From assembly GCF_027497215.1 (NCBI RefSeq), contig NZ_CP114904.1, positions 868,001-932,000 of the forward strand: a stretch of 64,000 nt of DNA, given 5' to 3'. Made by a program: the position numbers and the translations under genes. This stretch comes from Micromonospora sp. WMMD812 (GTDB lineage Bacteria > Actinomycetota > Actinomycetes > Mycobacteriales > Micromonosporaceae). Shown here one piece after another: positions 1 to 64,000 of this stretch. The notes under the pieces are model-generated. The model saw only the letters and a list, made by a program, of their open reading frames with translations. It was not told the DNA's origin and made no database searches. Positions within the stretch are counted from its first letter, which is position 1, and every line of letters begins with the position of its first letter.

Positions 1-1224
1 GTCGCCTTCGAGCAGCCGCCGCAGCCGGGGACTGGTGGCGTGCGCGGCGTCGGTGACCACCCGCACCATGCCCTCGAAGATGCCGAGCTGCGTGCTGAAC
101 AGGATCAGGACGCCGATCAGCAGCATGCCGTAGAACATCACCCTGCCGTACTCGGGTTCGAGCGCGGTGGCGACGAACGTGGGCACGTTGGCCTGGGTCG
201 GCGTCTCGCCGGACAGCTCCACCGCCTGGGCCATCAGGATGGTGGGGAGCAGCATGCCCAGCATCGCGCCGACGAAGAAGACCCCCCACATGTCGGTGAG
301 CAGCAGCCGGTACCACCGCTTCCAGCGGGCGGCGTTGGCCGGGTCGTCGGGGAAGGTGACGCCGCTGGCCAGCAGCTCGCGCCGGTCGCCGCGCAGCCCC
401 GAGATGTACCCGGTGCGGTAGCCCATGCCGTAGCCTTTGTCCCGGTAGTGGCCCATCACGTACCAGTTCAGGCCGGACGCCAGCGCGGTGAAGCCGGCGA
501 GCCCGCCGAGCTGGGTCGCGGTGATGCCCTCCGGCGGCGCGGCGGGCGTGAAGAAGCCGCGGATGCCCTCCCACCACAGGCTCCCCGGCACCACGAGCAG
601 GGTGATGAACAGCAGGGCGACGAGGATGGTGCCGACCATGACCCAGTTGGCCAGCTCCAACGTCCGGCTGATGCGCCGGGCCGCCGCGGTCATGAGGAAG
701 ACCAGCACCAGCAGGCCGATCGCCCAGAGCCGCGGCTCCTCGGCTCCGGACGGCGCCACCTCGCCGTGGACCAGGGCGTAGAGCCCCTGCCCGGCGGACG
801 CGGCCCAGCCCCCGGCGATGAACGCGAAGATGACGAGGAACACGCCCACCGGCACCCACAGCAGGTAGCCGGGGGGCACCCGCCCCCACCCGACCACCGG
901 CGCCTCACCGGTGGCCATCACGTACCGCGAGGACTCGACGTTGTAGAACGTCTGGAGGATGGCCGAGATGAGGATCACCCAGCCGACTCCGACGAAGCCG
1001 AACTGCCCCACCGCCTGCGGGCCGAGCAGCCACTCGCCGCTGCCGATGGAGATGCCGAGGGCGATCAGGCTCGGACCCAGCGCGTACTTGAACAGCTGGG
1101 GGAGACCGAGCTTGCGTACGCCGAACACCTCTTCGGGCTCGGGCAGGTCCGCGACGGCGAGCGGAGGACGGCTCTTTCCCAACGGATAACTACGGACGTC
1201 CGGGGCCTCAGTTACTTCGGTCAT
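1..1224 (-). CDS. Nramp-like polytopic membrane transporter (3' end beyond window)
   Basis: The gene starts at an ATG (1222-1224) behind a perfect AAGGAGG (1231-1237) and stays open for 408 codons to the left edge, so the C-terminus is missing. After a soluble leader of about 45 residues there are repeated long hydrophobic helices and re-entrant glycine-rich stretches in the style of the LeuT/Nramp fold. The first helix reads GPSLIALGISIGSGEWLLGP. This resembles bacterial proteins annotated as Nramp-family divalent-metal transporters, but the canonical DPGN motif of helix 1 is replaced by GSGE and I see no MPH motif in the helix-6 region. Membrane location is clear; metal transport is only a family-level inference. 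The lipid-kinase gene lies 125 bp upstream on the same strand. A short reading frame ends on this gene's Shine-Dalgarno sequence. Confidence 0.8.
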   Translation of the reverse strand, partial: MTEVTEAPDVRSYPLGKSRPPLAVADLPEPEEVFGVRKLGLPQLFKYALGPSLIALGISIGSGEWLLGPQAVGQFGFVGVGWVILISAILQTFYNVESSRYVMATGEAPVVGWGRVPPGYLLWVPVGVFLVIFAFIAGGWAASAGQGLYALVHGEVAPSGAEEPRLWAIGLLVLVFLMTAAARRISRTLELANWVMVGTILVALLFITLLVVPGSLWWEGIRGFFTPAAPPEGITATQLGGLAGFTALASGLNWYVMGHYRDKGYGMGYRTGYISGLRGDRRELLASGVTFPDDPANAARWKRWYRLLLTDMWGVFFVGAMLGMLLPTILMAQAVELSGETPTQANVPTFVATALEPEYGRVMFYGMLLIGVLILFSTQLGIFEGMVRVVTDAAHATSPRLRRLLEGD

Positions 1225-1262
1225 GAAGAACCTCCTTATGGGAAGGGCCCCCCTGACCAACA

Positions 1263-1291
1263 ATCGTCATACGTCATTTACGCGGATGCAA
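1263..1291 (-). promoter_or_regulatory. Possible promoter of the Nramp-like gene
   Basis: On the minus strand a TTGCAT hexamer (1286-1291) is followed after 17 nt by GACGAT (1263-1268), in an AT-rich pocket unlike the surrounding DNA. A direct repeat ATGACGtATGACG sits in the spacer. This is plausible as -35/-10 boxes and an operator, but it is not a strong consensus match. Confidence 0.3.
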
Positions 1292-1349
1292 TATCCATCG
1301 ATGGGCGCTCGGTCGGGACGACGAGCCGGCGGCGGACTTCCGCGCCGCG

Positions 1350-2279
1350 CTAGCGGTCCACCGTGCCCGCGGGCGCCATCACGCGCAGCGCGTTCGCGGC
1401 CAGGCCGACCCGGATCGGCGTGCGTCCGCGCAGCTCGCCGTCGACCTCCACCCGGGCGGGCTGGTCGGTCTCCAGCCACAGCTCGCCGACGGCGAGGAAC
1501 GGCTCCTCGCGCAGGGTCCGGCGGTGGCCGCTCGTCGCGTTGCGGAGGGTGTCGCGGAGCAGGCCGCGTCGAGTGCCGCTGCCCACCGGGTACGCGACCA
1601 GGAGCCGGTCGTCGGCGTCCGCGTCGGCGGTGATCGGCCGTCCGGCGTGGAAGCCGCCGTTGGCCACGTACAGCTGGTGCGTGACGAAGGTGCGCTCCGT
1701 CCCGCCGGTGCGGATCGTGGCCCGTAGCGGACGTTGCCGGGCCAGCATGGTCAGCGCGGTGAGCGGGTACGCGACCCGACCGGCGAGGCGCTTCAGCCGG
1801 GGCGGCGTCCGGAGCATGATGTCGGCGGAGAGGCCGATGCCGACGTGGTTGGTGAACGGGACGTCGCCCGCGAGTCCGAGGTCGACGTCGACCACCTTGC
1901 CGTCGCTGAGGACGGCGACGGCCTGGTCCAGGTGCAGCGGAACGCCGACCGTCCGCGCGAAGTTGTTGGTGGTGCCCAACGGCAGCAGGCCGAGTGCGAT
2001 GTCGCGGTGGGCGAGCAGACGCGCGGCGGCGCTCAGGGTGCCGTCCCCGCCGCCGGCGATGAGCAGGTCCGGCCCGAGGTCGGCGGCCGCGGCGAGGGTC
2101 GCCTCGAGCCGGGCCGGCTGCTCCACCGGGTGGGTGGCGATCAGGTCGAAGCCGGCGGCCGTCAACAACGAGCAGGCCCGTTCGTACAGGTGGCGGCCCC
2201 AGCGGGAGTGGGCGTTGACGACGAGGGCGGCCCGCCGCTCTCGCCGGATGGCCGCACCCAGCTCCTGCTTCGTCCGCAT
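1350..2279 (-). CDS. Diacylglycerol kinase-family lipid kinase
   Basis: This 309-residue protein has the layout of YegS/DgkB-type lipid kinases. The N-terminal nucleotide-binding domain carries NAHS (about residues 22-25) and the GGGDGT motif (76-81), followed by PLGTTNNFAR. The C-terminal half is a beta-rich domain with HVGIGLSADIM. The expected reaction is ATP-dependent phosphorylation of diacylglycerol or a related lipid at the membrane; the substrate cannot be read from the sequence. The ATG lies 8 nt after a TAGGGT hexamer, so the message may be nearly leaderless, and there is also a GGGGA next to the start. The length is normal for the family. The downstream neighbour is the Nramp-like gene and the upstream neighbour is beta-mannosidase; a functional link between them is not obvious. 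Confidence 0.88.
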   Translation of the reverse strand: MRTKQELGAAIRRERRAALVVNAHSRWGRHLYERACSLLTAAGFDLIATHPVEQPARLEATLAAAADLGPDLLIAGGGDGTLSAAARLLAHRDIALGLLPLGTTNNFARTVGVPLHLDQAVAVLSDGKVVDVDLGLAGDVPFTNHVGIGLSADIMLRTPPRLKRLAGRVAYPLTALTMLARQRPLRATIRTGGTERTFVTHQLYVANGGFHAGRPITADADADDRLLVAYPVGSGTRRGLLRDTLRNATSGHRRTLREEPFLAVGELWLETDQPARVEVDGELRGRTPIRVGLAANALRVMAPAGTVDR

Positions 2280-2321
2280 GATCCCCGACCCTATCCTCAG
2301 CGGGCCAGGCCGGCCGAAGGA

Positions 2322-4751
2322 TCAGTCGTTGACGCAGCGCAGTACCGGGCGCGTGGTCAACGCCGCCGGCTCCAACGCCCCCGGCGACCGCACGGTGAAG
2401 GTGGCGGACTCCCCGGGCAGCAGGGTGACCAGCGCCCGGTCCACGCTCGCCCCGGGGTCCAGGCGGTCCGGGAAGAGGGTGAGGTCGCGCAGGATCGTCC
2501 GGGCGGTGATCTGGACCCGCTGTCCGTCCGGGGCCGGCCGTACCACCGCCTCGTAGTCCGCCGACGGCCAGCGGACGGCCCGGTCCTCGGCGAAGAACCA
2601 CAGGGCCCGGTCGGTCGTGTCGTCGGTGTCGGCGGTGAGCAGTTCGCGATCCGGGTCGTCGGGCCGGGCCAGCTCCGCCGGCAGGGTCAGCGTCACCCGG
2701 GAGTACGCGGGGACGTCCAGGTCCAGAGTGGTCTTCGCCTTCGGCTCGCCGGTGAGGGCCGACCGGATGACCGATGCCGCGGCCCGCCAGCCGGTCGCGG
2801 TGTCGTTGACGGCGACCAGGGCGACGGCGTCGTCGCGCGGTTGGAGGGTGAGGAGCCGGTCGGCGTACGCGCGGCGCAGCGCGTACCACAGCGGTTTGGG
2901 GCGGCCGTCGCCGTCCACGGCGGACCAGGAGGTGACCGGCCAGCAGTCGTTGAGCTGCCACAGGATGGTGCCCATGCAGACGCCCCGGTGGGAGCGGAAG
3001 TGTTCGATGCCGAGGGCGATCGCCCGGGCCTGGTTGAGCTGGGTGAGCCAGTGCCAGTCGTCGAAGTCGCGCGGCGGCGGCAGGTGGGCGTCCAGGGCCC
3101 GTCGCAGCTTCCGCTCGCCGTCGGCGGCCTTCTGGTGATGGGCCATTCCGCGGGAGTCGGGGGCGAGTGGCTGGTCGGAGAGCGCCCGGCGCAGCGTGGC
3201 GTACGCCGGCGGTGCCTGGAAGCCGAACTCGGCGACGAACCGGGGCACGTACTCCCGGTACTTCGTGTAGTCGTCGGCGTTCCACACGTCCCAGATGTGC
3301 GTGCTGCCGTGCGCCGGGTCGTTCGGATGGATCTCCTCGCTGCCCGACCAGGGGCTGCCCGGCCAGTACGGGCGGGTCGGATCCCACTCGCCGACGATGC
3401 GGGGGAGCAGGTCGAGGTAGTAGCCGCGCCCCCAGGTGCGCCCGGCGAGCGACTGCTGCCAGCCCCAGGCGCGCCAGCCCCACAGGTTCTCGTTGTTTCC
3501 CGTCCAGAGCACCAGGCTGGGGTGGCTGGCGAGCCGGGTCACCTGTTCGGCGGCCTCCGCGGCGACCTCCGAACGAAACGGCTCCTCCTCGGGGTAGGCC
3601 GCGCAGGCGAACAGGAAGTCCTGCTGCACCAGCAGCCCCGCCTCGTCGGCCAGGTCGTAGAAGTCCTCCGACTCGTACCGGCCGCCGCCCCAGACGCGCA
3701 GCAGGTTGACGTTGGCGTCGGTGGCCTGCCGCAGTCGCCCGGCCAGCCGCTCGCGGGTGATCCGGGTGGGGAAGGTGTCGTCCGGGATCCAGTTGACTCC
3801 CCGCACGAACACCGGCACGTCGTTGACGTGCAGGGTGAAGGCCGAGCCGTGGGCGTCCGGGCCGGTGTCCAGCCGCACCGAGCGGAAGCCGATCCGCCGC
3901 GACCAGGTGTCGAGGGTGCGGCCGTCGGGGCCGCGCAGCTCCACCCGGAGCGGGTGGCGGGCCGGCTCGCCGTACCCCCGGGGCCACCAGAGTGCGGGCT
4001 CGCGGACGGCGAGGGTCAGCACCGCCGTGCGCGCGCCGGGCGCGAGGGTCGTCTCGCCGGTCGCGCCGGCCACCGTGGCGTGCACGGTGACCGGCACGGC
4101 GGCCGCCCGCTCGACCTCGACGCGCAGCTCGACGCGGCCGTCGCGCCCGTCGATCGTGACCAGCGGGCGGACGGTGGCGAGCCGGGCGGTCGACCAGGCG
4201 TGCAGCCCGATCGGTTGCCAGATCCCGGCGGTGACCAGTGTCGGACCCCAGTCCCAGCCGAAGTTGCAGGCCATCTTCCGGATGAAGTGGAACGGCTCCG
4301 GGTAGGCGTTGGGCCGGTCGCCGAGCCGGTCCCGGTGCCCCTCGGCGTACCGGTAGGCCGACTCGAAGAGCACCGTCAGCGTGTTGCCGCCGGGGCGCAG
4401 CGACGACCGCACGTCGAACCGGTAGCCGCGGTGCATGTTCTCCGTCCGGCCCAGCTCCACCCCGTTGAGGGTGAGCGTGGCGACCGTGTCCAGGCCGGCG
4501 CAGACCAGCTCCACCCGGTCGGCGTCGTCGGGGTCGTGGTGGAACGTCGTCTCGTAGACCCAGTCCGTCCGCCCGATCCACGACAGCGCCAGCTCGTTGT
4601 CGTCCTGGAACGGGTCGGGGATCAGCCCGGCCGCGAGCAGGTCGGTGTGCACGCAGCCGGGGACGGTCGCCGGCACCGCCCGGCCGACGATCCCGGCGGG
4701 GACCTGCGGCCCCGGCAGCGCCCGCAGGGTCCACCCCTCGTGCAACGGCAT
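2322..4751 (-). CDS. GH2 family beta-mannosidase
   Basis: About 809 residues, the usual length of cytoplasmic GH2 beta-mannosidases. The N-terminal jelly roll begins with LHEGWTLRALPG and contains VPGCVHTDLLAAGLIPDPF, which is typical of the mannosidase branch of GH2. The TIM barrel carries RVWGGGRYE, the acid/base region WTGNNENLWG (Glu near residue 420) and the nucleophile region RFVAEFGFQ (Glu near residue 505). It should remove terminal beta-mannose from mannan oligosaccharides or N-glycan cores. There is no signal peptide, so it acts on imported oligosaccharides. The ATG at 4749-4751 is preceded in frame by a GTG (4752-4754). A GGAAGG lies about 13 nt from the ATG and 10 nt from the GTG, so the GTG may be the true start. 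Confidence 0.92.
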   Translation of the reverse strand: MPLHEGWTLRALPGPQVPAGIVGRAVPATVPGCVHTDLLAAGLIPDPFQDDNELALSWIGRTDWVYETTFHHDPDDADRVELVCAGLDTVATLTLNGVELGRTENMHRGYRFDVRSSLRPGGNTLTVLFESAYRYAEGHRDRLGDRPNAYPEPFHFIRKMACNFGWDWGPTLVTAGIWQPIGLHAWSTARLATVRPLVTIDGRDGRVELRVEVERAAAVPVTVHATVAGATGETTLAPGARTAVLTLAVREPALWWPRGYGEPARHPLRVELRGPDGRTLDTWSRRIGFRSVRLDTGPDAHGSAFTLHVNDVPVFVRGVNWIPDDTFPTRITRERLAGRLRQATDANVNLLRVWGGGRYESEDFYDLADEAGLLVQQDFLFACAAYPEEEPFRSEVAAEAAEQVTRLASHPSLVLWTGNNENLWGWRAWGWQQSLAGRTWGRGYYLDLLPRIVGEWDPTRPYWPGSPWSGSEEIHPNDPAHGSTHIWDVWNADDYTKYREYVPRFVAEFGFQAPPAYATLRRALSDQPLAPDSRGMAHHQKAADGERKLRRALDAHLPPPRDFDDWHWLTQLNQARAIALGIEHFRSHRGVCMGTILWQLNDCWPVTSWSAVDGDGRPKPLWYALRRAYADRLLTLQPRDDAVALVAVNDTATGWRAAASVIRSALTGEPKAKTTLDLDVPAYSRVTLTLPAELARPDDPDRELLTADTDDTTDRALWFFAEDRAVRWPSADYEAVVRPAPDGQRVQITARTILRDLTLFPDRLDPGASVDRALVTLLPGESATFTVRSPGALEPAALTTRPVLRCVND

Positions 4752-5028
4752 CACGACGTCACCGGGCCCTTCCGGAGTCGAGGAACTGGTGGTGCGGGTC
4801 GTGCCGCCGGATGATGTTGCGCACCCGCCGAACGTAGCGCTTCGCGGCGGCGGTGACGAGTGCCCGTACCTCCGGGTGCCATCGTCGCCGGCGTCGCGGG
4901 AAAACGGACATACGGCACGGCGCGCGAGGAGTTTCGGCGTTCGCCGCGAGCCGGGGCGCGGGCTGCGCCATGATGGCCGCGAAGCCGCCCCGACAGACCT
5001 TCGTGTCGACCTCCGGGAGAGCGGGAGA

Positions 5029-6867
5029 GTGAACAGACAGGATGTGTCGGTCGAGCCGGCGGTCGCCGGTGCCCGGATGGCGGGCCTGGCCGACATGGTG
5101 TGGGACAACGCCCAGACGGATCCCGACGCGGTGCAGTTCCTGCGCCCCGACCCGGTCCCCCGGTCGTGGCCGGTGGCCGGGCCGCTGCGCGACGGGCCGT
5201 CGCCGGTGACCTGCCGGCAGTTCCGCGACGACGTGCTCACCATGGCCCGGGGGCTGGTCGCCGCCGGCGTGGAGCGCGGCGACCGCATCGGGTTGATGAG
5301 CCGAACCCGCTACGAGTGGACTCTCATCGACTACGCACTGTGGTCGATCGGTGCGATCACCGTCCCCGTGTACGACAACTCCAGCGCGGAGCAGGTGCAC
5401 TGGATCCTGACGGACTCGGGCGCGGTGGGGTGCGTGGTCGAGACCGCCGAGGACGCCGCGACGGTGGCGGGCGTACGCCAGGACCTGCCCGAGCTGCGCC
5501 AGGTGTGGCAGATCGACGGCGGCGATCTGATCGCGCTGGCCGGGCAGGGCCGGGCCGTCGACGACGCGCAGGTCGAGGCGCGACGGCGCGCGGTGACCGG
5601 CGACGACGTCGCCACGATCGTGTACACCAGCGGCACCACCGGGCGGCCGAAGGGCTGCGCGCTGACCCACCGCGGCATCCACTGCGACGTCACCGGCGCC
5701 ACGGTCGCGCTCCGGGACCTGCTGCGCCCGGGCGCGTCGACGGTGCTGTTCCTGCCGTTGGCCCACGCCTTCGCGCGGTTGATCCAGGTCGGCATGGTGT
5801 ACCGGCGGGCGACGATGGTGCACGGCCCCGACATGTCCGCCGTCCCGGCGCAGCTGCGGAAGTACCGACCCACGTTCCTCCTCGCCGTGCCCCGGATGTT
5901 CGAGAAGGCGCACGACAAGGCGCGACGGCGGGCCGACGAGACGCGCCGGGGGTGGCTGTTCCGCCTCGCCGAGCGCGTGGCCGTCCGCCACAGCCGGGCC
6001 ATGGACCGGCGTCGAGGTCCAGGGCTGCTGCTGCGACCGGCGCACGCGGTGTTCGAGGTCCTGGTGTACCGCAAGCTGCGCGGCGTCTTCGGCGGCCGGT
6101 GCCGGTTGGCCATCGTCGGCGGGGCGCCGCTCGGGGAGCGGCTGGGGCACTTCTTCCGCGGCGCGGGGCTGACGGTGCTGGAGGGGTACGGGCTGACCGA
6201 GACCTCGCCGGCGTTGACGACGAACACGCCGTCGGCGATGCGGATCGGCACGGCCGGCCGACCCCTCTCCGACGTCCAGCTCCGTATCGCCGACGACGGC
6301 GAGATCCTCGCCCGCGGGCCGGTCGTGTTCCCCGGCTACTGGAACAACCCCGACGCCACCCGGGACACCTTCACCGGCGACGGCTGGCTGCGCACCGGCG
6401 ACCTGGGCAGCATCGACGCCGACGGGTACCTCACCATCACCGGCCGCAAGAAGGAGATCATGGTGACGGCTGCGGGCCAGACCCTCGCGCCGGCGCCGAT
6501 CGAGGAGAGGATCCGCGAGCATCCGCTGGTCAGCCAGGTCATGCTCGTCGGCGACCGCCGCCCGTACGTCGCCGCCCTCGTCACCATCGACGAGCAGGCG
6601 TGGCCGCGGTGGCGCGCGGCGCACGGGCTGCCCGCCGTGCCCGTCGGACAACTGCGGCGCAACCCGGAGCTGCGCGGCGAGATCCAGGCCGCGGTCGAGC
6701 GGGCCAACGCGACCGTCTCGCACGCGGAACAGGTCAAGACCTTCGACATCCTGCCCCGGGACTTCACCGAGGACGCCGGTGAGCTCACCCCCACGTTGAA
6801 GATCAAGCGTGCGGCGGTGCAGGAGCACTACGGTGCGGACATCGACGCGCTCTACCGGGGGCACTGA
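5029..6867 (+). CDS. Long-chain fatty-acid-CoA ligase (AMP-binding, FadD15-like)
   Basis: This is an ANL-superfamily adenylate-forming enzyme of about 612 residues. The P-loop-like A3 motif IVYTSGTTGRPKG is near residues 197-209. Further on are LPLAHAFAR, EGYGLTETSPAL (A5), the A7 region GWLRTGDLGSIDADGYLTITGRKKE, and a C-terminal lysine region. The long linker between the A3 and A5 motifs, with many arginines, matches the FACL/FadD15 type rather than short-chain ligases. It should activate long-chain fatty acids to acyl-CoA. I chose the GTG at 5029 because GGGAGAGCGGGAGA precedes it directly; the ATG at 5077 is the next option. The gene is divergent from beta-mannosidase and ends 3 bp before the stop of the convergent membrane protein gene. 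Confidence 0.92.
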   Translation: MNRQDVSVEPAVAGARMAGLADMVWDNAQTDPDAVQFLRPDPVPRSWPVAGPLRDGPSPVTCRQFRDDVLTMARGLVAAGVERGDRIGLMSRTRYEWTLIDYALWSIGAITVPVYDNSSAEQVHWILTDSGAVGCVVETAEDAATVAGVRQDLPELRQVWQIDGGDLIALAGQGRAVDDAQVEARRRAVTGDDVATIVYTSGTTGRPKGCALTHRGIHCDVTGATVALRDLLRPGASTVLFLPLAHAFARLIQVGMVYRRATMVHGPDMSAVPAQLRKYRPTFLLAVPRMFEKAHDKARRRADETRRGWLFRLAERVAVRHSRAMDRRRGPGLLLRPAHAVFEVLVYRKLRGVFGGRCRLAIVGGAPLGERLGHFFRGAGLTVLEGYGLTETSPALTTNTPSAMRIGTAGRPLSDVQLRIADDGEILARGPVVFPGYWNNPDATRDTFTGDGWLRTGDLGSIDADGYLTITGRKKEIMVTAAGQTLAPAPIEERIREHPLVSQVMLVGDRRPYVAALVTIDEQAWPRWRAAHGLPAVPVGQLRRNPELRGEIQAAVERANATVSHAEQVKTFDILPRDFTEDAGELTPTLKIKRAAVQEHYGADIDALYRGH

Positions 6868-6870
6868 CCG

Positions 6871-9060
6871 CTAGCCCACCTGCTCGGCGAGCTCACGCAG
6901 CGCGTCCCGGAACGCCCTCTGGTCGTGGTATGGCCGGTGCCCCTCGATCGGTGGCGGGACGGTGTCGTCCGGGTCGGGGACGAGGTTCTGCGGGTCGCGT
7001 ACCCGGATGTCGACGGCCCCGGCGGCGGCTTCGGCGCGGTGGGCCGTGGGGAAGACGGGACCGCCGACGCTGTCGGTGTCGCGCCAGAGGTTGCGCCACC
7101 GCCAGTCGAGGCGACCACCGAGGTCGCGGAGCGTGTGCTCGCCGAGGTACGCGGGACACACCCGGGCGTAGAGACGCTGCAACGGGCAGCCGTGGGTGAG
7201 CAGCGCGACGCGTCGCAGCGTGTCCGGTGGGAGCCGGAGCACGGCGGCGGCGGCGAGCACCGAGCCATGGCTGTGACCGGAGATGACGACCCCGGTCCGG
7301 CGGGTCAGCGCGCTCACGCGCCGGACGAGTTCCGGCACGGCCCGCTTGCCGTACGAGGGCGGCGCGAAGGGATGGATCGTCCGGGGCCAGAACGTCCCGA
7401 GGTCCCACAGGGCCGACAACGTCCGCCGCGCGTCCGGCGAGCGGTAGACCGTGACGCTGAGCACCACCAGACCGATGACGACCGCGCTGATGAGGTAGAT
7501 CCCGGCATCGGTCAGGTACGCGGCGACCCGGGCCGCCTGGCTCTTGTCGGCGCTGAGCCGGGACGCGAGCTGCGTCGGCCCGGTGCCGACCAGGTCGAGG
7601 ACGATCGTGCCCAGCCCCACCGAGGAGATCAGGAGCAGGGCGACGAGCGTGGGACCGAACAGCTCGGTGGCCTGCGAGCGGGCGACCGCCAGCTCGACCG
7701 TCACCAGCCGGGACCGGGCCTCGGGCGGCACGTGGGGGAAGTCCCGCCGCACGATGCGCTCGGCGTTGCGCCGTCGGCGTCGTCTGGTCAGCAGGAGCGA
7801 CGACGCCAGCGCCGCGGCGGCGATCAGCAGGCCGACGATGGCGGCGGTGGCGGCCCACCAGTCGGCGGCGGGCGGCTCCAGCGGTGGGGCGCCGGGCAGA
7901 GGCGCCCGCACCGGGTTGGGGATCGCGCCCCGGTCGAGCAGGTCGGCCGTGCGGTAGACGAACGTGGCGGAGTACGCCGCCGCGACGATCACCGCCGCCG
8001 CGGCGAGCACCGGCGTGCCCATGCCGAGCAGGATCGGGGGTGTCTCGGTCCTGGTCCGGCGCCGGTGTCGCACGGTGAGGGCGGCCAGTCCCAACAGCAG
8101 CAGGCCCTGGGTGGCCGCCAGCGCGGCGGTGGCGCCGTCGGTGCCGGGCATGTTCCCGTCCGACGGGGGAGCGGTGCGCGGGACGAGCGCGTAGGCGAGC
8201 GCCAGGACGGTCAGCGCGATGCTCGCCAGCCGCAGGGCCCGTACCGGCCGGCGGGCCGCGGGGTGGTGCAGGCGGCCCCAGCTCAACAGCGCCGTGCAGG
8301 ACAACAGCAGGAGGCCACAACCACCGAGCAGCCACCGTGCGGCGACGTCGGGTGTGGGCGCCATGGTGGCCGCGATCAGCCCGGCGTCGATGATCGCCGT
8401 GGCGATCGCGAAGTGGATCCAGCGCAGCCGGCCGGCGAGGTGGTCGTCGTCCCAGAACATCGGGTCGGCGAGCCCGTCGACGGCTCTGCCGTCTTCGGCG
8501 GGCGGGCCGATGTCGCCCACGTTGCGCGCCCGGCGCGAGCCGATCCACCAGATGAGCCGGATCGCGAGGAACGGCACCACCGCCAGCAGCACGATGCGCA
8601 CGCCGTGCGGCAGGGACCCGAGCCAGGACAGCAGGGGCCGGTCGGCCGCGCACCAGGGCCGCGCGGCGCACTGGTATCCAATAAGGTCGATGGTGACGCC
8701 GACCACGGCCAGCGCGTACGCCGCGGTCAGCGTGCCGGCGAGCAGCCGGCACATGGCCGTCAGCACGCCGTGGCGGCCGGGTCCGGCCGGTCGCATCCAC
8801 ACCGACACGTTCGACAACATGAACGGCAGCAGGAGCAGGGTCAGCACCTTGAGCAGCAGAGCCCCGCCGGTGAGGTCGCCCCAGCGGTACGCCTCGACGG
8901 TGACCCCCGGGACGCCCTCGCGGCCCGCCAACCCCGGCCGGATCCGGTAGAAGCCCGCGCGACGGTCGCCCGCCACCCGCACCACGATCGGATGATCGAG
9001 GATGGTCTCCGCGCGGGCGCCGGCGACGCCGTGTACGCGTACCTCGACCTTCTCCGTCAC
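6871..9060 (-). CDS. Polytopic membrane protein with a split alpha/beta-hydrolase signature
   Basis: About 729 residues. The N-terminus (KVEVRVHGVAGA...) looks like the first strand and oxyanion-hole HG of an alpha/beta-hydrolase and continues to EAYRWGDLTGG. The next roughly 460 residues contain many hydrophobic helices and arginine-rich loops. The soluble C-terminal part then has GVVISGHSHGSVLAAAAVLR, a nucleophile elbow with Ser near residue 597, followed by LTHGCPLQRLYARVCPAYLG and a late His-rich GHRPYHDQ. I read this as a lipase/esterase-like fold interrupted by a membrane domain. The substrate is unknown. The GTG at 9060 gives a start at the conserved-looking VTEKVEVRVHG; an ATG at 9093 is possible, but neither has a strong ribosome-binding site. 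It is the last gene of a minus-strand run with the TPR-like and small membrane proteins. Confidence 0.7.
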   Translation of the reverse strand: MTEKVEVRVHGVAGARAETILDHPIVVRVAGDRRAGFYRIRPGLAGREGVPGVTVEAYRWGDLTGGALLLKVLTLLLLPFMLSNVSVWMRPAGPGRHGVLTAMCRLLAGTLTAAYALAVVGVTIDLIGYQCAARPWCAADRPLLSWLGSLPHGVRIVLLAVVPFLAIRLIWWIGSRRARNVGDIGPPAEDGRAVDGLADPMFWDDDHLAGRLRWIHFAIATAIIDAGLIAATMAPTPDVAARWLLGGCGLLLLSCTALLSWGRLHHPAARRPVRALRLASIALTVLALAYALVPRTAPPSDGNMPGTDGATAALAATQGLLLLGLAALTVRHRRRTRTETPPILLGMGTPVLAAAAVIVAAAYSATFVYRTADLLDRGAIPNPVRAPLPGAPPLEPPAADWWAATAAIVGLLIAAAALASSLLLTRRRRRRNAERIVRRDFPHVPPEARSRLVTVELAVARSQATELFGPTLVALLLISSVGLGTIVLDLVGTGPTQLASRLSADKSQAARVAAYLTDAGIYLISAVVIGLVVLSVTVYRSPDARRTLSALWDLGTFWPRTIHPFAPPSYGKRAVPELVRRVSALTRRTGVVISGHSHGSVLAAAAVLRLPPDTLRRVALLTHGCPLQRLYARVCPAYLGEHTLRDLGGRLDWRWRNLWRDTDSVGGPVFPTAHRAEAAAGAVDIRVRDPQNLVPDPDDTVPPPIEGHRPYHDQRAFRDALRELAEQVG

Positions 9061-9157
9061 CAGTCGAGATTCCCAAAGGGCGGCCCCGGCCATCGGGATT
9101 ACCGGGAATCACCGCCGCCGGTGGGCGGCCTGCGGGGGCCCGTCGGCGGACGTGCCG

Positions 9158-10039
9158 TCAGCGACCTCGCCACCCCCACCGCCGCTTCGGGGCGCCCGCG
9201 ACCGGCCCCACGCCACTGCCCGCGGCCTCCTCCATCTCGACCATGCGCGCCCCGATCCGCAGCTTCGCCACGATCTCCGCGCCGGCCGGGCCGAGGAGCC
9301 CGGCCAACCCGTTGCCCAGCGTCAGCACCATCCGGGCCCGGTCGAAGTCGCGGATCAACGCCAGGCACTGCGCGTAGACCGCGTACGTGTTGGCCAGCTC
9401 CCAGAGGCTGAGCGGCCGGCTCGGATCGGCGAGGTTCTGGCGCAGTTCGCTGGCCCGGGAAGCCGCCATCGCCGCCTCCCGGGCGTCGTCGCCGGCCGAC
9501 GAGCCGGTGATGGCCCGGTGCAGCAGCGCGTTCGCCTGGTTGTGGTACGCGGTGCCCATCGCCTCCTGCGTCTTCACCCCGGCGCCCGGCGGCGGCCCGG
9601 CCGTCCGTAGCCCCGTCGCCAGAGCCTCCTCGAGCAGGTCGATGCGCGTGGCGGGCTGCCCGGCGGCGAAGGCGGACTCCGCCACGTCCACCATCGCGGT
9701 GATCAGCTCGGCCAGGGCCTCGTCACGACGCGGACTGGTCGCGTTCCGGTCCTCGGCCGCCACCGCCTCGTTGACCTGCGTGAAGACGCTCACCGCCTCG
9801 CGGCCGAGGGTCATCCCCTCGGCGGGGCGCCCACGCGCGGAGGACAGCATGCCGCGCCGCCACAACGCCCGGGCCAGCTGCTGCTGGTCGCGCCGGTCGC
9901 CCGGCCCTGGGCCGGCCGCCGCGCGCCGGTAGGCATCGATCACCTCGCCCCACAGCCGGTCGGCCTCCGGCCAGTTGTGCTGCTGCGTCGACAACTCGCG
10001 CGCCCGCTCGAACAATGCCGTCCGTCGCTCCGGCCCCAT
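9158..10039 (-). CDS. TPR-like helical repeat protein, function unknown
   Basis: This 293-residue, alanine- and arginine-rich protein is predicted to be all helical. Segments such as NWPEADRLWGEVIDAYRRAA, LARALWRRGMLSSARGRP and LWELANTYAVYAQCLALIRDFDRARMVL have the small/large residue spacing of tetratricopeptide repeats. There is no signal peptide, membrane segment or catalytic motif, so it is probably a cytoplasmic scaffold or sensor. The ATG follows a purine-rich GCGGAGGGCGG...GGGGA stretch. It lies 97 bp upstream of the hydrolase-like membrane protein on the same strand and may be co-transcribed with it. The C-terminus becomes basic (KRRWGWRGR). I do not recognise a named family. Confidence 0.6.
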   Translation of the reverse strand: MGPERRTALFERARELSTQQHNWPEADRLWGEVIDAYRRAAAGPGPGDRRDQQQLARALWRRGMLSSARGRPAEGMTLGREAVSVFTQVNEAVAAEDRNATSPRRDEALAELITAMVDVAESAFAAGQPATRIDLLEEALATGLRTAGPPPGAGVKTQEAMGTAYHNQANALLHRAITGSSAGDDAREAAMAASRASELRQNLADPSRPLSLWELANTYAVYAQCLALIRDFDRARMVLTLGNGLAGLLGPAGAEIVAKLRIGARMVEMEEAAGSGVGPVAGAPKRRWGWRGR

Positions 10040-10202
10040 GTCCCCGCACCGCCCTCCGCCGTAGCCACCCGGGCCCCGCCGCCTCGAGCGATCGCCGTCG
10101 ATTCTACGGCGGGGTGGCGAGCGGTCCGGGGGACGACGAACGGCGCCCGCGTGCTCCCGTCGAGGGCCGCGCCGGTGCGCCGCCCGCCGGTGCGGACGGC
10201 GG

Positions 10203-10619
10203 CTATCGCGGGTGGGTGGGGCGCACGGCGCGCACCAGGAGCGCCACGACCGTGGTGCCCGCGGCGAGCCCGGCCAGCAGCAGCACGGCGCCGACCGCGT
10301 ACAGGCCGGTGTCGTCCCGGGAGGCCCAGGTCGCGGCCCAGGCGGCGGTGAACGCGAGGGTCAGCGCGGCGGACGCCGGCACCGGCCGCACGCCGACCAG
10401 CAGCGCGCCGACGAACACCACCAGCAGCGTCAGCCCGCACCCGACGACCTGCCACGCCTGGTACGGGCCGCTCGTCGCACCGGTGACCGGGTCCACCTGA
10501 TAGCCGGTGTCCCAGCCCAGCCACGCGTACCAGGCGGCGGCCGACAGCAGCGCGACGGCCAGGGCGCCCGCCGCCTGGGTCAGGGGAGTAGCGGGACGGA
10601 GGGCGGAGGTGAATCTCAT
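10203..10619 (-). CDS. Small hypothetical membrane protein (four predicted helices)
   Basis: 138 residues from the ATG at 10617-10619. Hydrophobic segments lie at about residues 15-35 (AAGALAVALLSAAAWYAWL), 55-77, 83-100 and 105-128, separated by short polar loops; the C-terminus is basic. The loop after helix 1 (GYQVDPVTGATSGPYQAWQ) probably lies outside. No known family is recognised. There is no Shine-Dalgarno sequence, but a TAGCGT box ends exactly 7 nt before the ATG, the arrangement of a leaderless actinobacterial message. The gene lies upstream of the TPR-like gene (163 bp gap) and is divergent from the dehydrogenase at 10737. Confidence 0.6.
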   Translation of the reverse strand: MRFTSALRPATPLTQAAGALAVALLSAAAWYAWLGWDTGYQVDPVTGATSGPYQAWQVVGCGLTLLVVFVGALLVGVRPVPASAALTLAFTAAWAATWASRDDTGLYAVGAVLLLAGLAAGTTVVALLVRAVRPTHPR

Positions 10620-10736
10620 GCGGCCGACGCTATGCCGGGCCGTCGGTCGACGCATGAGCGCCCGTACCCACGGACTTGTCGTTCCCGCCATCGCCGGCCG
10701 GCCCGGCCCTTACGCTGCCGGGGAGGAGGGGTGCAC

Positions 10737-11606
10737 ATGGCGGGAGCGCAGCGCGTGGCCGTACTCGGGCTCGGCGGGATGGGTTCGCCGATGGCGGCCA
10801 ACATCCTCCGGGCCGGCCTGCCCACCGTGGTGTGGAACCGCCGCCCGGAGCCGGCCCGCCGCCTCGGCGAGCTGGGCGCCGAGGTCGCCGACGCCCCGGG
10901 GGACGCGGTACGCCGGGCGGACGTGGTGATCACGATGGTGACCGACGCGGACGCCGTCCTGGACATCGCCGACGGTCGGGGCATGCTGGCCGCGATGCCC
11001 GACGGGGCGATCTGGGCACAGATGAGCACCATCGGGGTCGACGGCACCGGGCGGGTCGCCCGACTGGTCGCCGAGCGCCGGCCCGGCGTCGTCCTGGTGG
11101 ACGCCCCGGTGGCGGGCAGTCGGGGGCCGGCCGAACAGGGGAAGCTTCTCGTCCTCGCCTCCGGCCCGGAGGAGGCGCGGGAGCGGACCGCTGCGGTCTT
11201 CGACGCGGTGGGGCAGCGTACGGTCTGGGTCGGCCCGGCCGGGGCCGGCTCGCGGCTCAAGCTGGCCAACAACCTGATGCTCGCCTTCCTCTCCGAGGGG
11301 CTCGCCGAGGCGATCGCGTTCGGCCGGGCGCTCGGACTGGACCGGTCGGCGGTGCTCGGCGCGCTGCAGGGAGGTCCGCTGGCCGCGCCCTGGGCGGCGG
11401 AGAAGATGGAGCGGATCGCCCGCGACGACTACTCCCCGCAGTATCCGCTCACTCTCGCGCTCAAGGACGTGAACCTGGCGCTGCGCGAGGTCGACGTCGA
11501 CCGGTTCGCCGTGGCCAGCACCCTGGCCGCGCAGTGGCAGCGGGCGGTGGACCGCGGGTTCGGCGCGGACGACGTCACCGTGGTCACCCGCGCTCTGGAG
11601 CACTGA
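10737..11606 (+). CDS. NAD(P)-dependent beta-hydroxyacid dehydrogenase family protein
   Basis: This 289-residue protein has the N-terminal Rossmann motif VAVLGLGGMGSPMAANILRAG with VWNRRPEPA after strand 2, which suggests an NADP-preferring pocket. The substrate motif DAPVAGSRGPAEQGKLLVLASG and the catalytic lysine region GAGSRLKLANNLMLA follow. These identify the 3-hydroxyisobutyrate dehydrogenase/GLYR family, which also includes imine reductases; the Lys after the cofactor domain supports true hydroxyacid chemistry. GGGAGGAGG (10721-10729) is followed after 7 nt by the ATG at 10737. The substrate is not predictable. It is the last gene before the hopanoid operon, separated by about 310 bp, and is probably a separate transcription unit. 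Confidence 0.88.
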   Translation: MAGAQRVAVLGLGGMGSPMAANILRAGLPTVVWNRRPEPARRLGELGAEVADAPGDAVRRADVVITMVTDADAVLDIADGRGMLAAMPDGAIWAQMSTIGVDGTGRVARLVAERRPGVVLVDAPVAGSRGPAEQGKLLVLASGPEEARERTAAVFDAVGQRTVWVGPAGAGSRLKLANNLMLAFLSEGLAEAIAFGRALGLDRSAVLGALQGGPLAAPWAAEKMERIARDDYSPQYPLTLALKDVNLALREVDVDRFAVASTLAAQWQRAVDRGFGADDVTVVTRALEH

Positions 11607-11696
11607 GTCGGGGCCGCTCCCCGATCCTTCGGACCACCGTCGCCGGCTCTCTCCCGGCGCGCTCTCCGCCCCCCTTGGTCGAGGTATTCGAACCGA

Positions 11697-11725
11697 TTTC
11701 AGGCGGTAGGAGTGATCAGTAGGGT
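11697..11725 (+). promoter_or_regulatory. Candidate promoter of the hopanoid operon
   Basis: The 310-bp gap before dxs holds no convincing gene. It contains TTTCAG (11697-11702), 17 nt, then TAGGGT (11720-11725). If used, the transcript would have a leader of about 185 nt before dxs. The match to consensus is moderate. The rest of the gap shows nothing I recognise. Confidence 0.35.
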
Positions 11726-11916
11726 TAAGGTGATTTTGCGCAGGTTCCAAGCGGCCCGTTGTCCCCGGCCCTACCCGTTGCACCCGGCGCGGGCCACCGT
11801 CTCCGCAGCGTGCGGTGGACGAGCGTCGCAGCACGACCCACGCCGGCGGCCGCCCCGCCGGCCGGCGATCCACACGGTTGTCGCCGCGGAGTCGCGCGTG
11901 CCCGGACGGAGAGATG

Positions 11917-13761
11917 ATGTCCCTGCTTGACGATGTCAACCAGCCCGCAGACCTCAATCGGCTCACCGGCGACCAGCTCGGGTCGCTCGCGACCGAGATC
12001 CGGGAGTTCCTCGTCGAGGCGGTCTGCCGGCGGGGCGGGCACCTCGGGCCCAACCTCGGCATGGTCGAGCTGACCCTCGCGCTGCACCGCGTGTTCCGCT
12101 CCCCGCACGACCGGATCATCTTCGACACCGGGCACCAGGCGTACGTCCACAAGCTGCTCACCGGCCGACGGGAGCGCTTCACCAGGCTGCGCGGGCGGGG
12201 CGGCCTGTCGGGCTACCCGCGACGTGCCGAGTCACCGCACGACATCGTCGAGAACTCCCACGCCTCGACCGCGCTCTCCTACGCGGACGGGCTCTCCCGC
12301 GCGTACGCCCTGGACGGGATCCGCCGCACGGTGGTGGCGGTCATCGGCGACGGCGCCCTCACCGGCGGACTCGCCTGGGAGGCGCTGAACAACCTGGCGA
12401 CCTCGCCGGGCCGCGTGGTGATCGTCCTCAACGACAACGGCCGGTCGTACGCCCCGACGGTGGGCGGCCTGGCCGCCCACCTCGCCGGCCTGCACACCGC
12501 CGCCACCGGTGACGACCCGGCCGGGCCGACGCCCGACGCGCCGACCATCTTCCAGGCGCTCGGGCTGGCGTACCTCGGCCCGGTCGACGGTCACGACGTC
12601 GCACAGGTCGAGGCGGCGCTGCGCACCGCCCGCGCCGGTGACCGGTCGGTCGTGGTGCACTGCGTCACCCGGAAGGGGTACGGGCACGTGCCGAGCGAGG
12701 CCGACGAGGCCGACCGGCTGCACGCCGTCGGCGTGGTCGACCCGCGGACCGGCCAGCCGGCCAACGCGCCGGGCCGGACCTGGACGGATGCCTTCTCCGA
12801 CGAACTGGTGGCCATGGGCGAGGACTGCCCCGACCTGGTGGCGGTCTCGGCGGCGATGCTCGGCCCCACCGGCCTCGCCGGCTTCGGGGCGCGCTACCCC
12901 GACCGGACCATCGACGTCGGCATCGCCGAGCAGCACGCCGTCACCTCGGCGGCCGGGCTCGCCATCGGCGGCAAGCATCCGGTGGTCGCCGTCTACGCCA
13001 CTTTCCTCAACCGGGCGGTCGACCAGGTTCTGCTCGACGTGGCCCTGCACCGGCTGCCGGTCACCCTCGTGCTCGACCGGGCGGGGATCACCGGCCCGGA
13101 CGGGCCCAGCCACCACGGCATGTGGGACCTGGCGCTGCTGGGCGCGGTGCCGGGGCTGCGGGTGGCCGCGCCACGCGACGAGACGACCCTGCGCGAGGAG
13201 CTGCGGGAGGCGGTCGCCGACCAGGACGGGCCCACGGTGCTGCGGTTCCCGAAGGCCAGGGTGGGCGACGAGATCCCCGCCCTCTACCGGACCGGCGGTC
13301 TGGACGTCCTGCGCACCGCGGCGGGCGCGCCGGTCCTCCTGGTCGCCGTCGGCGCGATGGCCGCGCCCGCGCTGCGCGCGGCCGACCTGCTCGCGGAAGC
13401 TGGCGTGGAGTGCACGGTCGTGGACCCGCGCTGGGTCCGGCCGGTGAACCCGGCGCTGGCCGGTCTGGCCGCCGAACACGCCCTGGTGGTCACCGTCGAG
13501 GACGGCGTCCGCGACGGGGGCGTGGGGGGCGCCGTCGCGCTGGCGTTCGCCGACGCGGGCGTGGGCAGCCCGGTGCGCGCCCTGGGCCTGCCGACGTCGT
13601 TCATCACCCACGGCGAGCGGGCCGGTCTGCTCGCCGAGCACGGGCTGGACCCGCCCGGCATCTGCGCCGCGGTGCTGCACCAGGTGTCCACCCTCCCCGC
13701 CGACCTCGCCGTGCGGGTGCGGGCCCGGGCGCAGCAGCCGCTGACCCCGCTGCCCGGATGA
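11917..13761 (+). CDS. dxs: 1-deoxy-D-xylulose-5-phosphate synthase
   Basis: About 614 residues, full length for DXS. It condenses pyruvate and glyceraldehyde-3-phosphate with thiamine diphosphate, the first step of the MEP isoprenoid pathway. Visible motifs are [16 protein letters not shown] near the N-terminus, the thiamine-diphosphate motif [16 protein letters not shown] (about residues 140-155) and the pyrimidine-domain Glu in [15 protein letters not shown] (about residue 335). A C-terminal transketolase domain follows. Two ATGs lie in tandem (11914 and 11917); GGAG at 11908-11911 is better spaced for the second. It heads the hopanoid operon, so it is probably a pathway-dedicated copy that raises isoprenoid precursor supply. 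A housekeeping dxs is expected elsewhere but cannot be seen here. Confidence 0.95.
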
Positions 13762-13798
13762 ACCGCCGTCGCCCCCGCGCCCGAGAGGAAGGACAGGG

Positions 13799-14656
13799 AT
13801 GAGTCAGCAGACCGTCGTGCCCGCGGTGCACCGGCTCGCCCAGGCCCGGGCGGAGGAGAACTTCCCCGTGGCGCTCCGGGTGCTGCCCGCGCGGCACCGC
13901 CGCCACCTCATCGCCGTCTACGGGTACGCCCGCCACGTCGACGACGTCGGCGACGAGCCCATGGCGCCCGGGGTCGACCGGCTCGCCGAGCTGGACCGGA
14001 TCGAGGCCGAACTGCGCGCGCTGTACACCGGCCGCACGGTGAGCCATCCGGTGGTCCGGGCCCTCGCCCCGACCGTGGCCCAGTGCCGCCTTCCCCTCGA
14101 CGCGCTGGTCCGGCTCGTCGAGGCGAACCGGGTCGACCAGCGGGTCACCCACTACGGCACCTTCGCTCAGCTGGTCGACTACTGCACCCTGTCCGCGAAC
14201 CCGGTCGGTGAGCTGGTGCTGCACGTGTTCGGACAGGCCGGGCCGGCGCAACGGGCGCTCTCCGACCGGATCTGCACGGCGCTGCAACTGGTCGAGCACC
14301 TGCAGGACGTGGCCGAGGACCACCGGCGCGGCCGGATCTACCTGCCGGCGGAGGACCGGGAACGGTTCGGGGTCACCGAGGACGACCTGGCCCGACCCGC
14401 CGCGAACCGGCCGCTGCGCGAGCTGATCGCCTTCGAGGCGGAGCGGGCCCGGGCCTGGATCGACGCCGGCGCGCCGCTGGTGTCGGCGCTGCGTGGCTGG
14501 GCCCGGCTGGCGGTCAGCGGCTACCTGGCCGGTGGCCGGGCAACCCTCGACGCGCTCGCGGAGGCCGACCACGACCCGCTGCGGTGGTCCGTGCGCCCCC
14601 GCCGCGGGCGGGTGCTGCGCCGCTGGCTGTCCGCGACCGTGCGGAGCGCCGGATGA
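13799..14656 (+). CDS. hpnC: Squalene synthase HpnC (hydroxysqualene synthase)
   Basis: A 285-residue trans-isoprenyl diphosphate synthase of the squalene/phytoene synthase family. The first Asp-rich motif is YARHVDDVGDE (about residues 43-53) and the second lies in LVEHLQDVAEDHRRGRIYLP. In characterised hpnCDE systems HpnC converts presqualene diphosphate to hydroxysqualene. The assignment as HpnC rather than HpnD rests on gene order and on the characteristic AEENFPVALRVLPARHR start. AGAGGAAGGA precedes the ATG. The stop overlaps the hpnD start (ATGA), so translation is coupled. Confidence 0.92.
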   Translation: MSQQTVVPAVHRLAQARAEENFPVALRVLPARHRRHLIAVYGYARHVDDVGDEPMAPGVDRLAELDRIEAELRALYTGRTVSHPVVRALAPTVAQCRLPLDALVRLVEANRVDQRVTHYGTFAQLVDYCTLSANPVGELVLHVFGQAGPAQRALSDRICTALQLVEHLQDVAEDHRRGRIYLPAEDRERFGVTEDDLARPAANRPLRELIAFEAERARAWIDAGAPLVSALRGWARLAVSGYLAGGRATLDALAEADHDPLRWSVRPRRGRVLRRWLSATVRSAG

Positions 14657-15522
14657 CCGCGACCGTCGGCGTCGAGGCCGCCTACCGCCGCTGCGAGGAC
14701 ATCACCCGTAGCCAGGCCGCCAACTTCGCGTACGGCATCCGGCTGCTGCCGGGGGCCAAGCGTCGCGCGCTCTCGGCCATCTACGCCACGGCCCGGCGGG
14801 TCGACGACATCGGCGACGGCGACCTGCCGCCGGAGGAGAAGCTGCGCCGGCTGGAGCAGACCCGGGCCGCGCTGCACCGGCTGCCCGCCGACGGCGGCGG
14901 CGACCCGGTCCTCACCGCGCTCGGGCACGCCGCGACCCGGATGCCGATCCCGCTGGCCGCCTTCGACGAACTCGTCGACGGCTGCGCGGCCGACGTCACC
15001 GGCCGCCGGTACGAGACCTTCGAGGACCTGCACTGGTACTGCCGCTGCGTGGCCGGCTCGATCGGTCGGCTCTCCCTCGGCGTCTTCGGCACCGCCGAGT
15101 CCGGCGTGGCGGCCCCGCTGGCCGACGCGCTCGGCGTCGCCCTGCAACTCACCAACATCCTGCGCGATCTCGTCGAGGACCGCGTCGACGGGCGGATCTA
15201 CCTGCCCGCCGAGGACCTGGCGCGGTTCGGCTGCGCGCTGGAGTTGGGCGACGGTGGCTTCACCGATCCGCCCGAGCGGCTGACCGACCTGGTCCGCTTC
15301 GAGGCGGCCCGGGCGGCCCGCTGGTACGACACCGGTCTTCGGCTGCTGCCGCTGCTCGACCGGCGCAGCGCCGCCTGCACCGCGGCGATGGCCGGCATCT
15401 ACCGCCGGCTGCTCGCCCGGATCGCGGCCGAGCCCCTCGCGGTCACCCGCGGACGGGTGTCGTTGCCCGCCTCCGAGAAGGCCTGGGTGGCGGCCCGGGC
15501 ACTGGTCGGGCGATCCGCATGA
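14653..15522 (+). CDS. hpnD: Presqualene diphosphate synthase HpnD
   Basis: A 289-residue paralogue of the preceding gene. It has RSQAANFAYGIRLLPGAKRRALSAIY-type N-terminal motifs, a first Asp-rich motif ARRVDDIGDGD (about residues 48-58) and a second region NILRDLVEDRVDGRIYLPAE. HpnD joins two farnesyl diphosphates into presqualene diphosphate. The ATG at 14653 overlaps the hpnC stop by 4 nt and a CGGAG lies 7 nt upstream. The stop likewise overlaps the hpnE start. Length and motifs are normal for the family, with no sign of decay. Confidence 0.93.
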   Translation: MTATVGVEAAYRRCEDITRSQAANFAYGIRLLPGAKRRALSAIYATARRVDDIGDGDLPPEEKLRRLEQTRAALHRLPADGGGDPVLTALGHAATRMPIPLAAFDELVDGCAADVTGRRYETFEDLHWYCRCVAGSIGRLSLGVFGTAESGVAAPLADALGVALQLTNILRDLVEDRVDGRIYLPAEDLARFGCALELGDGGFTDPPERLTDLVRFEAARAARWYDTGLRLLPLLDRRSAACTAAMAGIYRRLLARIAAEPLAVTRGRVSLPASEKAWVAARALVGRSA

Positions 15523-16892
15523 CCGGGCCGACAGCTCCGCCGGGCGGCGGCGGTGTGTGCGTCATCGGCGGCGGGCTGGCCGGCATCACCGCGGCGATCC
15601 GCCTCGCCGACCTCGGCCTTCCGGTGACCCTGCTGGAGAGCCGGCCCGAACTCGGCGGTGCCACCTACTCGTTCCGCCGGCACGGGCTGACCGTGGACAC
15701 CGGGCAGCACGTCTTCCTGCGCTGCTACCACGCGTACCGGGGCCTGCTGGACCGGCTCGGCACCACCGCCGGCACGGACCTGCAACCGCGGTTCTCGGTG
15801 CCGGTGGTGCTTCCCGGCCGGCCGCCGCACCTGCTGGCCCGCCGCCGGCTGCCCGCGCCGGCGCACCTGCTGCCCGCCCTGGCCGGCTACCGGCTGCTCA
15901 GCCCCGGCGAGCGGCTCGCCGCCGTCCGCGCCTGTGCCGCGCTGCGGCACGTCGACCCGGACGCGCCGGCCACCGACCGGATCGCCTTCGGTGACTGGCT
16001 CGCCGCGCACGGCCAGAGCGAGCGCGCGGTGCGCCGGCTCTGGGACCTGATCACCGTGGCGGCGTTGAACCTGCCCAGCACACAGGCGTCGCTGGCCCTG
16101 GCCGCCCGGGTGTTCCGCACCGGTCTGCTCGAGGCGGCCGACGCCGGCGACATCGGCCGCCCCCTGGTGCCCCTGGTCGACCTGCACGCGGTCGCCGCCC
16201 GGCGGGTGCTGGACCGGCTCGGTGCCCGGGTGCACATCCGGACCCGGGTCCGGTGGATCCACCCGGAGCCCGGCGGTTTCCGCGTCGGGGTGGGCGGCGG
16301 CGAACTCGCCGCGGACGCGGTCGTGCTGGCGGTGCCCCACCAGACCGCGGCCGCGCTGGTGCCCCCGCCCGCCGCGCCGGACGCGGGCGTCTGGCACCGG
16401 TTGGGCGCGGCCCCGATCGTCAACGTGCACCTGCGCTACGCCCGCCGGATCACCCGGCTGACCATGGCCGCCGCGGTGGACTCCGCGGCACAGTGGATCT
16501 TCGACCGGTCGGCGCCGGACGCCGGCGACGAGCAGCACCTGGTGGTGTCGCTGTCGGCCGCCGACGCCGAGATCGACCGCCCGGCCGCCGAACTGGTGGC
16601 GGCACAGCGCCACGCGCTGGCCGAGCTGTTCCCCGCCGCCCGCCACACCCCGGTACGCGACGCGTTCGTCAGCCGGGAACCGCGGGCGACCTTCCGGCAG
16701 GCCCCCGGCACCCGGGCGTACCGGCCGGCTCCGACCACTCGCCTGCCCGGGCTGGTACTGGCTGGCGCTTGGACCGACACCGGATGGCCGGACACGATGG
16801 AGGGCGCGGTACGCAGCGGCCAGGAGGCCGCCGACATCCTCGCCCGGCAGCTCGTGTCCCGGCCCCGACACCACACGGAGGCCGCACGATGA
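15519..16892 (+). CDS. hpnE: Hydroxysqualene dehydroxylase HpnE
   Basis: A 457-residue FAD-dependent amine-oxidase/phytoene-desaturase-type protein. The dinucleotide-binding motif VCVIGGGLAGITAAIRLA lies at residues 13-30, ESRPELGGATYSF follows, and the C-terminal FAD motif is in LVLAGAWTDTGWPDTMEGAVRSG. In hpnCDE systems HpnE reductively removes the hydroxyl of hydroxysqualene to give squalene. A start at residue 1 is fixed by the 4-nt ATGA overlap with hpnD. The stop overlaps the next ATG. All signature segments are intact. Confidence 0.92.
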   Translation: MTGPTAPPGGGGVCVIGGGLAGITAAIRLADLGLPVTLLESRPELGGATYSFRRHGLTVDTGQHVFLRCYHAYRGLLDRLGTTAGTDLQPRFSVPVVLPGRPPHLLARRRLPAPAHLLPALAGYRLLSPGERLAAVRACAALRHVDPDAPATDRIAFGDWLAAHGQSERAVRRLWDLITVAALNLPSTQASLALAARVFRTGLLEAADAGDIGRPLVPLVDLHAVAARRVLDRLGARVHIRTRVRWIHPEPGGFRVGVGGGELAADAVVLAVPHQTAAALVPPPAAPDAGVWHRLGAAPIVNVHLRYARRITRLTMAAAVDSAAQWIFDRSAPDAGDEQHLVVSLSAADAEIDRPAAELVAAQRHALAELFPAARHTPVRDAFVSREPRATFRQAPGTRAYRPAPTTRLPGLVLAGAWTDTGWPDTMEGAVRSGQEAADILARQLVSRPRHHTEAAR

Positions 16893-17896
16893 CCGTTGTA
16901 CGCAGCCGCAGCAGCGACCAGATCCAGACTCACGTCGAGCCGGCGATCCGGGTCCTCCTCGACCGTCTGGACGCGGGCAACCGGCTGGTCGCCGGCTACC
17001 AGCTCGGCTACTGGGACGCCGACGGGTCACCCGCCGCCAACCAGGGCAAGGGCCTGCGTCCGGCGCTGGCGCTGCTGTCGGCCCGGGCCGCGGGCGCCGA
17101 CGTCGGGGCGGGCGTGCCGGCCGCCGCCGCCGTCGAGCTGGCGCACAACTTCTCGCTGCTGCACGACGACGTCATGGACGGCGACACCGAGCGACGCCAC
17201 CGGCCGACCGCGTGGACGGTGTTCGGCGTGGGTCCGGCGATCCTCGCCGGCGACGCGCTCATCGGGCTCGCGTACGAGGCGCTGGTCGAGCAGCCCGGCG
17301 GCCACCCGGCGGCGCAGCGGCTCGCCCACGACGTACGGGCGCTGATCGCCGGCCAGATGGCCGACCTCACCTTCGAGCGGCGCGACGACGTCACCCTCGA
17401 CGAGTGCCTGACCATGGCGGGAAACAAGACGGCCGCCCTGCTGGCCGGGTCGTGCGCGCTCGGCGCGCTGCTCTGCGGCGCACCGGCCGCGCTCGTCGAC
17501 GGCCTGTCCCGGTTCGGCTTCCACCTGGGACTGGCCTTCCAGCTCGTCGACGACGTGCTCGGCATCTGGGGAGACCCGCGGCGCACTGGCAAGCCGGTCG
17601 GGTCGGACCTGCGCGCCCGCAAGCGCAGCATCCCGGTCGTCCGGGCGCTGAGCGGCGGTGACGCCGCGGGCGCGGCCCTGGCCGAGCTCTACCGCGCGCC
17701 GGCACCGCTCGGCGACGACGACGTCGCCCGGGCGAGCGCACTGGTCGAGGAGACCGGCGCCCGCGACTGGACGCAGCAGCGGGCCTGGCAGGAGACCGAA
17801 CGGGCCCGGGCCGAGCTGGACGCGCTGGAGCTGCCGGACGACGTACGCGGCGAACTCGCCGACGTGGCCGACTTCATCACCGGGCGGGACCACTGA
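16889..17896 (+). CDS. Polyprenyl (probably farnesyl) diphosphate synthase
   Basis: A 335-residue E-type isoprenyl diphosphate synthase. The first Asp-rich motif is in NFSLLHDDVMDGDTERRHRPT (about residues 87-107), the GNKTAALL segment is in the middle, and the second Asp-rich motif is FQLVDDVLGIWGDPRRTGKPVGSDLRARK. It should elongate IPP/DMAPP to the farnesyl diphosphate used by HpnD. Chain length cannot be read with certainty, although operon context argues for C15. CGGAGG lies 8 nt before the ATG, which overlaps the hpnE stop. The TGA overlaps the shc ATG as TGATG. Confidence 0.92.
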   Translation: MTVVRSRSSDQIQTHVEPAIRVLLDRLDAGNRLVAGYQLGYWDADGSPAANQGKGLRPALALLSARAAGADVGAGVPAAAAVELAHNFSLLHDDVMDGDTERRHRPTAWTVFGVGPAILAGDALIGLAYEALVEQPGGHPAAQRLAHDVRALIAGQMADLTFERRDDVTLDECLTMAGNKTAALLAGSCALGALLCGAPAALVDGLSRFGFHLGLAFQLVDDVLGIWGDPRRTGKPVGSDLRARKRSIPVVRALSGGDAAGAALAELYRAPAPLGDDDVARASALVEETGARDWTQQRAWQETERARAELDALELPDDVRGELADVADFITGRDH

Positions 17897-19869
17897 TGAC
17901 CGAGCTGCTGTCCCCGAAGACCGCCACGACCGCCGACGCCGGGCGGGCCGTCGGCCCGGACGGGTCCGACGCGTCCTGGGCGGCGCTACGCCGGGCCCGG
18001 GACCACCTGCTCGACCTCCAGGACGAGGCCGGCTGGTGGAAGGGCGAGCTGGCCACCAACGTCACCATGGACGCCGAGGACCTGATGCTACGGCAGTTCC
18101 TCGGCATCCGGACCGCTGAGCAGACCGAAGAGACGGCCCGCTGGATCCGCTCCCAGCAGCGCCCGGACGGCTCGTGGGCCACCTTCCACGGCGGTCCGGG
18201 CGACCTCTCCACCACGATCGAGGCGTACCTGGCGCTGCGGCTGGCGGGCGACGAGCTGGAGGCGACGCACATGGCGAGCGCCGCCGCGTTCGTCCGCGCG
18301 CACGGCGGACTCGCCGCGAGCCGGGTGTTCACCCGGTTCTGGCTGGCCCTGTTCGGCCACTGGCCGTGGTCCCGGCTGCCCGCCGTCCCGCCCGAGCTGG
18401 TCCTGCTGCCGTCGTGGGTCCCGTTCAACGTCTACGACTTCGCCTGCTGGGCCCGGCAGACCATCGTCCCGCTGTCCATCGTCCGCGCGCTGCGCCCGGT
18501 GCGGTCGCTCGGCTTCGACGTCGACGAGCTGCGCACCGCCGCGCCGCCGTCCCGGCCACCCCGGCTGCGCACCCGGCCCGGCCTGCTGTACCGGTTGGAC
18601 CGGATGGCCAGCGGGTACGAGCGCGTCGCCCGCGGGCCGGTACGCCGGCACGCGCTGCGCCGCGCCGCCGAGTGGATCGTGGCCCGCCAGGAGGCCGACG
18701 GGTCCTGGGGCGGGATCCAGCCACCCTGGGTCTACTCGCTGATGGCGCTGCACCTGCTCGGCTACCCGCTCGACCACCCGGTGCTGCGGGCCGGGCTGGC
18801 CGGCCTGGAACGGTTCACCGTGCGGGAGGAGACCCCGGACGGCCCGGTCCGCCGGTTGGAGGCGTGCCAGTCCCCGGTCTGGGACACCGCGCTCGCCGTC
18901 ATCGCGCTCTCCGACGCCGGACTGCCGCCCGGCCATCCCGCCCTGGACCGGGCCGGCCGGTGGCTGCTCGACGAGGAGATCCGCATCCGCGGTGACTGGG
19001 CCGTACGCCGGCCGAACACGCCGGTGGGCGGCTGGGCCTTCGAGTTCGACAACGACGGGTACGCCGACACCGACGACACCGCCGAGGTGATCATGGCGTT
19101 GCGGCGGACCGGCGTGCCGGCCGAGGGCGCGGTGCTGCGGGCCACCCGCTGGATGCTCGGCATGCAGTGCCGCGACGGCGGGTGGGCCGCGTTCGACGCC
19201 GACAACACCCGGGCGATCCTCGGCGACCTGCCGTTCTGCGACTTCGGCGAGGTCATCGACCCGCCCAGCGCCGACGTCACCGCGCACATCGTCGAGGCGC
19301 TGGCCGCGGAGAACTTCGGCGGCACCGCGGCGGTGCGCCGCGGCGTGCACTGGCTGCTGCGCCACCAGGAGCCGGACGGGTCCTGGTTCGGCCGGTGGGG
19401 CGCCAACCACGTGTACGGCACCGGCGCGGTCGTCCCCGCCCTGGTGGCCGCCGGTGTGCGGCCCGGCCACCCGGCGATCCGGCGGGCCGTCGAGTGGTTG
19501 CTGGCGCACCAGAACGCGGACGGCGGCTGGGGCGAGGACCTGCGCTCCTACCGCGATCCGGCCTGGATCGGGCGGGGCGAGTCCACGGCGTCGCAGACCG
19601 CCTGGGCGCTGCTCGCGCTGCACGCCGCCGGCCACGGGTCGGGGGAGCCGGCCGGCCGGGCGGTGACCTGGCTGGTCGACACCCAACGGCCGGACGGTGG
19701 CTGGGACGAGCCGCAGTTCACCGGCACCGGCTTTCCCGGCGACTTCTACATCAACTACGGGCTGTACCGACTGGTGTTCCCGATCAGCGCGCTCGCCCGG
19801 ATCCTCGGCGCGCGGGGCGGTGAGGTCGTGGCCACGGTGCCCGGCATCGAGGCCACGGTGACCCGGTGA
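17896..19869 (+). CDS. shc: Squalene-hopene cyclase
   Basis: A 657-residue class II triterpene cyclase. The catalytic DxDDTA motif appears as DTDDTA at about residues 391-396. At least six QW repeats are visible, for example [47 protein letters not shown] and [10 protein letters not shown], ending in the characteristic [16 protein letters not shown]. It cyclises squalene to hopene/hopanol at the membrane face. The length is standard. The start overlaps the upstream stop and the stop (GTGA) overlaps the next start, so the gene sits in the middle of a translationally coupled chain. Confidence 0.96.
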
Positions 19870-21425
19870 TCCGGCCCGCCGTCCCGAACGACCCGGCGTG
19901 GACGCTGTACGCGCCCATGCGGCCGGAGGCGTCGGCGTTGCGGCGCGGGCTGGGCGACACCGACCCGTACGGGCGGCTGACCCTGTGCCGGACCGGGACC
20001 GGGCCTCGACGGGCCCGCTCGGCCGCCGCCCGGCGCCCGGCCGGGACCGGCCCGGTCGCGGTCGCCGGCATCGGCGGCGGGCTCGCGCCCGGGCTGGCCA
20101 CGGGTGACGTGGTGGTGGCCAGCGTGGTGCGCGCCGACCCGCTGGCCCTCGACGCCCCGCAGGGCGAGGTGCGGATGCCCGACGCCGACCTGCTCGCCGC
20201 CGTGCTGCGCCGCCGTGGCCTGCGGGTGCACGTGGGGCCGGTGGTCAGCACGGACCGGCTGGCCGACGGCGGCGCCCGGGACCGGCTGGCCGCGACCGGC
20301 GCCCTCGTCGCCGACCTCGAATCGGCCTGGCTGCTGGCCGGCTGCGCCGGCCGCCCGACGGCCTGCGTGCGGGTGGTCGCGGACACGGCGGCCGGCTCGC
20401 TGTACCGGCCGACCACCCTCGGCCGGGTCCGCGCCGCGCTGCGGGTGCTGCCGGTGGTGGCGGCCGCGCTCACCGAGTGGGCCGAGGTGGCCGGCAGCGT
20501 GCACCACGTGCTGCTCGCCTCCCCCCGGTCGTTCTGTGCCGGGGTGGAGCGGGCGATCGCGGTGGTGGAACAGGCGCTGGACCGGCACGGACCGCCGGTG
20601 TACGTCCGCAAGCAGATCGTGCACAACGCCCGGGTGGTGGCCGACCTCCAGGCCCGCGGCGCGGTGTTCGTGGACGAACTGGACGAGGTCCCCGACGGCG
20701 CTCCCACCGTCTTCTCCGCGCACGGCGTGTCGCCGGCGGTCCGACAGGAGGCCACCGAGCGGCGGCTGCCGGTCATCGACGCCACCTGCCCACTGGTCAC
20801 CAAGGTGCACGCCGAGGCGCGCCGGTTCGCCGGGCGGGGCGACACGGTGCTGCTCGTCGGGCACGAGGGCCACGAGGAGACCGACGGCACGCTGGGCGAG
20901 GCGCCCGGGCGGATCCGGCTGGTGCCGGACCCGGCCGCGGCCGAGACCGTGCAGGTCGACGACCCGTCGCGGGTGTCGTACCTGGTCCAGACCACGCTCG
21001 CCGTGGACGAGGCGGCGGGGATCCTGGACACCCTGCGTCGGCGCTTTCCGGCGCTGGCCGGGCCCGCTTCGGACGACATCTGCTACGCCACCACCAACCG
21101 GCAGCGGGCGATCACGGCCGTCGCCGCCCGCGCCGACCTGGTCCTGGTGGTCGGCTCGGCCAACTCCTCCAACTCCCGTCGGCTGGTGGAGGTCGCCGAG
21201 CGCGCGGGGGCGCGCGCGCATCTGGTGGACGACGTGAGCGGCATCGACCTGCGCTGGCTGGCCGGCGCGGCGACGGTCGGGGTCACGGCCGGCGCGTCGG
21301 CGCCGCCGGATCTGGTCGACGAGGTGGTCGCCGCGCTGACCGCACTCGGCGCGAGGGAGGTGAGCGAGCACACCGCTGCCGTGGAGGACGTGGTTTTCAC
21401 CCTGCCGAAGGAGGTACGGCCGTGA
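19866..21425 (+). CDS. Fusion of HpnG-like nucleoside phosphorylase and IspH (HMBPP reductase)
   Basis: This 519-residue frame combines two enzymes. Residues 1-205 look like the phosphorylase HpnG, which acts on adenosylhopane: [23 protein letters not shown], then a purine-pocket-like DLESAWLL at 150-157. Residues 211-519 are a complete IspH/LytB reductase, with the three [4Fe-4S] cysteines at C224 (SFCAGVERA), C308 ([11 protein letters not shown]) and C406 ([11 protein letters not shown]). Also present are [15 protein letters not shown] and [10 protein letters not shown]. It would therefore release adenine from adenosylhopane and, separately, perform the last MEP step. The GTG at 19866 overlaps the shc stop. 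There is no internal frameshift or second start with a good ribosome-binding site at the joint. Confidence 0.9.
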
Positions 21426-22426
21426 GTATGCCGTTGCGTCAGAGCCTGCGGGTCGCCAGTTACCTGGCCGGCCAGAAGATACGCCGGCGGAAGCGGTTCC
21501 CGCTGCTGCTGGAGCTGGAGCCGCTGTTCGCCTGCAACCTGAAGTGCGCGGGCTGCGGCAAGATCCAGCAGCCGGCGAACCTGCTCAAGCGTCGGATGCC
21601 CGTGGAGCAGGCCCTCGCCGCGGTGGAGGAGTGCGGCGCGCCGATGGTCTCGATCGCCGGTGGCGAACCGCTCATGCACCCGGAGATCGACAAGCTGGTC
21701 GCCGAGCTGGTCCGGCGCAAGAAGTACGTCTTCCTCTGCACCAACGCCGTCCTGCTGCCGAAGAAGATCGACAAGTTCCGCCCGTCGCCGTACTTCGCGT
21801 TCACCGTCCACATCGACGGGCTGCGCGAGCGGCACGACGCGTCGGTGTGCAAGGACGGCGTCTTCGACGCCGCGGTGGAGGCGGTGCGCGACGCCAAGCG
21901 GCGCGGGTTCCGGGTCACCACCAACACCACGTTCTTTAACACCGACACGCCGCAGACCATCATCGAGGTCCTCGACTACCTCAACGACGACCTGGGCGTG
22001 GACGAGATGATGCTCTCCCCGGCGTACGCCTACGAGAAGGCGCCGGACCAGGAGCACTTCCTCGGGGTGACGGAGACCCGGGAGCTGTTCCGCAAGGCCT
22101 TCTCCGGCGGTCGGCGGGCCCGCTGGCGGTTGAACCACTCGCCGCTCTTCCTCGACTTCCTGGAGGGGAAGGTGGACTTCCCCTGCACCGCCTGGGCCAT
22201 CCCGTCGTACTCGCTGCTGGGCTGGCAGAAACCCTGTTACCTGATGTCCGACGGGTACGCGTCGAGCTACCGGGAGTTGGTCGAGCAGACCGACTGGGAC
22301 AGCTACGGCCGGGGCCGCGACGAGCGCTGCGCCAACTGCATGGCGCACTGCGGGTACGAGCCGACCGCGGTGCTGGCCACCATGTCCTCGCTGCGCGAGA
22401 CGATGCGGGCGGCGCGACTCAACTAG
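21422..22426 (+). CDS. hpnH: Adenosyl-hopene transferase HpnH (radical SAM)
   Basis: A 334-residue radical-SAM enzyme. CNLKCAGC provides the CxxxCxxC cluster ligands C38, C42 and C45. [11 protein letters not shown] is the SAM-binding GGE motif, and a C-terminal [19 protein letters not shown] segment supplies further cysteines. HpnH adds the 5'-deoxyadenosyl radical to hopene to give adenosylhopane, the first C35 bacteriohopanepolyol intermediate. AAGGAGG (21408-21414) lies 7 nt before the GTG at 21422, which overlaps the upstream TGA. It is the last gene of the operon. Its product would feed the HpnG domain encoded just upstream. Confidence 0.95.
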
Positions 22427-22438
22427 ACGGGTCGCACG

Positions 22439-22476
22439 CGAGGGTGTTGAGGTCGGCCGTCGCACACCGACCCTCG
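22439..22476 (+). terminator. Possible hairpin terminator after hpnH
   Basis: CGAGGGT (22439-22445) pairs with ACCCTCG (22470-22476) around a long loop, in the gap between convergent hpnH and the SDR gene. There is no T-tract, and an alternative inner pairing GGTGT/ACACC exists. Weak evidence. Confidence 0.25.
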
Positions 22477-22555
22477 ACACGCTCCGCCCCGGCCCTTCGA
22501 CGCGGGTGGGGCGCCACCAGCCGGAACCGGCCGGCCGGCGGGCGGTCGTGGCGGT

Positions 22556-23305
22556 TCACCCGAACCGGCTGGCGAGCCGGCGGTACACCGCGGGCAGCAC
22601 TCCGCGTACCGCCACCGGCAGGCGCAGCCAGCCCGGCACGTAGACCTCGGCGCGGTCGCGGAGGATGGCGTCGGCCAGCGCGTCCGCCACCCGCTCCGGC
22701 GCCAGCGGACGGGGGATGCGGCGTCGGTACGGCTGGCCCCGGCGGGCGAAGAACGGGGTGTCGACGACTCCGGGCACCACCATGCTGACCGCCACGTGGC
22801 GGGAGGCCAACTCCAGCCGCAGGCTCTGCGCGAAGGCGTCCAGGCCGGCCTTGGTGGCCGCGTAGACCGCTTCGCCGTCCACCCCCAGCCGGCCGGCGAT
22901 CGACCCCACGAACACCAGATGGCCGCCGCGGTGACACATACTGGGCAACAGTGCCCGGGTCAGCTCGATCGGTGCCCGCAGGTTCACCGCGAGCAACTCG
23001 TCGGCGAGCGGGTCGGCCATCCCGCCGAACGGTCCGGCCCAGCCCAGGCCGGCGTTGTTGACCAGCACGTCCACCCGGGCATGTCGGGCCAGAGCCCGCT
23101 CGGCCAACTCCCGCCCGGCGTGCGGCCGGCTCAGGTCGGTCAGCAGGGTGGTGGCGCCGGTCTCCGAGGCGAGCCGGTCGAGCCGGGCGGCGTCCCGTCC
23201 GGCGGCGACGACGTGGCTCCCGTCCCGGGCGAGCCGCCGCACCACCGCCGCCCCGATCCCCGACGAGGCGCCGGTCACCAGCACCACCGCGCCGGTCAGG
23301 CGCAC
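22556..23305 (-). CDS. Short-chain dehydrogenase/reductase
   Basis: A 249-residue classical SDR: cofactor motif VLVTGASSGIGAAVVRRLA (TGASSGIG at 11-18), VNNAGLGWAGPFGG, catalytic Ser135 in VGSIAGRLG, and Tyr148/Lys152 in VYAATKAGLDAFAQS. A 40-residue C-terminal extension (ADAILRDRAEVYVPGWLRLPVAVRGVLPAVYRRLASRF) is hydrophobic/basic and typical of SDRs that act on membrane lipids. The GTG start lies inside the end of the upstream glycosyltransferase/acyltransferase fusion gene (10-bp overlap), so the two are translationally coupled. I infer a role in the same lipid pathway; the substrate is unknown. Confidence 0.88.
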   Translation of the reverse strand: MRLTGAVVLVTGASSGIGAAVVRRLARDGSHVVAAGRDAARLDRLASETGATTLLTDLSRPHAGRELAERALARHARVDVLVNNAGLGWAGPFGGMADPLADELLAVNLRAPIELTRALLPSMCHRGGHLVFVGSIAGRLGVDGEAVYAATKAGLDAFAQSLRLELASRHVAVSMVVPGVVDTPFFARRGQPYRRRIPRPLAPERVADALADAILRDRAEVYVPGWLRLPVAVRGVLPAVYRRLASRFG

Positions 23306-26244
23306 CGCGGCACCCGGGGTGGTACGGCTCCCGGCAGCGGCTGGCCGGACGTGTCCACGATTCCACCGGTCGTACCGGCCTCGCGCGGCACCCGATCGGC
23401 CGGGCCGTCCCGGACGGGAACGCCGGCACCCGGGCCGCCGTCGAGCCGGGCACCGGCGGACCCGGTCCGCCCGTCCGGGGCGCCGTCGACGTCGGCGAGC
23501 AGCCCGGCGAGACCGGCCCGCAGCGCCGTGACGAAGGCCTCACCGACGTCCGCGAGCGCCTCGTTGAGCAGCATCCCGACCTCGAAACCGCTCCCGCGGC
23601 GCAACAGGGCGATGCCGATGTGCACCCCCTCGGCGAGGGCGACCACCGGGGCGGCCGACCGGATCGGGGCGCCGCTGAGCAGCCGTGCCTGGAACAGCGC
23701 CGGCACGTACGAGACCACCAGGTTGAGGCGGCGGCTGGTGTAGACCCGCCGGGCGAACGCGGCGTGCACCGGCGCGGGCAGAGCGCCCATCGCCCGCATC
23801 ACCAGGCCGGCCGCCTCCGGTTCGCCGCTGCTCAGCGCGGCGCGCATCGCCCGGCGCACCGCGGCGATCCGGTCCGGCGCGGGCGCCGGCCGCAGCGGAA
23901 GGTCGAGGGTGACCGCGCCGGTCCAGTTGCCCTGGGTGGGCGCCCGTCGGCGCGGATCGCGGGAGACCGCGAACATCGCCCGCAACCGGTCCGGGGCCGG
24001 GGCCGGGTGCGCCGAGGCCAGCGCGCCGGCGGTGAGCGCGAGCATCAGCTCGCTGGAGTGTGCCTGGCAGGCGCGGGCGGCGCGCAGCACGTCGGCGGCC
24101 GGCAGGGTCGCGGTGAGCAGACGCCGTCGCGGCGAGTCGATGCGGCGGTTGAGCGGCGTGCGCGGCGCGGCGCCCTGGGTGGCCAGCCGGGCCAGTCCCC
24201 GTACGGTCCGCCCGACGCGACGGGCCGCGTCCCGGGTCCGGTCGAGCCCACCCCGTCCGGGGTCGGTCTCCGGCCGGCTCGCGGGAGCTCCGGCGGCCGC
24301 GGTACGGCCCCCAGTGGCGCCGCCCGGTCCGGGTTCCGCCGCCCCCGGCCGCTCGTCCGACGCGGCTCCGGCTCCCGTTCCCGCCGTCGCTGCGCCCGCC
24401 TCCGGTCCGCCCGCCGTCGCCGCTGGCGGCCGATCGGTGTCGAGCAGCCGCTGTAGGACGGCGATGACGGACAACCCGTCCCCGAGGGCGTGGTGCAGCT
24501 TGATCGCCACCCGGGTGTTCCCGTCCGGCAGCCCACTGACCAGAAGCATGCGCCAGAGCGGGCGGTCGAGGGGCAGCGGCTCAGACCAGAACCGGTCGAC
24601 CGCGGCGCTGCCGTCGTCGCCGGGTGGAACCCGGATCTCGTCGACGTGGTCGGCCGGGTCGACGAACCGGTCGACCACCCAGCCGGGCCGGTGCCACCGC
24701 CCCCGGTCGACGAGGCGGCGGCGCAGGGTCGTGATCGCCGGCAACCGTTGGGCCAGCAGGACGGTCAGGTCCGTCGTTCCGAGCGCCTCGCCGTCGGGAC
24801 GCGGACCCAGGTCAAGGACGGTGCCGACCTGCTGGGCCTCGGTGGGGGTCTGGACGTGCAGGAAGAACGCGTCCTGCGCGCGCAGCGGCCAGCTGGGCGG
24901 ACGGCGGCGCGCCGCGCGCCTCCGGCGGCCGCACGGCGCCGGCCGCTCCGGTCGGCTCGCCGACGGGGAAGCGACCCGCCCCGCCGGGCCTGCGCCGTCA
25001 GCCGGGCCGGCGCCGGGTGGGCGGGCGCCGCCGGGTGGGCGGGCGCCGCCGGGTGGGCGGGCGCCGCCGGGTGGACCGGCGCCGTCCGGGGGCCGACCGC
25101 CTTCCGGCTCGCGGGACCGGGCGACCGCCGGCAAGCCCAGGTCCGGCAGCCGCCCCTCGGACGGCGCCTCCACCGGTCGAGCCGGCTGGCCGAGGCGGGT
25201 GCGGACCCCGGCGACCAGGGCCTGCGGGCTGTGCGCGGTCTCGGCGAGCCCGGCCGCTGCCATCAGCGCCGCGTTGGCCGCGCCGTGTGCGGCGATCGGC
25301 CGGTACATGACGATCGGCGTGCCGGTGGCCAGGGCCTCGAGCGCGGTGGCCCCGCCGGCGTTGGTCACCAGCAGCCGGGCGGCCTGGAGCAGGGTGGGCA
25401 TGTCGTCGACCCACCCCCGTACCAGCAGCCGGCCCGGCGGGGCGTCCAGCGCCGAGAGCCGGGCGGCCAGCCGGTCGTTGCGCCCGCACACGGCCACCAC
25501 CTGGACGGAGTCACCGATGCCGACCAGCGCCCGGATCGCCTCCTCCACCGCCCCGAACCCCAACGAGCCGCAGGCCACCACTACTGCCGACTTATCCGGG
25601 TCGAGGTCGCACCGCCGGGCGGCGTCCGCCCGGTCGCCGGGGCGGAACGTGTCGACCACCGGTGGGGCGCAGACGCCCAGTGGCGCGCCCACCGCGGCGA
25701 CCGCGGCCACCGGCAGGGCCGCCGGGTGCACCACCACGTTCAGGTCCAGCTCCGGGTAGACCCAGAACGGGTGCGGCGCGAAGTCGGACACCCAGGCGCC
25801 GACCGGCACACCGAGCCCGCGACGCCGGCGCAGCCAGGCCAGGCCGGCGCTGCCCAGGGGATAGGTGGAGACGATCAGATCCGGGTCGAACGCCTCCATG
25901 ACCGGGGCGAGCCGATGCCCGGCCCACGCGCCGGTGAACCACTTGGCGGTGACGGCGAACCAGCGGTGCCGCCACAGCGAGGCCCAGAAGAACTCGTACA
26001 ACCACGGCGTCATCCCGACATTGGTCACGTAGGTGCGCCGGAAACCGCGCCCGACTCCGGGCCCCATCACCTCGAGGGTGTCCACCCAGCCCACCCGGCT
26101 GCCCGGCCACAGCGCGTGGACGCGCTCCTCGAGCGCGCGGCCGGTGGCGTCGTGCCCGCCGCCGATGTTGGCGGACACCACCAGCACCCGCCGGGCGACC
26201 GGCGCGGCGGGCTCCGGCGCGCCCGACCGGTCCGGCGCGCTCAC
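23296..26244 (-). CDS. Fusion of MGDG-synthase-like glycosyltransferase and WS/DGAT acyltransferase
   Basis: A 982-residue protein with two catalytic parts. Residues 17-355 look like a GT28/MGDG-synthase-type glycosyltransferase: VLVVSANIGGGHDATGRALEER with GGGH at 28-31, WVSDFAPHPFW, VVACGSLGFG, and the nucleotide-sugar site LLVTNAGGATALEALATGTPIVMYRPI. Residues 356-450 are a Pro/Gly/Arg-rich linker with tandem repeats. Residues 453-960 are a wax-ester synthase/diacylglycerol acyltransferase domain with PLRAQDAFFLH, the catalytic HHALGDG (HHxxxDG, His584/His585) and a second Ala/Gly-rich insert at about 600-665. It may glycosylate and acylate a lipid, or act on two separate substrates. The GTG at 26244 follows GGGTGG. 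It is co-transcribed with the SDR gene downstream. Confidence 0.88.
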   Translation of the reverse strand: MSAPDRSGAPEPAAPVARRVLVVSANIGGGHDATGRALEERVHALWPGSRVGWVDTLEVMGPGVGRGFRRTYVTNVGMTPWLYEFFWASLWRHRWFAVTAKWFTGAWAGHRLAPVMEAFDPDLIVSTYPLGSAGLAWLRRRRGLGVPVGAWVSDFAPHPFWVYPELDLNVVVHPAALPVAAVAAVGAPLGVCAPPVVDTFRPGDRADAARRCDLDPDKSAVVVACGSLGFGAVEEAIRALVGIGDSVQVVAVCGRNDRLAARLSALDAPPGRLLVRGWVDDMPTLLQAARLLVTNAGGATALEALATGTPIVMYRPIAAHGAANAALMAAAGLAETAHSPQALVAGVRTRLGQPARPVEAPSEGRLPDLGLPAVARSREPEGGRPPDGAGPPGGARPPGGARPPGGARPPGAGPADGAGPAGRVASPSASRPERPAPCGRRRRAARRRPPSWPLRAQDAFFLHVQTPTEAQQVGTVLDLGPRPDGEALGTTDLTVLLAQRLPAITTLRRRLVDRGRWHRPGWVVDRFVDPADHVDEIRVPPGDDGSAAVDRFWSEPLPLDRPLWRMLLVSGLPDGNTRVAIKLHHALGDGLSVIAVLQRLLDTDRPPAATAGGPEAGAATAGTGAGAASDERPGAAEPGPGGATGGRTAAAGAPASRPETDPGRGGLDRTRDAARRVGRTVRGLARLATQGAAPRTPLNRRIDSPRRRLLTATLPAADVLRAARACQAHSSELMLALTAGALASAHPAPAPDRLRAMFAVSRDPRRRAPTQGNWTGAVTLDLPLRPAPAPDRIAAVRRAMRAALSSGEPEAAGLVMRAMGALPAPVHAAFARRVYTSRRLNLVVSYVPALFQARLLSGAPIRSAAPVVALAEGVHIGIALLRRGSGFEVGMLLNEALADVGEAFVTALRAGLAGLLADVDGAPDGRTGSAGARLDGGPGAGVPVRDGPADRVPREAGTTGGIVDTSGQPLPGAVPPRVPRCA
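25015..25080 (-). repeat. 18-bp tandem repeat in the interdomain linker
   Basis: Three identical 18-bp units (25015-25032, 25033-25050, 25051-25068) and a partial fourth encode PPGGAR repeated in the linker of the fusion protein. The unit keeps frame, so copy number changes would only lengthen the linker. Confidence 0.9.
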
Positions 26245-26274
26245 GTGCCACCCATCCGCGTTGACCGGTCGGCC

Positions 26275-26300
26275 GCATACCCCGCCCCAGACGGGTATGC
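26275..26300. promoter_or_regulatory. Operator-like inverted repeat in a divergent promoter region
   Basis: GCATACCC (26275-26282) and GGGTATGC (26293-26300) form a perfect 8-bp inverted repeat with a 10-bp centre. It lies between the divergent glycosyltransferase/acyltransferase fusion gene and the DMT-type gene. The size fits a dimeric repressor site. No regulator gene lies nearby. Confidence 0.4.
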
Positions 26301-26351
26301 CCAGGTGCCCTCGCCGGCCGCGGCCGGCTCCGTCGACTCCGGGATCCTGAC

Positions 26352-27224
26352 ATGGCTGTGGGCTTCGTGCTGGCGATCGGCGCTGCCCTGTGCAGCGCCA
26401 CCGCCGCCATCCTGCAGTCCATCGGGGTGCGCCGGTTGTCCGCCACCGCGCACCTGGACCCGCGGTTGCTGCTCCGGTTGGTGCGCAACGGACCGTACGC
26501 GACGGGTCTGGTGCTCGACGGCGCGTCGTCCCTGCTGACGTTCACCGCGCTGCGCGTGTTGCCGATCTTCGCGGTGCAGGCGGTGGGAGCGGCCAACCTC
26601 GGCATGGTGGCCCTCATCGCCATGCTGGTGCTGCGCCTGCGCCTCACCGCGCTGGACTGGTCGGCGATCGGCGCGGTGATCGTCGGGCTGGTTCTCCTGG
26701 TGCTCTCGGCGGTCGCCGGGCCACCGGGCGAGGTACCGGCCAGCGCCGGATGGTGGCTGCTCGCCGTGGTGATCGCGGTGGCCGTCGGCGCGTACCTGGG
26801 CAGCCCTCGGATGTGCGGCCCGGCGGTGCCCGGCGTGCTGGCCGGGTTGTCCTTCGGTTCCGCGGCGCTCGGGGCCCGGCTGCTGGCCCGCGCCGACACC
26901 GTCGGCGCCATCGTCGGCAACCCGGCCACCTACGCCGTGGTGCTCGCCGGCCTGACCGGCGTCCTGCTCTACGCGACCGCGCTCCAGCGCGGCTCGGTGA
27001 CCGTCGCCTCCGCGTCGTCCATCGTCGGCCAGACCGTGGCGCCGGCGGTCACCGGTTGGTTGCTGCTCGGGGACCGGGTCCGGCCCGGGTTCTTGCCGGT
27101 GGCGATCCTGGGTTTCGCGTTCGCCGTCACCGGCGCGGTCGCCCTCGCCCGGCACGCCCAGCCGCACCGACGGCTCGACGATTGTGACGAGGAGCAGCGC
27201 GGGGCGCACGGGGGCGGTCGCTGA
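26352..27224 (+). CDS. DMT-superfamily (EamA/NIPA-like) membrane protein
   Basis: 290 residues with about nine or ten hydrophobic helices, starting AVGFVLAIGAALCSATAAILQSIGVRR. Two related five-helix halves are suggested by repeated motifs such as FTALRVLPIFAVQAVGAANLGMVALIAMLVL and SASSIVGQTVAPAVTGWLLLGDRVRPG, the latter typical of drug/metabolite transporters. The C-terminus is short, polar and acidic (DDCDEEQ). The substrate is unknown. No clear ribosome-binding site precedes the ATG. A paralogue begins 330 bp downstream on the same strand, and the two may form a pair. Confidence 0.8.
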   Translation: MAVGFVLAIGAALCSATAAILQSIGVRRLSATAHLDPRLLLRLVRNGPYATGLVLDGASSLLTFTALRVLPIFAVQAVGAANLGMVALIAMLVLRLRLTALDWSAIGAVIVGLVLLVLSAVAGPPGEVPASAGWWLLAVVIAVAVGAYLGSPRMCGPAVPGVLAGLSFGSAALGARLLARADTVGAIVGNPATYAVVLAGLTGVLLYATALQRGSVTVASASSIVGQTVAPAVTGWLLLGDRVRPGFLPVAILGFAFAVTGAVALARHAQPHRRLDDCDEEQRGAHGGGR

Positions 27225-27554
27225 CATGTCGGGTGCTCCCAGGCGGTACGCGGCGGAGGGGCGCCCTCGGCTCCCCTTCGGATCAATCATCAGCTTAATG
27301 ACCAATTTGCGTATTCTTGGGGAGATTGCTGGCACTGCCGGCGGCGGCGGTCCCACCGACCCGGCGACGGATCGGTGGCGTGCCGTCGGGACGGAGCACC
27401 TGCCGGCGCCGTTTAGCCCCGGTCGGATCGGGAAGTTGCGGCCGGGCGACTCGCTCGTCCGACGCCCCGGGCCATCGGCGCCGGGACGCCGGAGCGTCAG
27501 GAAACGCGGACGACCACGGTGGGGGGACCAGGTGACCGGGCCGGTTGGCGTGCG
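27225..27554 (+). other. 330-bp gap with an AT-rich promoter-like patch
   Basis: No gene is seen. A small hairpin (GAGGG/CCCTC) near 27257-27269 could end transcription of the upstream gene. Around 27284-27320 the sequence is unusually AT-rich for this genome and contains TATTCT (27312-27317), a fair -10 box without a convincing -35. It may be the promoter of the next DMT-type gene. Confidence 0.35.
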
Positions 27555-28433
27555 GTGAGCGAGACGGGAGAGCTGGTCGCCGGCGTTCCCATCGCCCTGG
27601 CCGCCGCCGCCGCGTTCGCCGCCTCGGGAGTGCTGCAGTTCCGGGCCGGCCGGCAGGTGCCGGAGGAGCAACCGGGGCGGCCCTCGCTCCTGGTCCGGCT
27701 GATCCGAGTTCGGGGCTGGCGCTGGTCGGTGGTGTTCGCCGCGCTGGCGTTCGCCCTTCAGGTAGCGGCGCTGAGCCTGATCCCGCTCATCCTGGTGCAA
27801 CCGTTGCTGGTGACCGGGCTCGTCTGGTACGTGCTGTTCTTCGCGGCGTTCGAACACGACCGCCCCGACCGCGCGATCCTGGGCGAGTCCACCCTGTGCC
27901 TGTTCGGGCTCGCCGCGTTCCTCGCGATCGCCGAGCCGGGCCGCGGTCAGGGGCGGGGGCTGGAGTCGTTCTGGTCCGCCCTCCTGCTCGGGATCGCGGT
28001 GGTCGTCTCGGTGGGGCTCTGCGTGCTGTCGGCGGTGAAGATCAAACGGAAGTGGCGCCCGATGCCGTTGGCCATCGCGGCCGGCATCTGCTACGGCGTG
28101 ACCGCCGGACTCATCAGCAGCCTCGCCTTTCACCTCAACGGGAGTCCGCTCGGCGTCTTCGTGCAGTGGCAGACGTACGCCATCGCCGTGCTCGGACCGT
28201 TCGGGGTGCTGCTGAGCCAGAACGCCTACCAGGCCGGCCCGATGGGCGCCCCGGCCCTGGCGGCCATCACCGTCACCGACCCGTTGGTGGCCATCGCGGT
28301 CGGCCTGGTCTGGCTGGACGAGTCGATCCGGACCGGCTCACTGCCGGTCGTGGGCGAGGCGTTCTCCCTCCTGGTGGTCGTGCTGGCGGTCTTCCTGCTC
28401 GCGCGGCGCGCGCCCCACGTCAAGGGCGGGTGA
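27555..28433 (+). CDS. DMT-superfamily membrane protein, paralogue of the upstream gene
   Basis: About 292 residues with nine to ten helices. It starts ETGELVAGVPIALAAAAAFAASGVLQFRAGR and includes LSLIPLILVQPLLVTGLVWYVLFF and GAPALAAITVTDPLVAIAVGLVWLDE, the typical late-half signature of DMT permeases. Glycine- and proline-rich helices alternate with short basic loops. The GTG at 27555 is chosen because the product then begins just before the first helix; an in-frame GTG at 27519 is possible and neither has a strong ribosome-binding site. It ends 5 bp before the MOSC gene. Confidence 0.78.
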   Translation: MSETGELVAGVPIALAAAAAFAASGVLQFRAGRQVPEEQPGRPSLLVRLIRVRGWRWSVVFAALAFALQVAALSLIPLILVQPLLVTGLVWYVLFFAAFEHDRPDRAILGESTLCLFGLAAFLAIAEPGRGQGRGLESFWSALLLGIAVVVSVGLCVLSAVKIKRKWRPMPLAIAAGICYGVTAGLISSLAFHLNGSPLGVFVQWQTYAIAVLGPFGVLLSQNAYQAGPMGAPALAAITVTDPLVAIAVGLVWLDESIRTGSLPVVGEAFSLLVVVLAVFLLARRAPHVKGG

Positions 28434-28438
28434 CGCCC

Positions 28439-28963
28439 GTGTCCACCCCCGTGCCGGACGATGGACGGGTGACGAAGATCGTGCAGCTGCTCGCCTCGCC
28501 GGTGCACCGCTACGTGGGCCGGCCCGCCGACGGCCCGACGCCCGCTCCACCCGGCGAACTGGTCGAGGAGATCCAGCTCCGGGCGGGGCTCGGCATCGTC
28601 GGCGACCGGTACTTCGGCCGGCCGGCGCACCGCGAGGCGAGCGTGACCGTGATCGCCCAGGAGTCGCTGCCGCCCGGCGCCGACCTGGCGCAGGTGCGGC
28701 GCAACGTGCTCACGGCCGGCATCCCGGTGGACGAGCTGGTCGGGTCGGTGCTGGTCCTGGATTCGGGCGGCGGCCCGGTCCGGCTGCGGGTCAACCGACC
28801 GGCGAACCCCTGCGCCTGGATGGACGTCGCGATCGGTCCGGGCGCGTGGAAGGCGCTGCGCCGCCGGGGCGGCGTGCGGTGCACGCCGCTCACCGACGGC
28901 GTCCTGCGGGTCGGTCCGGTCGAGGTCGGCGTCGAGGAGACGCCGATGGCTCACCGGCCCTGA
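28439..28963 (+). CDS. MOSC-domain-like protein
   Basis: About 174 residues. The beta-rich sequence IVQLLASPVHRYVGRP...GDRYFGRPAHREASVTVIAQESL, followed by VNRPANPCAWMDV, carries the conserved Cys context (NPC) of MOSC domains. These occur in molybdenum-cofactor sulfurases and YiiM-type reductases. There is no partner Fe-S or NifS-like domain. The GTG at 28439 follows AAGGGCGGG by 8 nt and lies 5 bp after the upstream stop, so it is probably coupled; a GTG at 28469 is the alternative. The 3' end overlaps the convergent chitinase gene by 13 bp. Confidence 0.78.
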   Translation: MSTPVPDDGRVTKIVQLLASPVHRYVGRPADGPTPAPPGELVEEIQLRAGLGIVGDRYFGRPAHREASVTVIAQESLPPGADLAQVRRNVLTAGIPVDELVGSVLVLDSGGGPVRLRVNRPANPCAWMDVAIGPGAWKALRRRGGVRCTPLTDGVLRVGPVEVGVEETPMAHRP

Positions 28964-30273
28964 AGCGCCCGGACGTTGTCGCCGAACGTCCAGCCCCTGC
29001 TGCCGTCCCAGTTGAGCGACCAGGTCATCAGACCCTTCAGGCCGCCCCCGTACGTGTTCCACGCCTGGGCCACCGCGGCCGGCGCGAGGTGGCCGCCGCC
29101 GGCGCCGGGCTGCGCCGGCAGGCCGGGGACCTGCTTGTCGTACGGCACCCGGATGGTGGTGCCCTGCACGACCAGCCCGGCGTTTAGGCAGTCGGTCTGC
29201 TTCGTGAAGCCCTGCACCGTGCCGGCCGGGTAGGAGTCGCCGGCGCAGCCGTACATGCTGCCGTTGTAGTACTGCATGTTCAGCCACCAGAGCCGGCCGT
29301 TGTCGGCGTACCGCTTGATGATCGGCAGGTACGCGCCCCAGATCGACCCGTAGGTCACGCTGCCGCCGGTCACGTACGCGGTCTCCGGCGCCATGGTCAG
29401 GCCGAAGCCCGCCGGCATCTGCGCGAGCACCCCGTCGATGATGCGGACCAGGTTCGCCTGCGAGGTGGAGAGCTGGTTGATGTTCCCGCTGCCGGTGAGC
29501 CCGGTCTCGATGTCGATGTCGATGCCGTCGAAGTTGTACCGCTTGAGGATCGGCACGACGGTGGCGACGAACCGGTCGGCGACCGCCGCGGAGCTGAGGT
29601 CGATGCCGGCGGTCGCGCCGCCGATCGACATGAGGACGGTCAGCCCGGCCGCCTTGGCCTGGCACATCTCGGCCGGCGTGGGCACCTTCACGGTGGCGTC
29701 CATGCCGTCCTCCCAGAGCACGGTGCCGTCCGCGCGGATCACCGGGAACGCCGCATTGATCACGTTGTAGCCGTGCGCGCGGATCCGGGAGTCGGTGATC
29801 GGGATCCAGCCCAGGGGCGGGTGGATGCCGTTCGCCGCGCCGTCCCAGTTCTCCCAGTAGCCCTGCAGCACCTTGCCGGCTGGCCGGGGCTTGCCGGGGC
29901 AGGTGGTCGAGCCCGGCGGCGTCGGGGTCGGAGTCGGGGTCGGGGTGGGCGTCGGGGTCGGGGTGGGCGTGGGGGTGGGGGTGCCGCCCTCACACGCCTC
30001 CAGGTCGCTCCAGAGCGCGGGAGTCGCCGCCGGGTTCCAGCCGGCCCCCGCCGGCGGGATGTGCGTCACCAGCGCCTGGTAGGTGCGGCCCGCGTAGGTC
30101 ACCCGGCTGCCGGCGGGATAGGTGACGCCCTCCGCCCAGGCCGGCGCGGTGCAGGCCGCCTGGACGGCGGCGCCGGTGGTGGTGGCGAAGCCGTTGGTGG
30201 CCGGCAGGGCCGCGCCCGCGAGGGCCACCGCCGCGCCGGCCAGCAGCGCGAACGTCCGACGTCGAAGTGCCAT
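28951..30273 (-). CDS. Secreted GH18 chitinase with N-terminal CBM5/12-like module
   Basis: 440 residues. A signal peptide (RRRTFALLAGAAVALAG...) ends near residue 40. A chitin-binding CBM5/12-like module follows at 44-92 (AWAEGVTYPAGSRVTYAGRTYQALV...GWNPAATPALW). A Thr-Pro linker lies at 98-119, and the GH18 barrel runs from 132 to the end. The catalytic DxxDxDxE motif is FDGIDIDIETG with the acid Glu256. SIGG (217-219 region) and the late MTWSLNWDG are also typical. It hydrolyses chitin outside the cell. The ATG at 30273 is behind GAGGAGG; an upstream ATG exists but has no such site. Confidence 0.95.
   Translation of the reverse strand: MALRRRTFALLAGAAVALAGAALPATNGFATTTGAAVQAACTAPAWAEGVTYPAGSRVTYAGRTYQALVTHIPPAGAGWNPAATPALWSDLEACEGGTPTPTPTPTPTPTPTPTPTPTPPGSTTCPGKPRPAGKVLQGYWENWDGAANGIHPPLGWIPITDSRIRAHGYNVINAAFPVIRADGTVLWEDGMDATVKVPTPAEMCQAKAAGLTVLMSIGGATAGIDLSSAAVADRFVATVVPILKRYNFDGIDIDIETGLTGSGNINQLSTSQANLVRIIDGVLAQMPAGFGLTMAPETAYVTGGSVTYGSIWGAYLPIIKRYADNGRLWWLNMQYYNGSMYGCAGDSYPAGTVQGFTKQTDCLNAGLVVQGTTIRVPYDKQVPGLPAQPGAGGGHLAPAAVAQAWNTYGGGLKGLMTWSLNWDGSRGWTFGDNVRALQGR
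29921..29982 (-). repeat. Hexanucleotide repeat encoding the Thr-Pro linker
   Basis: About ten degenerate copies of a 6-bp unit (ACCCCG/ACGCCC on the coding strand) encode the Thr-Pro linker between the chitin-binding module and catalytic domain. Such linkers are common in secreted actinomycete hydrolases. Confidence 0.9.
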
Positions 30274-30301
30274 GACATGCCTCCTCATCGATGGACCGGA
30301 G

Positions 30302-30330
30302 GCTATCAATTAACTTTGTTAAATGTAAAT
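30302..30330 (-). promoter_or_regulatory. Chitinase promoter with a palindrome in the spacer
   Basis: On the minus strand a TTTACA -35-like box (30324-30329 region) is followed about 18 nt later by TAGCCT. Between them is the palindrome TTAAC-N3-GTTAA (30310-30322), AT-rich against a GC-rich background. It is placed to act as a repressor site. It does not resemble the DasR or classical chitinase direct-repeat boxes that I know. Confidence 0.5.
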
Positions 30331-30349
30331 GGGCACGTCCTCTCGCCGG

Positions 30350-30781
30350 TCACGCCGGCTGCGGGTGGCCGCCGGGGGGGCCGTCCACCAGGGCGGCCAG
30401 CTTCTTCGGGGCCAGGACGAGGTAGCTCTCGGTCAGCAACTCGCCCACCTCCGCCCAGTCCGTCTTGTCGTCGAGCACCATGCCCAGCACGTCGGCGCCC
30501 CAGCCGGGCTTGAAGAACGGGTGGCCCGCGGCGACCAGGCCGGCGATCTCGTCGCCGGGCGACCGGAATGTCAGCACGCAGACCGGCAGGTCGGTCGCCG
30601 CCGCGCGGGCGTAAGCCATCTGGTGGTCCGGATCGACCGTGAGGACGTGGGCGAACGTGCGTTGGCGGACGCGCCAGCGCGTGCCCACCCACGCCGGCTC
30701 CTCGTAGGTCTCGGGCAGGCCGAGACAGACCGGCCGGAGCCGGTCGAGATAGTCGGGCGGAACATCTGCGGGGCCGGTCAC
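30350..30781 (-). CDS. MmcQ/YjbR-family protein
   Basis: About 143 residues of the small YjbR/MmcQ DNA-binding-like fold: YLDRLRPVCLGLPETYEEPAWVGTRWRVRQRTFAHVL, then PFFKPGWGADVLGMVLDDKTDWAEVGELLTESYLVLAPKKL. The biochemical role is unproven for the family. I prefer the GTG at 30781 because a TAGCGT box ends 7 nt before it, a leaderless arrangement. A GTG at 30811 would add ten residues. It is divergent from the GNAT-like gene. Confidence 0.78.
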   Translation of the reverse strand: MTGPADVPPDYLDRLRPVCLGLPETYEEPAWVGTRWRVRQRTFAHVLTVDPDHQMAYARAAATDLPVCVLTFRSPGDEIAGLVAAGHPFFKPGWGADVLGMVLDDKTDWAEVGELLTESYLVLAPKKLAALVDGPPGGHPQPA

Positions 30782-30819
30782 GTGGGCGACGCTACCGGCA
30801 GCCTGCGACACTTCTCCGC

Positions 30820-31122
30820 ATGCAGTTCACCGTGACAGACGTGCCCGAGCGGGAGCGCTTCGAGGCGCGGGACGAGTCGGGCGCCCTCGCCGGCATCGTC
30901 ACCTACCAACTGACCGGCACGATCATCGCCTACACCCACACCGAGGTCGACCCCTCGTTCGAGGGCCGGGGCGTCGGATCCACCCTCGCCCGGGCGGTGA
31001 TGGACGACGCCCGGGCCAAGGGGCGGACCGTGGTGCCGATCTGCCCGTTCCTGGCCGAGTGGCTGGGCAAGCACCCCGACTACGACGACATCGTGGTCCG
31101 CACCACCCGCAAGGTGAAATAG
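30820..31122 (+). CDS. Small GNAT-fold N-acetyltransferase-like protein (YidJ/NATD1 type)
   Basis: A 100-residue protein with a minimal GNAT core. IIAYTHTEVDPSFEGRGVGSTLARAVMDDARAKG holds the acetyl-CoA pyrophosphate loop (RGVGSTLA), and VVPICPFLAEWLGKHPDY is the signature tail of the small YidJ/NATD1 group. It is shorter than normal GNATs, as expected for this group. The acceptor is unknown. No Shine-Dalgarno sequence is visible; the ATG lies 7 nt after GACACT, a weak -10, so a short or absent leader is likely. It shares a divergent region with the YjbR-like gene. Confidence 0.8.
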   Translation: MQFTVTDVPERERFEARDESGALAGIVTYQLTGTIIAYTHTEVDPSFEGRGVGSTLARAVMDDARAKGRTVVPICPFLAEWLGKHPDYDDIVVRTTRKVK

Positions 31123-31169
31123 CCCGCCCGGAGCGGTTCGACCCTGGCCGATCGGGTCAGATTGCGGGC

Positions 31170-31946
31170 ATGGACTCGGACGTTCGACGGTATCTCGCGG
31201 ACCTGGTGGCGGTCGCCCGGACGGTGCTGGGCGACGACCTGGTCGGCGCGTACGCCGCCGGCTCGGTCGGCCTCGGCGCCTACCAGCCCGGCCGCAGCGA
31301 CGTCGACGTGGCGCTGGTCTGCGCCGACCGACTGCCCGCCGGCGCCAAGCGCGACCTGGTCGCCGGCCTCCGGCACGAGGCGCTGCCCTGCCCGGCCCGA
31401 GGGCTGGAACTGGTCGTCTACCGCCGGTCGGTCGCCGCGTCGGGCACGCCGGAGCCCGGCTTCGAGGTCGAACTGAACACCGGCGCCGGAATGGCGTTCC
31501 GCGCGACGTACGCGCCGGGGGACCGGCCGGCCGCCGACGGGCTCTTCTGGTACGCCCTGGACCGCAGCATCCTGCACCAGAGCGGGTACGCGCTGCTCGG
31601 TCCGTCGGCGGCCGAGGTGTTCGCGGACGTCGCACCCGCCGACCTGCGCCGCCTCCTCGTCGACGCGTTGAGCTGGTGGCTCGCCCTGCCCACCCCGCAA
31701 GGCGACGAGCCGGCGGCCGGCGCGGAGGACGCGGTGCTCGGCGCCTGCCGATCCCTGGTCCGGTTCCGGCACGGCCCCTGGCTGGCCAAGACCGCGGCCG
31801 GGCAGCGGCTGCTGGACGAGGGCCACGCCGGGTCGACGGTGATCGGACGCTCCATCGCGGCCCGGCGCGGCGGTCCACCGCCGAGCGGCCCGCAGGCCCG
31901 CGCCTTCCAACAGCAGGTCCTCGACGAGATCAACCGGGACGCCTGA
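31170..31946 (+). CDS. Aminoglycoside adenylyltransferase-like nucleotidyltransferase
   Basis: 258 residues. The N-terminal nucleotidyltransferase motif GAYAAGSVGLGAYQPGRSDVDVALV has Gly31-Ser32 and the metal-binding Asp44/Asp46. A C-terminal all-helical domain contains a late RFRHGPWLAKTAAGQRLL. This layout is that of ANT(3'')/AadA-like enzymes, although sequence resemblance alone does not prove drug modification; many actinomycete homologues are uncharacterised. The ATG lies 6 nt after CAGATT, suggesting a leaderless transcript. The gene ends in a 440-bp gene-free stretch that contains a long perfect inverted repeat. Confidence 0.78.
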   Translation: MDSDVRRYLADLVAVARTVLGDDLVGAYAAGSVGLGAYQPGRSDVDVALVCADRLPAGAKRDLVAGLRHEALPCPARGLELVVYRRSVAASGTPEPGFEVELNTGAGMAFRATYAPGDRPAADGLFWYALDRSILHQSGYALLGPSAAEVFADVAPADLRRLLVDALSWWLALPTPQGDEPAAGAEDAVLGACRSLVRFRHGPWLAKTAAGQRLLDEGHAGSTVIGRSIAARRGGPPPSGPQARAFQQQVLDEINRDA

Positions 31947-32385
31947 GCCAGCCGCCGGGCCGACCCGGCGCCGACGCGTTTCGGGGCCGCCTGCGGCCCC
32001 GCCTGGTCGGGTGGTGGCGTCAGGTGGTCCGGCGGCCGCGGCACCTGGCCCGCAGCGCTTCGACCTGCCGGCGCCCACCGCGTTCGCGGGCCGGATAAGC
32101 CGGGAGGAAGCACCGGCTTCGGATTTCCGGCCTCGGCGCGCTCGGAGACAAACCCTGGGCCGCGGTGGTGCGCGCGACGAGCGTTATGACGCAGAGGCAT
32201 AAATATGCCTCTGCGTCATAACGCTCGCGGAGGGTGTCCGTAGGACCCGGCCCAGACGCTCGCGGTGGCCGCGCACTCGCGCCGGCCGAGGCCCGGGGCA
32301 TCGCGCTGTGACGGCCGCACCGGCGCGGTGCCGCGACCGAGGCGCGCGGGCACCGACGCGCGATCCAGCCGGCGAGGCCGGAGGG
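31947..32385. other. 439-bp gap between convergent genes
   Basis: No coding sequence is credible here. The only structure is the long perfect inverted repeat at 32178-32227, listed separately. The rest is GC-rich DNA without repeats or promoter boxes that I can support. Confidence 0.6.
32178..32227. repeat. 50-bp perfect inverted repeat (24-bp arms, 2-nt centre)
   Basis: The arms 32178-32201 and 32204-32227 are exact reverse complements, separated only by AA. Arm composition is only moderately GC-rich, unlike the flanks. It lies between convergent genes, so it could be a bidirectional terminator, but there is no T-tract. A dispersed palindromic element is the alternative. Confidence 0.9.
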
Positions 32386-34794
32386 CTAGCCCACGGTGAT
32401 CCGGACCGGCTCGTGGTCCGGCCCGCCCGGCAGGCGGACGGTCACCCGTCCGTCCGTGGCGTGCGCCGTGCCGCGGCTCGCGGTGACCGGCCGGTCGGTG
32501 GCCAGCACCACCTCGTCGTCGCCCTGCGTCGGGCGGAGCAGCACGGTGTCCCCGTCCCGGGAGACCAACTCGCAGGTCGTCTCGACCAGCGTGGCGTCGC
32601 CCACCGCGACCCCGTACGGCAGGATCAGTCCGGTGCGTGCGGGCACCCGCAGCCGGCGGCCGGCCAGCACCGGGGCGCCGTGCCAGCCCAGGGCCACGGT
32701 GACCGCCGAGGGGGCGACGTTGACCAGGTGCAGCAGCCGCTGCCCGGCCCCGTCCACCGTGGAGGTGAGCACCAGGCCCGGGCCGTCGGCGTCGGGGGCG
32801 AGCCGGGGGCGCACCCCGAGCCGCGCCACCGCCGCGCGCCAGAAATCCAGGTCGCACGGCACGTCGGCGGCGACCACCAGGGCCCGGCCGGCGCCGACGC
32901 TCACCTCGACCGCGCACGGCTCGCCGGAGCCGACCTCGGTGAGCACCGGAACGGCGGCCGCGCCGGCCAGTCGCTGCGCGTAGCCGACCCGGGCCTCGGC
33001 CCGACCGGCCGCCCACCCGTGCCCGACGACCGACGGGAAGTAGTGCGGCCCACCCTCGGCCCGCCCGGTGACGGTGAGCCCGAGGGCGTCGGCGAGCAGT
33101 GTGCAGGGGGTGCCGTCGTGGTCCCGCTCGGGCAGCACCCCGTGCAGCAGCAGGCCGCCGCCGCGGCGCAGGTGCGCCACCAGGCGTTGCTGCACGTCGC
33201 GACCGAGGGTCGTGGCGCTGGCCAGGGCGATCATCGGCGGGGTGGTGGCCGGGTCGGCCGAGGAGAGGTCGATCGCCGGGAAGGAGAACCCGGCGAGCAG
33301 CAGCGCCCGGGCCAGCACGTCGCGCGGCCCCATGCCGCGGAACCGCTCCAGGTCGGCGACCTGCTCGGCCCGGGACGCCGACGCCGGGTGGTGGTACTCG
33401 GTCAGGTAGTGGTCCGGCACGAAGCCGAGCGCCAGCCCGTCGTCCTCCTCGTCCGAATCGGCGAGCAGGTCGGCGACCCCGCGGAAGGCGTGCAACGCGC
33501 GCCGGGCCGCGTCGAACGTCGGGTTGAGCCGCCCCTCCGGGTCGACGGGCGAGGCAAAGCCGTGCCGCTCGCCGGTGAACGCGATGCGGTCGTTGCCGTC
33601 GCCGACAGGCTCCGCGAGCGGCGGGTTGTAGCCACCCGCGAAGAGGTAGAGATTGAGCAGCCGGTTGCCCTGTGCCACACAGAGCCGGGCCTTCAGGTCG
33701 ACCGCCTCCGGCGGGTACAGAGTGGACAGGTCCTGGCCGTAGTCACCGTTGCCGGCCTCGAACTCCAGCGAGGTCAGCGGCTGGTCCGCGTCGTGCACGG
33801 CGGCCAGGAACGCGTTGCCGACGTAGAGGTCCGCCACGTTGGTGACGGTCAGGTCGCCGAGGTAGTAGTCGGAGCCGGAGGTGAGCTGCGGCTGCCCGCG
33901 GTACGCCTCGAAGAGCTGGCTGATCCCGATCGGGAAGGTGCGGCCGCGTCCGCCGCCGGTGCCGTGCACGTTGACCAGGAACGGCACCCCGGTGACGCCG
34001 TGCCGCTCGGCGGATCCGCGCAGCGCGGCCACGTACCGCCGGTAGCGGTCGCGCATGTAGCGGCCGAGGTCGTCGTGCACCGCGAGGGACCGCGGCTCGG
34101 CCGGCGTCCGCAGCGCCGCCGCCCAGGCCACCGGGTCGCCCGGGTCCGCGCCGATCCGGTCGGCCGCGCCCTCCTTACCGTACCGGTCGACGGCCCAGCG
34201 CCGCAGATCCTCGCACAGCCCGTCGGTCAGGTCGGGGGAGTTGGTCACCCAGGAGAGCATGCCGATCTCGTTGTCGAGCTGGACGGCGATCACCGGCCCG
34301 CCGCGGTCGGCCAGTCGCTCGGCGACCACCGGCATCACCTCGGCGTACCAGCCGTCGGCGGCCGCCAGGAACTCCGGCGCCAGGTAGTCGATGGTGCGGG
34401 TCTCGATCTGCCGGCCGTCCCAGGTGGTCGGCAGCAGGTGCGGGTGCTCGTCGTACACCCGGTAGGGGATGCCCTCGTTCTTGACCTCGGCCATGATGAA
34501 CGGGCCGGGCCGGACCACCGCGTACAGGCCGCGCTCGTGGGCCAGGTCCAGGAACGCGGCCAGGTCCCGCTGCTCGTGGGTACGCCCGGTGAGGTCGACG
34601 CTGCCGTCCGGCAGCTCGTGCCAGAGCCACGGCACGTAGGTCGCGACGGTGTCGCCGCCGCACTCGCGGAGCCGGTCCAGCCGGTCGGCCCACGCCGCGC
34701 GCGGCAGCCGGAAGTAGTGCACCTCCCCGGCCAGTAGCAGGCGGGGGCGGCCGTCGACGACGATCCTGCGGTCGTGGAGAAGAACTCGCGACAT
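32386..34794 (-). CDS. GH35-type beta-galactosidase
   Basis: 802 residues. The N-terminal TIM barrel starts RPRLLLAGEVHYFRLPRAAW and contains ATYVPWLWHE, VVRPGPFIMAEVKNEG and AVQLDNEIGML, whose Glu near residue 175 is the expected acid/base. The nucleophile is probably in SLEFEAGNGDYG (about residue 345). C-terminal beta domains follow. There is no signal peptide, so it should cleave imported beta-galactosides in the cytoplasm. It is divergent from the LacI gene and shares its operator region, so repression by that regulator is likely. AGAGGAAGAG precedes the ATG with longish spacing. Confidence 0.88.
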   Translation of the reverse strand: MSRVLLHDRRIVVDGRPRLLLAGEVHYFRLPRAAWADRLDRLRECGGDTVATYVPWLWHELPDGSVDLTGRTHEQRDLAAFLDLAHERGLYAVVRPGPFIMAEVKNEGIPYRVYDEHPHLLPTTWDGRQIETRTIDYLAPEFLAAADGWYAEVMPVVAERLADRGGPVIAVQLDNEIGMLSWVTNSPDLTDGLCEDLRRWAVDRYGKEGAADRIGADPGDPVAWAAALRTPAEPRSLAVHDDLGRYMRDRYRRYVAALRGSAERHGVTGVPFLVNVHGTGGGRGRTFPIGISQLFEAYRGQPQLTSGSDYYLGDLTVTNVADLYVGNAFLAAVHDADQPLTSLEFEAGNGDYGQDLSTLYPPEAVDLKARLCVAQGNRLLNLYLFAGGYNPPLAEPVGDGNDRIAFTGERHGFASPVDPEGRLNPTFDAARRALHAFRGVADLLADSDEEDDGLALGFVPDHYLTEYHHPASASRAEQVADLERFRGMGPRDVLARALLLAGFSFPAIDLSSADPATTPPMIALASATTLGRDVQQRLVAHLRRGGGLLLHGVLPERDHDGTPCTLLADALGLTVTGRAEGGPHYFPSVVGHGWAAGRAEARVGYAQRLAGAAAVPVLTEVGSGEPCAVEVSVGAGRALVVAADVPCDLDFWRAAVARLGVRPRLAPDADGPGLVLTSTVDGAGQRLLHLVNVAPSAVTVALGWHGAPVLAGRRLRVPARTGLILPYGVAVGDATLVETTCELVSRDGDTVLLRPTQGDDEVVLATDRPVTASRGTAHATDGRVTVRLPGGPDHEPVRITVG

Positions 34795-34870
34795 CAGGTC
34801 TGACTCTTCCTCTCGGCGGATCTTCAGGCGGCCCCTCTTGTGATCTCGCGGGCGCCTGCTTATGGTGCCT

Positions 34871-34882
34871 GAAACCGGTTTC
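34871..34882. promoter_or_regulatory. LacI-family operator in the GH35/LacI divergent promoter
   Basis: GAAACCGGTTTC is a perfect 12-bp palindrome with the CG-centred symmetry typical of LacI-family sites. It lies between putative -35/-10 elements of both divergent genes, which predicts autoregulation and repression of the beta-galactosidase. A near-identical site lies at 46825-46836. Confidence 0.75.
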
Positions 34883-34913
34883 TGTTAACCGCACGTTACG
34901 GATCGAGGGAGCC

Positions 34914-35948
34914 ATGGGCAATAGTCGGGTCACGGTTCGGGAGATCGCCCGGCTGGCCGGCGTCTCGGTCGCCACGGTGTCCCGGGTCTCCAACGGCACC
35001 GGTCAGGTGTCCGAGGAGATGCGTCGCCGCGTCCTCGAGGCCATCGAGACGTACGGCTACCGGCCGGATCACCTCGGCCGGGCCCTCGCGGCCCGCCGGC
35101 ACGGCGCGCTCGGCCTGGTCTTCCCGGGCCTGTCCGGCCCGTACTTCACCGAGCTGATCCAGGGCTTCGAGTCGGAGGCCGTGCCGGCCCGGGCCAGCGT
35201 GCACATCCTCTGCACCCACCTGCGCGAGGACTCCGACGACCAGGTGCTGGAGATGGCCCGCCGGGTCGACGGCGTCGCGGTCATCGGCGGCACCATCTCC
35301 GACCCGGCGCTGCTCCGGCTCGCCGAGATGGTCCCGGTCGTCGTGCTGGCCGGAACCGGCCCGGAGACCGTGCCCTCGGTCAGCGTCGACAACGCGCCGG
35401 CCATGACCCGGCTGGTCCGTCATCTACTCGTCGACCACGGCCTGCGCCACCTGGCCTTCGTCGGCAACCCGGACGGCTCCCCGGACGTCAGCGAGCGGTG
35501 GGCCGGCTTCCTGGCCGCGTACCGGGAGCTGGACCTCACCCCGCCCGCCGAGCCGGTCCGGGTCGCCATGCAACAGCCGGACGGCGTGCTCGCCGCCGAG
35601 CAGCTGCTGCGCGACCGGGCGACCGCGCCGGACGCGGTCGTCTGCGCCAACGACGAGATCGCCCTCGGCGTTCTCGTCGGCGCGCTCGGCCGAGGCCTGC
35701 GCGTGCCCGAGGACCTCGTCATCACCGGCTTCGACGACGCGCCCATGGCGGCGCTCGTCTCGCCCCCGCTCACCACCGTGCGGCAACCCGTCCGGGATCT
35801 GGCCGCGGAGGCCGCCCGGTTGATCCTCTCCGCCGTCGACGCCCCCGGCGCCCCGGCACCCGACAGCATCGTCCTCCCCACCGACTTCGTCGTACGCCGC
35901 AGCTGCGGCTGCCCGGCGGAATCCCCCACTGGAGGTACCGGCAAGTGA
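34914..35948 (+). CDS. LacI-family transcriptional regulator
   Basis: 344 residues. The N-terminal helix-turn-helix and hinge helix are VTVREIARLAGVSVATVSRVSNGTGQVSEEMRRRVLEAIETYGYRPDHLGRALA. The periplasmic-binding-type effector domain runs from about residue 60 to 335, with SVDNAPAMTRLVRHLLVDHGLRHLAFVGNP and CANDEIALGVLVGALGRGLRVPEDLVITGFDDAPMAA. It probably binds a sugar derived from the flanking glycosidases' substrates. GAGGGAG precedes the ATG. The stop overlaps the GTG of the lipoprotein gene, so the regulator is co-transcribed with the transporter. Confidence 0.93.
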   Translation: MGNSRVTVREIARLAGVSVATVSRVSNGTGQVSEEMRRRVLEAIETYGYRPDHLGRALAARRHGALGLVFPGLSGPYFTELIQGFESEAVPARASVHILCTHLREDSDDQVLEMARRVDGVAVIGGTISDPALLRLAEMVPVVVLAGTGPETVPSVSVDNAPAMTRLVRHLLVDHGLRHLAFVGNPDGSPDVSERWAGFLAAYRELDLTPPAEPVRVAMQQPDGVLAAEQLLRDRATAPDAVVCANDEIALGVLVGALGRGLRVPEDLVITGFDDAPMAALVSPPLTTVRQPVRDLAAEAARLILSAVDAPGAPAPDSIVLPTDFVVRRSCGCPAESPTGGTGK

Positions 35949-37618
35949 AACGACGGAAGCTCACCCGGATCGCCGCGATCGCCGCGGCCGTCGCCCTCGC
36001 GGTCAGCGGCTGCACCGGCACCGAACAGCAGTCCGGCCCCGGCACCGAGGGCCGCATCGCGTACCTCGACTACGGCGACTTCGGCGGCGGCAGCAACCCG
36101 CAGGCCAATTACAACCCCTACCTCGACGCCAGCCGGCTCGGCGCCACCGAGTACCTCTTCGAGCAGTTGATCGCCTACGACAACTACGGCTGCGAGGCCA
36201 AGCCGTGGCTCGCCACCGAGTGGAGCTGGACCGACCCGCAGACGCTCGTCTGGAAGCTGCGCGACGGCGTGAAGTGGACCGACGGCAAGCCGTTCACCGC
36301 CGACGACGTCACCTTCACCTACGACATGCTCAAGCAGCACAAGGCGCTGGACGTCAAGGGGGTCTGGCGCTACCTCAGCGCCGTCGAGGCGACCGACCCG
36401 CACACCGTCACCATGCGCTTCAGCCAGCCGGGCGCCTCGGCGTTCACCCTGTTCAGCGAGATCAAGATCGTGCCGAAGCACGTCTGGTCCACGGTGTCCG
36501 ACCCGGTGACCTTCACCAACGCCGAGAAGCCGGTCGGCACCGGCCCGTTCACCGTGAAGGCGTTCAACCCGCAGCAGCTGACCCTGGGCCGCAACGCCGA
36601 CTACTGGCAGGCCGACAAGATCAAGGTCGACGAGCTGCGGTTCCACAAGGCCGACGGCGGGGGGCAGATCGACCAGCTCAAGCTCAGCCGCGGCGAGTAC
36701 GACACCAACGCGATGTTCGTGCCGGACATCAAGAAGGCGTACGTCGACCGGGACCCCGAGCACAACAAGTACTGGTACCCCTCCGGCGGCTCGATCAGCG
36801 TCTACATGAACCTGACCAGGGCGCCGTTCAACGACGCCGCCTTCCGCAAGGCCCTGGTGCCCGCCTTCAACCGGCAGGAGATCGTCGACAAGGCGCAGCT
36901 CGGCTACGTCAAGCCGGCCAGCCAGACCGGTCTCGTGGTGCCCGGGCAGGCCGCGTGGCTGCCCACGGACATCGCCAACCAGGGCGTGGCCGCGTACGAC
37001 CAGGCCAAGGCCGACGCCGACCTGACCGCCGCCGGCTACCCCCGCAACGGCGACGGCAAGCGCGTCGGCAAGGACGGCAAGCCCATCGCGTTCAGCTTCC
37101 GGGTGCCCGGCTCCTGGACCGACTGGGTGCAGGCGCAGCGGATCATCGTGGCCAACCTGACCGCGCTCGGCTTCACCGTCCGGGCCGAGACGCCGACCCC
37201 CGAGGCGTACGAGAACGACCGCGCGATCGGCAACTACGACGTGCTGCTCGGCGTCCACGGCGGCAGCTGCAACATGTTCCGCAACTTCCAGGAGCCGCTG
37301 GCCAGCGACCAGTCCGCGCCGGTCGGCAAGAAGGCGGTCAGCAACTTCGTCCGGTGGAACGACCCGCGCACGGACCAGCTGATCGACACCCTCCGCACCG
37401 CCACCGACGAGGCCGCCCAGAAGGCCGCCGTCGCGGACCTGACCAAGGTCATGGTCGAGCAGGTGCCGGTGATCCCGCTCTGGTACGGCGCCAAGTGGTT
37501 CCAGTACCGCACCGCGAAGGCGACCGGCTGGCCGAACGAGGACAACCCGTACGCCGCGCCGAGCGACAACCTGCTCATCATCACCCACCTGCAGCCCGCC
37601 GGGACCAACGCCAAGTAG
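35945..37618 (+). CDS. ABC-transporter substrate-binding lipoprotein (family 5)
   Basis: 557 residues. The signal peptide KRRKLTRIAAIAAAVALAVSGC ends in the lipobox AVSGC, so it is a lipid-anchored extracellular receptor. The body matches SBP_bac_5: WSWTDPQTLVWKLRDGVKWTDGKPFTADDVTFTYDML, PVGTGPFTVKAFNPQQLTLGRNADYW and a late VPVIPLWYG. Family 5 is usually for peptides, but several members bind oligosaccharides; the LacI and glycosidase context makes a sugar ligand likely. GGAGG lies 8 nt before the GTG, which overlaps the LacI stop as GTGA. Confidence 0.93.
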   Translation: MKRRKLTRIAAIAAAVALAVSGCTGTEQQSGPGTEGRIAYLDYGDFGGGSNPQANYNPYLDASRLGATEYLFEQLIAYDNYGCEAKPWLATEWSWTDPQTLVWKLRDGVKWTDGKPFTADDVTFTYDMLKQHKALDVKGVWRYLSAVEATDPHTVTMRFSQPGASAFTLFSEIKIVPKHVWSTVSDPVTFTNAEKPVGTGPFTVKAFNPQQLTLGRNADYWQADKIKVDELRFHKADGGGQIDQLKLSRGEYDTNAMFVPDIKKAYVDRDPEHNKYWYPSGGSISVYMNLTRAPFNDAAFRKALVPAFNRQEIVDKAQLGYVKPASQTGLVVPGQAAWLPTDIANQGVAAYDQAKADADLTAAGYPRNGDGKRVGKDGKPIAFSFRVPGSWTDWVQAQRIIVANLTALGFTVRAETPTPEAYENDRAIGNYDVLLGVHGGSCNMFRNFQEPLASDQSAPVGKKAVSNFVRWNDPRTDQLIDTLRTATDEAAQKAAVADLTKVMVEQVPVIPLWYGAKWFQYRTAKATGWPNEDNPYAAPSDNLLIITHLQPAGTNAK

Positions 37619-37627
37619 CCGGTGGCC

Positions 37628-37657
37628 GGCCGGCCGGCGCCCGCGCGCCGGCCGGCC
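37628..37657 (+). terminator. Strong intercistronic hairpin after the binding-protein gene
   Basis: A 13-bp perfect stem, left arm 37628-37640 and right arm 37645-37657, all G/C with a 4-nt loop. It lies 10 bp after the binding-protein stop and before the permease gene. No T-tract follows. It probably reduces read-through or protects the 3' end of the upstream message, giving excess binding protein. Confidence 0.65.
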
Positions 37658-37683
37658 CGTCGGAGGAGAAGGGAAGGCTCACC

Positions 37684-38679
37684 GTGGCCTACTTCGCCAG
37701 ACGCTTCCTGTTCTTCGTCGGCACCCTCTGGGCCGCCGTCACGCTCAACTTCCTGATCCCGCGTCTGCAACCCGGCGACCCGGCCGAGGCGATCGTGTCC
37801 CGGCTCGCCGGGCAGAGCGAGAGCATCGACCCGGCCCAACTCCAGGCGATCCGGGTCATGCTGGGCACGCCCGACGGCAACCTCTTCGAGCAGTACGTGC
37901 AGTACCTCGGCGCGGTGCTCCAGGGCGACTTCGGGGTGTCGTACACGTACTTTCCGTACAGCGTGACCCACATGATCGGGCAGGCTCTGCCGTGGACGGT
38001 GATCCTCGTCGGCGTCACGCAGCTCATCTCGTTCGTCGTCGGCACGCTGCTCGGCACCTGGGCCGCCTACCGCCGCAACAGCCGCGTCGACTCGGTCATC
38101 ACGCTCGGCTCGACGTTCCTCGGCACGCTGCCGTTCTTCTGGATCGCCCTGCTGCTCATCTACGTCTTCGCGATCACCCTGCGCTGGTTTCCCGAGCGCG
38201 GCGGCTACGGCGGCGGCAGCTCACCCGGCTGGAGCTGGATCTTCATCTCCGACGCCTTCCAACACAGCGTCCTGCCCGCCGTGGCGCTGCTGATCACCGG
38301 GCCGATCGGCTGGATCATCGGCATGCGCAACAACATGGTGCAGAGTCTCGGCGAGGACCACACCCGGCTCGCCGTCGCCCGCGGCCTGCCCCGGCGCCGG
38401 ATCGCCATCACCTACGGCGCCCGCCTCGCTATCCTGCCCAATGTCACCGGCTTCGCCATCGCGCTGGGCAGCATCCTGGGCGGCACCGTGCTGGTCGAGA
38501 CGGTCTTCAACTACCCCGGCATGGGCCGGCTGCTGCTGGAGTCGGTGTCCAGCCGGGACTACCCGCTCATGCAGGCGATCTTCCTGTTCACCACGATCGG
38601 CGTGCTGGTCGCGAACTTCCTCGCCGATCTCCTGTACGGCTTCCTCGACCCCCGCGTACGAAAGGCGGAGTCGGTATGA
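37684..38679 (+). CDS. ABC-transporter permease, DppB/OppB type
   Basis: 331 residues with six predicted helices. The N-terminus (YFARRFLFFVGTLWAAVTLNFLIPRLQPGDPAEAI) is typical of the OppB/DppB group. The BPD_transp_1 domain ends with the EAA-like loop (ARGLPRRRIAITYGARLAILPNVTGFAIALGSILGGTVLVE). It forms half of the import channel. GGAGGAGAAGGG precedes the GTG at 37684. The stop overlaps the ATG of a 12-codon mini-ORF, which in turn overlaps the next permease gene. Confidence 0.93.
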   Translation: MAYFARRFLFFVGTLWAAVTLNFLIPRLQPGDPAEAIVSRLAGQSESIDPAQLQAIRVMLGTPDGNLFEQYVQYLGAVLQGDFGVSYTYFPYSVTHMIGQALPWTVILVGVTQLISFVVGTLLGTWAAYRRNSRVDSVITLGSTFLGTLPFFWIALLLIYVFAITLRWFPERGGYGGGSSPGWSWIFISDAFQHSVLPAVALLITGPIGWIIGMRNNMVQSLGEDHTRLAVARGLPRRRIAITYGARLAILPNVTGFAIALGSILGGTVLVETVFNYPGMGRLLLESVSSRDYPLMQAIFLFTTIGVLVANFLADLLYGFLDPRVRKAESV

Positions 38680-38714
38680 GCAACGACCACGACGAGCGGG
38701 GTGAGTTCGCGTGA
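38676..38714 (+). CDS. 12-codon coupling mini-ORF between the permease genes
   Basis: ATG at 38676 overlaps the upstream stop (ATGA), has AAGGCGGAG before it, and its TGA (38712-38714) overlaps the GTG of the next permease. The product MSNDHDERGEFA is very acidic. It may only relay ribosomes between the two permease genes. Whether a peptide accumulates is unknown. Confidence 0.4.
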   Translation: MSNDHDERGEFA

Positions 38715-39640
38715 GCACCCCCGCACCCGCCGTACCGGCCCCGGGCACCGACACCGAGGGCGTCCAGGCCGCCGCCCGCGAACTGGCCCACGGGCGCCGG
38801 CTGCCCGGCTGGTTCGTCATCCTGTGGCGCAACGGCAAGTGCCGGATCGGCCTGCTGATGCTCGCCGCGTTCATCCTGGTCGCCGCGTTCGCGTCGCTCA
38901 TCGCGCCGTACGACCCGCGCGACGACGCCTTCCCCACCTCGCTCGGCCCGACCGGCAGCCACTGGCTCGGCACCACCTCCCAGGGCGAGGACGTCTTCTC
39001 CCAACTGGTCGTCGGAGCCCGCACCTCGTTGATCGTCGGCCTTGCGGCCGGCCTGCTCTCGACCCTGATCGGCCTGGTCATCGGGCTCACCGCCGGCTAC
39101 CTGCGGGGCTGGGTCGACGAGGTGCTCTCGTTCCTGATCAACCTCGGCCTGGTCGTGCCGGCCCTGCCGCTGATGGTCACCCTGGCCGCGTACGCCCCGG
39201 TCCGCGGACTGTGGCTGATCATCTTCGTGATCAGCGTGACCGGCTGGGCGTACGGCGCCCGGATCAAGCGCTCCCAGATCATCACCCTGCGCACCCGCGA
39301 CTACGTCACCGCGGCCCGCTTCGCCGGCGACGGCACCGCCCGGATCATCGCCCGGGAGATCGTGCCCAACATGACCTCGCTCATCGTGGTCGGCTTCATG
39401 GGCGCGGCCCTCGGCGCGATCGGCGGCGAGGCGGGCCTGGCCTTCCTCGGGCTCGGCGACCCGCAGACGGTCAGCTGGGGCACGATGCTCAACCAGGCCA
39501 GCCTCGGCGGCGCGCTCCTCACCGGCCAGTGGGCCTGGCTGATCGCCCCCGGTCTGGCGCTCTCCCTGCTGATCACCTCGTTCACGCTGATCAACTTCGG
39601 TATCGACGCGCTGAGCAACCCCCACCTGCGGGAGGACTGA
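38711..39640 (+). CDS. ABC-transporter permease, DppC/OppC type
   Basis: 309 residues. A cytoplasmic N-terminus with a GRRLPGWFVILWRNGKCRIGLLMLAAFILVAAFASL first helix is typical of OppC/DppC. The sequence SHWLGTTSQGEDVFSQLVVGARTSLIVGLAAGLLS and the EAA loop region RTRDYVTAARFAGDGTARIIAREIVPNMTSLIVV follow. It pairs with the preceding permease. The GTG at 38711 overlaps the mini-ORF stop. It ends one base before the ATP-binding gene. Confidence 0.93.
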   Translation: MSTPAPAVPAPGTDTEGVQAAARELAHGRRLPGWFVILWRNGKCRIGLLMLAAFILVAAFASLIAPYDPRDDAFPTSLGPTGSHWLGTTSQGEDVFSQLVVGARTSLIVGLAAGLLSTLIGLVIGLTAGYLRGWVDEVLSFLINLGLVVPALPLMVTLAAYAPVRGLWLIIFVISVTGWAYGARIKRSQIITLRTRDYVTAARFAGDGTARIIAREIVPNMTSLIVVGFMGAALGAIGGEAGLAFLGLGDPQTVSWGTMLNQASLGGALLTGQWAWLIAPGLALSLLITSFTLINFGIDALSNPHLRED

Positions 39641-39641
39641 G

Positions 39642-41531
39642 ATGACGCTGCTCGAGGTGGACCACCTCTCCGTCACGTACACCCCGCGCGACCAGCCGCC
39701 GAACCGGGCCGTGCACGACGTCTCGTTCCGCGTCGCCGATGGCGAGTTCGTCGGGCTGCTCGGCGAGTCCGGCTGCGGCAAGTCGACCCTCGGCAACGCG
39801 GTGCTGCGACTGCTCAGCCCGCCGGCCCGGATCACCGGCGGCCGGGTCACCTTCGACGGTGTGGACCTGACCACCGCCGACGAGGAGCAGCTGCGGCGAC
39901 TGCGCTGGGTCGACCTCTCCACCGTCTTCCAGAGCAGCATGAACTCGCTCAACCCGGTGATCCGGGTGGAGGCGCAGTTCGCAGACACCTTCGCCGCGCA
40001 CCAGGTGTCCGGCGACGTCACCGAGCGGGCCAGCGAGCTGCTCGACCTGGTGGCCCTGGACCGGCGGGTGCTGCGGGCGTACCCGCACGAGCTCTCCGGC
40101 GGCATGAAGCAGCGCGTCGCCCTGGCCCTCGCCCTCGCCCTGCGTCCCAAGCTCGTGCTGCTCGACGAACCGACCACCGGGCTCGACGTCGTCGTGCAGC
40201 GGAGCATCCTCACCCGGCTGGCCGAGCTGCGCCGCGACCTCGGCTTCGCCGTGCTGTTCATCAGCCACGACCTGGGCACCGTGCTCGACATGGCCGACCG
40301 GGTGATGGTGATGTACGGCGGTGAGATCGTCGAGGACCGCCCGGCCGCCGCCATGCTGCGCGACCCCCGCCACCCGTACACGCGCGGGCTGCTCGGCTCG
40401 TACGCCGACCCGCGCCTGCCGGACGTGCGGGTCAGCTACATCCCGGGCCGGCCGCCGGACCTGTCCCGGACGCACACCGGCTGCCTGTTCGCCCCGCGCT
40501 GCCCACACGTCGAGGACGCCTGCCGGGAGACGCACCCGAAGCTGCTGCCCGACCACGGCGGGCTGGACCGGTGCCTCGTCGCCCAGTCCGACCGCCTACC
40601 GGTGGTCACCGCCGACGCCGCCGACGCCGCGGCCACCCTCGGCAGCCATTTTCCGGCCACCGCCACGCCGTCCCCGCGGGGCGACGCGGCCGACGTCGCC
40701 GCGGTGCTCCGCGTCGACCGGGTGAGCAAGCGCTACACCAGCCGGCGCGGGCTGCGCACCAGCACGGTCGACGCGGTCCGGGAGGTCTCCTTCGACCTGC
40801 GCCCCGGCGCCGTCACCGCGCTGGTCGGCCAGAGCGGCAGCGGCAAGTCGACCCTCGCCCGGATCGTCACCGGCGTGGAGCGTCCGAGCGCCGGCGAGGT
40901 CCGGTTCACCGGCGGTGCCGGTGGGGAGCTTCGGGTGGACCGGCTGCGCGGGCGGGCCCTGCGCGAGTACCGCCGGCACGTCCAGATGGTTTTCCAGGAC
41001 CCGTTCAGCGCGTTGAACCCGACCCGCACCGTGGCGTACGCCCTGTCCCGCCCACTGGCCAACTTCGCCGGCCTGCGCGGCGACGCGGCCCGCAACCGTG
41101 CCGCCGAACTACTCGAGAGCGTGGGGCTCGCCCCGGCCGGACAGTTCCTCGACAAGCTGCCGCACCAGCTCTCCGGCGGGCAGCGGCAGCGGGTCGTGAC
41201 CGCCCGGGCGCTCGCGCCCCAGCCGCAGGTCCTGATCGCCGACGAGCCGATCTCCATGCTGGACGTGTCGATCCGCGCCGAGATCCTGGAGCTACTCGGC
41301 GACCTGGTCCGCGACCGCCGCCTGGCGATGCTCTACATCACCCACGACCTGCTCAGCGCCCGGCTGCTCGCCGACGAGGTGCTGGTGCTCAACCAGGGTG
41401 TGCTGGTGGAGCGAGGCTCCACGCGTGAGGTGATCGGGTCGGCCCGCGACGAGTACACGCGGCTGCTGCTCGACGCGATCCCGAACCCGTTCGCGACGGC
41501 CACCGACCGGGAGACCCCGTCGGCCGCCTGA
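39642..41531 (+). CDS. Fused double ABC ATP-binding protein (DppD-DppF type)
   Basis: 629 residues with two complete ATPase domains in one chain. Domain 1 (about 1-310) has Walker A GESGCGKST, signature LSGGMKQRVALALALALRPKLVLLDEPTTGLD and the cysteine-bearing oligopeptide-transport C-terminal stretch GCLFAPRCPHVEDACRETHP. Domain 2 (about 350-625) has Walker A GQSGSGKST and LSGGQRQRVVTARALAPQPQVLIADEPISMLD. In most oligopeptide systems these are two genes, but such fusions are common in actinomycetes. It powers the importer. The ATG is 1 bp after the upstream stop region and GGAGGA precedes it. Confidence 0.94.
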   Translation: MTLLEVDHLSVTYTPRDQPPNRAVHDVSFRVADGEFVGLLGESGCGKSTLGNAVLRLLSPPARITGGRVTFDGVDLTTADEEQLRRLRWVDLSTVFQSSMNSLNPVIRVEAQFADTFAAHQVSGDVTERASELLDLVALDRRVLRAYPHELSGGMKQRVALALALALRPKLVLLDEPTTGLDVVVQRSILTRLAELRRDLGFAVLFISHDLGTVLDMADRVMVMYGGEIVEDRPAAAMLRDPRHPYTRGLLGSYADPRLPDVRVSYIPGRPPDLSRTHTGCLFAPRCPHVEDACRETHPKLLPDHGGLDRCLVAQSDRLPVVTADAADAAATLGSHFPATATPSPRGDAADVAAVLRVDRVSKRYTSRRGLRTSTVDAVREVSFDLRPGAVTALVGQSGSGKSTLARIVTGVERPSAGEVRFTGGAGGELRVDRLRGRALREYRRHVQMVFQDPFSALNPTRTVAYALSRPLANFAGLRGDAARNRAAELLESVGLAPAGQFLDKLPHQLSGGQRQRVVTARALAPQPQVLIADEPISMLDVSIRAEILELLGDLVRDRRLAMLYITHDLLSARLLADEVLVLNQGVLVERGSTREVIGSARDEYTRLLLDAIPNPFATATDRETPSAA

Positions 41532-41538
41532 CCACGCA

Positions 41539-41577
41539 CCCGGCCGGCCCTCGCGCGACGGGGGAGGGGCGGCCGGG
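41539..41577. terminator. Bidirectional hairpin terminator
   Basis: CCCGGCCG (41539-41546) pairs with CGGCCGGG (41570-41577). Inside, after one mismatch, CCCTC (41548-41552) pairs with GAGGG (41564-41568), giving 13 bp of stem around an 11-nt loop. It lies between the convergent ABC ATPase and GH13 genes, where a shared terminator is expected. There is no T-tract, as usual in high-GC actinomycetes. Confidence 0.65.
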
Positions 41578-41637
41578 CCGCGGCGGAGGGAACGGGGTGC
41601 GCCGGCGCCCGCACCGCCACCGGCGCCGAGCAGCCCG

Positions 41638-43167
41638 TCAGGCCAACCAGGCGGTCGCGCGGGCGGGCAGCTTGCCGTCGGCCGCCGTGCTGGCGAGGAG
41701 CAGCCGGTCGCCGTACGGGCGCCAGTCGACCGGCGCGTCACCGAGGTTGACCAGGCACGTCGGGCCGCCCGGCCCGCGCCGGAACGCGAGGCACTCCGCG
41801 GGGGCGTCCCGCCAGGCCAGCTCCGCCGGGCGGCCGCGCCACCAGGTGCCGCGCAACGGCAGGGCCGCCCGGGTCAGCGCCAGCGGCGAGGTCCGGTCGT
41901 GGCGCTGCCGGGCCACCGAGCGGCCACCCCACCCGGTGGGCTGCGGCAGCCAGGGGACCGAACCGGCCGGGCCGAACCCGTACGGCGGCGGGCCGCCCGT
42001 CCACGGCAGGGGCACCCGTGCGCCGTCGCGGCCCCGGTCCACGCCGCCGGAGCGCCGGTACACCGGGTCCCGGATGGCGTCGTCGGCCAGCGTCACCTCG
42101 GGGAGCCCGAGTTCGTCACCGGCGTACAGGTAGACCGCGCCGGGCAGCGCCAGCATCATCAGCAGCACCGCCCGCGCGCCGTCCGGCCCCCACCGGTCGG
42201 CGGCCCGCCGGATGTCGTGGCTGCCGTGCACCCAGGTCGGCAGCCGGCCGTGCCGGGTGGTCGCGTCGAGCAGCGCGTCGACACCGTCCCGCCACAGCTG
42301 CGCCCGCAGCGGCCAGTAGAGCGGGTCCATCGCGAACGCCTGCCCCAGCTCGTCCGGGCGCAGGTACGGCGCGAGCACCTCCGGCGGGCCCCAGGTCTCC
42401 GCGACCCCGAGCCGGTCGCCCGGGTACGACGCCAGCTCCCGCGCCCACCGGCGGTAGATGTCGTGCACCTCGTCCCGGTCGCTGTACGGCGCCGGATCCC
42501 CGGGCCGCCAGCCGTCCGGCAGCTCCGGGTAGGCGGGGTCCTTCGACAGTGAGCCGGCCGCGTCGAAGCGGACCCCGTCCACCCCGCGGTCCAGCCAGAA
42601 CCGCAGGGTGGCCAGCGCGTCGGCGGCCACCTCCGGGTGCTCGTGCCGCAGGTCGGGCTGCTCGACGTCGAACAGGTGCAGGTACCACTCGCCGTCATCG
42701 AACGGCGCCCACGCCGAGCCACCGAAGATCGACCGCCAGTTGTTCGGCGGTTCCGTGCCGTCCGGCCCGCGCCCGGGCCGTACGTGGAACCGGGCGCGCT
42801 CCGACGAGCCGGGGCCGGCCGCCCGGGCGGCGACGAACCACGGGTGGGCCGAGGAGACGTGGTTGAGCACCAGGTCGATCACCACCCGCAGGCCGAGCCG
42901 GTGCGCGTCGGCGACCAGCCGGTCCACGTCGGCGAGAGCGCCCAGCCGCGGGTCGACGGCGCGGTGGTCCACCACGTCGTAACCGGCGTCGTGGTCGGGG
43001 CTGGGGTAGAACGGGGTCACCCAGACCGCGTCCACGCCCAGGGCGGCCAGGTAGGGCAGCCTCGACCGCAGGCCGGGCAGGTCACCGAGCCCGTCCCCGT
43101 CCGCGTCGGCGAAGGAGCGCAGGTACACCTCGTAGGTGACGGCCTCGCGCCACCACGGTCCGGTCAT
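41638..43167 (-). CDS. GH13 alpha-glucosidase/oligo-1,6-glucosidase-like enzyme
   Basis: 509 residues of the alpha-amylase superfamily. Region I is VVIDLVLNHVSSAHPW. Region II is GVRFDAAGSLS, with nucleophile Asp202. Region III is GVAETWGPP, with acid/base Glu257. Region IV is VHGSHDIRR, with His317-Asp318, where the usual NHD is SHD. The N-terminus WWREAVTYEVYLRSFADADGDGLGDLPGL is that of intracellular oligosaccharide alpha-glucosidases. GGAGGTGA lies 7 nt before the ATG, which overlaps the stop of the GH39 gene upstream. It is the third gene of a likely three-gene glycosidase operon. Confidence 0.93.
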   Translation of the reverse strand: MTGPWWREAVTYEVYLRSFADADGDGLGDLPGLRSRLPYLAALGVDAVWVTPFYPSPDHDAGYDVVDHRAVDPRLGALADVDRLVADAHRLGLRVVIDLVLNHVSSAHPWFVAARAAGPGSSERARFHVRPGRGPDGTEPPNNWRSIFGGSAWAPFDDGEWYLHLFDVEQPDLRHEHPEVAADALATLRFWLDRGVDGVRFDAAGSLSKDPAYPELPDGWRPGDPAPYSDRDEVHDIYRRWARELASYPGDRLGVAETWGPPEVLAPYLRPDELGQAFAMDPLYWPLRAQLWRDGVDALLDATTRHGRLPTWVHGSHDIRRAADRWGPDGARAVLLMMLALPGAVYLYAGDELGLPEVTLADDAIRDPVYRRSGGVDRGRDGARVPLPWTGGPPPYGFGPAGSVPWLPQPTGWGGRSVARQRHDRTSPLALTRAALPLRGTWWRGRPAELAWRDAPAECLAFRRGPGGPTCLVNLGDAPVDWRPYGDRLLLASTAADGKLPARATAWLA

Positions 43168-44924
43168 CGGGGGGTCACCTCCACCAGGGACAGCGACGGC
43201 ATGGGCAGGGTCAGTGGCACCACCAGCCGGCCGTCGTCCGGCGTGACGGTCACCGGCGGCGCCGCGTCGGCGAGGAGATCGGCGGCGCGCAGCCCGGCCC
43301 ACTGCTCCTCGGTGGGCCAGCCGTCGACACCGAGCCGGCGGGCGGTGGCGGCCAGGTTCGACGTCTCCTCGTCCAGTCGTCGGTGCCGCAGCGCGTAGGC
43401 CCCGCCGTCCAGCCCGCCGACCCGCAGCCGGACGGTACGACCCAGCCGGGCGCGCTGCGCGGGCCGGTCCAGCACCCCCTGGTCGAGCGTGCCGTTCCAC
43501 AGCACCACGGCGACCCGGCCGGTGTCCGGGTCCACCGACGGCCAGGCCCGCACCAGCGTCCCGGCGCCGTCGCCGTCGAACCGGGCGGCCAACTCCACCG
43601 GCCCGAGCCGTTCGAGCATCCACAGTGCCCAGTACCGGGGCTTGGCCAGGTTGCCGACCGACAGCAACCCGAATCCGCCGTGCAGCAGGGCCGGCGGGCG
43701 ACCCAGCTCCTCGAAGTGGTCGCTCGCCACCCAGCAGGCCAGGGCCGCCACCCGGCCGGCCGCCTCCCGCATGCCGGTGGCCACGAACGCGGCCGAGAGC
43801 ACCGAGTCGTTCACCGGGGCGAAGTGGGTGGGGGAGGGTCCCCACTCGGTCCACCGCAGCGGAGTGCCGGTCTGACCGTGCCGGGCCAGCGCCGGCCGTA
43901 GGTCCAGCGGTGGACTGCCGTAGACGTGGGTGGATAGGAAGTCCAGCGGTGCGCCCGAGGCGTCGACATGGTCGAGGAACGGTTCGATCCACCGCGTCGC
44001 GGCGGTCGCCGGCCCGCCGACCGGGAGGCCGGGGCAGGCGTCGCGGACGGCGCGGGCGGTCACGTCGTACATCCGCAGATAGTCCTCGCGGCTGCCGGTC
44101 CAGAAACACTCCAGGTCCGGCTCGTTCCACACCTCGACCGCCCAGCGCCGCAGCTCGTCGTCGCCGGCCCGCTCCCGCAGGTGCCGGACCAGGTCGCCGA
44201 CCAGCGCCGCCCACCGGTCCCAGTCACGCGGCGGGCTGGACACGCCGGCAGCGGTGACCTCCCGGGACGGGTCGCGGGCCAGCGCGCGAGGGACGAACGA
44301 CAGCTCCAACACCGGGCGCAGGCCGGTCGGGGCGAGCGCGTCGAGCACCGCGTCGACGCCGGCGAAGTCGTGCACCGGCCGACCGTCGACCTCCCGGTAG
44401 ACGCCCAGGTCGTCACCGAGGATGCCGTGCGCCCGGACGCGCTCCACACCCAGCTCGCGGTGGACCCGGCCGAGCGCGGCGGCCAGCCCGGCGCCCATCT
44501 CCTCGCCGCCCACCCGGTCGGCGCAGCGCAGCAGGCTCAGGTGCTCGGACCCGACCATGTCGCGCCACGGCCGGTGGACCGGCCCGACCGCGTCGGCCGC
44601 GTCCACGTCCACGTCGACCAGGCCGGCGCCGTCGGTCCATGCGGCGACCGGCACCGACGCCGGCCCGAGCGGGCCGGCGTCGGGGTGGTCCGGGTCGTGC
44701 ACCGGCCGCACCGCGTACCGCACGGTCCGTCCGGGCTCCACGGTGGTGTCGGCGTACGGCGGGCCGGGCACCGCGAGCAGGTCGCCGCCCCGGTGGTCGA
44801 CCACCCGGTACGGGCCGTCGCCGTCGGACCGGTGCACCAGGTAACCGACCGCGCCGGGAACGGGGTCCCAGTCGACGTCGACGTGCCCGCGCCCGGCCCG
44901 CGCCCGCGCAGGTGTGGCCGGCAC
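43164..44924 (-). CDS. GH39-type glycosidase (second copy)
   Basis: 586 residues. An N-terminal fibronectin-III-like module (GHVDVDWDPVPGAVGYLVHRSDGDGPY) precedes a TIM barrel. VEVWNEPDLECFW carries the probable acid/base Glu268 and LRWTEWGPS the nucleophile Glu360. HFEELGRPPALLHGGFGLLSVGNLAKPRYWA near the end is typical of GH39 beta-xylosidase/iduronidase-like enzymes. There is no signal peptide, so cytoplasmic hydrolysis of imported oligosaccharides is likely. It is a clear tandem paralogue of the next gene upstream and starts 2 bp after it, with GGGAG 7 nt before the GTG. The substrate is not known. Confidence 0.88.
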   Translation of the reverse strand: MPATPARARAGRGHVDVDWDPVPGAVGYLVHRSDGDGPYRVVDHRGGDLLAVPGPPYADTTVEPGRTVRYAVRPVHDPDHPDAGPLGPASVPVAAWTDGAGLVDVDVDAADAVGPVHRPWRDMVGSEHLSLLRCADRVGGEEMGAGLAAALGRVHRELGVERVRAHGILGDDLGVYREVDGRPVHDFAGVDAVLDALAPTGLRPVLELSFVPRALARDPSREVTAAGVSSPPRDWDRWAALVGDLVRHLRERAGDDELRRWAVEVWNEPDLECFWTGSREDYLRMYDVTARAVRDACPGLPVGGPATAATRWIEPFLDHVDASGAPLDFLSTHVYGSPPLDLRPALARHGQTGTPLRWTEWGPSPTHFAPVNDSVLSAAFVATGMREAAGRVAALACWVASDHFEELGRPPALLHGGFGLLSVGNLAKPRYWALWMLERLGPVELAARFDGDGAGTLVRAWPSVDPDTGRVAVVLWNGTLDQGVLDRPAQRARLGRTVRLRVGGLDGGAYALRHRRLDEETSNLAATARRLGVDGWPTEEQWAGLRAADLLADAAPPVTVTPDDGRLVVPLTLPMPSLSLVEVTPR

Positions 44925-44926
44925 GG

Positions 44927-46783
44927 TCAGCTCCCAGCCACCTCGACGAGCACCGCGCCCGGCTGCGGCAGGTGCAGCTCCACCACCGCGGTCCCGCCGT
45001 CCGTGACGGTCTCCACCTTCTCCACCGTCAGCGAGTCGACGGCGCGCAGCGCGTCCCACTGTTCCCCGACCGGCCATTCGGCGACGCCGAGCTGGTCGGC
45101 GAGCGTGGTGATGTCGCCGTGCGCGCGGTCGAGCCGGGTGACCGTGACGGTCCGACCGGCGGCGCTGTCGACGGCGAGGCGGATCCGCCGGGCCAGCGCC
45201 GGGTCACCGTCCCGCTTGGACTGGTCGAGGGTGGCGGCCCAGACCAGGATCGCCAGGCTGCCGTCGGCCCGCCGGCTGGCCCAGGTCTGCACCAGGCCGT
45301 CGGCGCCGTCACCGGCGGCCCGGACCGGCAGCTCCGTCTCGCCGAGCTGGCTGAGCATCCGCAGCGCGTGGTAGCGGGGCTTGGCGATCCCTCCGACGGT
45401 GATCAGGCCGAAACCGCCGTGCAGCAGCCGCGGCGGGCGGCCCAGCTCCTCGAAGTGGTCGCTGGCCACCCAGTAGGAGAGGGCGTCGACCCGGCCGGCG
45501 GCCGAGCGCATGCCGGTGAGCAGGAAGGTGGCCGCGGAGGTGCCGTCGTTGACCGGGTGGAAATGGGTGGGGGTGACGCCCCACTCGGTCCACAGAATCC
45601 GGGCGTCCGGGAAGCCGAGCCGCGCCAGGGTGGGGCGCAGGTCCAGCGGCGGGCTGCCGTACGTGTGCGTGGAGACGAAGTCGACCGGCGCGCCGGAGCG
45701 GCGGGCGTGCAGGAGCAGCGCGTCGACCCATCCGGCGGCGGCGGACGACGGCCCGCCGACGGGGATGCGCGCGTCGACGTCCTTGACCGCCCGGGCGGTG
45801 ACGTCGTACAGCCGCATCCACTCGTCCCGGGTGCCCGACCAGAAGACCTCCAGGTTGGCCTCGTTCCACACCTCGAAGTCCCAGCCCAGCACCTCCTCGC
45901 CGTACCGGTCGAGCAGGTGCGCGACCAGGGCGCGGACCAGCTCCGCCCAGCGGTCCCAGTCCTTCGGCGGGGAGATGACGCCCCGGTACTGGAAGACCGT
46001 CCGCTCCGGATCGCTCGCGAGGTCGCGGGGCATGAACCCGATCTCGACGACCGGCCGGAGCCCGGTGGAGAGCAGCAGGTCGTAGACCCGGTCCACGCCG
46101 GTGAAGTCGATCACCGGCTCGCCGTTCACCTCGCGGTAGACGGCCAGGTCGTCGTGGAGGATCGAGTGGGCCCGGACGGTCTCGACGCCGACCTCGTCCC
46201 GGATCCGGCGCAGCGCGGCGAGCAGCTCGCCGCCGATCTCGCGGCCACCGGAGGTGTCCGTGCAGAGCAGTTGGGAGAGCCGTTCGCTGCCGATCATCGG
46301 CTGCCAGGGCCGGGCCAGCGGGGCGCCGTCGGCGGCCGCGTCGACGTGCAGCTCGACCGTGGGCGTGGCGTCGCCGGCGGGCAGCGAGGCGCAGCTCACC
46401 GGTGCGCCGAGCGGGCCGGTGACGGTGACCTCGGGTACGGCGGCCACCGCGTACGCGTACGGCTGGCCGGGCTCGCCGGTGGTGTCGACGTACCAGGTGT
46501 CGGGGACGGAGAGGACGTCGCCGCCGAGGTGGTCGACCGGCGTCAGCTCGCCCTCGGCGACGCCGTCACGCAGCGGCGCGCGGTGCACCAGGTAGCCCAC
46601 CGCGCCGGGCACCGGCGACCAGGAGAGACGGACGTGAGCGACCCCGGCGACCGCGGTCAGTCCGCCGGGCGGCGCGAGGACGGGTGTGCCGTCCGTCGTG
46701 CCGTCCTCGTCGCTGCGCAGCGCGATGCGCGCCTCCCAGTCGGATCGGGCGTCGGCCGGCTGGTGGTCGCTGGTGCTCGTCAC
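44927..46783 (-). CDS. GH39-type glycosidase (first copy)
   Basis: 618 residues. After a 35-residue polar N-terminus comes a fibronectin-III-like module (VAHVRLSWSPVPGAVGYLVHRAPL) and the barrel. FEVWNEANLEVFWSG carries Glu308 (acid/base) and ILWTEWGVTPTHFHPV carries Glu400 (nucleophile). VSTHTYGSPPLDLRPTLARLG and HFEELGRPPRLLHGGFGLITVGGIAKPRY are shared with its paralogue. It is probably a beta-xylosidase-like or related enzyme of the cytoplasm. AGGAGG lies 8 nt before the GTG at 46783. A LacI-type operator lies about 40 bp upstream, so the local regulator probably controls this operon. Confidence 0.88.
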   Translation of the reverse strand: MTSTSDHQPADARSDWEARIALRSDEDGTTDGTPVLAPPGGLTAVAGVAHVRLSWSPVPGAVGYLVHRAPLRDGVAEGELTPVDHLGGDVLSVPDTWYVDTTGEPGQPYAYAVAAVPEVTVTGPLGAPVSCASLPAGDATPTVELHVDAAADGAPLARPWQPMIGSERLSQLLCTDTSGGREIGGELLAALRRIRDEVGVETVRAHSILHDDLAVYREVNGEPVIDFTGVDRVYDLLLSTGLRPVVEIGFMPRDLASDPERTVFQYRGVISPPKDWDRWAELVRALVAHLLDRYGEEVLGWDFEVWNEANLEVFWSGTRDEWMRLYDVTARAVKDVDARIPVGGPSSAAAGWVDALLLHARRSGAPVDFVSTHTYGSPPLDLRPTLARLGFPDARILWTEWGVTPTHFHPVNDGTSAATFLLTGMRSAAGRVDALSYWVASDHFEELGRPPRLLHGGFGLITVGGIAKPRYHALRMLSQLGETELPVRAAGDGADGLVQTWASRRADGSLAILVWAATLDQSKRDGDPALARRIRLAVDSAAGRTVTVTRLDRAHGDITTLADQLGVAEWPVGEQWDALRAVDSLTVEKVETVTDGGTAVVELHLPQPGAVLVEVAGS

Positions 46784-46824
46784 CGGGGGCACCTCCTGGT
46801 GTTCGCGTGGTCCGGTCCGAGCAC

Positions 46825-46836
46825 TGTAACCGGTTT
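46825..46836. promoter_or_regulatory. Second copy of the LacI-family operator
   Basis: GTAACCGGTTTC shares the AACCGGTTTC core and following TGT with the operator at 34871-34882. It lies about 42 bp upstream of the GH39-GH39-GH13 operon. Being one half-site short of perfect symmetry it may bind more weakly, but the match strongly suggests control by the same regulator. Confidence 0.7.
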
Positions 46837-47075
46837 CTGTGCTCCTGGCGCCCCCGCGATCGGCACTTTTTCCCGCACCCTGATCCGGTTCGGTCCGCCC
46901 GCCCCACCACGCGTCGGCCACCCCGGCGCAACGCTGATCGCTTCCGGACGCTGCGGTCGGACGTCGCGTTTCTCCGCTCGGCCGATCCGCGGCCGGTGCC
47001 TCGCGGGGTCCGGCTCGCCCAGCGGCCCGGCACGCCCGACCTCAGGTGCGCCCTCGCTCGCAGGCGCGGCCGACC

Positions 47076-47171
47076 GTGGGCCGTCTTTCGCCGACGAACG
47101 CCGGCCGCCGGTGGGCCGTCTTTCGCCGACACGGCCGGCCGGTGGGCCGTCTGTCGCCGACGCGGCCGGCG
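47076..47171 (+). repeat. Three imperfect tandem repeats (31-35 bp)
   Basis: Copies begin at 47076, 47111 and 47142, each starting GTGGGCCGTCTTTCGCCGAC (third copy with one change) and ending in a CGGCCGGC-type run. The spacing (35, then 31 bp) is too irregular for CRISPR and no protein reads through. Confidence 0.85.
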
Positions 47172-47194
47172 CCCGCGCGACAACTCCGCGGGGC

Positions 47195-47254
47195 CTTTAG
47201 AGCTGAGTCGCCTGCGACATCGGGGATGAGTCGTTCACGACATCAGCTCTAAAG
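47195..47254. repeat. Nested inverted repeat with two internal hairpins
   Basis: Outer arms CTTTAGAGCTGA (47195-47206) and TCAGCTCTAAAG (47243-47254) are perfect. Inside lie two small hairpins, GTCGCCTGCGAC (47207-47218) and GTCGTTCACGAC (47230-47241), each followed by ATC. Together they can fold as a three-way junction. Function unknown; an insertion-element end, terminator or protein-binding array are options. Confidence 0.85.
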
Positions 47255-47345
47255 TCTCCAGACCGGCCTCCAACTCCTGCGCGTCGTGCCAGCTTGCCCT
47301 GGATCATCCACTTAACCTCGCCGGCCCGGCGCGTCCGCGTGCGGT

Positions 47346-48539
47346 TCAATCGGGCAGGCGCGGCATCTCCGGGTCGGTGTCCCGGCCGAGTAGCACCGCC
47401 CGGGTCAGCGCCTTCGCGCCGAACCGGTCGCGCACCGCATCGACGGCCGCGTCGAGGTCGGCGCCCGGGTCGCGGTCGAACGGGAGCGGCAACTGCACCG
47501 GGTTGTCGTCCAGGTTGGCCACCGCGACGCCGACCAGCGTGACGCCCCGCCGCTCGATCTCCGGCAGTGCCGCCCGCAGCAGGGCCCGGACGGCGTCGAG
47601 CACCGTCCGGGTGTCGTCGGTCGGCTTGACCAGCGTGTGCGACCGGGTGGCCCTGGTGTAGTCGGCGAAGCGCAGCCGGAGCATGATCGTCCGGCCGCTG
47701 CGGTCGGCCCCCCGCATCCGCCGGGTCACCCGGTCGACCAGCCCGGCGAGGATGGCGTCGAGGTCGGCGGGCGTGTGCGGGCCGAGGCCGAGCGCGTGCT
47801 GCGCCCCCATCGAACCGCGCCGGCGACCCACCTGCACCGGCCGCGGGTCGCGGTTGTGGGCCAGCGCGTGCAGGTGCCGCCCGGCGCCCTTGCCGAGCAG
47901 CGACACCAGGGCCGCCTCGCCGAGCCGGGCCACCTCGCCGACGGTGCGGATCCGCCGCTCGCGCAGCTTCGCCGCGGTGACCGGACCGACCCCCCACAGC
48001 CGCTCGACCGGCAACGGGTGCAGGAATGCCAGTTCGCCGTCGGGCGACACCACCAGCAGGCCGTCCGGCTTGGCCACGCCGCTGGCCACCTTGGCGAGGA
48101 ACTTCGTGCGGGCGACGCCGACCGTGATGGGCAGGCCGACCCGCTCGCGGACCTCGCGGCGGAGCCGCGCCGCGATGTCGGCCGGCGGCCCGACCAGCCG
48201 ACGCAGGCCGGACACGTCGAGGAACGCCTCGTCGACGGAGAGCCCCTCGACCACCGGCGTGGTCTGCCGGAAAATCTCGAACACGGCCCGGCTGGCCGCC
48301 GTGTACGCCGACATCCGGGGCGACACCACGATCGCGTCCGGGCAGAGCCGGCGCGCCTGACGGCCGCCCATCGCACTGCGGACACCGCGCGCCTTCGCCT
48401 CGTAGCTGGCGGCGAGCACCACCCCGCCGCCGACGATCACCGGGCGGCCGCGCAGCCGCGGGTCGTCCCGCTGCTCGACCGACGCGTAGAACGCGTCCAG
48501 GTCGGCGTGCAGGATGCTGGCCCCGGTCGACACGAACAT
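47346..48539 (-). CDS. dinB: DNA polymerase IV (Y-family, DinB)
   Basis: 397 residues. The catalytic N-terminus HADLDAFYASVEQRDDP holds the first metal Asp. SYEAKARGVRSAMGG and GLSVDEAFLDVSGL (second Asp-Glu pair) follow, with a helix-hairpin-helix-like WGVGPVTAAKLRERRI and a little-finger domain. It performs error-prone translesion synthesis. A perfect SOS box covers the ATG, so LexA control is very likely and transcription starts close to the coding region. A GTG six bases downstream (48531-48533) could be the real start of a leaderless message. I see no obvious beta-clamp motif at the C-terminus (DPEMPRLPD). Confidence 0.95.
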   Translation of the reverse strand: MFVSTGASILHADLDAFYASVEQRDDPRLRGRPVIVGGGVVLAASYEAKARGVRSAMGGRQARRLCPDAIVVSPRMSAYTAASRAVFEIFRQTTPVVEGLSVDEAFLDVSGLRRLVGPPADIAARLRREVRERVGLPITVGVARTKFLAKVASGVAKPDGLLVVSPDGELAFLHPLPVERLWGVGPVTAAKLRERRIRTVGEVARLGEAALVSLLGKGAGRHLHALAHNRDPRPVQVGRRRGSMGAQHALGLGPHTPADLDAILAGLVDRVTRRMRGADRSGRTIMLRLRFADYTRATRSHTLVKPTDDTRTVLDAVRALLRAALPEIERRGVTLVGVAVANLDDNPVQLPLPFDRDPGADLDAAVDAVRDRFGAKALTRAVLLGRDTDPEMPRLPD

Positions 48540-48546
48540 ATGTTCG
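48533..48546. promoter_or_regulatory. LexA (SOS) box overlapping the dinB start
   Basis: CGAACATATGTTCG is a perfect 14-bp palindrome matching the actinobacterial LexA consensus (CGAAC-N4-GTTCG). It spans the dinB ATG (48537-48539). This position would block transcription directly and implies a very short or absent leader. Confidence 0.85.
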
Positions 48547-48638
48547 CATGGCCGACGGCGATTGCGGCACTGACCTGCCGGAACATGCCGCGCCGAGGCG
48601 TGGCCGTAGGGCCGGGGGCGGTGGACGTCCGGCGACGG

Positions 48639-49019
48639 TCAGGCGACCCGCGGCGCCGGCACGATCGGCAGTTGGCGGCGGTGCGCGGGCGCCGCGGTCC
48701 CGCCGTCCTCCTCGGCCGTCCGCGCCGCCGGGACCGTGCCCCGGCGGACCACGGTCGCCCGGGGATCGGTCCGATCCGGTGGCGTGGAACCGGGCGGCGA
48801 CCCGGCCGTGCGGCCGCCGGCGACCTGGGTGAGCAGCGACAGCAGTCGGGGTACGTCGCCGCTGGCCATCCGGAACGATCCCCGGCACACCGGGCCGCTC
48901 CACAGGGACAGCACCACGGCGTCCCGGTCGGGGTGGAAGCTGACCCGCATCGTCCGGTCCTCGCCCCGCGTGTCGGCGAACAGGTCACCGAAGGTGGGTA
49001 TCGGCAGCACCTCTCCCAT
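48639..49019 (-). CDS. Hypothetical protein upstream of dinB
   Basis: 126 residues. The first 70 (GEVLPIPTFGDLFADTRGEDRTMRVSFHPDRDAVVLSLWSGPVCRGSFRMASGDVPRLLSLLTQVAGG) look like one small alpha/beta domain with alternating strands. The remaining tail is Pro/Arg/Ala-rich and probably disordered. There is no membrane segment or known catalytic motif. The ATG lies 7 nt after CATTCT, a possible leaderless arrangement. It ends about 100 bp before the dinB SOS box on the same strand. A role in DNA repair is only suggested by position. Confidence 0.6.
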   Translation of the reverse strand: MGEVLPIPTFGDLFADTRGEDRTMRVSFHPDRDAVVLSLWSGPVCRGSFRMASGDVPRLLSLLTQVAGGRTAGSPPGSTPPDRTDPRATVVRRGTVPAARTAEEDGGTAAPAHRRQLPIVPAPRVA

Positions 49020-49059
49020 GACAACCAGAATGCAACAGTCCGGTCACCGTCGGGAAGGG

Positions 49060-49587
49060 TCAGAGCGCGCGGAACGGCTTCGCGTACGTGAACTCGCCCC
49101 GGATCGCCGGGTCCCACGCGGCGAGCGGGCGGGCCAGGAAGTACCGCGGCCCCCACGCGGCCACCGGCGGGGTGACGCCGAGGTCGACGGCGGGCCGGAA
49201 CCCGAAGCGCGGGTAGTAGTCGGGGTGGCCGAGCAGCACCACCAGCGGCTCGTCGCGGGCGTCCGCGGCGCCGAGCGCGGCGTGCATCAACGCCGAGCCC
49301 ACGCCACGGCGCTGCCACCCCGGCAGTACGCCGAGCGGACCGAGCCCCAGCGCGACCGGCTCGCCGGCCACCCACCCGCGGGTGCACACCACGTGCCCTA
49401 CGACCTGCCCGCCGGCGTCGGTCGCCACCAGCGACAGGGCGGGCAGCCAGGCGTCATCGGCGCGTAGCGCGTCGACCAGGGAAGCCTCCACGGGAACGGT
49501 GTCCGGCGCGTCGGGCTTGGCGAAGGCGGCGGTGTGCACCGCGCGGACGGCGTCCACGTCGGCGGGGGTCTCACGTCTGATCAGCAC
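49060..49587 (-). CDS. GNAT-family N-acetyltransferase
   Basis: 175 residues. [20 protein letters not shown] is a typical GNAT start. [54 protein letters not shown] contains the acetyl-CoA loop QRRGVGSAL and the YYPRFGF signature of the YhbS-like subgroup. The acceptor is unknown. No Shine-Dalgarno sequence is seen; TACGGT ends 6 nt before the GTG start, so the message is probably leaderless. It follows a glutamate-synthase-like gene but is likely transcribed from its own promoter. Confidence 0.87.
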
Positions 49588-49654
49588 CGGCCCACCGTAG
49601 GGGAGGCGGGCCTCCGCGGCCGCCGATTATCGACCGGCGACGGCGGACGGCCGA

Positions 49655-51229
49655 TCAGCTCGCCGCGGTCGGCGACGGCGGGGCGCTGCCACCCTGGGGC
49701 GCCTCGCCGATCATCAGGCGGACGATCTCCGCGCGGTCCGCGGCCGACGGGAGCCCCCACTCCGGGTGGTAGCCGTACACCGCGTGCAGCGGGGTGGAGC
49801 CGGTACGGCCGTCGAGGACCTCCACGGCGCCGGTGTCGATCAGGCCGGGGTGCTCGACCCCGCACGCCTCGGCCACCTTCATGAGGTCGCGGCGCAGCGT
49901 CTGCACGTAGTTGGCCGCCCGCACCGACTTCAGCGCCGGGTCCAGGCCCCGGGCGAGCCAGGCGTTCTGGGTGGCGACGCCGGTCGGGCAGGTGTCGGTG
50001 TGACACTTCTGCGCCTGGATGCAGCCGATCGCCAGCATCGCCTCCCGACCCACGTTGACCAGGTCGCAGCCCAGCGCGAACGCCACCACGGCGTTGTCGG
50101 GCAGGCCGAGCTTGCCCGAGCCGACGAAGACCACCTGCTCGTGCAGACCCTGCTCGGCGAACACCTTGTACACGCGGGAGAAGCCCTGCTGGAAGGGGAG
50201 CGAGACCGAGTCGGTGAAGATCAGCGGGGCGGCGCCGGTGCCGCCCTCGCCGCCGTCCACCGTCACGAAGTCGACGCCGCGCCCGGTGTTCCGCATCAAC
50301 TCGGTCAGCTCCCGCCAGAAGCCGAGGTCGCCGACCGCCGACTTGATGCCGACCGGCAACCCGGTCTCTGCGGCGAGCAGCTCCACCCAGTCCAGCAGGC
50401 TGTCGCAGTCGGAGAACTCCGCGTGCCGGGACGGGCTCACGCAGTCGCGCCCCTCCGGGACGCCGCGGGTCGCGGCGATCTCCGCGGAGACCTTCGCTCC
50501 GGGCAGCAGGCCGCCCAGGCTCGGTTTGGCGCCCTGGCTCAGCTTGATCTCCAGCGCGCGCACCGGCGCGCCGGCCACCAGCTCCTTCAGCCTGGCCAGA
50601 CTGAACCGGCCCCGATCGTCCCGGCAGCCGAAGTACGCGGTGCCGATCTGGAACACCAGCTCACCGCCGTTGCGGTGGTACGGGGACAGCCCGCCCTCGC
50701 CGGTGTTCTGCAGGCAGCCGGCGAGGGCGGCGCCGCGGTTCAACGCCGTGACCGCGTTGCCGGAGAGCGAGCCAAAGCTCATCCCGGAGATGTTGACCAC
50801 CGACTGCGGGCGGAAGGCGCCGGCCCGGCCACGGGCGGCGCCCAGCACCTTGGCGCAGGGCAGCCGCACCTCCTGACCCGCGCCGGGGGTCGACGGCGGG
50901 ACGGCCCGGCCGAAGGTGCGGTGCTTGATGATCGGGTAGCCGGGGGTGTACTCGATGTCGTTGTCCGTGCCGAAGCCGAAGTAGTTGTTCTGCCGCTTCG
51001 CCGACGCGTACACCCACCGGCGCTGGTCCCGGGTGAACGGCCGCTCCTCGTTGTTGCCGGCCACGATGTACTGCCGCAGTTCGGGCCCGATCGCCTCCAG
51101 CAGATACCGGGCCCGGCCGAGGACCGGGAAGTTGCGCAGCAGCGCGTGGTCGCGCTGGATCAGGTCCCGCGCGGCGAGCGCCGCGAGCGCGGCCACGGCC
51201 GCGGGTACGGCTCGACGTGCCCATGTCAT
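49655..51229 (-). CDS. FMN-binding glutamate-synthase-family protein
   Basis: 524 residues. After one N-terminal helix (RRAVPAAVAALAALAARDLI), which may anchor it to the membrane, the body matches the FMN/(Fe-S) synthase domain of glutamate synthase. Visible motifs are NISGMSFGSLSGNAVTALNRGAALAGCLQNTGEGGLSPYH, IKLSQGAKPSLGGLLPGAKVSAEIA, DFVTVDGGEGGTGAAPLIFTDSV and CNTDTCPTGVATQ-like CHTDTCPTGVATQNAWLARGLDP. It lacks the glutaminase domain, as usual for this stand-alone family, whose substrate is not established. GGAAAG lies upstream of the ATG at 51229. Confidence 0.9.
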   Translation of the reverse strand: MTWARRAVPAAVAALAALAARDLIQRDHALLRNFPVLGRARYLLEAIGPELRQYIVAGNNEERPFTRDQRRWVYASAKRQNNYFGFGTDNDIEYTPGYPIIKHRTFGRAVPPSTPGAGQEVRLPCAKVLGAARGRAGAFRPQSVVNISGMSFGSLSGNAVTALNRGAALAGCLQNTGEGGLSPYHRNGGELVFQIGTAYFGCRDDRGRFSLARLKELVAGAPVRALEIKLSQGAKPSLGGLLPGAKVSAEIAATRGVPEGRDCVSPSRHAEFSDCDSLLDWVELLAAETGLPVGIKSAVGDLGFWRELTELMRNTGRGVDFVTVDGGEGGTGAAPLIFTDSVSLPFQQGFSRVYKVFAEQGLHEQVVFVGSGKLGLPDNAVVAFALGCDLVNVGREAMLAIGCIQAQKCHTDTCPTGVATQNAWLARGLDPALKSVRAANYVQTLRRDLMKVAEACGVEHPGLIDTGAVEVLDGRTGSTPLHAVYGYHPEWGLPSAADRAEIVRLMIGEAPQGGSAPPSPTAAS

Positions 51230-51369
51230 GCCCGCACTCTTTCCGCGATCGCCCTGGGGCAAACGGGGCGTGGGGGCCTGCCGTACGCCGACGTGCTCGT
51301 GGAAGCCCCGGGCCGGCCCGGACGGGCGGGCCCGGGGCGGGGAGCCGAGCGGGTAGCGACGGGGGCGGA

Positions 51370-51783
51370 TCAGCCCTGCGGCGGGGTGATGTCCACCATC
51401 CACGGGACGCCGAACCGGTCGGTGCACATGCCGAACTCGTCGCCCCACATCTGCTTCTCCAGCGGCATGGTCACCACGCCGCCCTCGCTGAGCTGCTCCC
51501 AGTAGCGGCGCAGCTCGTCGGCGTCGTCGCCACTGAGGCTGATGGTCATGGTGCTGCCCGGGCTGTGCTCCATGCCCGGGGGAGTGTCCGACGCCATCAG
51601 CGTGAAGCCGCTGTCGGTCTCCAACTGGGCGTGCATGATCTGCTCGGCCAGGCCCGGCTCCTGGTTGCCGAACTCGCCGAACGTGTTCACCCGCAGCGAG
51701 CCACCGAAGACCCGGTGGTAGAACTCCATCGCCTCCCGGGCGTTGCCGGTGAAGCTGAGGTATGGGTTGAGTCGAGAAGCCAC
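51370..51783 (-). CDS. VOC-family protein (PhnB-like)
   Basis: 137 residues. SRLNPYLSFTGNAREAMEFYHRVFGGSLRVNTFGEFG and FTLMASDTPPGMEHSPGSTMTISLSGDDADELRRYWEQLSEGGVVTMPLEKQMWGDEFGMCTDRFGVPWMVDI are the signature of PhnB-like 3-demethylubiquinone-methyltransferase-fold proteins. AAGGAGG lies 5 nt before the GTG at 51783, which fixes the start. It is usually a small cytoplasmic metal- or ligand-binding protein of unknown substrate. Confidence 0.9.
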   Translation of the reverse strand: MASRLNPYLSFTGNAREAMEFYHRVFGGSLRVNTFGEFGNQEPGLAEQIMHAQLETDSGFTLMASDTPPGMEHSPGSTMTISLSGDDADELRRYWEQLSEGGVVTMPLEKQMWGDEFGMCTDRFGVPWMVDITPPQG

Positions 51784-51910
51784 AGCACCCTCCTTGGTCG
51801 TGACCTGCGAATCGTCGCAGACCAGGAGGCGCTGGACAACGAACGGCGAGCGTGTTTCGGCGGGGGAGCGGCCGGGCGTCGGCCGTCCCCCGCCGTTCAC
51901 CCGCTCCGGG

Positions 51911-53044
51911 TCAGCGGTGCCGGAACGACTGCCGGACCACGCCGCCGACGATGGCGCACCAGGTGCTGGTCGTCAGCTTCCCGTTGCGCGGCAGGCCGTG
52001 CAGCGCCTGGAGGTCCTTGACGGCCTTCCTGGTGACGTAGTCGTACTCGCCGGTGACGGTCACCTCGGCGTAGCCCTTGATGTTGAGAATGAACTGCACC
52101 GCGCTGACCGGCAGCCCGGTGGCGTGCCCGTCCAGCTCCGGCACCAGGGTCTCCCAGGTCTGGGGCGTGAGCGTCGCGTCGACGTCCACCGGGATGCCGT
52201 TGCGGTACTGCCAGTCCTGCACGGCGGCCACCGTCGCCGCGTCGAAGACGCTGTTGACCGGCACGGTGTAGCCCCGGTGGGCGAGCAGGTACTGCACGAC
52301 CTGCACGGCCGGGGAGCTGACGAACCGCCACAGGTCCGGCCAGCGGCGGGCCGGCACGTCGGACAGGTCGGTGTCGAGGGCCGCGAACACCCGGCGGCGC
52401 AGCTCGGGGAACTGCCGGTAGAACGCGGCGCCCGGGCACTGCGTGTTGCGGAAGTCCCAGTGCCCGAAGATGTCGTGCGCGTGCAGCCCGTACTGGCGGC
52501 AGACCGCGACGCAGAGCTTGACCAGCGAGGTCAGCAGCGCCTTCGGGGGTGTCTCGGTGACGTACGTGCCCTCGTTCTCGATCCCGATGGCCCGCCCGTT
52601 CTCGCCGGGGCAGTGCGCCGAGATCATCTGCCGGTCGCCAGCCTGGAGCCGCTCCAGGCTGCCTCGTCGGCCCTCGAGCACGTAGCCGCCGCGGCTGACG
52701 GTGAAGTGCTGCCCGGTGTCGGACCAGCCGTTGCCGTCCATGTGCAGGTTCTGGCAGTCGCGCGCCAGCTTGACGGCCTGCGCCTCGGAGTAGTCGGTGA
52801 CGTTCGGGAACGCCATGTGGTGCACGATGATCTTGTTGGTCGCGATGGCGCTGACCGACAGCGGGTCGGCCGGCGGGCGCGCGCCCCACTCGTCGCAGCT
52901 GATGATCCAGTCCAGGTCCGCCCCCGGGTCCGCCTGGGCGGTGGCCGGGAACGCGAGCTCGCTCCCGACGACGGCGACCGTGGCGGCGCCGAGGCCGGCC
53001 CGCAGCAGGGTGCGGCGGTCCAGTTCGGAATGGTCCACGTGCAT
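51911..53044 (-). CDS. Tat-exported N-acetylmuramoyl-L-alanine amidase with two peptidoglycan-binding modules
   Basis: 377 residues. A twin-arginine signal (DRRTLLRAGLGAATVAVVG) and ATAQA cleavage region are followed by a PGRP/amidase_2 domain at about 45-210. Zn-ligand contexts are IIVHHMAFP, GHWDFRNTQCPG and the substrate-site YVTETP region. Two peptidoglycan-binding domains follow: SSPAVQVVQYLLAHRGYTVPVNSVFDAATVAAVQDWQ and LPVSAVQFILNIKGY...KAVKDLQALHGLP. It cleaves the bond between muramic acid and L-Ala outside the membrane. AGGAG lies 7 nt before the ATG at 53044. Confidence 0.93.
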   Translation of the reverse strand: MHVDHSELDRRTLLRAGLGAATVAVVGSELAFPATAQADPGADLDWIISCDEWGARPPADPLSVSAIATNKIIVHHMAFPNVTDYSEAQAVKLARDCQNLHMDGNGWSDTGQHFTVSRGGYVLEGRRGSLERLQAGDRQMISAHCPGENGRAIGIENEGTYVTETPPKALLTSLVKLCVAVCRQYGLHAHDIFGHWDFRNTQCPGAAFYRQFPELRRRVFAALDTDLSDVPARRWPDLWRFVSSPAVQVVQYLLAHRGYTVPVNSVFDAATVAAVQDWQYRNGIPVDVDATLTPQTWETLVPELDGHATGLPVSAVQFILNIKGYAEVTVTGEYDYVTRKAVKDLQALHGLPRNGKLTTSTWCAIVGGVVRQSFRHR

Positions 53045-53205
53045 GACATCTCCTCTGCGGCCAGGACGGCAGGGGGTGTGAAAAGTAGCTCCAGAGGCCG
53101 CGCGTGATGTGGAGGATATTGCCAGTCCTCGGTGTCGCGCTAGAGGTCGGACGTCGATCCCTGCCATGTGGATCGCGGCGACCGGTCCGACGCGTCGGCC
53201 TCCGG

Positions 53206-53898
53206 TCACTCCTCGATGGCCCCGCCGATCCGGCGCAGGTGGCGGCGGAACGTGTACGACGCGTCGGCCGTGCGCCGGGCCAGGTAGTCGTCGAAAGCCG
53301 TCTGTTCGCGAAGCGTCTCGCCGGACCTGATCCGCGCCGCCTGCTCCCGCTCGACCTGCCGGATCCCGGCCGCCGTGGCCAGCACCTCGTCGGCCCGGCC
53401 GGCAGCCACGAAGAGCACGCCGTCGTCGTCGCCGAACACCAGGTCGTCCGGGCCCACCTCGTGGTCGCCGACGCGGGCCGTCACCAGGGCCTCCGGTTCG
53501 CGGTCGTCGACCCGGACCGGGCCGGGCGGCAGGCTCCCGTAGCTGAACACCGGTAGCCCGATCTCGACCAGGTCGGCGGTGTCCCGGTGCAGCCCCCACA
53601 CCACCAGACCGGTCACCCCGGCCGCGGCGGCCTCCAACACCACCAGGTCACCGACGCAGGCCTCGTCCGACCGGCCGCCGTTGTCGACCACCAGCACGTC
53701 GCCCGCCGCCGCCTGGCCGAACGCCTCGAGGAACACGTCCACGCTGCCGTAGTGCCGGGCCGGCCGCACCCGCCCGGCGATCCGCTGACCGGGCACCACG
53801 GCCCGGATCCCGGCCGGCGCGGCCCGCAGCGGCACCCCGAGGCGTACGCAGGCGTCCGCGACGAGCGGCGTGGTGAGGTCGGCGAAGCGCTCCAGCAT
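53206..53898 (-). CDS. RraA-like/HMG aldolase-type family protein
   Basis: 230 residues. The core GDVLVVDNGGRSDEACVGDLVVLEAAAAGVTGLVVWGLHRDTADL is the signature of the RraA/dimethylmenaquinone-methyltransferase-like superfamily, which includes class II HMG/CHA aldolases; a downstream GDDDGVLFVAAGRADEVL is also typical. The family members act either as RNase E inhibitors or pyruvate aldolases; here the ligand residues look compatible with the aldolase group, but I cannot decide. GGAGG lies 6 nt before the ATG at 53898. A TACGAT (53930-53935) could be its -10 box. Confidence 0.85.
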   Translation of the reverse strand: MLERFADLTTPLVADACVRLGVPLRAAPAGIRAVVPGQRIAGRVRPARHYGSVDVFLEAFGQAAAGDVLVVDNGGRSDEACVGDLVVLEAAAAGVTGLVVWGLHRDTADLVEIGLPVFSYGSLPPGPVRVDDREPEALVTARVGDHEVGPDDLVFGDDDGVLFVAAGRADEVLATAAGIRQVEREQAARIRSGETLREQTAFDDYLARRTADASYTFRRHLRRIGGAIEE

Positions 53899-54054
53899 GA
53901 CGGTCCTCCAGGCGGCGCGGCGGGACGTCATCGTAAGGACGCGGACCGGGCGAACGGCGAGATCCAATCCCGTCGACCTGGCCCGCGACACGGCAGGACG
54001 GCGAGGGCGGGCGCGGGCGTTCCACCCGGCGCCCGTGGTGTGTCCGCGACCGGT

Positions 54055-54071
54055 CGGATCGTGCCGATCCG
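54055..54071. promoter_or_regulatory. Operator-like palindrome in the RraA/slipin divergent region
   Basis: CGGATCG-TGC-CGATCCG is a perfect 17-bp palindrome with odd centre. It lies between divergent genes where a regulator site would be expected. A third related half-site, CGGATC, appears nearby (54084-54090). No regulator gene is adjacent. Confidence 0.35.
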
Positions 54072-54143
54072 CAGGACTGTCGGACGGATCAGCGGGTATG
54101 CCGCGCCCCGGGACATCGGCGTCGTTCGGGGATCGGGGGTGCC

Positions 54144-54998
54144 ATGGGAGCCGCCGTGGTGGTGGCCGTGGTCGTCGTGGTCGCGGTCGTGGTGGTCGTG
54201 CTGGCGCTCAGCATCCGCCTGGTGCAGCAGTACCAGCGCGGCATCGTCTTCCGGTTCGGCCGGGTGCTGGACGACGTCCGCCAGCCGGGACTGCACCTGA
54301 TCGTCCCGATCGCCGACCGGATGGTGCGGGTCAGCATGCAGACCACCGTCATCGGGGTGCCCGCACAGGGCGCCATCACCCGGGACAACGTCACGCTCAC
54401 CGTCGACGCCGTCGTCTACTACCGGGTGGTCGACCCGGTGAAGGCCCTGGTCAACGTGCACGACTACCCGGCGGCCGTGCTCCAGGTGGCGCAGACCGCG
54501 CTGCGCTCGGTGATCGGCAAGGCCGACCTCGACACCCTGCTCGGCGACCGGGACCGGATCAACGCCGAGCTGAAGTCGGTCATCGACGCGCCGACCGAGA
54601 AACCTTGGGGCCTGCTGATCGAGCGGGTCGAGGTCAAGGACGTCTCGCTGCCGGAGGGCATGAAACGGTCGATGTCCCGGCAGGCGGAGGCCGAACGGGA
54701 GCGACGCGCGCGGGTGATCGCCGCGGACGGCGAGTTCCAGGCGTCCCGCCGGCTCGCGGACGCGTCCCGAGCGATGGCGGCCACCCCCGGCGCGTACCAA
54801 CTGCGGCTGCTCCAGACGGTGGTGGACGTGGCGGCCGAGAAGAACAGCACGCTGGTGATGCCGTTCCCGGTGGAGCTGCTCCGCTTCTTCGACCAGATCG
54901 CCCGGCCGCCCGCCGGCCAGCCGTCCGCCGCACCGGATCTCGGGCCGGTCAGCGAGAGCGTGGCGACCGCCGCCGAGGCCGACGGCACCACGCGCTGA
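54144..54998 (+). CDS. SPFH/band-7 (slipin) membrane protein
   Basis: 284 residues. A strongly hydrophobic N-terminal helix of V/A repeats (GAAVVVAVVVVVAVVVVVLALSI) is followed by the stomatin signature QQYQRGIVFRFGRVLDDVRQPGLHLIVPIADRMVRVSMQT. VDAVVYYRVVDPVKALVNVHDYPAAVLQVAQTALRSVIGKADLD and a helical QAEAERERRARVIAADGEFQASRRLADAS follow. Slipins organise membrane microdomains. No partner NfeD gene is adjacent, which would have been the usual neighbour. A GGGGG precedes the ATG. The gene ends next to an inverted repeat. Confidence 0.92.
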   Translation: MGAAVVVAVVVVVAVVVVVLALSIRLVQQYQRGIVFRFGRVLDDVRQPGLHLIVPIADRMVRVSMQTTVIGVPAQGAITRDNVTLTVDAVVYYRVVDPVKALVNVHDYPAAVLQVAQTALRSVIGKADLDTLLGDRDRINAELKSVIDAPTEKPWGLLIERVEVKDVSLPEGMKRSMSRQAEAERERRARVIAADGEFQASRRLADASRAMAATPGAYQLRLLQTVVDVAAEKNSTLVMPFPVELLRFFDQIARPPAGQPSAAPDLGPVSESVATAAEADGTTR

Positions 54999-55005
54999 CC
55001 TCGTG

Positions 55006-55073
55006 GATCACGCGGCTGTGGCGTCTCGGGGAGGTGTTGACCGGGCTGTCTCGGCGACCACAACCGCGTGATC
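55006..55073. repeat. 16-bp inverted repeat with one mismatch
   Basis: GATCACGCGGCTGTGG (55006-55021) pairs with CCACAACCGCGTGATC (55058-55073), with one mismatch and a 36-nt centre. It starts 8 bp after the slipin stop codon. It may be a terminator or a dispersed repeat. Confidence 0.6.
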
Positions 55074-55160
55074 GACGAACGTGGTCGCGGGTTTGGGGTC
55101 CGGTGCGCGCGGGGTAGGGCGGGGTCGGAGACCTGACCGCCCCGTGTGGAGGACCGTGAT

Positions 55161-56156
55161 ATGAGAGACAACGTCAGCGACGCGGTGGGGGACGCCTTCC
55201 GCTCGGTGATGCTCTTCGTGCCCAAGGCCGTCGCCTTCGTGGCGATCCTCGTGGCCGGATGGCTGATCGCCAAGGCCGCGCTCAAGATCGTGGACAAGGT
55301 CCTGGAGCGGGTGGGCTTCGACCGCGCCGTCGAGCGCGGCGGCATCCGCCGGGCGTTGAGCCGCTCCCGGTACGACGCCAGCGACATCGTCGCCAAGCTC
55401 GTCTACTACGGACTTCTGCTGGTAACGCTTCAACTGGCCTTCGGCATCTGGGGACCGAACCCGATCTCCGACCTGATCGCCGGCGTGATCGCCTGGCTTC
55501 CCCGGGCGTTCGTCGCCATCGTCATCGTGGTGGTCGCCGCGGCCATCGCCAACGCCGTCAAGGACATCATCGGCGGCGCGCTCGGCGGCCTCTCGTACGG
55601 TCGGGTGCTGGCCACCGTCGCGTACGTCTTCCTGCTCGGCCTCGGCGTCATCGCCGCGCTCAACCAGATCGGCGTGGCCACCGCGGTGACCACCCCGGTG
55701 CTGATCGCCGTCCTGGCGACCCTCGGCGGGATCCTCGTCGTCGGTGTCGGCGGTGGGCTGGTCCGCCCGATGCAGAGCCGCTGGGAGTCCTGGCTGAGCC
55801 GCGCCGAGCACGAGTCCCGGCTGATCGCCACGCACGCGCGGGCGTACCAGGCCGGTCGCCGCGACACGGAGGCCGAACTGTCCCGGCCGGCGGCGGCCGA
55901 CCCGGACCTCACCCAGCCGGTTCCCGCCGATCCGGACAGCACACAGGTGGTCACCCGGCCCGCCGACCCGGACGCCACGCAGGTGGTGCCGCGATCGACC
56001 GACCCGGAGGCCACGCGGGCGGTGCCCCGGTCGACCGACCCGGACGCCACCCAGGTGACCTCGACCGGCTCGCCGGTTCCCGGGCAGCGCGCCGCCGACG
56101 ACAGCGAGGCCACGATGGTCATCCCGCCGGTGGAGCCGCCGACGGAGCGCCGCTGA
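55161..56156 (+). CDS. MscS-related membrane protein with a threonine-rich repeat tail
   Basis: 331 residues. Four or so helices (FRSVMLFVPKAVAFVAILVAGWLIAKAAL; VYYGLLLVTLQLAFGIWG; AWLPRAFVAIVIVVVAAAIANAVKDII; VAYVFLLGLGVIAALNQIGVA) carry the glycine-rich TM-helix repeats of the MscS/'conserved TM helix' family. The beta domain of true MscS channels is missing. The tail from residue 247 contains five units of the type DPDATQVVPRST. GGAGG lies 9 nt before the ATG at 55161. It is probably a membrane protein with a cytoplasmic regulatory tail rather than a canonical tension-gated channel. Confidence 0.8.
   Translation: MRDNVSDAVGDAFRSVMLFVPKAVAFVAILVAGWLIAKAALKIVDKVLERVGFDRAVERGGIRRALSRSRYDASDIVAKLVYYGLLLVTLQLAFGIWGPNPISDLIAGVIAWLPRAFVAIVIVVVAAAIANAVKDIIGGALGGLSYGRVLATVAYVFLLGLGVIAALNQIGVATAVTTPVLIAVLATLGGILVVGVGGGLVRPMQSRWESWLSRAEHESRLIATHARAYQAGRRDTEAELSRPAAADPDLTQPVPADPDSTQVVTRPADPDATQVVPRSTDPEATRAVPRSTDPDATQVTSTGSPVPGQRAADDSEATMVIPPVEPPTERR
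55899..56072 (+). repeat. Degenerate 30-36-bp repeat encoding DPDATQVV units
   Basis: Units start at 55899, 55929, 55965, 56001 and 56037. The last four are 36 bp. Each encodes DP(D/E)xTxxV followed by a P/R/S/T spacer. A related EATMVIPP follows at the C-terminus. Confidence 0.85.
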
Positions 56157-56250
56157 CGTTCGCCGTGGACGGGGTGGGACCGGAGGGTCCCACCCCGTCG
56201 CGTGTCACCGGGCCGTCGCGAATCCCTGGCCCGCCGACACCGCCGGCGAC

Positions 56251-56256
56251 TAGCAT
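56251..56256 (+). promoter_or_regulatory. -10 box of a leaderless transcript for the leader peptide
   Basis: TAGCAT matches TANNNT and ends 7 nt before the ATG of the five-codon leader ORF, the spacing seen repeatedly in this window for leaderless genes. No clear -35 box is visible. Confidence 0.6.
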
Positions 56257-56263
56257 CGCGGGC

Positions 56264-56281
56264 ATGACTTGGCGATGTTGA
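56264..56281 (+). CDS. Five-codon leader peptide (MTWRC) upstream of the MFS gene
   Basis: ATG-ACT-TGG-CGA-TGT-TGA encodes MTWRC. It begins where a transcript from the TAGCAT box would start and is followed by an RNA hairpin that covers the MFS ribosome-binding site. The Trp-Arg-Cys codons are uncommon and would be suitable for ribosome stalling or sensing. Translation is inferred, not shown. Confidence 0.55.
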   Translation: MTWRC

Positions 56282-56298
56282 TGCCTCACTAGTGGCCG

Positions 56299-56357
56299 TT
56301 CCCGTGGGCCGCCGCGGGCGCCGTACCTCCGGCGTCCGATTCGTCCCCACGGGAAGG
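56299..56357 (+). promoter_or_regulatory. Ribosome-binding-site-sequestering hairpin (translation attenuator)
   Basis: TTCCCGTGGG (56299-56308) is perfectly complementary to CCCACGGGAA (56346-56355). The right arm contains the GGGAA of the MFS Shine-Dalgarno GGGAAGG (56351-56357). An inner 5-bp hairpin (CGCCG 56319-56323 with CGGCG 56330-56334) fills the loop. The MFS ATG lies at 56362. The structure would shut off initiation unless opened. Confidence 0.65.
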
Positions 56358-56361
56358 CCTC

Positions 56362-57618
56362 ATGACTCTCACCTCCGCGCGCGTGCGCGACCGCGGCGTC
56401 CGCCGCCTGTCGGCGACCCTCTACGGGTACGCGTTCCTCAGCGAACTCGTCCTGCTCTACCCGGTGTACGCGCTGCTGTTCGCCGACACCGGGTTGTCGG
56501 TCTGGCAGATCTCCTCGCTCTTCGTTCTCTGGTCGGCCAGCGCGATCCTGCTGGAGGTGCCCTCCGGCGCCTGGGCCGACGCGGTGTCCCGGCGGCTGCT
56601 GCTGTGCCTCGCGCCGCTGGTGACCGCCGTCGGCTACGCCGTCTGGGTGCTGTCGCCGTCGTACCCGGCCTTCGCCGTCGGGTTCCTGCTCTGGGGCGCC
56701 GGCGGGGCGCTCGCGTCCGGCGCGCTGGAGGCGCTGGTCTTCACCGAGCTCGACCGCCGGGGCGCGGCCGGCCGGTACGCGCGGGTCATCGGCCGGGCGA
56801 AGACCGCCGAGATCCTCGGCGCGCTCGCCTCGACCGCGCTGGCCGGCCCGGTGCTCGCCGCCGACGGCTACCCGGCGGTCGGCGCGGCCAGCGTCCTCGC
56901 CTGCCTGCTGACCGCCGCCGTGGCCACCCGGTTCCCCGAAGACCGCACCACCACGTCGGCCGGCGACGGGGTGGGTGAGGACGACGACCTCGGCTGGTGG
57001 GCGAGCCTGCGCGCCGGCCTGGCCGAGGCCCGTGCCGTGTCAGCGGTGCGCGCGGCGGTGCTGTTGGTCGCCGGGGTCGCCGCCGTCTGGGGCGCCCTCG
57101 ACGAGTACACCCCGCTGCTGGCCCGGGACACCGGCGTCGGCAGCCAGACGGTGCCGCTGCTGCTCCTGCTGGTGTGGGCCGGGGTGACCGTCGGCGGGCT
57201 GCTCGCCCCGGCCTTCGAGCGGCTCACCACCCGGGGGTACGCGGCCCTGCTCGGACTCGCCGCGCTGACCCTGGCCGGTGGCGCGCTGACCGGCCACCCG
57301 GCCGGGTTCGGTCTGATCGCGGTCGCCTTCTGCGCCTGCCAACTCGCCACCGTGCTGGCCGACGCTCGCCTCCAGGCACGCATCGTCGGGCCCAGCCGCG
57401 CCACCGTCACCTCGCTCGCCGGGATGGCCACCGACGTCACGATCATCGGCGTGTACGTCGGCTACGGCCTGGTCGCCACGACCGCCGGCAACGCGGTCGC
57501 GTTCGCCGTCTCCGCACTGCCGTACCTGCTGGTGGCGGTGCTGCTGGTGGCCGTGCGCACCCGAGCGACCGGTCGGCCGCCGGCCGGGCGCACCACGGTT
57601 GTCGGTGGCGGTGTCTAG
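56362..57618 (+). CDS. MFS transporter (drug-exporter-like)
   Basis: 418 residues with about 12 hydrophobic helices. The N-terminal half has ELVLLYPVYALLFADTGLSVWQISSLFVLWSASAILLEVPSGAWADAVSRR, whose SGAWADAVSRR loop is the MFS motif A; the centre is a charged loop (PEDRTTTSAGDGVGEDDDLGWW) and the second half has six helices. It is a proton-coupled permease, most like uncharacterised exporters. The ribosome-binding site is trapped in a hairpin behind a leader peptide, an arrangement typical of drug-inducible resistance genes. The stop codon is part of the next gene's promoter. Confidence 0.88.
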   Translation: MTLTSARVRDRGVRRLSATLYGYAFLSELVLLYPVYALLFADTGLSVWQISSLFVLWSASAILLEVPSGAWADAVSRRLLLCLAPLVTAVGYAVWVLSPSYPAFAVGFLLWGAGGALASGALEALVFTELDRRGAAGRYARVIGRAKTAEILGALASTALAGPVLAADGYPAVGAASVLACLLTAAVATRFPEDRTTTSAGDGVGEDDDLGWWASLRAGLAEARAVSAVRAAVLLVAGVAAVWGALDEYTPLLARDTGVGSQTVPLLLLLVWAGVTVGGLLAPAFERLTTRGYAALLGLAALTLAGGALTGHPAGFGLIAVAFCACQLATVLADARLQARIVGPSRATVTSLAGMATDVTIIGVYVGYGLVATTAGNAVAFAVSALPYLLVAVLLVAVRTRATGRPPAGRTTVVGGGV

Positions 57619-57627
57619 GGTGACCGG

Positions 57628-58419
57628 GTGACCGCGATGAGCTTCGACGGCTGGTGCGACGAGATCGTCGCGCAGGCCGAGCTGATGGCCGCGCACCTCG
57701 CCGGTGCCGATCCGCGCACGCCGGTGCCGTCCTGTCCGGGCTGGACGGTCGGCCAGCTCGTGCGGCACGTCGGCGCCGGGCACCGGTGGGCCGAGGAGAT
57801 CGTCCGCACCCGGGCGGCGACACCGCTGCCCGACACCGACCTGCGTGACCTGTCCGGGCACGCCGACGGCGATCCGGCGATCCTCGCGCCGTGGCTCGTC
57901 GAGGGCGCCGCCCAGCTCGCCGGCACGCTGCGTGCCGCCGGGCCGCGGGCCGAGGTCTGGACGCCGATCCCGGGCCGCACGGACGCCGCCTTCTACGCTC
58001 GCCGCTTCGCGCACGAGACCCTGGTGCACCGGGCCGACGCCGCGCTGGCGCTGGGGGTGCCGTTCGCCGCTGCGGAGCCGGTGGCCGTCGACGCGCTCGA
58101 CGAGTGGATGGAGCTGGACTCGCTGCCGGTCATGCTCGAGTTCAAGCCCGAGCGGCGGGAGCTGCTCGGGCCCGGGCGCACCCTGCACCTGCATGCCACC
58201 GACACCGCGCCCGAGGCGGCGGCCGAGTGGGTGGTCGACCTCACCGGCGAGATCGGCACCTGGCGGCGCGCGCACGAGAAGGCCGCGGTCGCCGTGCGCG
58301 GGCCGCTCACCGAGCTGCTGCTCACCGTCTACGGCCGGCGCCCGCCGCACGACACCGTGCAGGTGCTCGGCGACCGCGGGCTGCTGGAGCTCTGGCTGGC
58401 GCGGGTCAGCTTCGGCTGA
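57628..58419 (+). CDS. Maleylpyruvate isomerase N-terminal (mycothiol/DinB-fold) family protein
   Basis: 263 residues. PVPSCPGWTVGQLVRHVGAGHRWAEEIVRTR is the signature of the MDMPI/TIGR03083 group. The His after GQLVRH, His in GAGHRWAE and the later FAHETLVHRADAAL supply the three metal-ligand histidines of the four-helix bundle. A C-terminal sterol-carrier-like domain (LHLHATD...) follows. Members are mycothiol-dependent transferases; the substrate is unknown. The GTG lies 6 nt after TAGGGT (57616-57621), which overlaps the MFS stop, so a leaderless message from an internal promoter is likely. Confidence 0.88.
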   Translation: MTAMSFDGWCDEIVAQAELMAAHLAGADPRTPVPSCPGWTVGQLVRHVGAGHRWAEEIVRTRAATPLPDTDLRDLSGHADGDPAILAPWLVEGAAQLAGTLRAAGPRAEVWTPIPGRTDAAFYARRFAHETLVHRADAALALGVPFAAAEPVAVDALDEWMELDSLPVMLEFKPERRELLGPGRTLHLHATDTAPEAAAEWVVDLTGEIGTWRRAHEKAAVAVRGPLTELLLTVYGRRPPHDTVQVLGDRGLLELWLARVSFG

Positions 58420-58434
58420 CCCGCGCCGAGCCGG

Positions 58435-58824
58435 TCAGCCGTGCAGGTGCAGGAACGACCACTGGTGGCCGTCGAGGTCCCGGAACCCGCGCATGTAGAG
58501 CCTGCCGTCGTCCTGCCCCTCGCCGAGGGCCTCGCCGCCGGCCGCGACCGCCCGGTCGACCAGCTCGTCGACCCGCTCCCGACTGTCGGTGACGAGACCG
58601 ACGATCACCTCGCGGCTGGTCGACGTGTCGGTGACCGCGACGCCGGTGTACTCGGCGAACGACGACGCGACGTGCAGCATCAGCTGGGTCGTCTCGTTGA
58701 GGGACAGCATGAGGGTGGTGCCGTCCGGCGCGGGCTGCTCGCCGGTGAACCCGATGGACCGGAAGAACTCGGCGGCCGTGCTGAGGTCGCGCACCGGCAG
58801 GTTGATGAAGGTCGTGATGGTCAC
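58435..58824 (-). CDS. VOC-family glyoxalase-like protein
   Basis: 129 residues. TITTFINLPVRDLSTAAEFFRSIGFTGEQ is the usual VOC start, and the second betaalphabeta module ends in RGFRDLDGHQWSFLHLHG. This subgroup often lacks one of the glyoxalase metal ligands; function is unknown. The GTG at 58824 overlaps the stop of the SRPBCC gene (GTGA), so the two are coupled. It lies 15 bp from the convergent isomerase-like gene. Confidence 0.88.
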   Translation of the reverse strand: MTITTFINLPVRDLSTAAEFFRSIGFTGEQPAPDGTTLMLSLNETTQLMLHVASSFAEYTGVAVTDTSTSREVIVGLVTDSRERVDELVDRAVAAGGEALGEGQDDGRLYMRGFRDLDGHQWSFLHLHG

Positions 58825-59558
58825 CGCGGGTCTCCGTCCGCCTCGAGGAACTGCTTGAGCGCGGCGAGCCGCTCCCGCCAGTACGCCTTCAGCTCCGCAG
58901 CCTGCTCCGCCTCGGTCAGCTTCTCGTGTTGTACCGCCACCCGGGACCTGGTCTCGCCGACCGGCTCGAAACCGACCACGATCCGGGTGGGTCCACCGGC
59001 CCAGTCCGCGCGGAACGACTTCGGCGCGGTGGCCGTCCGCACCCGCACCTCGACGTCCGGCAGCCAGCGGGTGCGCAGCCCGTCGTCGGCGAACGCCGCG
59101 AAGAGCCGGTCCACCGGCACCGCCACCGTACGGCTGCCGCCCGCCGTGTAGCCGCCGCCGCGCCGCTGCCCGGGGGCGCGCAGCCCGCGGGCCTGCTCGT
59201 AGCCGACCGTGACCGTTTGCGCCCACCAGCCCGGCACCTCGTGCACGGTCACCAGCCAGCGGGCGATCTCGGTGTGCGTACGCGCGGTCGCCTGCCAGTC
59301 GTCGAGCAGACCGAACCACTCGTCCCAGCCCCGGCCGGTGCGGTCGCGCAGCAGGGCGTCGGCGATGCGCTCGGTCTGCTCGGCGGCCGCCGCCGGGGAC
59401 GGCGTGGCAGGTGGCAGCCCGGCGGGCGGGTCGGCGGGCCGGTCCGGGGTGGTGGCCTCGGATCGGGCCAGCAGCTGCCGGCGGGCGGTGGTGTAGGCCT
59501 CGCCGGTCTTGTCCATCCGGCTGCGGACCCGGGCCTTGAACGATTTCTTGCTGGTCAT
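58821..59558 (-). CDS. DUF4287/SRPBCC (AHSA1-like) two-domain protein
   Basis: 245 residues. The N-terminus MTSKKSFKARVRSRMDKTGEAYTTARRQLL is basic; the middle has HTEIARWLVTVHEVPGWWAQTVTVGYEQARG, a DUF4287-like segment. The C-terminal half (SRTVAVPVDRLFAAFADDGLRTRWLP...GPTRIVVGFEPVGETRSRVAVQHEKLTEAEQAAELKAYWRERLAALKQFLE) is an SRPBCC/Hsp90-ATPase-activator-homologue ligand-binding domain. GGGAG lies 6 nt before the ATG at 59558. It is co-translated with the VOC gene, a frequent pairing in actinomycetes, of unknown role. Confidence 0.87.
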   Translation of the reverse strand: MTSKKSFKARVRSRMDKTGEAYTTARRQLLARSEATTPDRPADPPAGLPPATPSPAAAAEQTERIADALLRDRTGRGWDEWFGLLDDWQATARTHTEIARWLVTVHEVPGWWAQTVTVGYEQARGLRAPGQRRGGGYTAGGSRTVAVPVDRLFAAFADDGLRTRWLPDVEVRVRTATAPKSFRADWAGGPTRIVVGFEPVGETRSRVAVQHEKLTEAEQAAELKAYWRERLAALKQFLEADGDPR

Positions 59559-59767
59559 CACATGCTCCCTGTCGACGGCACGGTCGCAGGGACTCACGCT
59601 CCCGTCGACCCCGCCGGAGTGGGGCATGTCGTGCTCGCCCGAGGGCTCTGGGCCCCCTTTGCCTCCGCGAAGCCGGTGGCGTGAGCACCGGGAGGGAGGT
59701 GAGGCGCAGGACTACGCCGCGGTCATCGTAGCGCCTGTCGGGGCTGGCACGCAGCCGTGACGCGGGA

Positions 59768-60187
59768 TCAGGGGCGCTCGGCGTCCAGGTAGACCCAGCG
59801 GCCGCCCGCCCGCACGAACCGGCTGCGCTCGGTCTGCGTCCCGACCCGCCCGCCGGCCCGGTAGTGCGCCCGGAACTCGACCGTGCCGGTGCTGTCGAAC
59901 AGACCGCCCCGGTCGGTGTCGACGATTTCCAGCCGGGTCCAGCGCTGAGCGGGGTCGAGGTCGAGCCGCGCGGGCCGGATGCTCACGTGCCAGCTGCGCA
60001 GCAGGTAGCTCGCGTCGCCCACGGCGAAGGCGCTGAACCGCGAGCGCATCAGCGCCTCGGCGGTCGCGGCGTCGGCCTCGCCCCGGTGCAGCGGGCCGCA
60101 ACACTCGGCGTACGGCTGGCCCGACCCGCACGGGCAGGCCGGGTTCGCCTCGCCGGCCGCACCCCGTCGGTTTCCCCGCTTCGCCAC
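59768..60187 (-). CDS. YchJ-like SEC-C motif protein
   Basis: 139 residues. The N-terminal SEC-C zinc motif is CPCGSGQPYAECCGPLH. The body LMRSRFSAFAVGDASYLLRSWHVSIRP and a late FVRAGGRWVYLDAERP match the YchJ-family NTF2-like domain. Its role is not established. The GTG at 60187 begins with VAKRGNRR and is preceded by AGGATGAGG. It is divergent from the DsbA-like gene. Confidence 0.88.
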   Translation of the reverse strand: MAKRGNRRGAAGEANPACPCGSGQPYAECCGPLHRGEADAATAEALMRSRFSAFAVGDASYLLRSWHVSIRPARLDLDPAQRWTRLEIVDTDRGGLFDSTGTVEFRAHYRAGGRVGTQTERSRFVRAGGRWVYLDAERP

Positions 60188-60246
60188 CGCCTCATCCTGC
60201 CGCACCGGTGCCGACCGGCCCGGACAGGGCCGGCGCCGGCACCGGG

Positions 60247-60262
60247 ACCGGTCCGGACCGGT
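60247..60262. repeat. 16-bp perfect palindrome
   Basis: ACCGGTCCGGACCGGT lies between the divergent YchJ-like and DsbA-like genes. It may be a protein-binding site; simple GC-rich sequence is the alternative. Confidence 0.5.
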
Positions 60263-60315
60263 GGACGGGTCCGGCCCCGCCGCCGAGCCCGAACGCGATT
60301 GGACCACTCACCGGG

Positions 60316-60350
60316 GCTCGGATCGGCTCTGCCACTGGGCCGATCCGAGC
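60316..60350. promoter_or_regulatory. 12-bp perfect inverted repeat upstream of the DsbA-like gene
   Basis: GCTCGGATCGGC (60316-60327) and GCCGATCCGAGC (60339-60350) pair perfectly around an 11-nt loop. It directly abuts CAGGGT (60353-60358), a possible -10 box, so it would overlap the -35 region. A regulator site is the most likely role. Confidence 0.55.
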
Positions 60351-60400
60351 GGCAGGGTCGACCTGTGACCGACGATCGTCAGGAAGGACTGGAAGAGATC

Positions 60401-61015
60401 ATGACGACGGCCGACATGTGGTTCGACCCGCGCTGCCCGTGGGCCTGGAACGCCTCGCGCTGGCTGCTGGAGGTGGAGCGGGTGCGACCGGTGGACGTGC
60501 GGTTCCACGTGATGAGCCTGTCGGTCCTCAACGACGGGCGGGAGGGGCTGGAGGAGTGGTACCGGGAGTGGCTCAGGCCCGGGATGGGGCCGGTGCGGGT
60601 GGCGGTCGCCGCCGAGCAGAAGTACGGCCCGGAGGTGCTGCGCGACCTCTACACCGCGCTGGGCAACCGGATCCACCACGAGCGGGCCCCGATCGGCCGG
60701 GAGTTGTACGTCGCGGCGCTGACCGAGGTGGGGCTGGCTCCCGACCTGGCCGACGCTGCCGGGTCCCCCGACCACGACGCGGCGCTGCTGGCCAGCCACC
60801 AGGCCGGCCTGGAGCCGGTGGGCGAGGACCTGGGCACCCCGACCATCCACGTCACGGTCGACGGGCGGCGGACGGCCTTCTTCGGCCCGGTGGTGGCGCC
60901 GATCCCGCGTGGCGAGGACGCCGGCCGGCTGTGGGACGGCGTGCTGCTGGTCGCGGGCACCGACGGGTTCTTCGAGCTCAAGCGCGCCCGCACCCGGGCG
61001 CCGATCGAGCGCTGA
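60401..61015 (+). CDS. DsbA-family mycothiol-dependent oxidoreductase-like protein (Rv2466c type)
   Basis: 204 residues. TADMWFDPRCPWAWNASRWLLEVERVRPVDVRFHVMSLSVLN is very close in style to mycobacterial Rv2466c, a mycothiol-dependent reductase of the DsbA fold. The active site here is CPWA rather than CPWC, so the resolving cysteine is missing and a monothiol mechanism with mycothiol is expected. GTPTIHV is the cis-Pro loop. The ATG at 60401 has GGAAG upstream. An in-frame GTG at 60365 lies 6 nt after CAGGGT and would give a leaderless message with 12 extra residues. Confidence 0.88.
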   Translation: MTTADMWFDPRCPWAWNASRWLLEVERVRPVDVRFHVMSLSVLNDGREGLEEWYREWLRPGMGPVRVAVAAEQKYGPEVLRDLYTALGNRIHHERAPIGRELYVAALTEVGLAPDLADAAGSPDHDAALLASHQAGLEPVGEDLGTPTIHVTVDGRRTAFFGPVVAPIPRGEDAGRLWDGVLLVAGTDGFFELKRARTRAPIER

Positions 61016-61100
61016 GGCGAGCCGGCTGCGGGCCACCGGACGAGCGCCGCGGCGAGCCGGCTGCCTGTCCACCGGCCGGGCGCGGAAGCGAGCCGGCTGA
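61016..61100 (+). repeat. Three imperfect 36-bp repeats after the DsbA-like gene
   Basis: GCGAGCCGGCTG recurs at about 61017, 61052 and 61088, spaced 35-36 bp, with a second shared part CCACCGGnCGnGCGC. It begins directly after the stop codon. Similar short repeats are common at gene ends in high-GC actinomycetes. Confidence 0.7.
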
Positions 61101-61149
61101 GCTGACGCCGACGCCCGGCTCCGCGGGCAGGTCGGCCGCGGCCGGCCCG

Positions 61150-61920
61150 TCAGTCCAGGTCGACCGGCAGCGGCACCGGGCGCTTGGCCGCCCGGTCGTC
61201 CCCGGACGAGCGGCCGCGCAGGTGTCGGGCCAGCCACGGCAGCAGATGCCGCCGGGTCCAGGCCAACTCGGCGCGGACCACCTCCGGCCGGCGTCGGCGC
61301 GGCGCGACGGCCAGCGGGTGGGACCAGGAGTCGTCGGTGCCGGGCAGGCCGGCGGTGTGCGCCAGGGCGGCGGCAATCCGTTCGTGCCCGGCGCTGTTGG
61401 CGTGCAGCCGGTCGTCGCTCCAGAGCCGCGGGTCGGAGGCGACTGGGTGGGCGCCGAGGTCCAGCAGGGTGGCACCGGTCCGTGCGGTGACCGCCCGCAG
61501 CGCCGCGTTCAGGGCGAGCACCCGGCCGCGTAGCGGACGGGCGATCGGCATCACCGGCGCCGGGTCGGGCAGGGTAAAGGTGAGGACCGTCGCGCCCTGC
61601 GCGACCAGGGCCTCCTGCATCGCGCCGACGTCCGTGGCGATCCGGTCGACGTCGAACGTCGGGCGGAGCACGTCGTTCATCCCCGCGACCACGGTCGCCA
61701 GGTCCGGAGCGAGGTCGAGTGCCACCGGCAGCTGCTCGGCCCGGATCCGGGCCGTCGTGCGCCCCCGCACCGCGAGATTGGCATACTCCAGACCGCCCTG
61801 CGCCCGCGCCACCGCCAGGGCGAACCGGTCGGCCCAGCCCCGGTAGCCGCCGGCCTCGTCCGGGTCGTCCAGGCCCTCGGTGGTGCTGTCGCCGATCGCC
61901 ACGTACCGCTGCCACATCAC
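61150..61920 (-). CDS. SGNH/GDSL-family hydrolase
   Basis: 256 residues. Block I is VAIGDSTTEGLDD with catalytic Ser near residue 12. Block III has GMNDVLRP. Block V is SDDRLHANSAGHERIAAAL with the Asp/His dyad. A basic C-terminus follows (RRHLLPWLARHLRGRS). It is an esterase or lipase of unknown substrate and has no signal peptide. TACCCT ends 7 nt before the GTG at 61920, so the message is probably leaderless. It is divergent from the MBL gene, whose promoter has the same design. Confidence 0.9.
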   Translation of the reverse strand: MMWQRYVAIGDSTTEGLDDPDEAGGYRGWADRFALAVARAQGGLEYANLAVRGRTTARIRAEQLPVALDLAPDLATVVAGMNDVLRPTFDVDRIATDVGAMQEALVAQGATVLTFTLPDPAPVMPIARPLRGRVLALNAALRAVTARTGATLLDLGAHPVASDPRLWSDDRLHANSAGHERIAAALAHTAGLPGTDDSWSHPLAVAPRRRRPEVVRAELAWTRRHLLPWLARHLRGRSSGDDRAAKRPVPLPVDLD

Positions 61921-61927
61921 GTCGGCG

Positions 61928-61984
61928 AGGGTAACCAGGACCTGCTGCCCGACCGCGCCGAGGTTTGCCCCCCGTTCGTAGGCT
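61928..61984. promoter_or_regulatory. Divergent leaderless promoters of the SGNH and MBL genes
   Basis: Minus strand: TACCCT (61928-61933 region) ends 7 nt before GTG 61920. Plus strand: TAGGCT (61979-61984) ends 7 nt before ATG 61992. Neither gene has a Shine-Dalgarno sequence. The distance between the two boxes is about 50 bp. Confidence 0.55.
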
Positions 61985-61991
61985 CGACGTC

Positions 61992-62705
61992 ATGTCGCGA
62001 TCACCCGCCGTCGCGCTCGCCCCCGGTGTCTGGCGCATCCCCACCGCCGGCCGCGCGCTGGTCAACTCGTACGCCCTGGTCGACGACGACGGCAGCGTCA
62101 CGCTGGTCGACTGCGGGCTGAAACGCGCGCCGGCCCGGATCGTGCGCGGGCTCGCCGCGATCGGCAAGGCCCCGGCCGACGTCATCCGGATCGTGCTCAC
62201 CCACGCCCATCCGGATCATGCCGGCGGCGCGGCCGAGCTGGCCCGGCGCACCGGCGCCCCGGTCGCCGCGCACGCCGCCGACGTCGGCTACGCGCGGGCG
62301 GGCCACTCCCCGCCCCGGGACGCCACGGTGACCGGGGCCCGGCTCTTCGCCCGGCTCGACGGCGGCGGCCGGTTCCCGGCCGTCGAGGTGGCCCAGCAGC
62401 TCGCCGACGGGGACGTGCTGCCGATCGCCGGCGGCCTGCGGGTGGTGCACACCCCCGGCCACTCGCCGGGGCACGTCTCGTTGCTGCACGAGCCGACCCG
62501 GTTGCTGATCACCGGGGACGCGCTCTTCAACGTCGCCGGCATCCGCTGGCCGATCAAGGTGCTCTGCAGCGACTTCCGGATGACCCAGCGGACCGCGCAC
62601 GTCCTCGGTGAGCTGGCGTACGACATCGCCGCCTTCACCCACGGCCCTGAGCTCACCGACAACCCCCGCGACCGCATCCGCGCCTTCCTGCTCCGGCAAC
62701 CCTGA
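61992..62705 (+). CDS. MBL-fold metallo-hydrolase
   Basis: 237 residues. HAHPDHAGG (His71, His73, Asp75, His76) is the Zn-binding HxHxDH motif. VVHTPGHSPGHVSLL and LLITGDALFN give the third His and bridging Asp, and FTHGPEL gives the last His. The fold is that of metallo-beta-lactamase-like hydrolases such as glyoxalase II or persulfide-dioxygenase relatives; the substrate is unknown. The ATG is leaderless (TAGGCT 7 nt upstream). It converges on corA. Confidence 0.91.
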   Translation: MSRSPAVALAPGVWRIPTAGRALVNSYALVDDDGSVTLVDCGLKRAPARIVRGLAAIGKAPADVIRIVLTHAHPDHAGGAAELARRTGAPVAAHAADVGYARAGHSPPRDATVTGARLFARLDGGGRFPAVEVAQQLADGDVLPIAGGLRVVHTPGHSPGHVSLLHEPTRLLITGDALFNVAGIRWPIKVLCSDFRMTQRTAHVLGELAYDIAAFTHGPELTDNPRDRIRAFLLRQP

Positions 62706-62744
62706 CCGGCCGGGACCGGGCGGCGGGACGGCGTGGGTCCGGGC

Positions 62745-63851
62745 TCAGAGCCAGCCGGAGCGGCGGAACAGCCGGTACAGGGTGAGCGCGGCCAGCGCCA
62801 TCAGGCCGAGCGCGAACGCGTAGCCGTAGCGCCACTCCAGCCCGGGCAGGGTGGCGAAGTTCATGCCGTAGATGCCGGCGATGCCGGTCTGCGCGGCCGC
62901 GATGGCCGCCCACGCCGCGATCTTCCGCATGTCGTTGTTCTGCTCGACCGCGAGCTGGGCCAGCCGCGACTGCACGATCGAGGTGAGCAGGTCGTCGTAC
63001 GCGGCGACCCGGTCGACCGCCCGGGCCAGCCGCGCGTCCACGTCCACGAACCAGCGGTGCAGGCCCCTCGGCGGGTCGGTCGGATGCCCCTCGACCAGGG
63101 TCCGCAGCGGCGCCTGCAACGGCAGGACCGCCCGCTTGAACTCGACCACCTCGCGCTTCAGCTGGTAGATGTGCTGGATGTCGGCGCCGCGATCCCGCGC
63201 GAAGACACTCTCCTCGACCCGTTCCAGGTCCCGCTCGACGTGGCCGGCGACCTCCAGGTAGAGGTCGACCATGCGGTCGCAGACCGCGTACGCCACGGCC
63301 CACGGGCCCTCGGCCAGCAGCGCCGGGCGCTGCTCGATGTCGGCCCGCACCATGCTCAGCGCGCCGGAGGCGCCGTGCCGGACGGTGATCACGAACCGGT
63401 CGCCGAGGAACACCATGACGTCGCCGGTGTCGATCACCTCGGAGCTCTCGGTAAGCTCGGCGTGCTCCACGTAGCCGGCGGTGCGCAGCACCAGCAGCGT
63501 CACCTCGCCGTGCCGCTGGACGGCCGGCCGGTGGCCGTCGGCGAGCGCCTGCTCGACGGTCAGCTCGTCGAGCCCGAAGACCCGGCCCACCGCGGCCATC
63601 ACGGCGGGACCCGGCTCGTGCAGGCCGAGCCACACGAACGCGTTGCGGCCGCGCCGGCCGCGGGCGTACGCGTCGGCGTAGTGCGGGCGACCGGGTTCGC
63701 GCCGGCCGTTGACGTAGACCGCGCAGTCGACGACCGCGTCCGGGTTGGACCGCCGCGGCGCGGGGATGTCGGCGGACGACCGACCGAGCAGCCGGTCGAC
63801 GAGGGCGTGCAGGCCCCGACCCGATCGGACCCGTACCGGTCGCTGATCCAC
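62745..63851 (-). CDS. corA: CorA-type magnesium/cobalt transporter
   Basis: 368 residues. A long acidic N-terminal cytoplasmic domain is followed by the two C-terminal helices. The pore signature is YGMNF (GMN at about residues 329-331), in IYGMNFATLPGLEWRYGYAFALGLMALAALTLYRLFRRSGWL. The middle contains the long helix QSRLAQLAVEQNNDMRKIAAWAAI. It mediates Mg2+ (and Co2+) uptake. GGAGG lies 6 nt before the GTG at 63851. Confidence 0.94.
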   Translation of the reverse strand: MDQRPVRVRSGRGLHALVDRLLGRSSADIPAPRRSNPDAVVDCAVYVNGRREPGRPHYADAYARGRRGRNAFVWLGLHEPGPAVMAAVGRVFGLDELTVEQALADGHRPAVQRHGEVTLLVLRTAGYVEHAELTESSEVIDTGDVMVFLGDRFVITVRHGASGALSMVRADIEQRPALLAEGPWAVAYAVCDRMVDLYLEVAGHVERDLERVEESVFARDRGADIQHIYQLKREVVEFKRAVLPLQAPLRTLVEGHPTDPPRGLHRWFVDVDARLARAVDRVAAYDDLLTSIVQSRLAQLAVEQNNDMRKIAAWAAIAAAQTGIAGIYGMNFATLPGLEWRYGYAFALGLMALAALTLYRLFRRSGWL

Positions 63852-63938
63852 CGCCCACCTCCGCGTCGCCGGGACTGCCGGCCTACGGTACGCGGATCGG
63901 GCGGCCGACGCGGTCGCGGAGCCCGGCGGGAACAGCGG

Positions 63939-64000
63939 TCAGCCGGTCCGGGTGGCGAGGACGACCACGTTGTCGACGTAGTTCCCGGTGCGCGCGTCGA
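63939..64000 (-). CDS. C-terminal end of a gene cut by the right edge
   Basis: Reading minus strand from the edge, an open frame ends ...DARTGNYVDNVVVLATRTG and TGA at 63939-63941. The codon pattern is that of a real gene. The fragment is too short for family assignment. Confidence 0.5.
   Translation of the reverse strand, partial: DARTGNYVDNVVVLATRTG

Follow-up and report, generated by a model that had tools for sequence, protein, structure and literature searches.

The short leader ORFs that precede a family of MFS exporter genes in actinobacteria mostly end in a conserved UGA, and in one class of these loci, the direct form, comparison of the sequences indicates that this UGA is probably recoded. 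As a tentative joint reading, to which we give somewhat less than an even chance, we propose that zero-frame readthrough controls an actinobacterial efflux-pump family, acting at a conserved UGA located 2-8 codons past a leaderless start, that this stop would sense drugs disturbing termination or decoding, and that the hairpin form found in Micromonospora sp. WMMD812 would be a derived form of this arrangement that works by coupling.

Elements of the locus and conservation of the leader

The locus lies in a window (the whole stretch of DNA analysed) of 64,000 nucleotides from the single-contig, 7.13 Mb genome of this strain, and its elements are the following.

56251-56256, + strand: -10-like element TAGCAT (direct reading)
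56264-56281, + strand: leader ORF ATGACTTGGCGATGTTGA, encoding MTWRC* (direct reading; conservation)
56279-56281, + strand: leader UGA, whose counterpart in direct-form relatives is in phase with the exporter
56282-56365, + strand: leader frame past the UGA, open across the hairpin and terminating at the TGA at 56363-56365
56299-56308, + strand: left arm TTCCCGTGGG of the predicted Shine-Dalgarno-trapping stem (reading, fold, covariation)
56301-56318, + strand: alternative hairpin, 56301-56307 of the left arm with 56312-56318, which excludes the Shine-Dalgarno-trapping stem
56315-56338, + strand: inner hairpin, 56315-56323 paired to 56330-56338 (aligned spacers)
56346-56355, + strand: right arm CCCACGGGAA of the predicted trapping stem, overlapping the Shine-Dalgarno sequence (reading, fold, covariation)
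56351-56357, + strand: Shine-Dalgarno sequence GGGAAGG of the MFS gene (direct reading)
56362-57618, + strand: MFS exporter of 418 aa, PF07690 (profile match)

The TAGCAT element ends 7 nt before the leader ATG, the two arms form a perfect 10-bp stem, and the TGA at 56363-56365 overlaps the MFS ATG as ATGA. The sequence-only reading had described the TAGCAT box with its 7-nt spacing, the MTWRC* ORF, the perfect stem and the Shine-Dalgarno sequence in the right arm, and all of them are present where it had placed them; the distance from the leader stop to the left arm, given there as 18 nt, measures 17 nt (56282-56298). With up to three mismatches allowed, the leader pattern occurs twice in the window versus 0.26 times expected, the exact match being that at 56264. 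An Rfam search of the region gave sub-threshold matches only; the best of them, the dauA motif (RF04311), reached 22.9 bits between hairpin and ATG against a gathering score of 45, and was rejected.

The exporter matches the MFS_1 profile at 53.1 bits (cut-off 33.4) and has a distant similarity, far under the cut-off, to tetracycline efflux profiles. Fold comparison returned a generic MFS fold (NorA, LmrP, VMAT and others), and a search for solved structures related to it by sequence gave none of use. Upstream, at 55146-56156, lies a mechanosensitive-channel gene that was found in 90 of 102 loci fetched for the genus; the C-terminus of its product carries repeated PDPDATQV-like units. Downstream, about 10 nt past the MFS stop, a gene with an MDMPI domain (mycothiol-dependent isomerase-like) occupies 57628-58419, and the two genes possibly form one operon; an MDMPI-like gene was seen behind the MFS gene in one of the 102 fetched genus loci, in stretches that end soon past the MFS gene.

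When the genus was searched with the exporter protein, matches at E <= 0.001 came from 152 of 160 genomes; in 141 the E-value was below 1e-60, and exporter loci were fetched from 137 of these 141 (all except G091, G128, G142 and G144). Among 154 fetched loci with the exporter N-terminus, a set in which some genomes occur twice, other genera are included and some loci were fetched via the leader pattern, a single leader match lies within 300 nt in 148, one locus has two matches and five have none. Two of the five carry altered leaders (MNRRH* in L103 and MNWPR* in L110), L113 has a leader before an exporter with an unmatched N-terminus, L126 is degenerate, and L068 is without a leader. Across the fetched loci, codon 2 varies among Thr, His, Ile, Asn and Ser, codon 5 is CAT, TGT, TGG or TTA, the start has GTG and CTG variants, and one stop is TAA; since these changes respect codons, a translated leader is favoured over a plain DNA operator. 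Furthermore, 235 hairpin-type loci (near-copies counted) give 234 matches to a TANNNT element that ends either 7 nt (178) or 6 nt (56) before the leader ATG. This fixed -10 spacing suggests that the leader is leaderless, with the 5' end of the transcript at the ATG, and lends support to the leaderless five-codon ORF that had been postulated.

Beyond the genus, searches with the leader pattern gave matches in 127 of 300 genomes of the family, 58 of 348 of the order and 34 of 296 of the class, and many of the matches outside the genus in the family and order searches look like chance occurrences inside genes. A scan of named genomes gave at least 118 stretches, with an exporter downstream in 108 of the 118 listed; the genera among the matches listed include Streptomyces, Kitasatospora, Nonomuraea, Streptosporangium, Herbidospora, Actinomadura, Microbispora and others. 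Because patterns pick their own sequence, the search was redone with exporter proteins alone, which gave matches in 52 of 276 class genomes and, for the genus of G651, in 48 of 150; all matches except that of G092 were fetched, and the removal of identical loci left 94 distinct loci, the unbiased set. A leader was accepted when a TANNNT element is followed, after a gap of 5-9 nt, by an ORF that has no more than 9 codons and lies within 300 nt of the first membrane helix (helix 1). By this definition, a promoter-coupled leader ORF of 2-6 codons is present in 90 of the 94 loci, while in the controls it occurs in 0 of 91 upstream windows, in 3 of 94 reverse complements and about once in shuffles; in the remaining four (L434, L437, L438 and L451) a leader ORF with a variant promoter was recognized by eye. 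Conservation of the leader upstream of the MFS gene, which the sequence-only reading had presupposed, is thus borne out by this actinobacterial search.

The commonest wording in the unbiased set is MTWRH* (51 of 90 leaders), and the penultimate codon is CGA in 82 of 90. The wordings among relatives include MTWRH, MTWRC, MRRRH, MPFP, MPFL, MRWP, MREP, MRFY, MHRH and ML, and the leaders of direct loci include MTWRH, MAWQY, MRHRC, MNRRR, MTRRRH, MRLRRC, MPFP, MPFL, MRWP, MHRH and ML. Literature searches for MTWRH and MTWRC returned only unrelated matches, and in the titles and abstract openings searched the leader-UGA-exporter arrangement was not found. At L214, positions 1501-1518 hold a promoter-like element and an MSWRH* leader with no exporter found downstream, and this is possibly a decayed locus.

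Exporters in phase behind the leader UGA

The loci show two architectures. In the hairpin form, a long spacer, mostly of 75-98 nt, holds the stem and the exporter's own start, whereas the direct form has no long spacer and its exporter frame opens right after the leader stop. The phase of the 90 unbiased loci was measured without presupposing a frame. In the short loci, with less than 100 nt from the leader stop to helix 1, the exporter is in phase with the leader in 34 of 34 and the stop is TGA in 34 of 34; the 53 long loci (at least 125 nt) divide into 39 in phase 2, 12 in phase 0 and two in phase 1, and three loci are of intermediate distance. Short loci of the pattern-fetched sets are in phase as well (31 of 31). 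As all 34 short-locus stops are TGA, the four TAA leaders of the unbiased set all belong to the long class.

Altogether, 57 distinct direct loci were gathered. The base after the UGA is T in 40, C in 12, G in three and A in two of them, and the distance from the UGA to helix 1 takes 18 different lengths, from 4 to 39 codons. No ATG, GTG or TTG lies between the UGA and helix 1 in 48 of the 57, so that these exporters seem to need readthrough of the UGA; a possible start is present in the other nine. The codons CTG, ATT, ATC and ATA are also absent in 22 of the 57 loci, and are present in 26 of the 48. Behind the UGA, the third codon specifies Pro in 24 of the 57 loci (CCT, CCC, CCG or CCA) and the fourth Glu in 20 (GAG or GAA), with synonymous changes at both positions, and a structure model of one direct-locus protein has a helix from residue 3 after the UGA (mean pLDDT 94.6). 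The coding composition of the stretch from the UGA to helix 1 is weak, with a GC3 of 0.77 vs 0.94 in helix 1 over 32 loci. Second codon positions differ least, by a modest margin, with values of 0.19 vs 0.43 and 0.45 in a group of 17 loci and of 0.22 vs 0.27 and 0.33 in a group of 12. Two direct loci, L425 and L433, carry two in-frame UGAs between the leader start and helix 1.

The direct-form relatives have both features by which a readthrough gene is recognized, an in-phase ORF behind the stop and, in the 48 loci, no other start; the window locus has neither, and because its MFS ATG lies in another phase than the leader and is preceded by a Shine-Dalgarno sequence of its own, it is not counted as a readthrough gene. 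The annotated start lies at, inside or beyond helix 1 in 16 of 16 family proteins examined in databases, as would be expected if annotation programs find no start codon. The underlying DNA was considered for two of these proteins: P0001 is a full match to locus L238, and in P0006, apparently from locus L454, the first codon would be a CTG. P0001 and other family entries look N-terminally truncated.

The hairpin form and its relation to the direct form

The window locus combines two features of attenuators, a short leader ORF before the gene and a hairpin predicted to sequester the Shine-Dalgarno sequence. Folded as a single strand, 56264-56400 gives the trapping stem with a modest z of -2.1, and 4 of 200 shuffles fold equally well. 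In 26 aligned spacers, hand-picked from 44 non-redundant references of similar length, 81.7 per cent of the cells are paired in the trapping stem plus inner hairpin, against at most 50.1 per cent when the partner is slid, and 74.7 per cent in the outer stem alone; seven pairs are changed on both sides, and the covariation score was reached by none of 500 shuffles. These compensatory changes speak for the trapping hairpin put forward by the sequence-only reading. The core stem is perfect in 27 of 54 non-redundant loci (62 less the eight without the core motif), the shuffled mean being 14.9 and the maximum 23 in 2000. The alternative helix between the left arm and 56312-56318 has some support and is perfect in 22 of the 54 loci, under the shuffled maximum of 25 (mean 14.1); that a second fold of this kind might be needed had been anticipated, and it does exist.

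With near-copies included, the leader frame reaches the exporter start without a further stop in 216 of 235 hairpin loci, compared with a mononucleotide-shuffle expectation of 167, and the other two frames are open in 192 and 146. Among in-phase hairpin loci the leader frame is open into the exporter in 79 of 90, and among those in the window's phase it ends in ATGA in 118 of 133. In raw counts, an A follows the exporter ATG in 124 of the 133 loci of the window's phase vs 52 of 90 hairpin loci; ATGA was rejected as phylogenetic evidence, the kinship-corrected link with phase being non-significant (11 independent pairs, median p 1). A second stop directly follows the leader stop in five hairpin-type loci (L084, L250, L367, L426 and L429), and the leader stop is TAA in four of 235, so that at these loci readthrough is unlikely to be needed.

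An exporter tree of 73 rows (30 direct, 43 hairpin) implies at least seven changes between the two forms, also when well-supported branches alone are counted. The deep groups are direct, and all hairpin rows fall within one group of 49 that includes six direct rows, in two of which (L220 and L260) a possible start codon lies past the UGA. As the root is merely the midpoint, the direct-first direction is one reading of this tree, under which the hairpin form of the window may be the derived, coupled version of the gate.

A proposed readthrough gate and its alternatives

On balance we lean slightly towards regarding the region as a translational gate on a leaky UGA, likely opened by antibiotics that disturb termination or fidelity. 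For the window copy in particular, readthrough plus coupling seems to us evenly poised between true and false, and we give equal weight to either answer as to whether the inducer is an antibiotic. What the comparison establishes is the sequence and how far it is conserved, the phase relation across the UGA, the absence of alternative starts and the covariation of the hairpin; the following course of events, like the inducer and the substrate of the pump, is conjecture. Transcription would begin at the leader ATG, and by default ribosomes would make MTWRC and exit at the UGA, with the hairpin hiding the Shine-Dalgarno sequence of the exporter. Under slow termination at the UGA, or under error-prone decoding, a fraction of the ribosomes would decode this codon as sense and go on into the left arm, unzipping the hairpin before they stop at the TGA that overlaps the exporter ATG; the exporter could then be started. 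In the direct-form relatives, readthrough of the UGA would yield the exporter itself, since the frame continues in phase and mostly no other start is present. The likely trigger would be an antibiotic that acts on the ribosome and either slows release or increases readthrough, which would fit an efflux output. The steady MTWR[HC] wording is left unexplained by readthrough alone.

The mef/msr(D) and erm systems likewise employ a short leader-peptide ORF and control by RNA structure. The present locus resembles the mef/msr(D) systems in having a short leader ORF before an efflux gene and putative RNA-structure control, and differs from both mef/msr(D) and erm in leader sequences and stall logic; to our knowledge, neither has in-phase direct relatives. 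In excerpts of a review (PMC5009743), telithromycin is described as inducing frameshifting on the ermC leader, after which ribosomes translate the spacer and unfold the mRNA, and the resistance gene starts. In the mechanism proposed here, ribosomes would also pass the normal end of the leader, translate the spacer and unfold the mRNA; unlike in ermC, they would do so by passing an in-frame UGA rather than by frameshifting, the gene concerned is one for efflux, and many relatives have leader and gene in a common phase. According to the same excerpts (PMC5009743), an early in-frame UGA in the RF2 gene can sense termination capacity by +1 frameshifting, and no RF2 gene combines such an early UGA with a second ORF in the same frame. 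A UGA early in the coding sequence as a possible termination sensor is common to both cases, whereas the direct relatives continue in frame 0 behind the UGA and not in +1, on which account RF2-type frameshift autoregulation was rejected. In an E. coli reporter study, amikacin is reported to increase the readthrough of stop codons, and azithromycin to do so more strongly. This report and that on ermC and telithromycin, neither of which concerns the present family, render it plausible that a drug could open a gate placed ahead of an efflux gene.

For the window copy, the main rival, which we hold to be unlikely though worth serious attention, is erm-type attenuation: with a drug-bound ribosome stalled on MTWRC, either at its Arg codon or at the stop, the left arm would pair with 56312-56318 instead, and the Shine-Dalgarno sequence would be freed. 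The steadiness of the leader wording and of the penultimate CGA is in its favour, loci with tandem stops or TAA require no readthrough, and the alternative left-arm helix that it needs has some support, yet this helix is perfect no more often than shuffling can produce. However, the arm begins 17 nt past the stop, which, given the size of the ribosome footprint, is probably outside the reach of a stalled ribosome, the leaders of relatives differ widely, and the 48 startless direct loci have no ATG, GTG or TTG to free, so that stalling alone cannot express them. Of the earlier proposal that a drug-stalled leader opens the hairpin, the existence of an alternative fold stands, whereas the distance of the arm and the startless direct loci make the stalling itself doubtful.

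The direct loci might instead be expressed without readthrough, from a non-standard start codon or by reinitiation after the leader. Nine of the 57 offer an ATG, GTG or TTG and a further 26 a CTG or ATH codon, and P0006 apparently begins at such a CTG, yet 22 loci offer none of these, and reinitiation needs no phase, whereas the short loci are in phase without exception in both sets; we consider this explanation improbable. Reinitiation at an NTG overlapping the stop (TTGA) was rejected, as its frame is not that of the exporter in direct loci and is open in only 146 of 235 hairpin loci. That the UGA encodes selenocysteine is barely credible: among nine genomes tested the selB cut-off was reached in three and that for tRNA-Sec in five, but G651, G739, G800 and G730, all with direct loci, are under both cut-offs, and with the machinery missing in four of eight direct-locus genomes tested this candidate was rejected. 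Just as faint is the prospect that Trp, Arg or Cys starvation is sensed through the leader codons, as the sequence-only reading had suggested. All three residues occur in MTWRC, but relatives carry MPFP*, MPFL*, MRWP*, MREP*, MRFY*, MHRH* and ML*, and the fifth residue becomes His, Trp or Leu within the genus; such variation of wording makes sensing of Trp/Arg/Cys-tRNA supply unlikely. The conserved stretch sits at the presumed transcription start point, where a DNA operator could lie, but its changes are codon-wise (a free codon 2, TGA to TAA, ATG to GTG) and no palindrome is seen by eye, and we regard an operator as very improbable.

If the readthrough gate proposed here is real, stop-codon readthrough would itself report antibiotic stress, without a regulator protein or any single arrest peptide, and such a readout would span many families of antibiotic-producing bacteria. 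Readthrough of a start-proximal in-frame UGA has been considered for release factor 2 and, as far as the excerpted review goes, was not found there (PMC5009743). It would also follow that the first membrane helix can be missing, in part or entirely, from database entries of the family, and these loci would provide a ready reporter of termination fidelity in actinomycetes.
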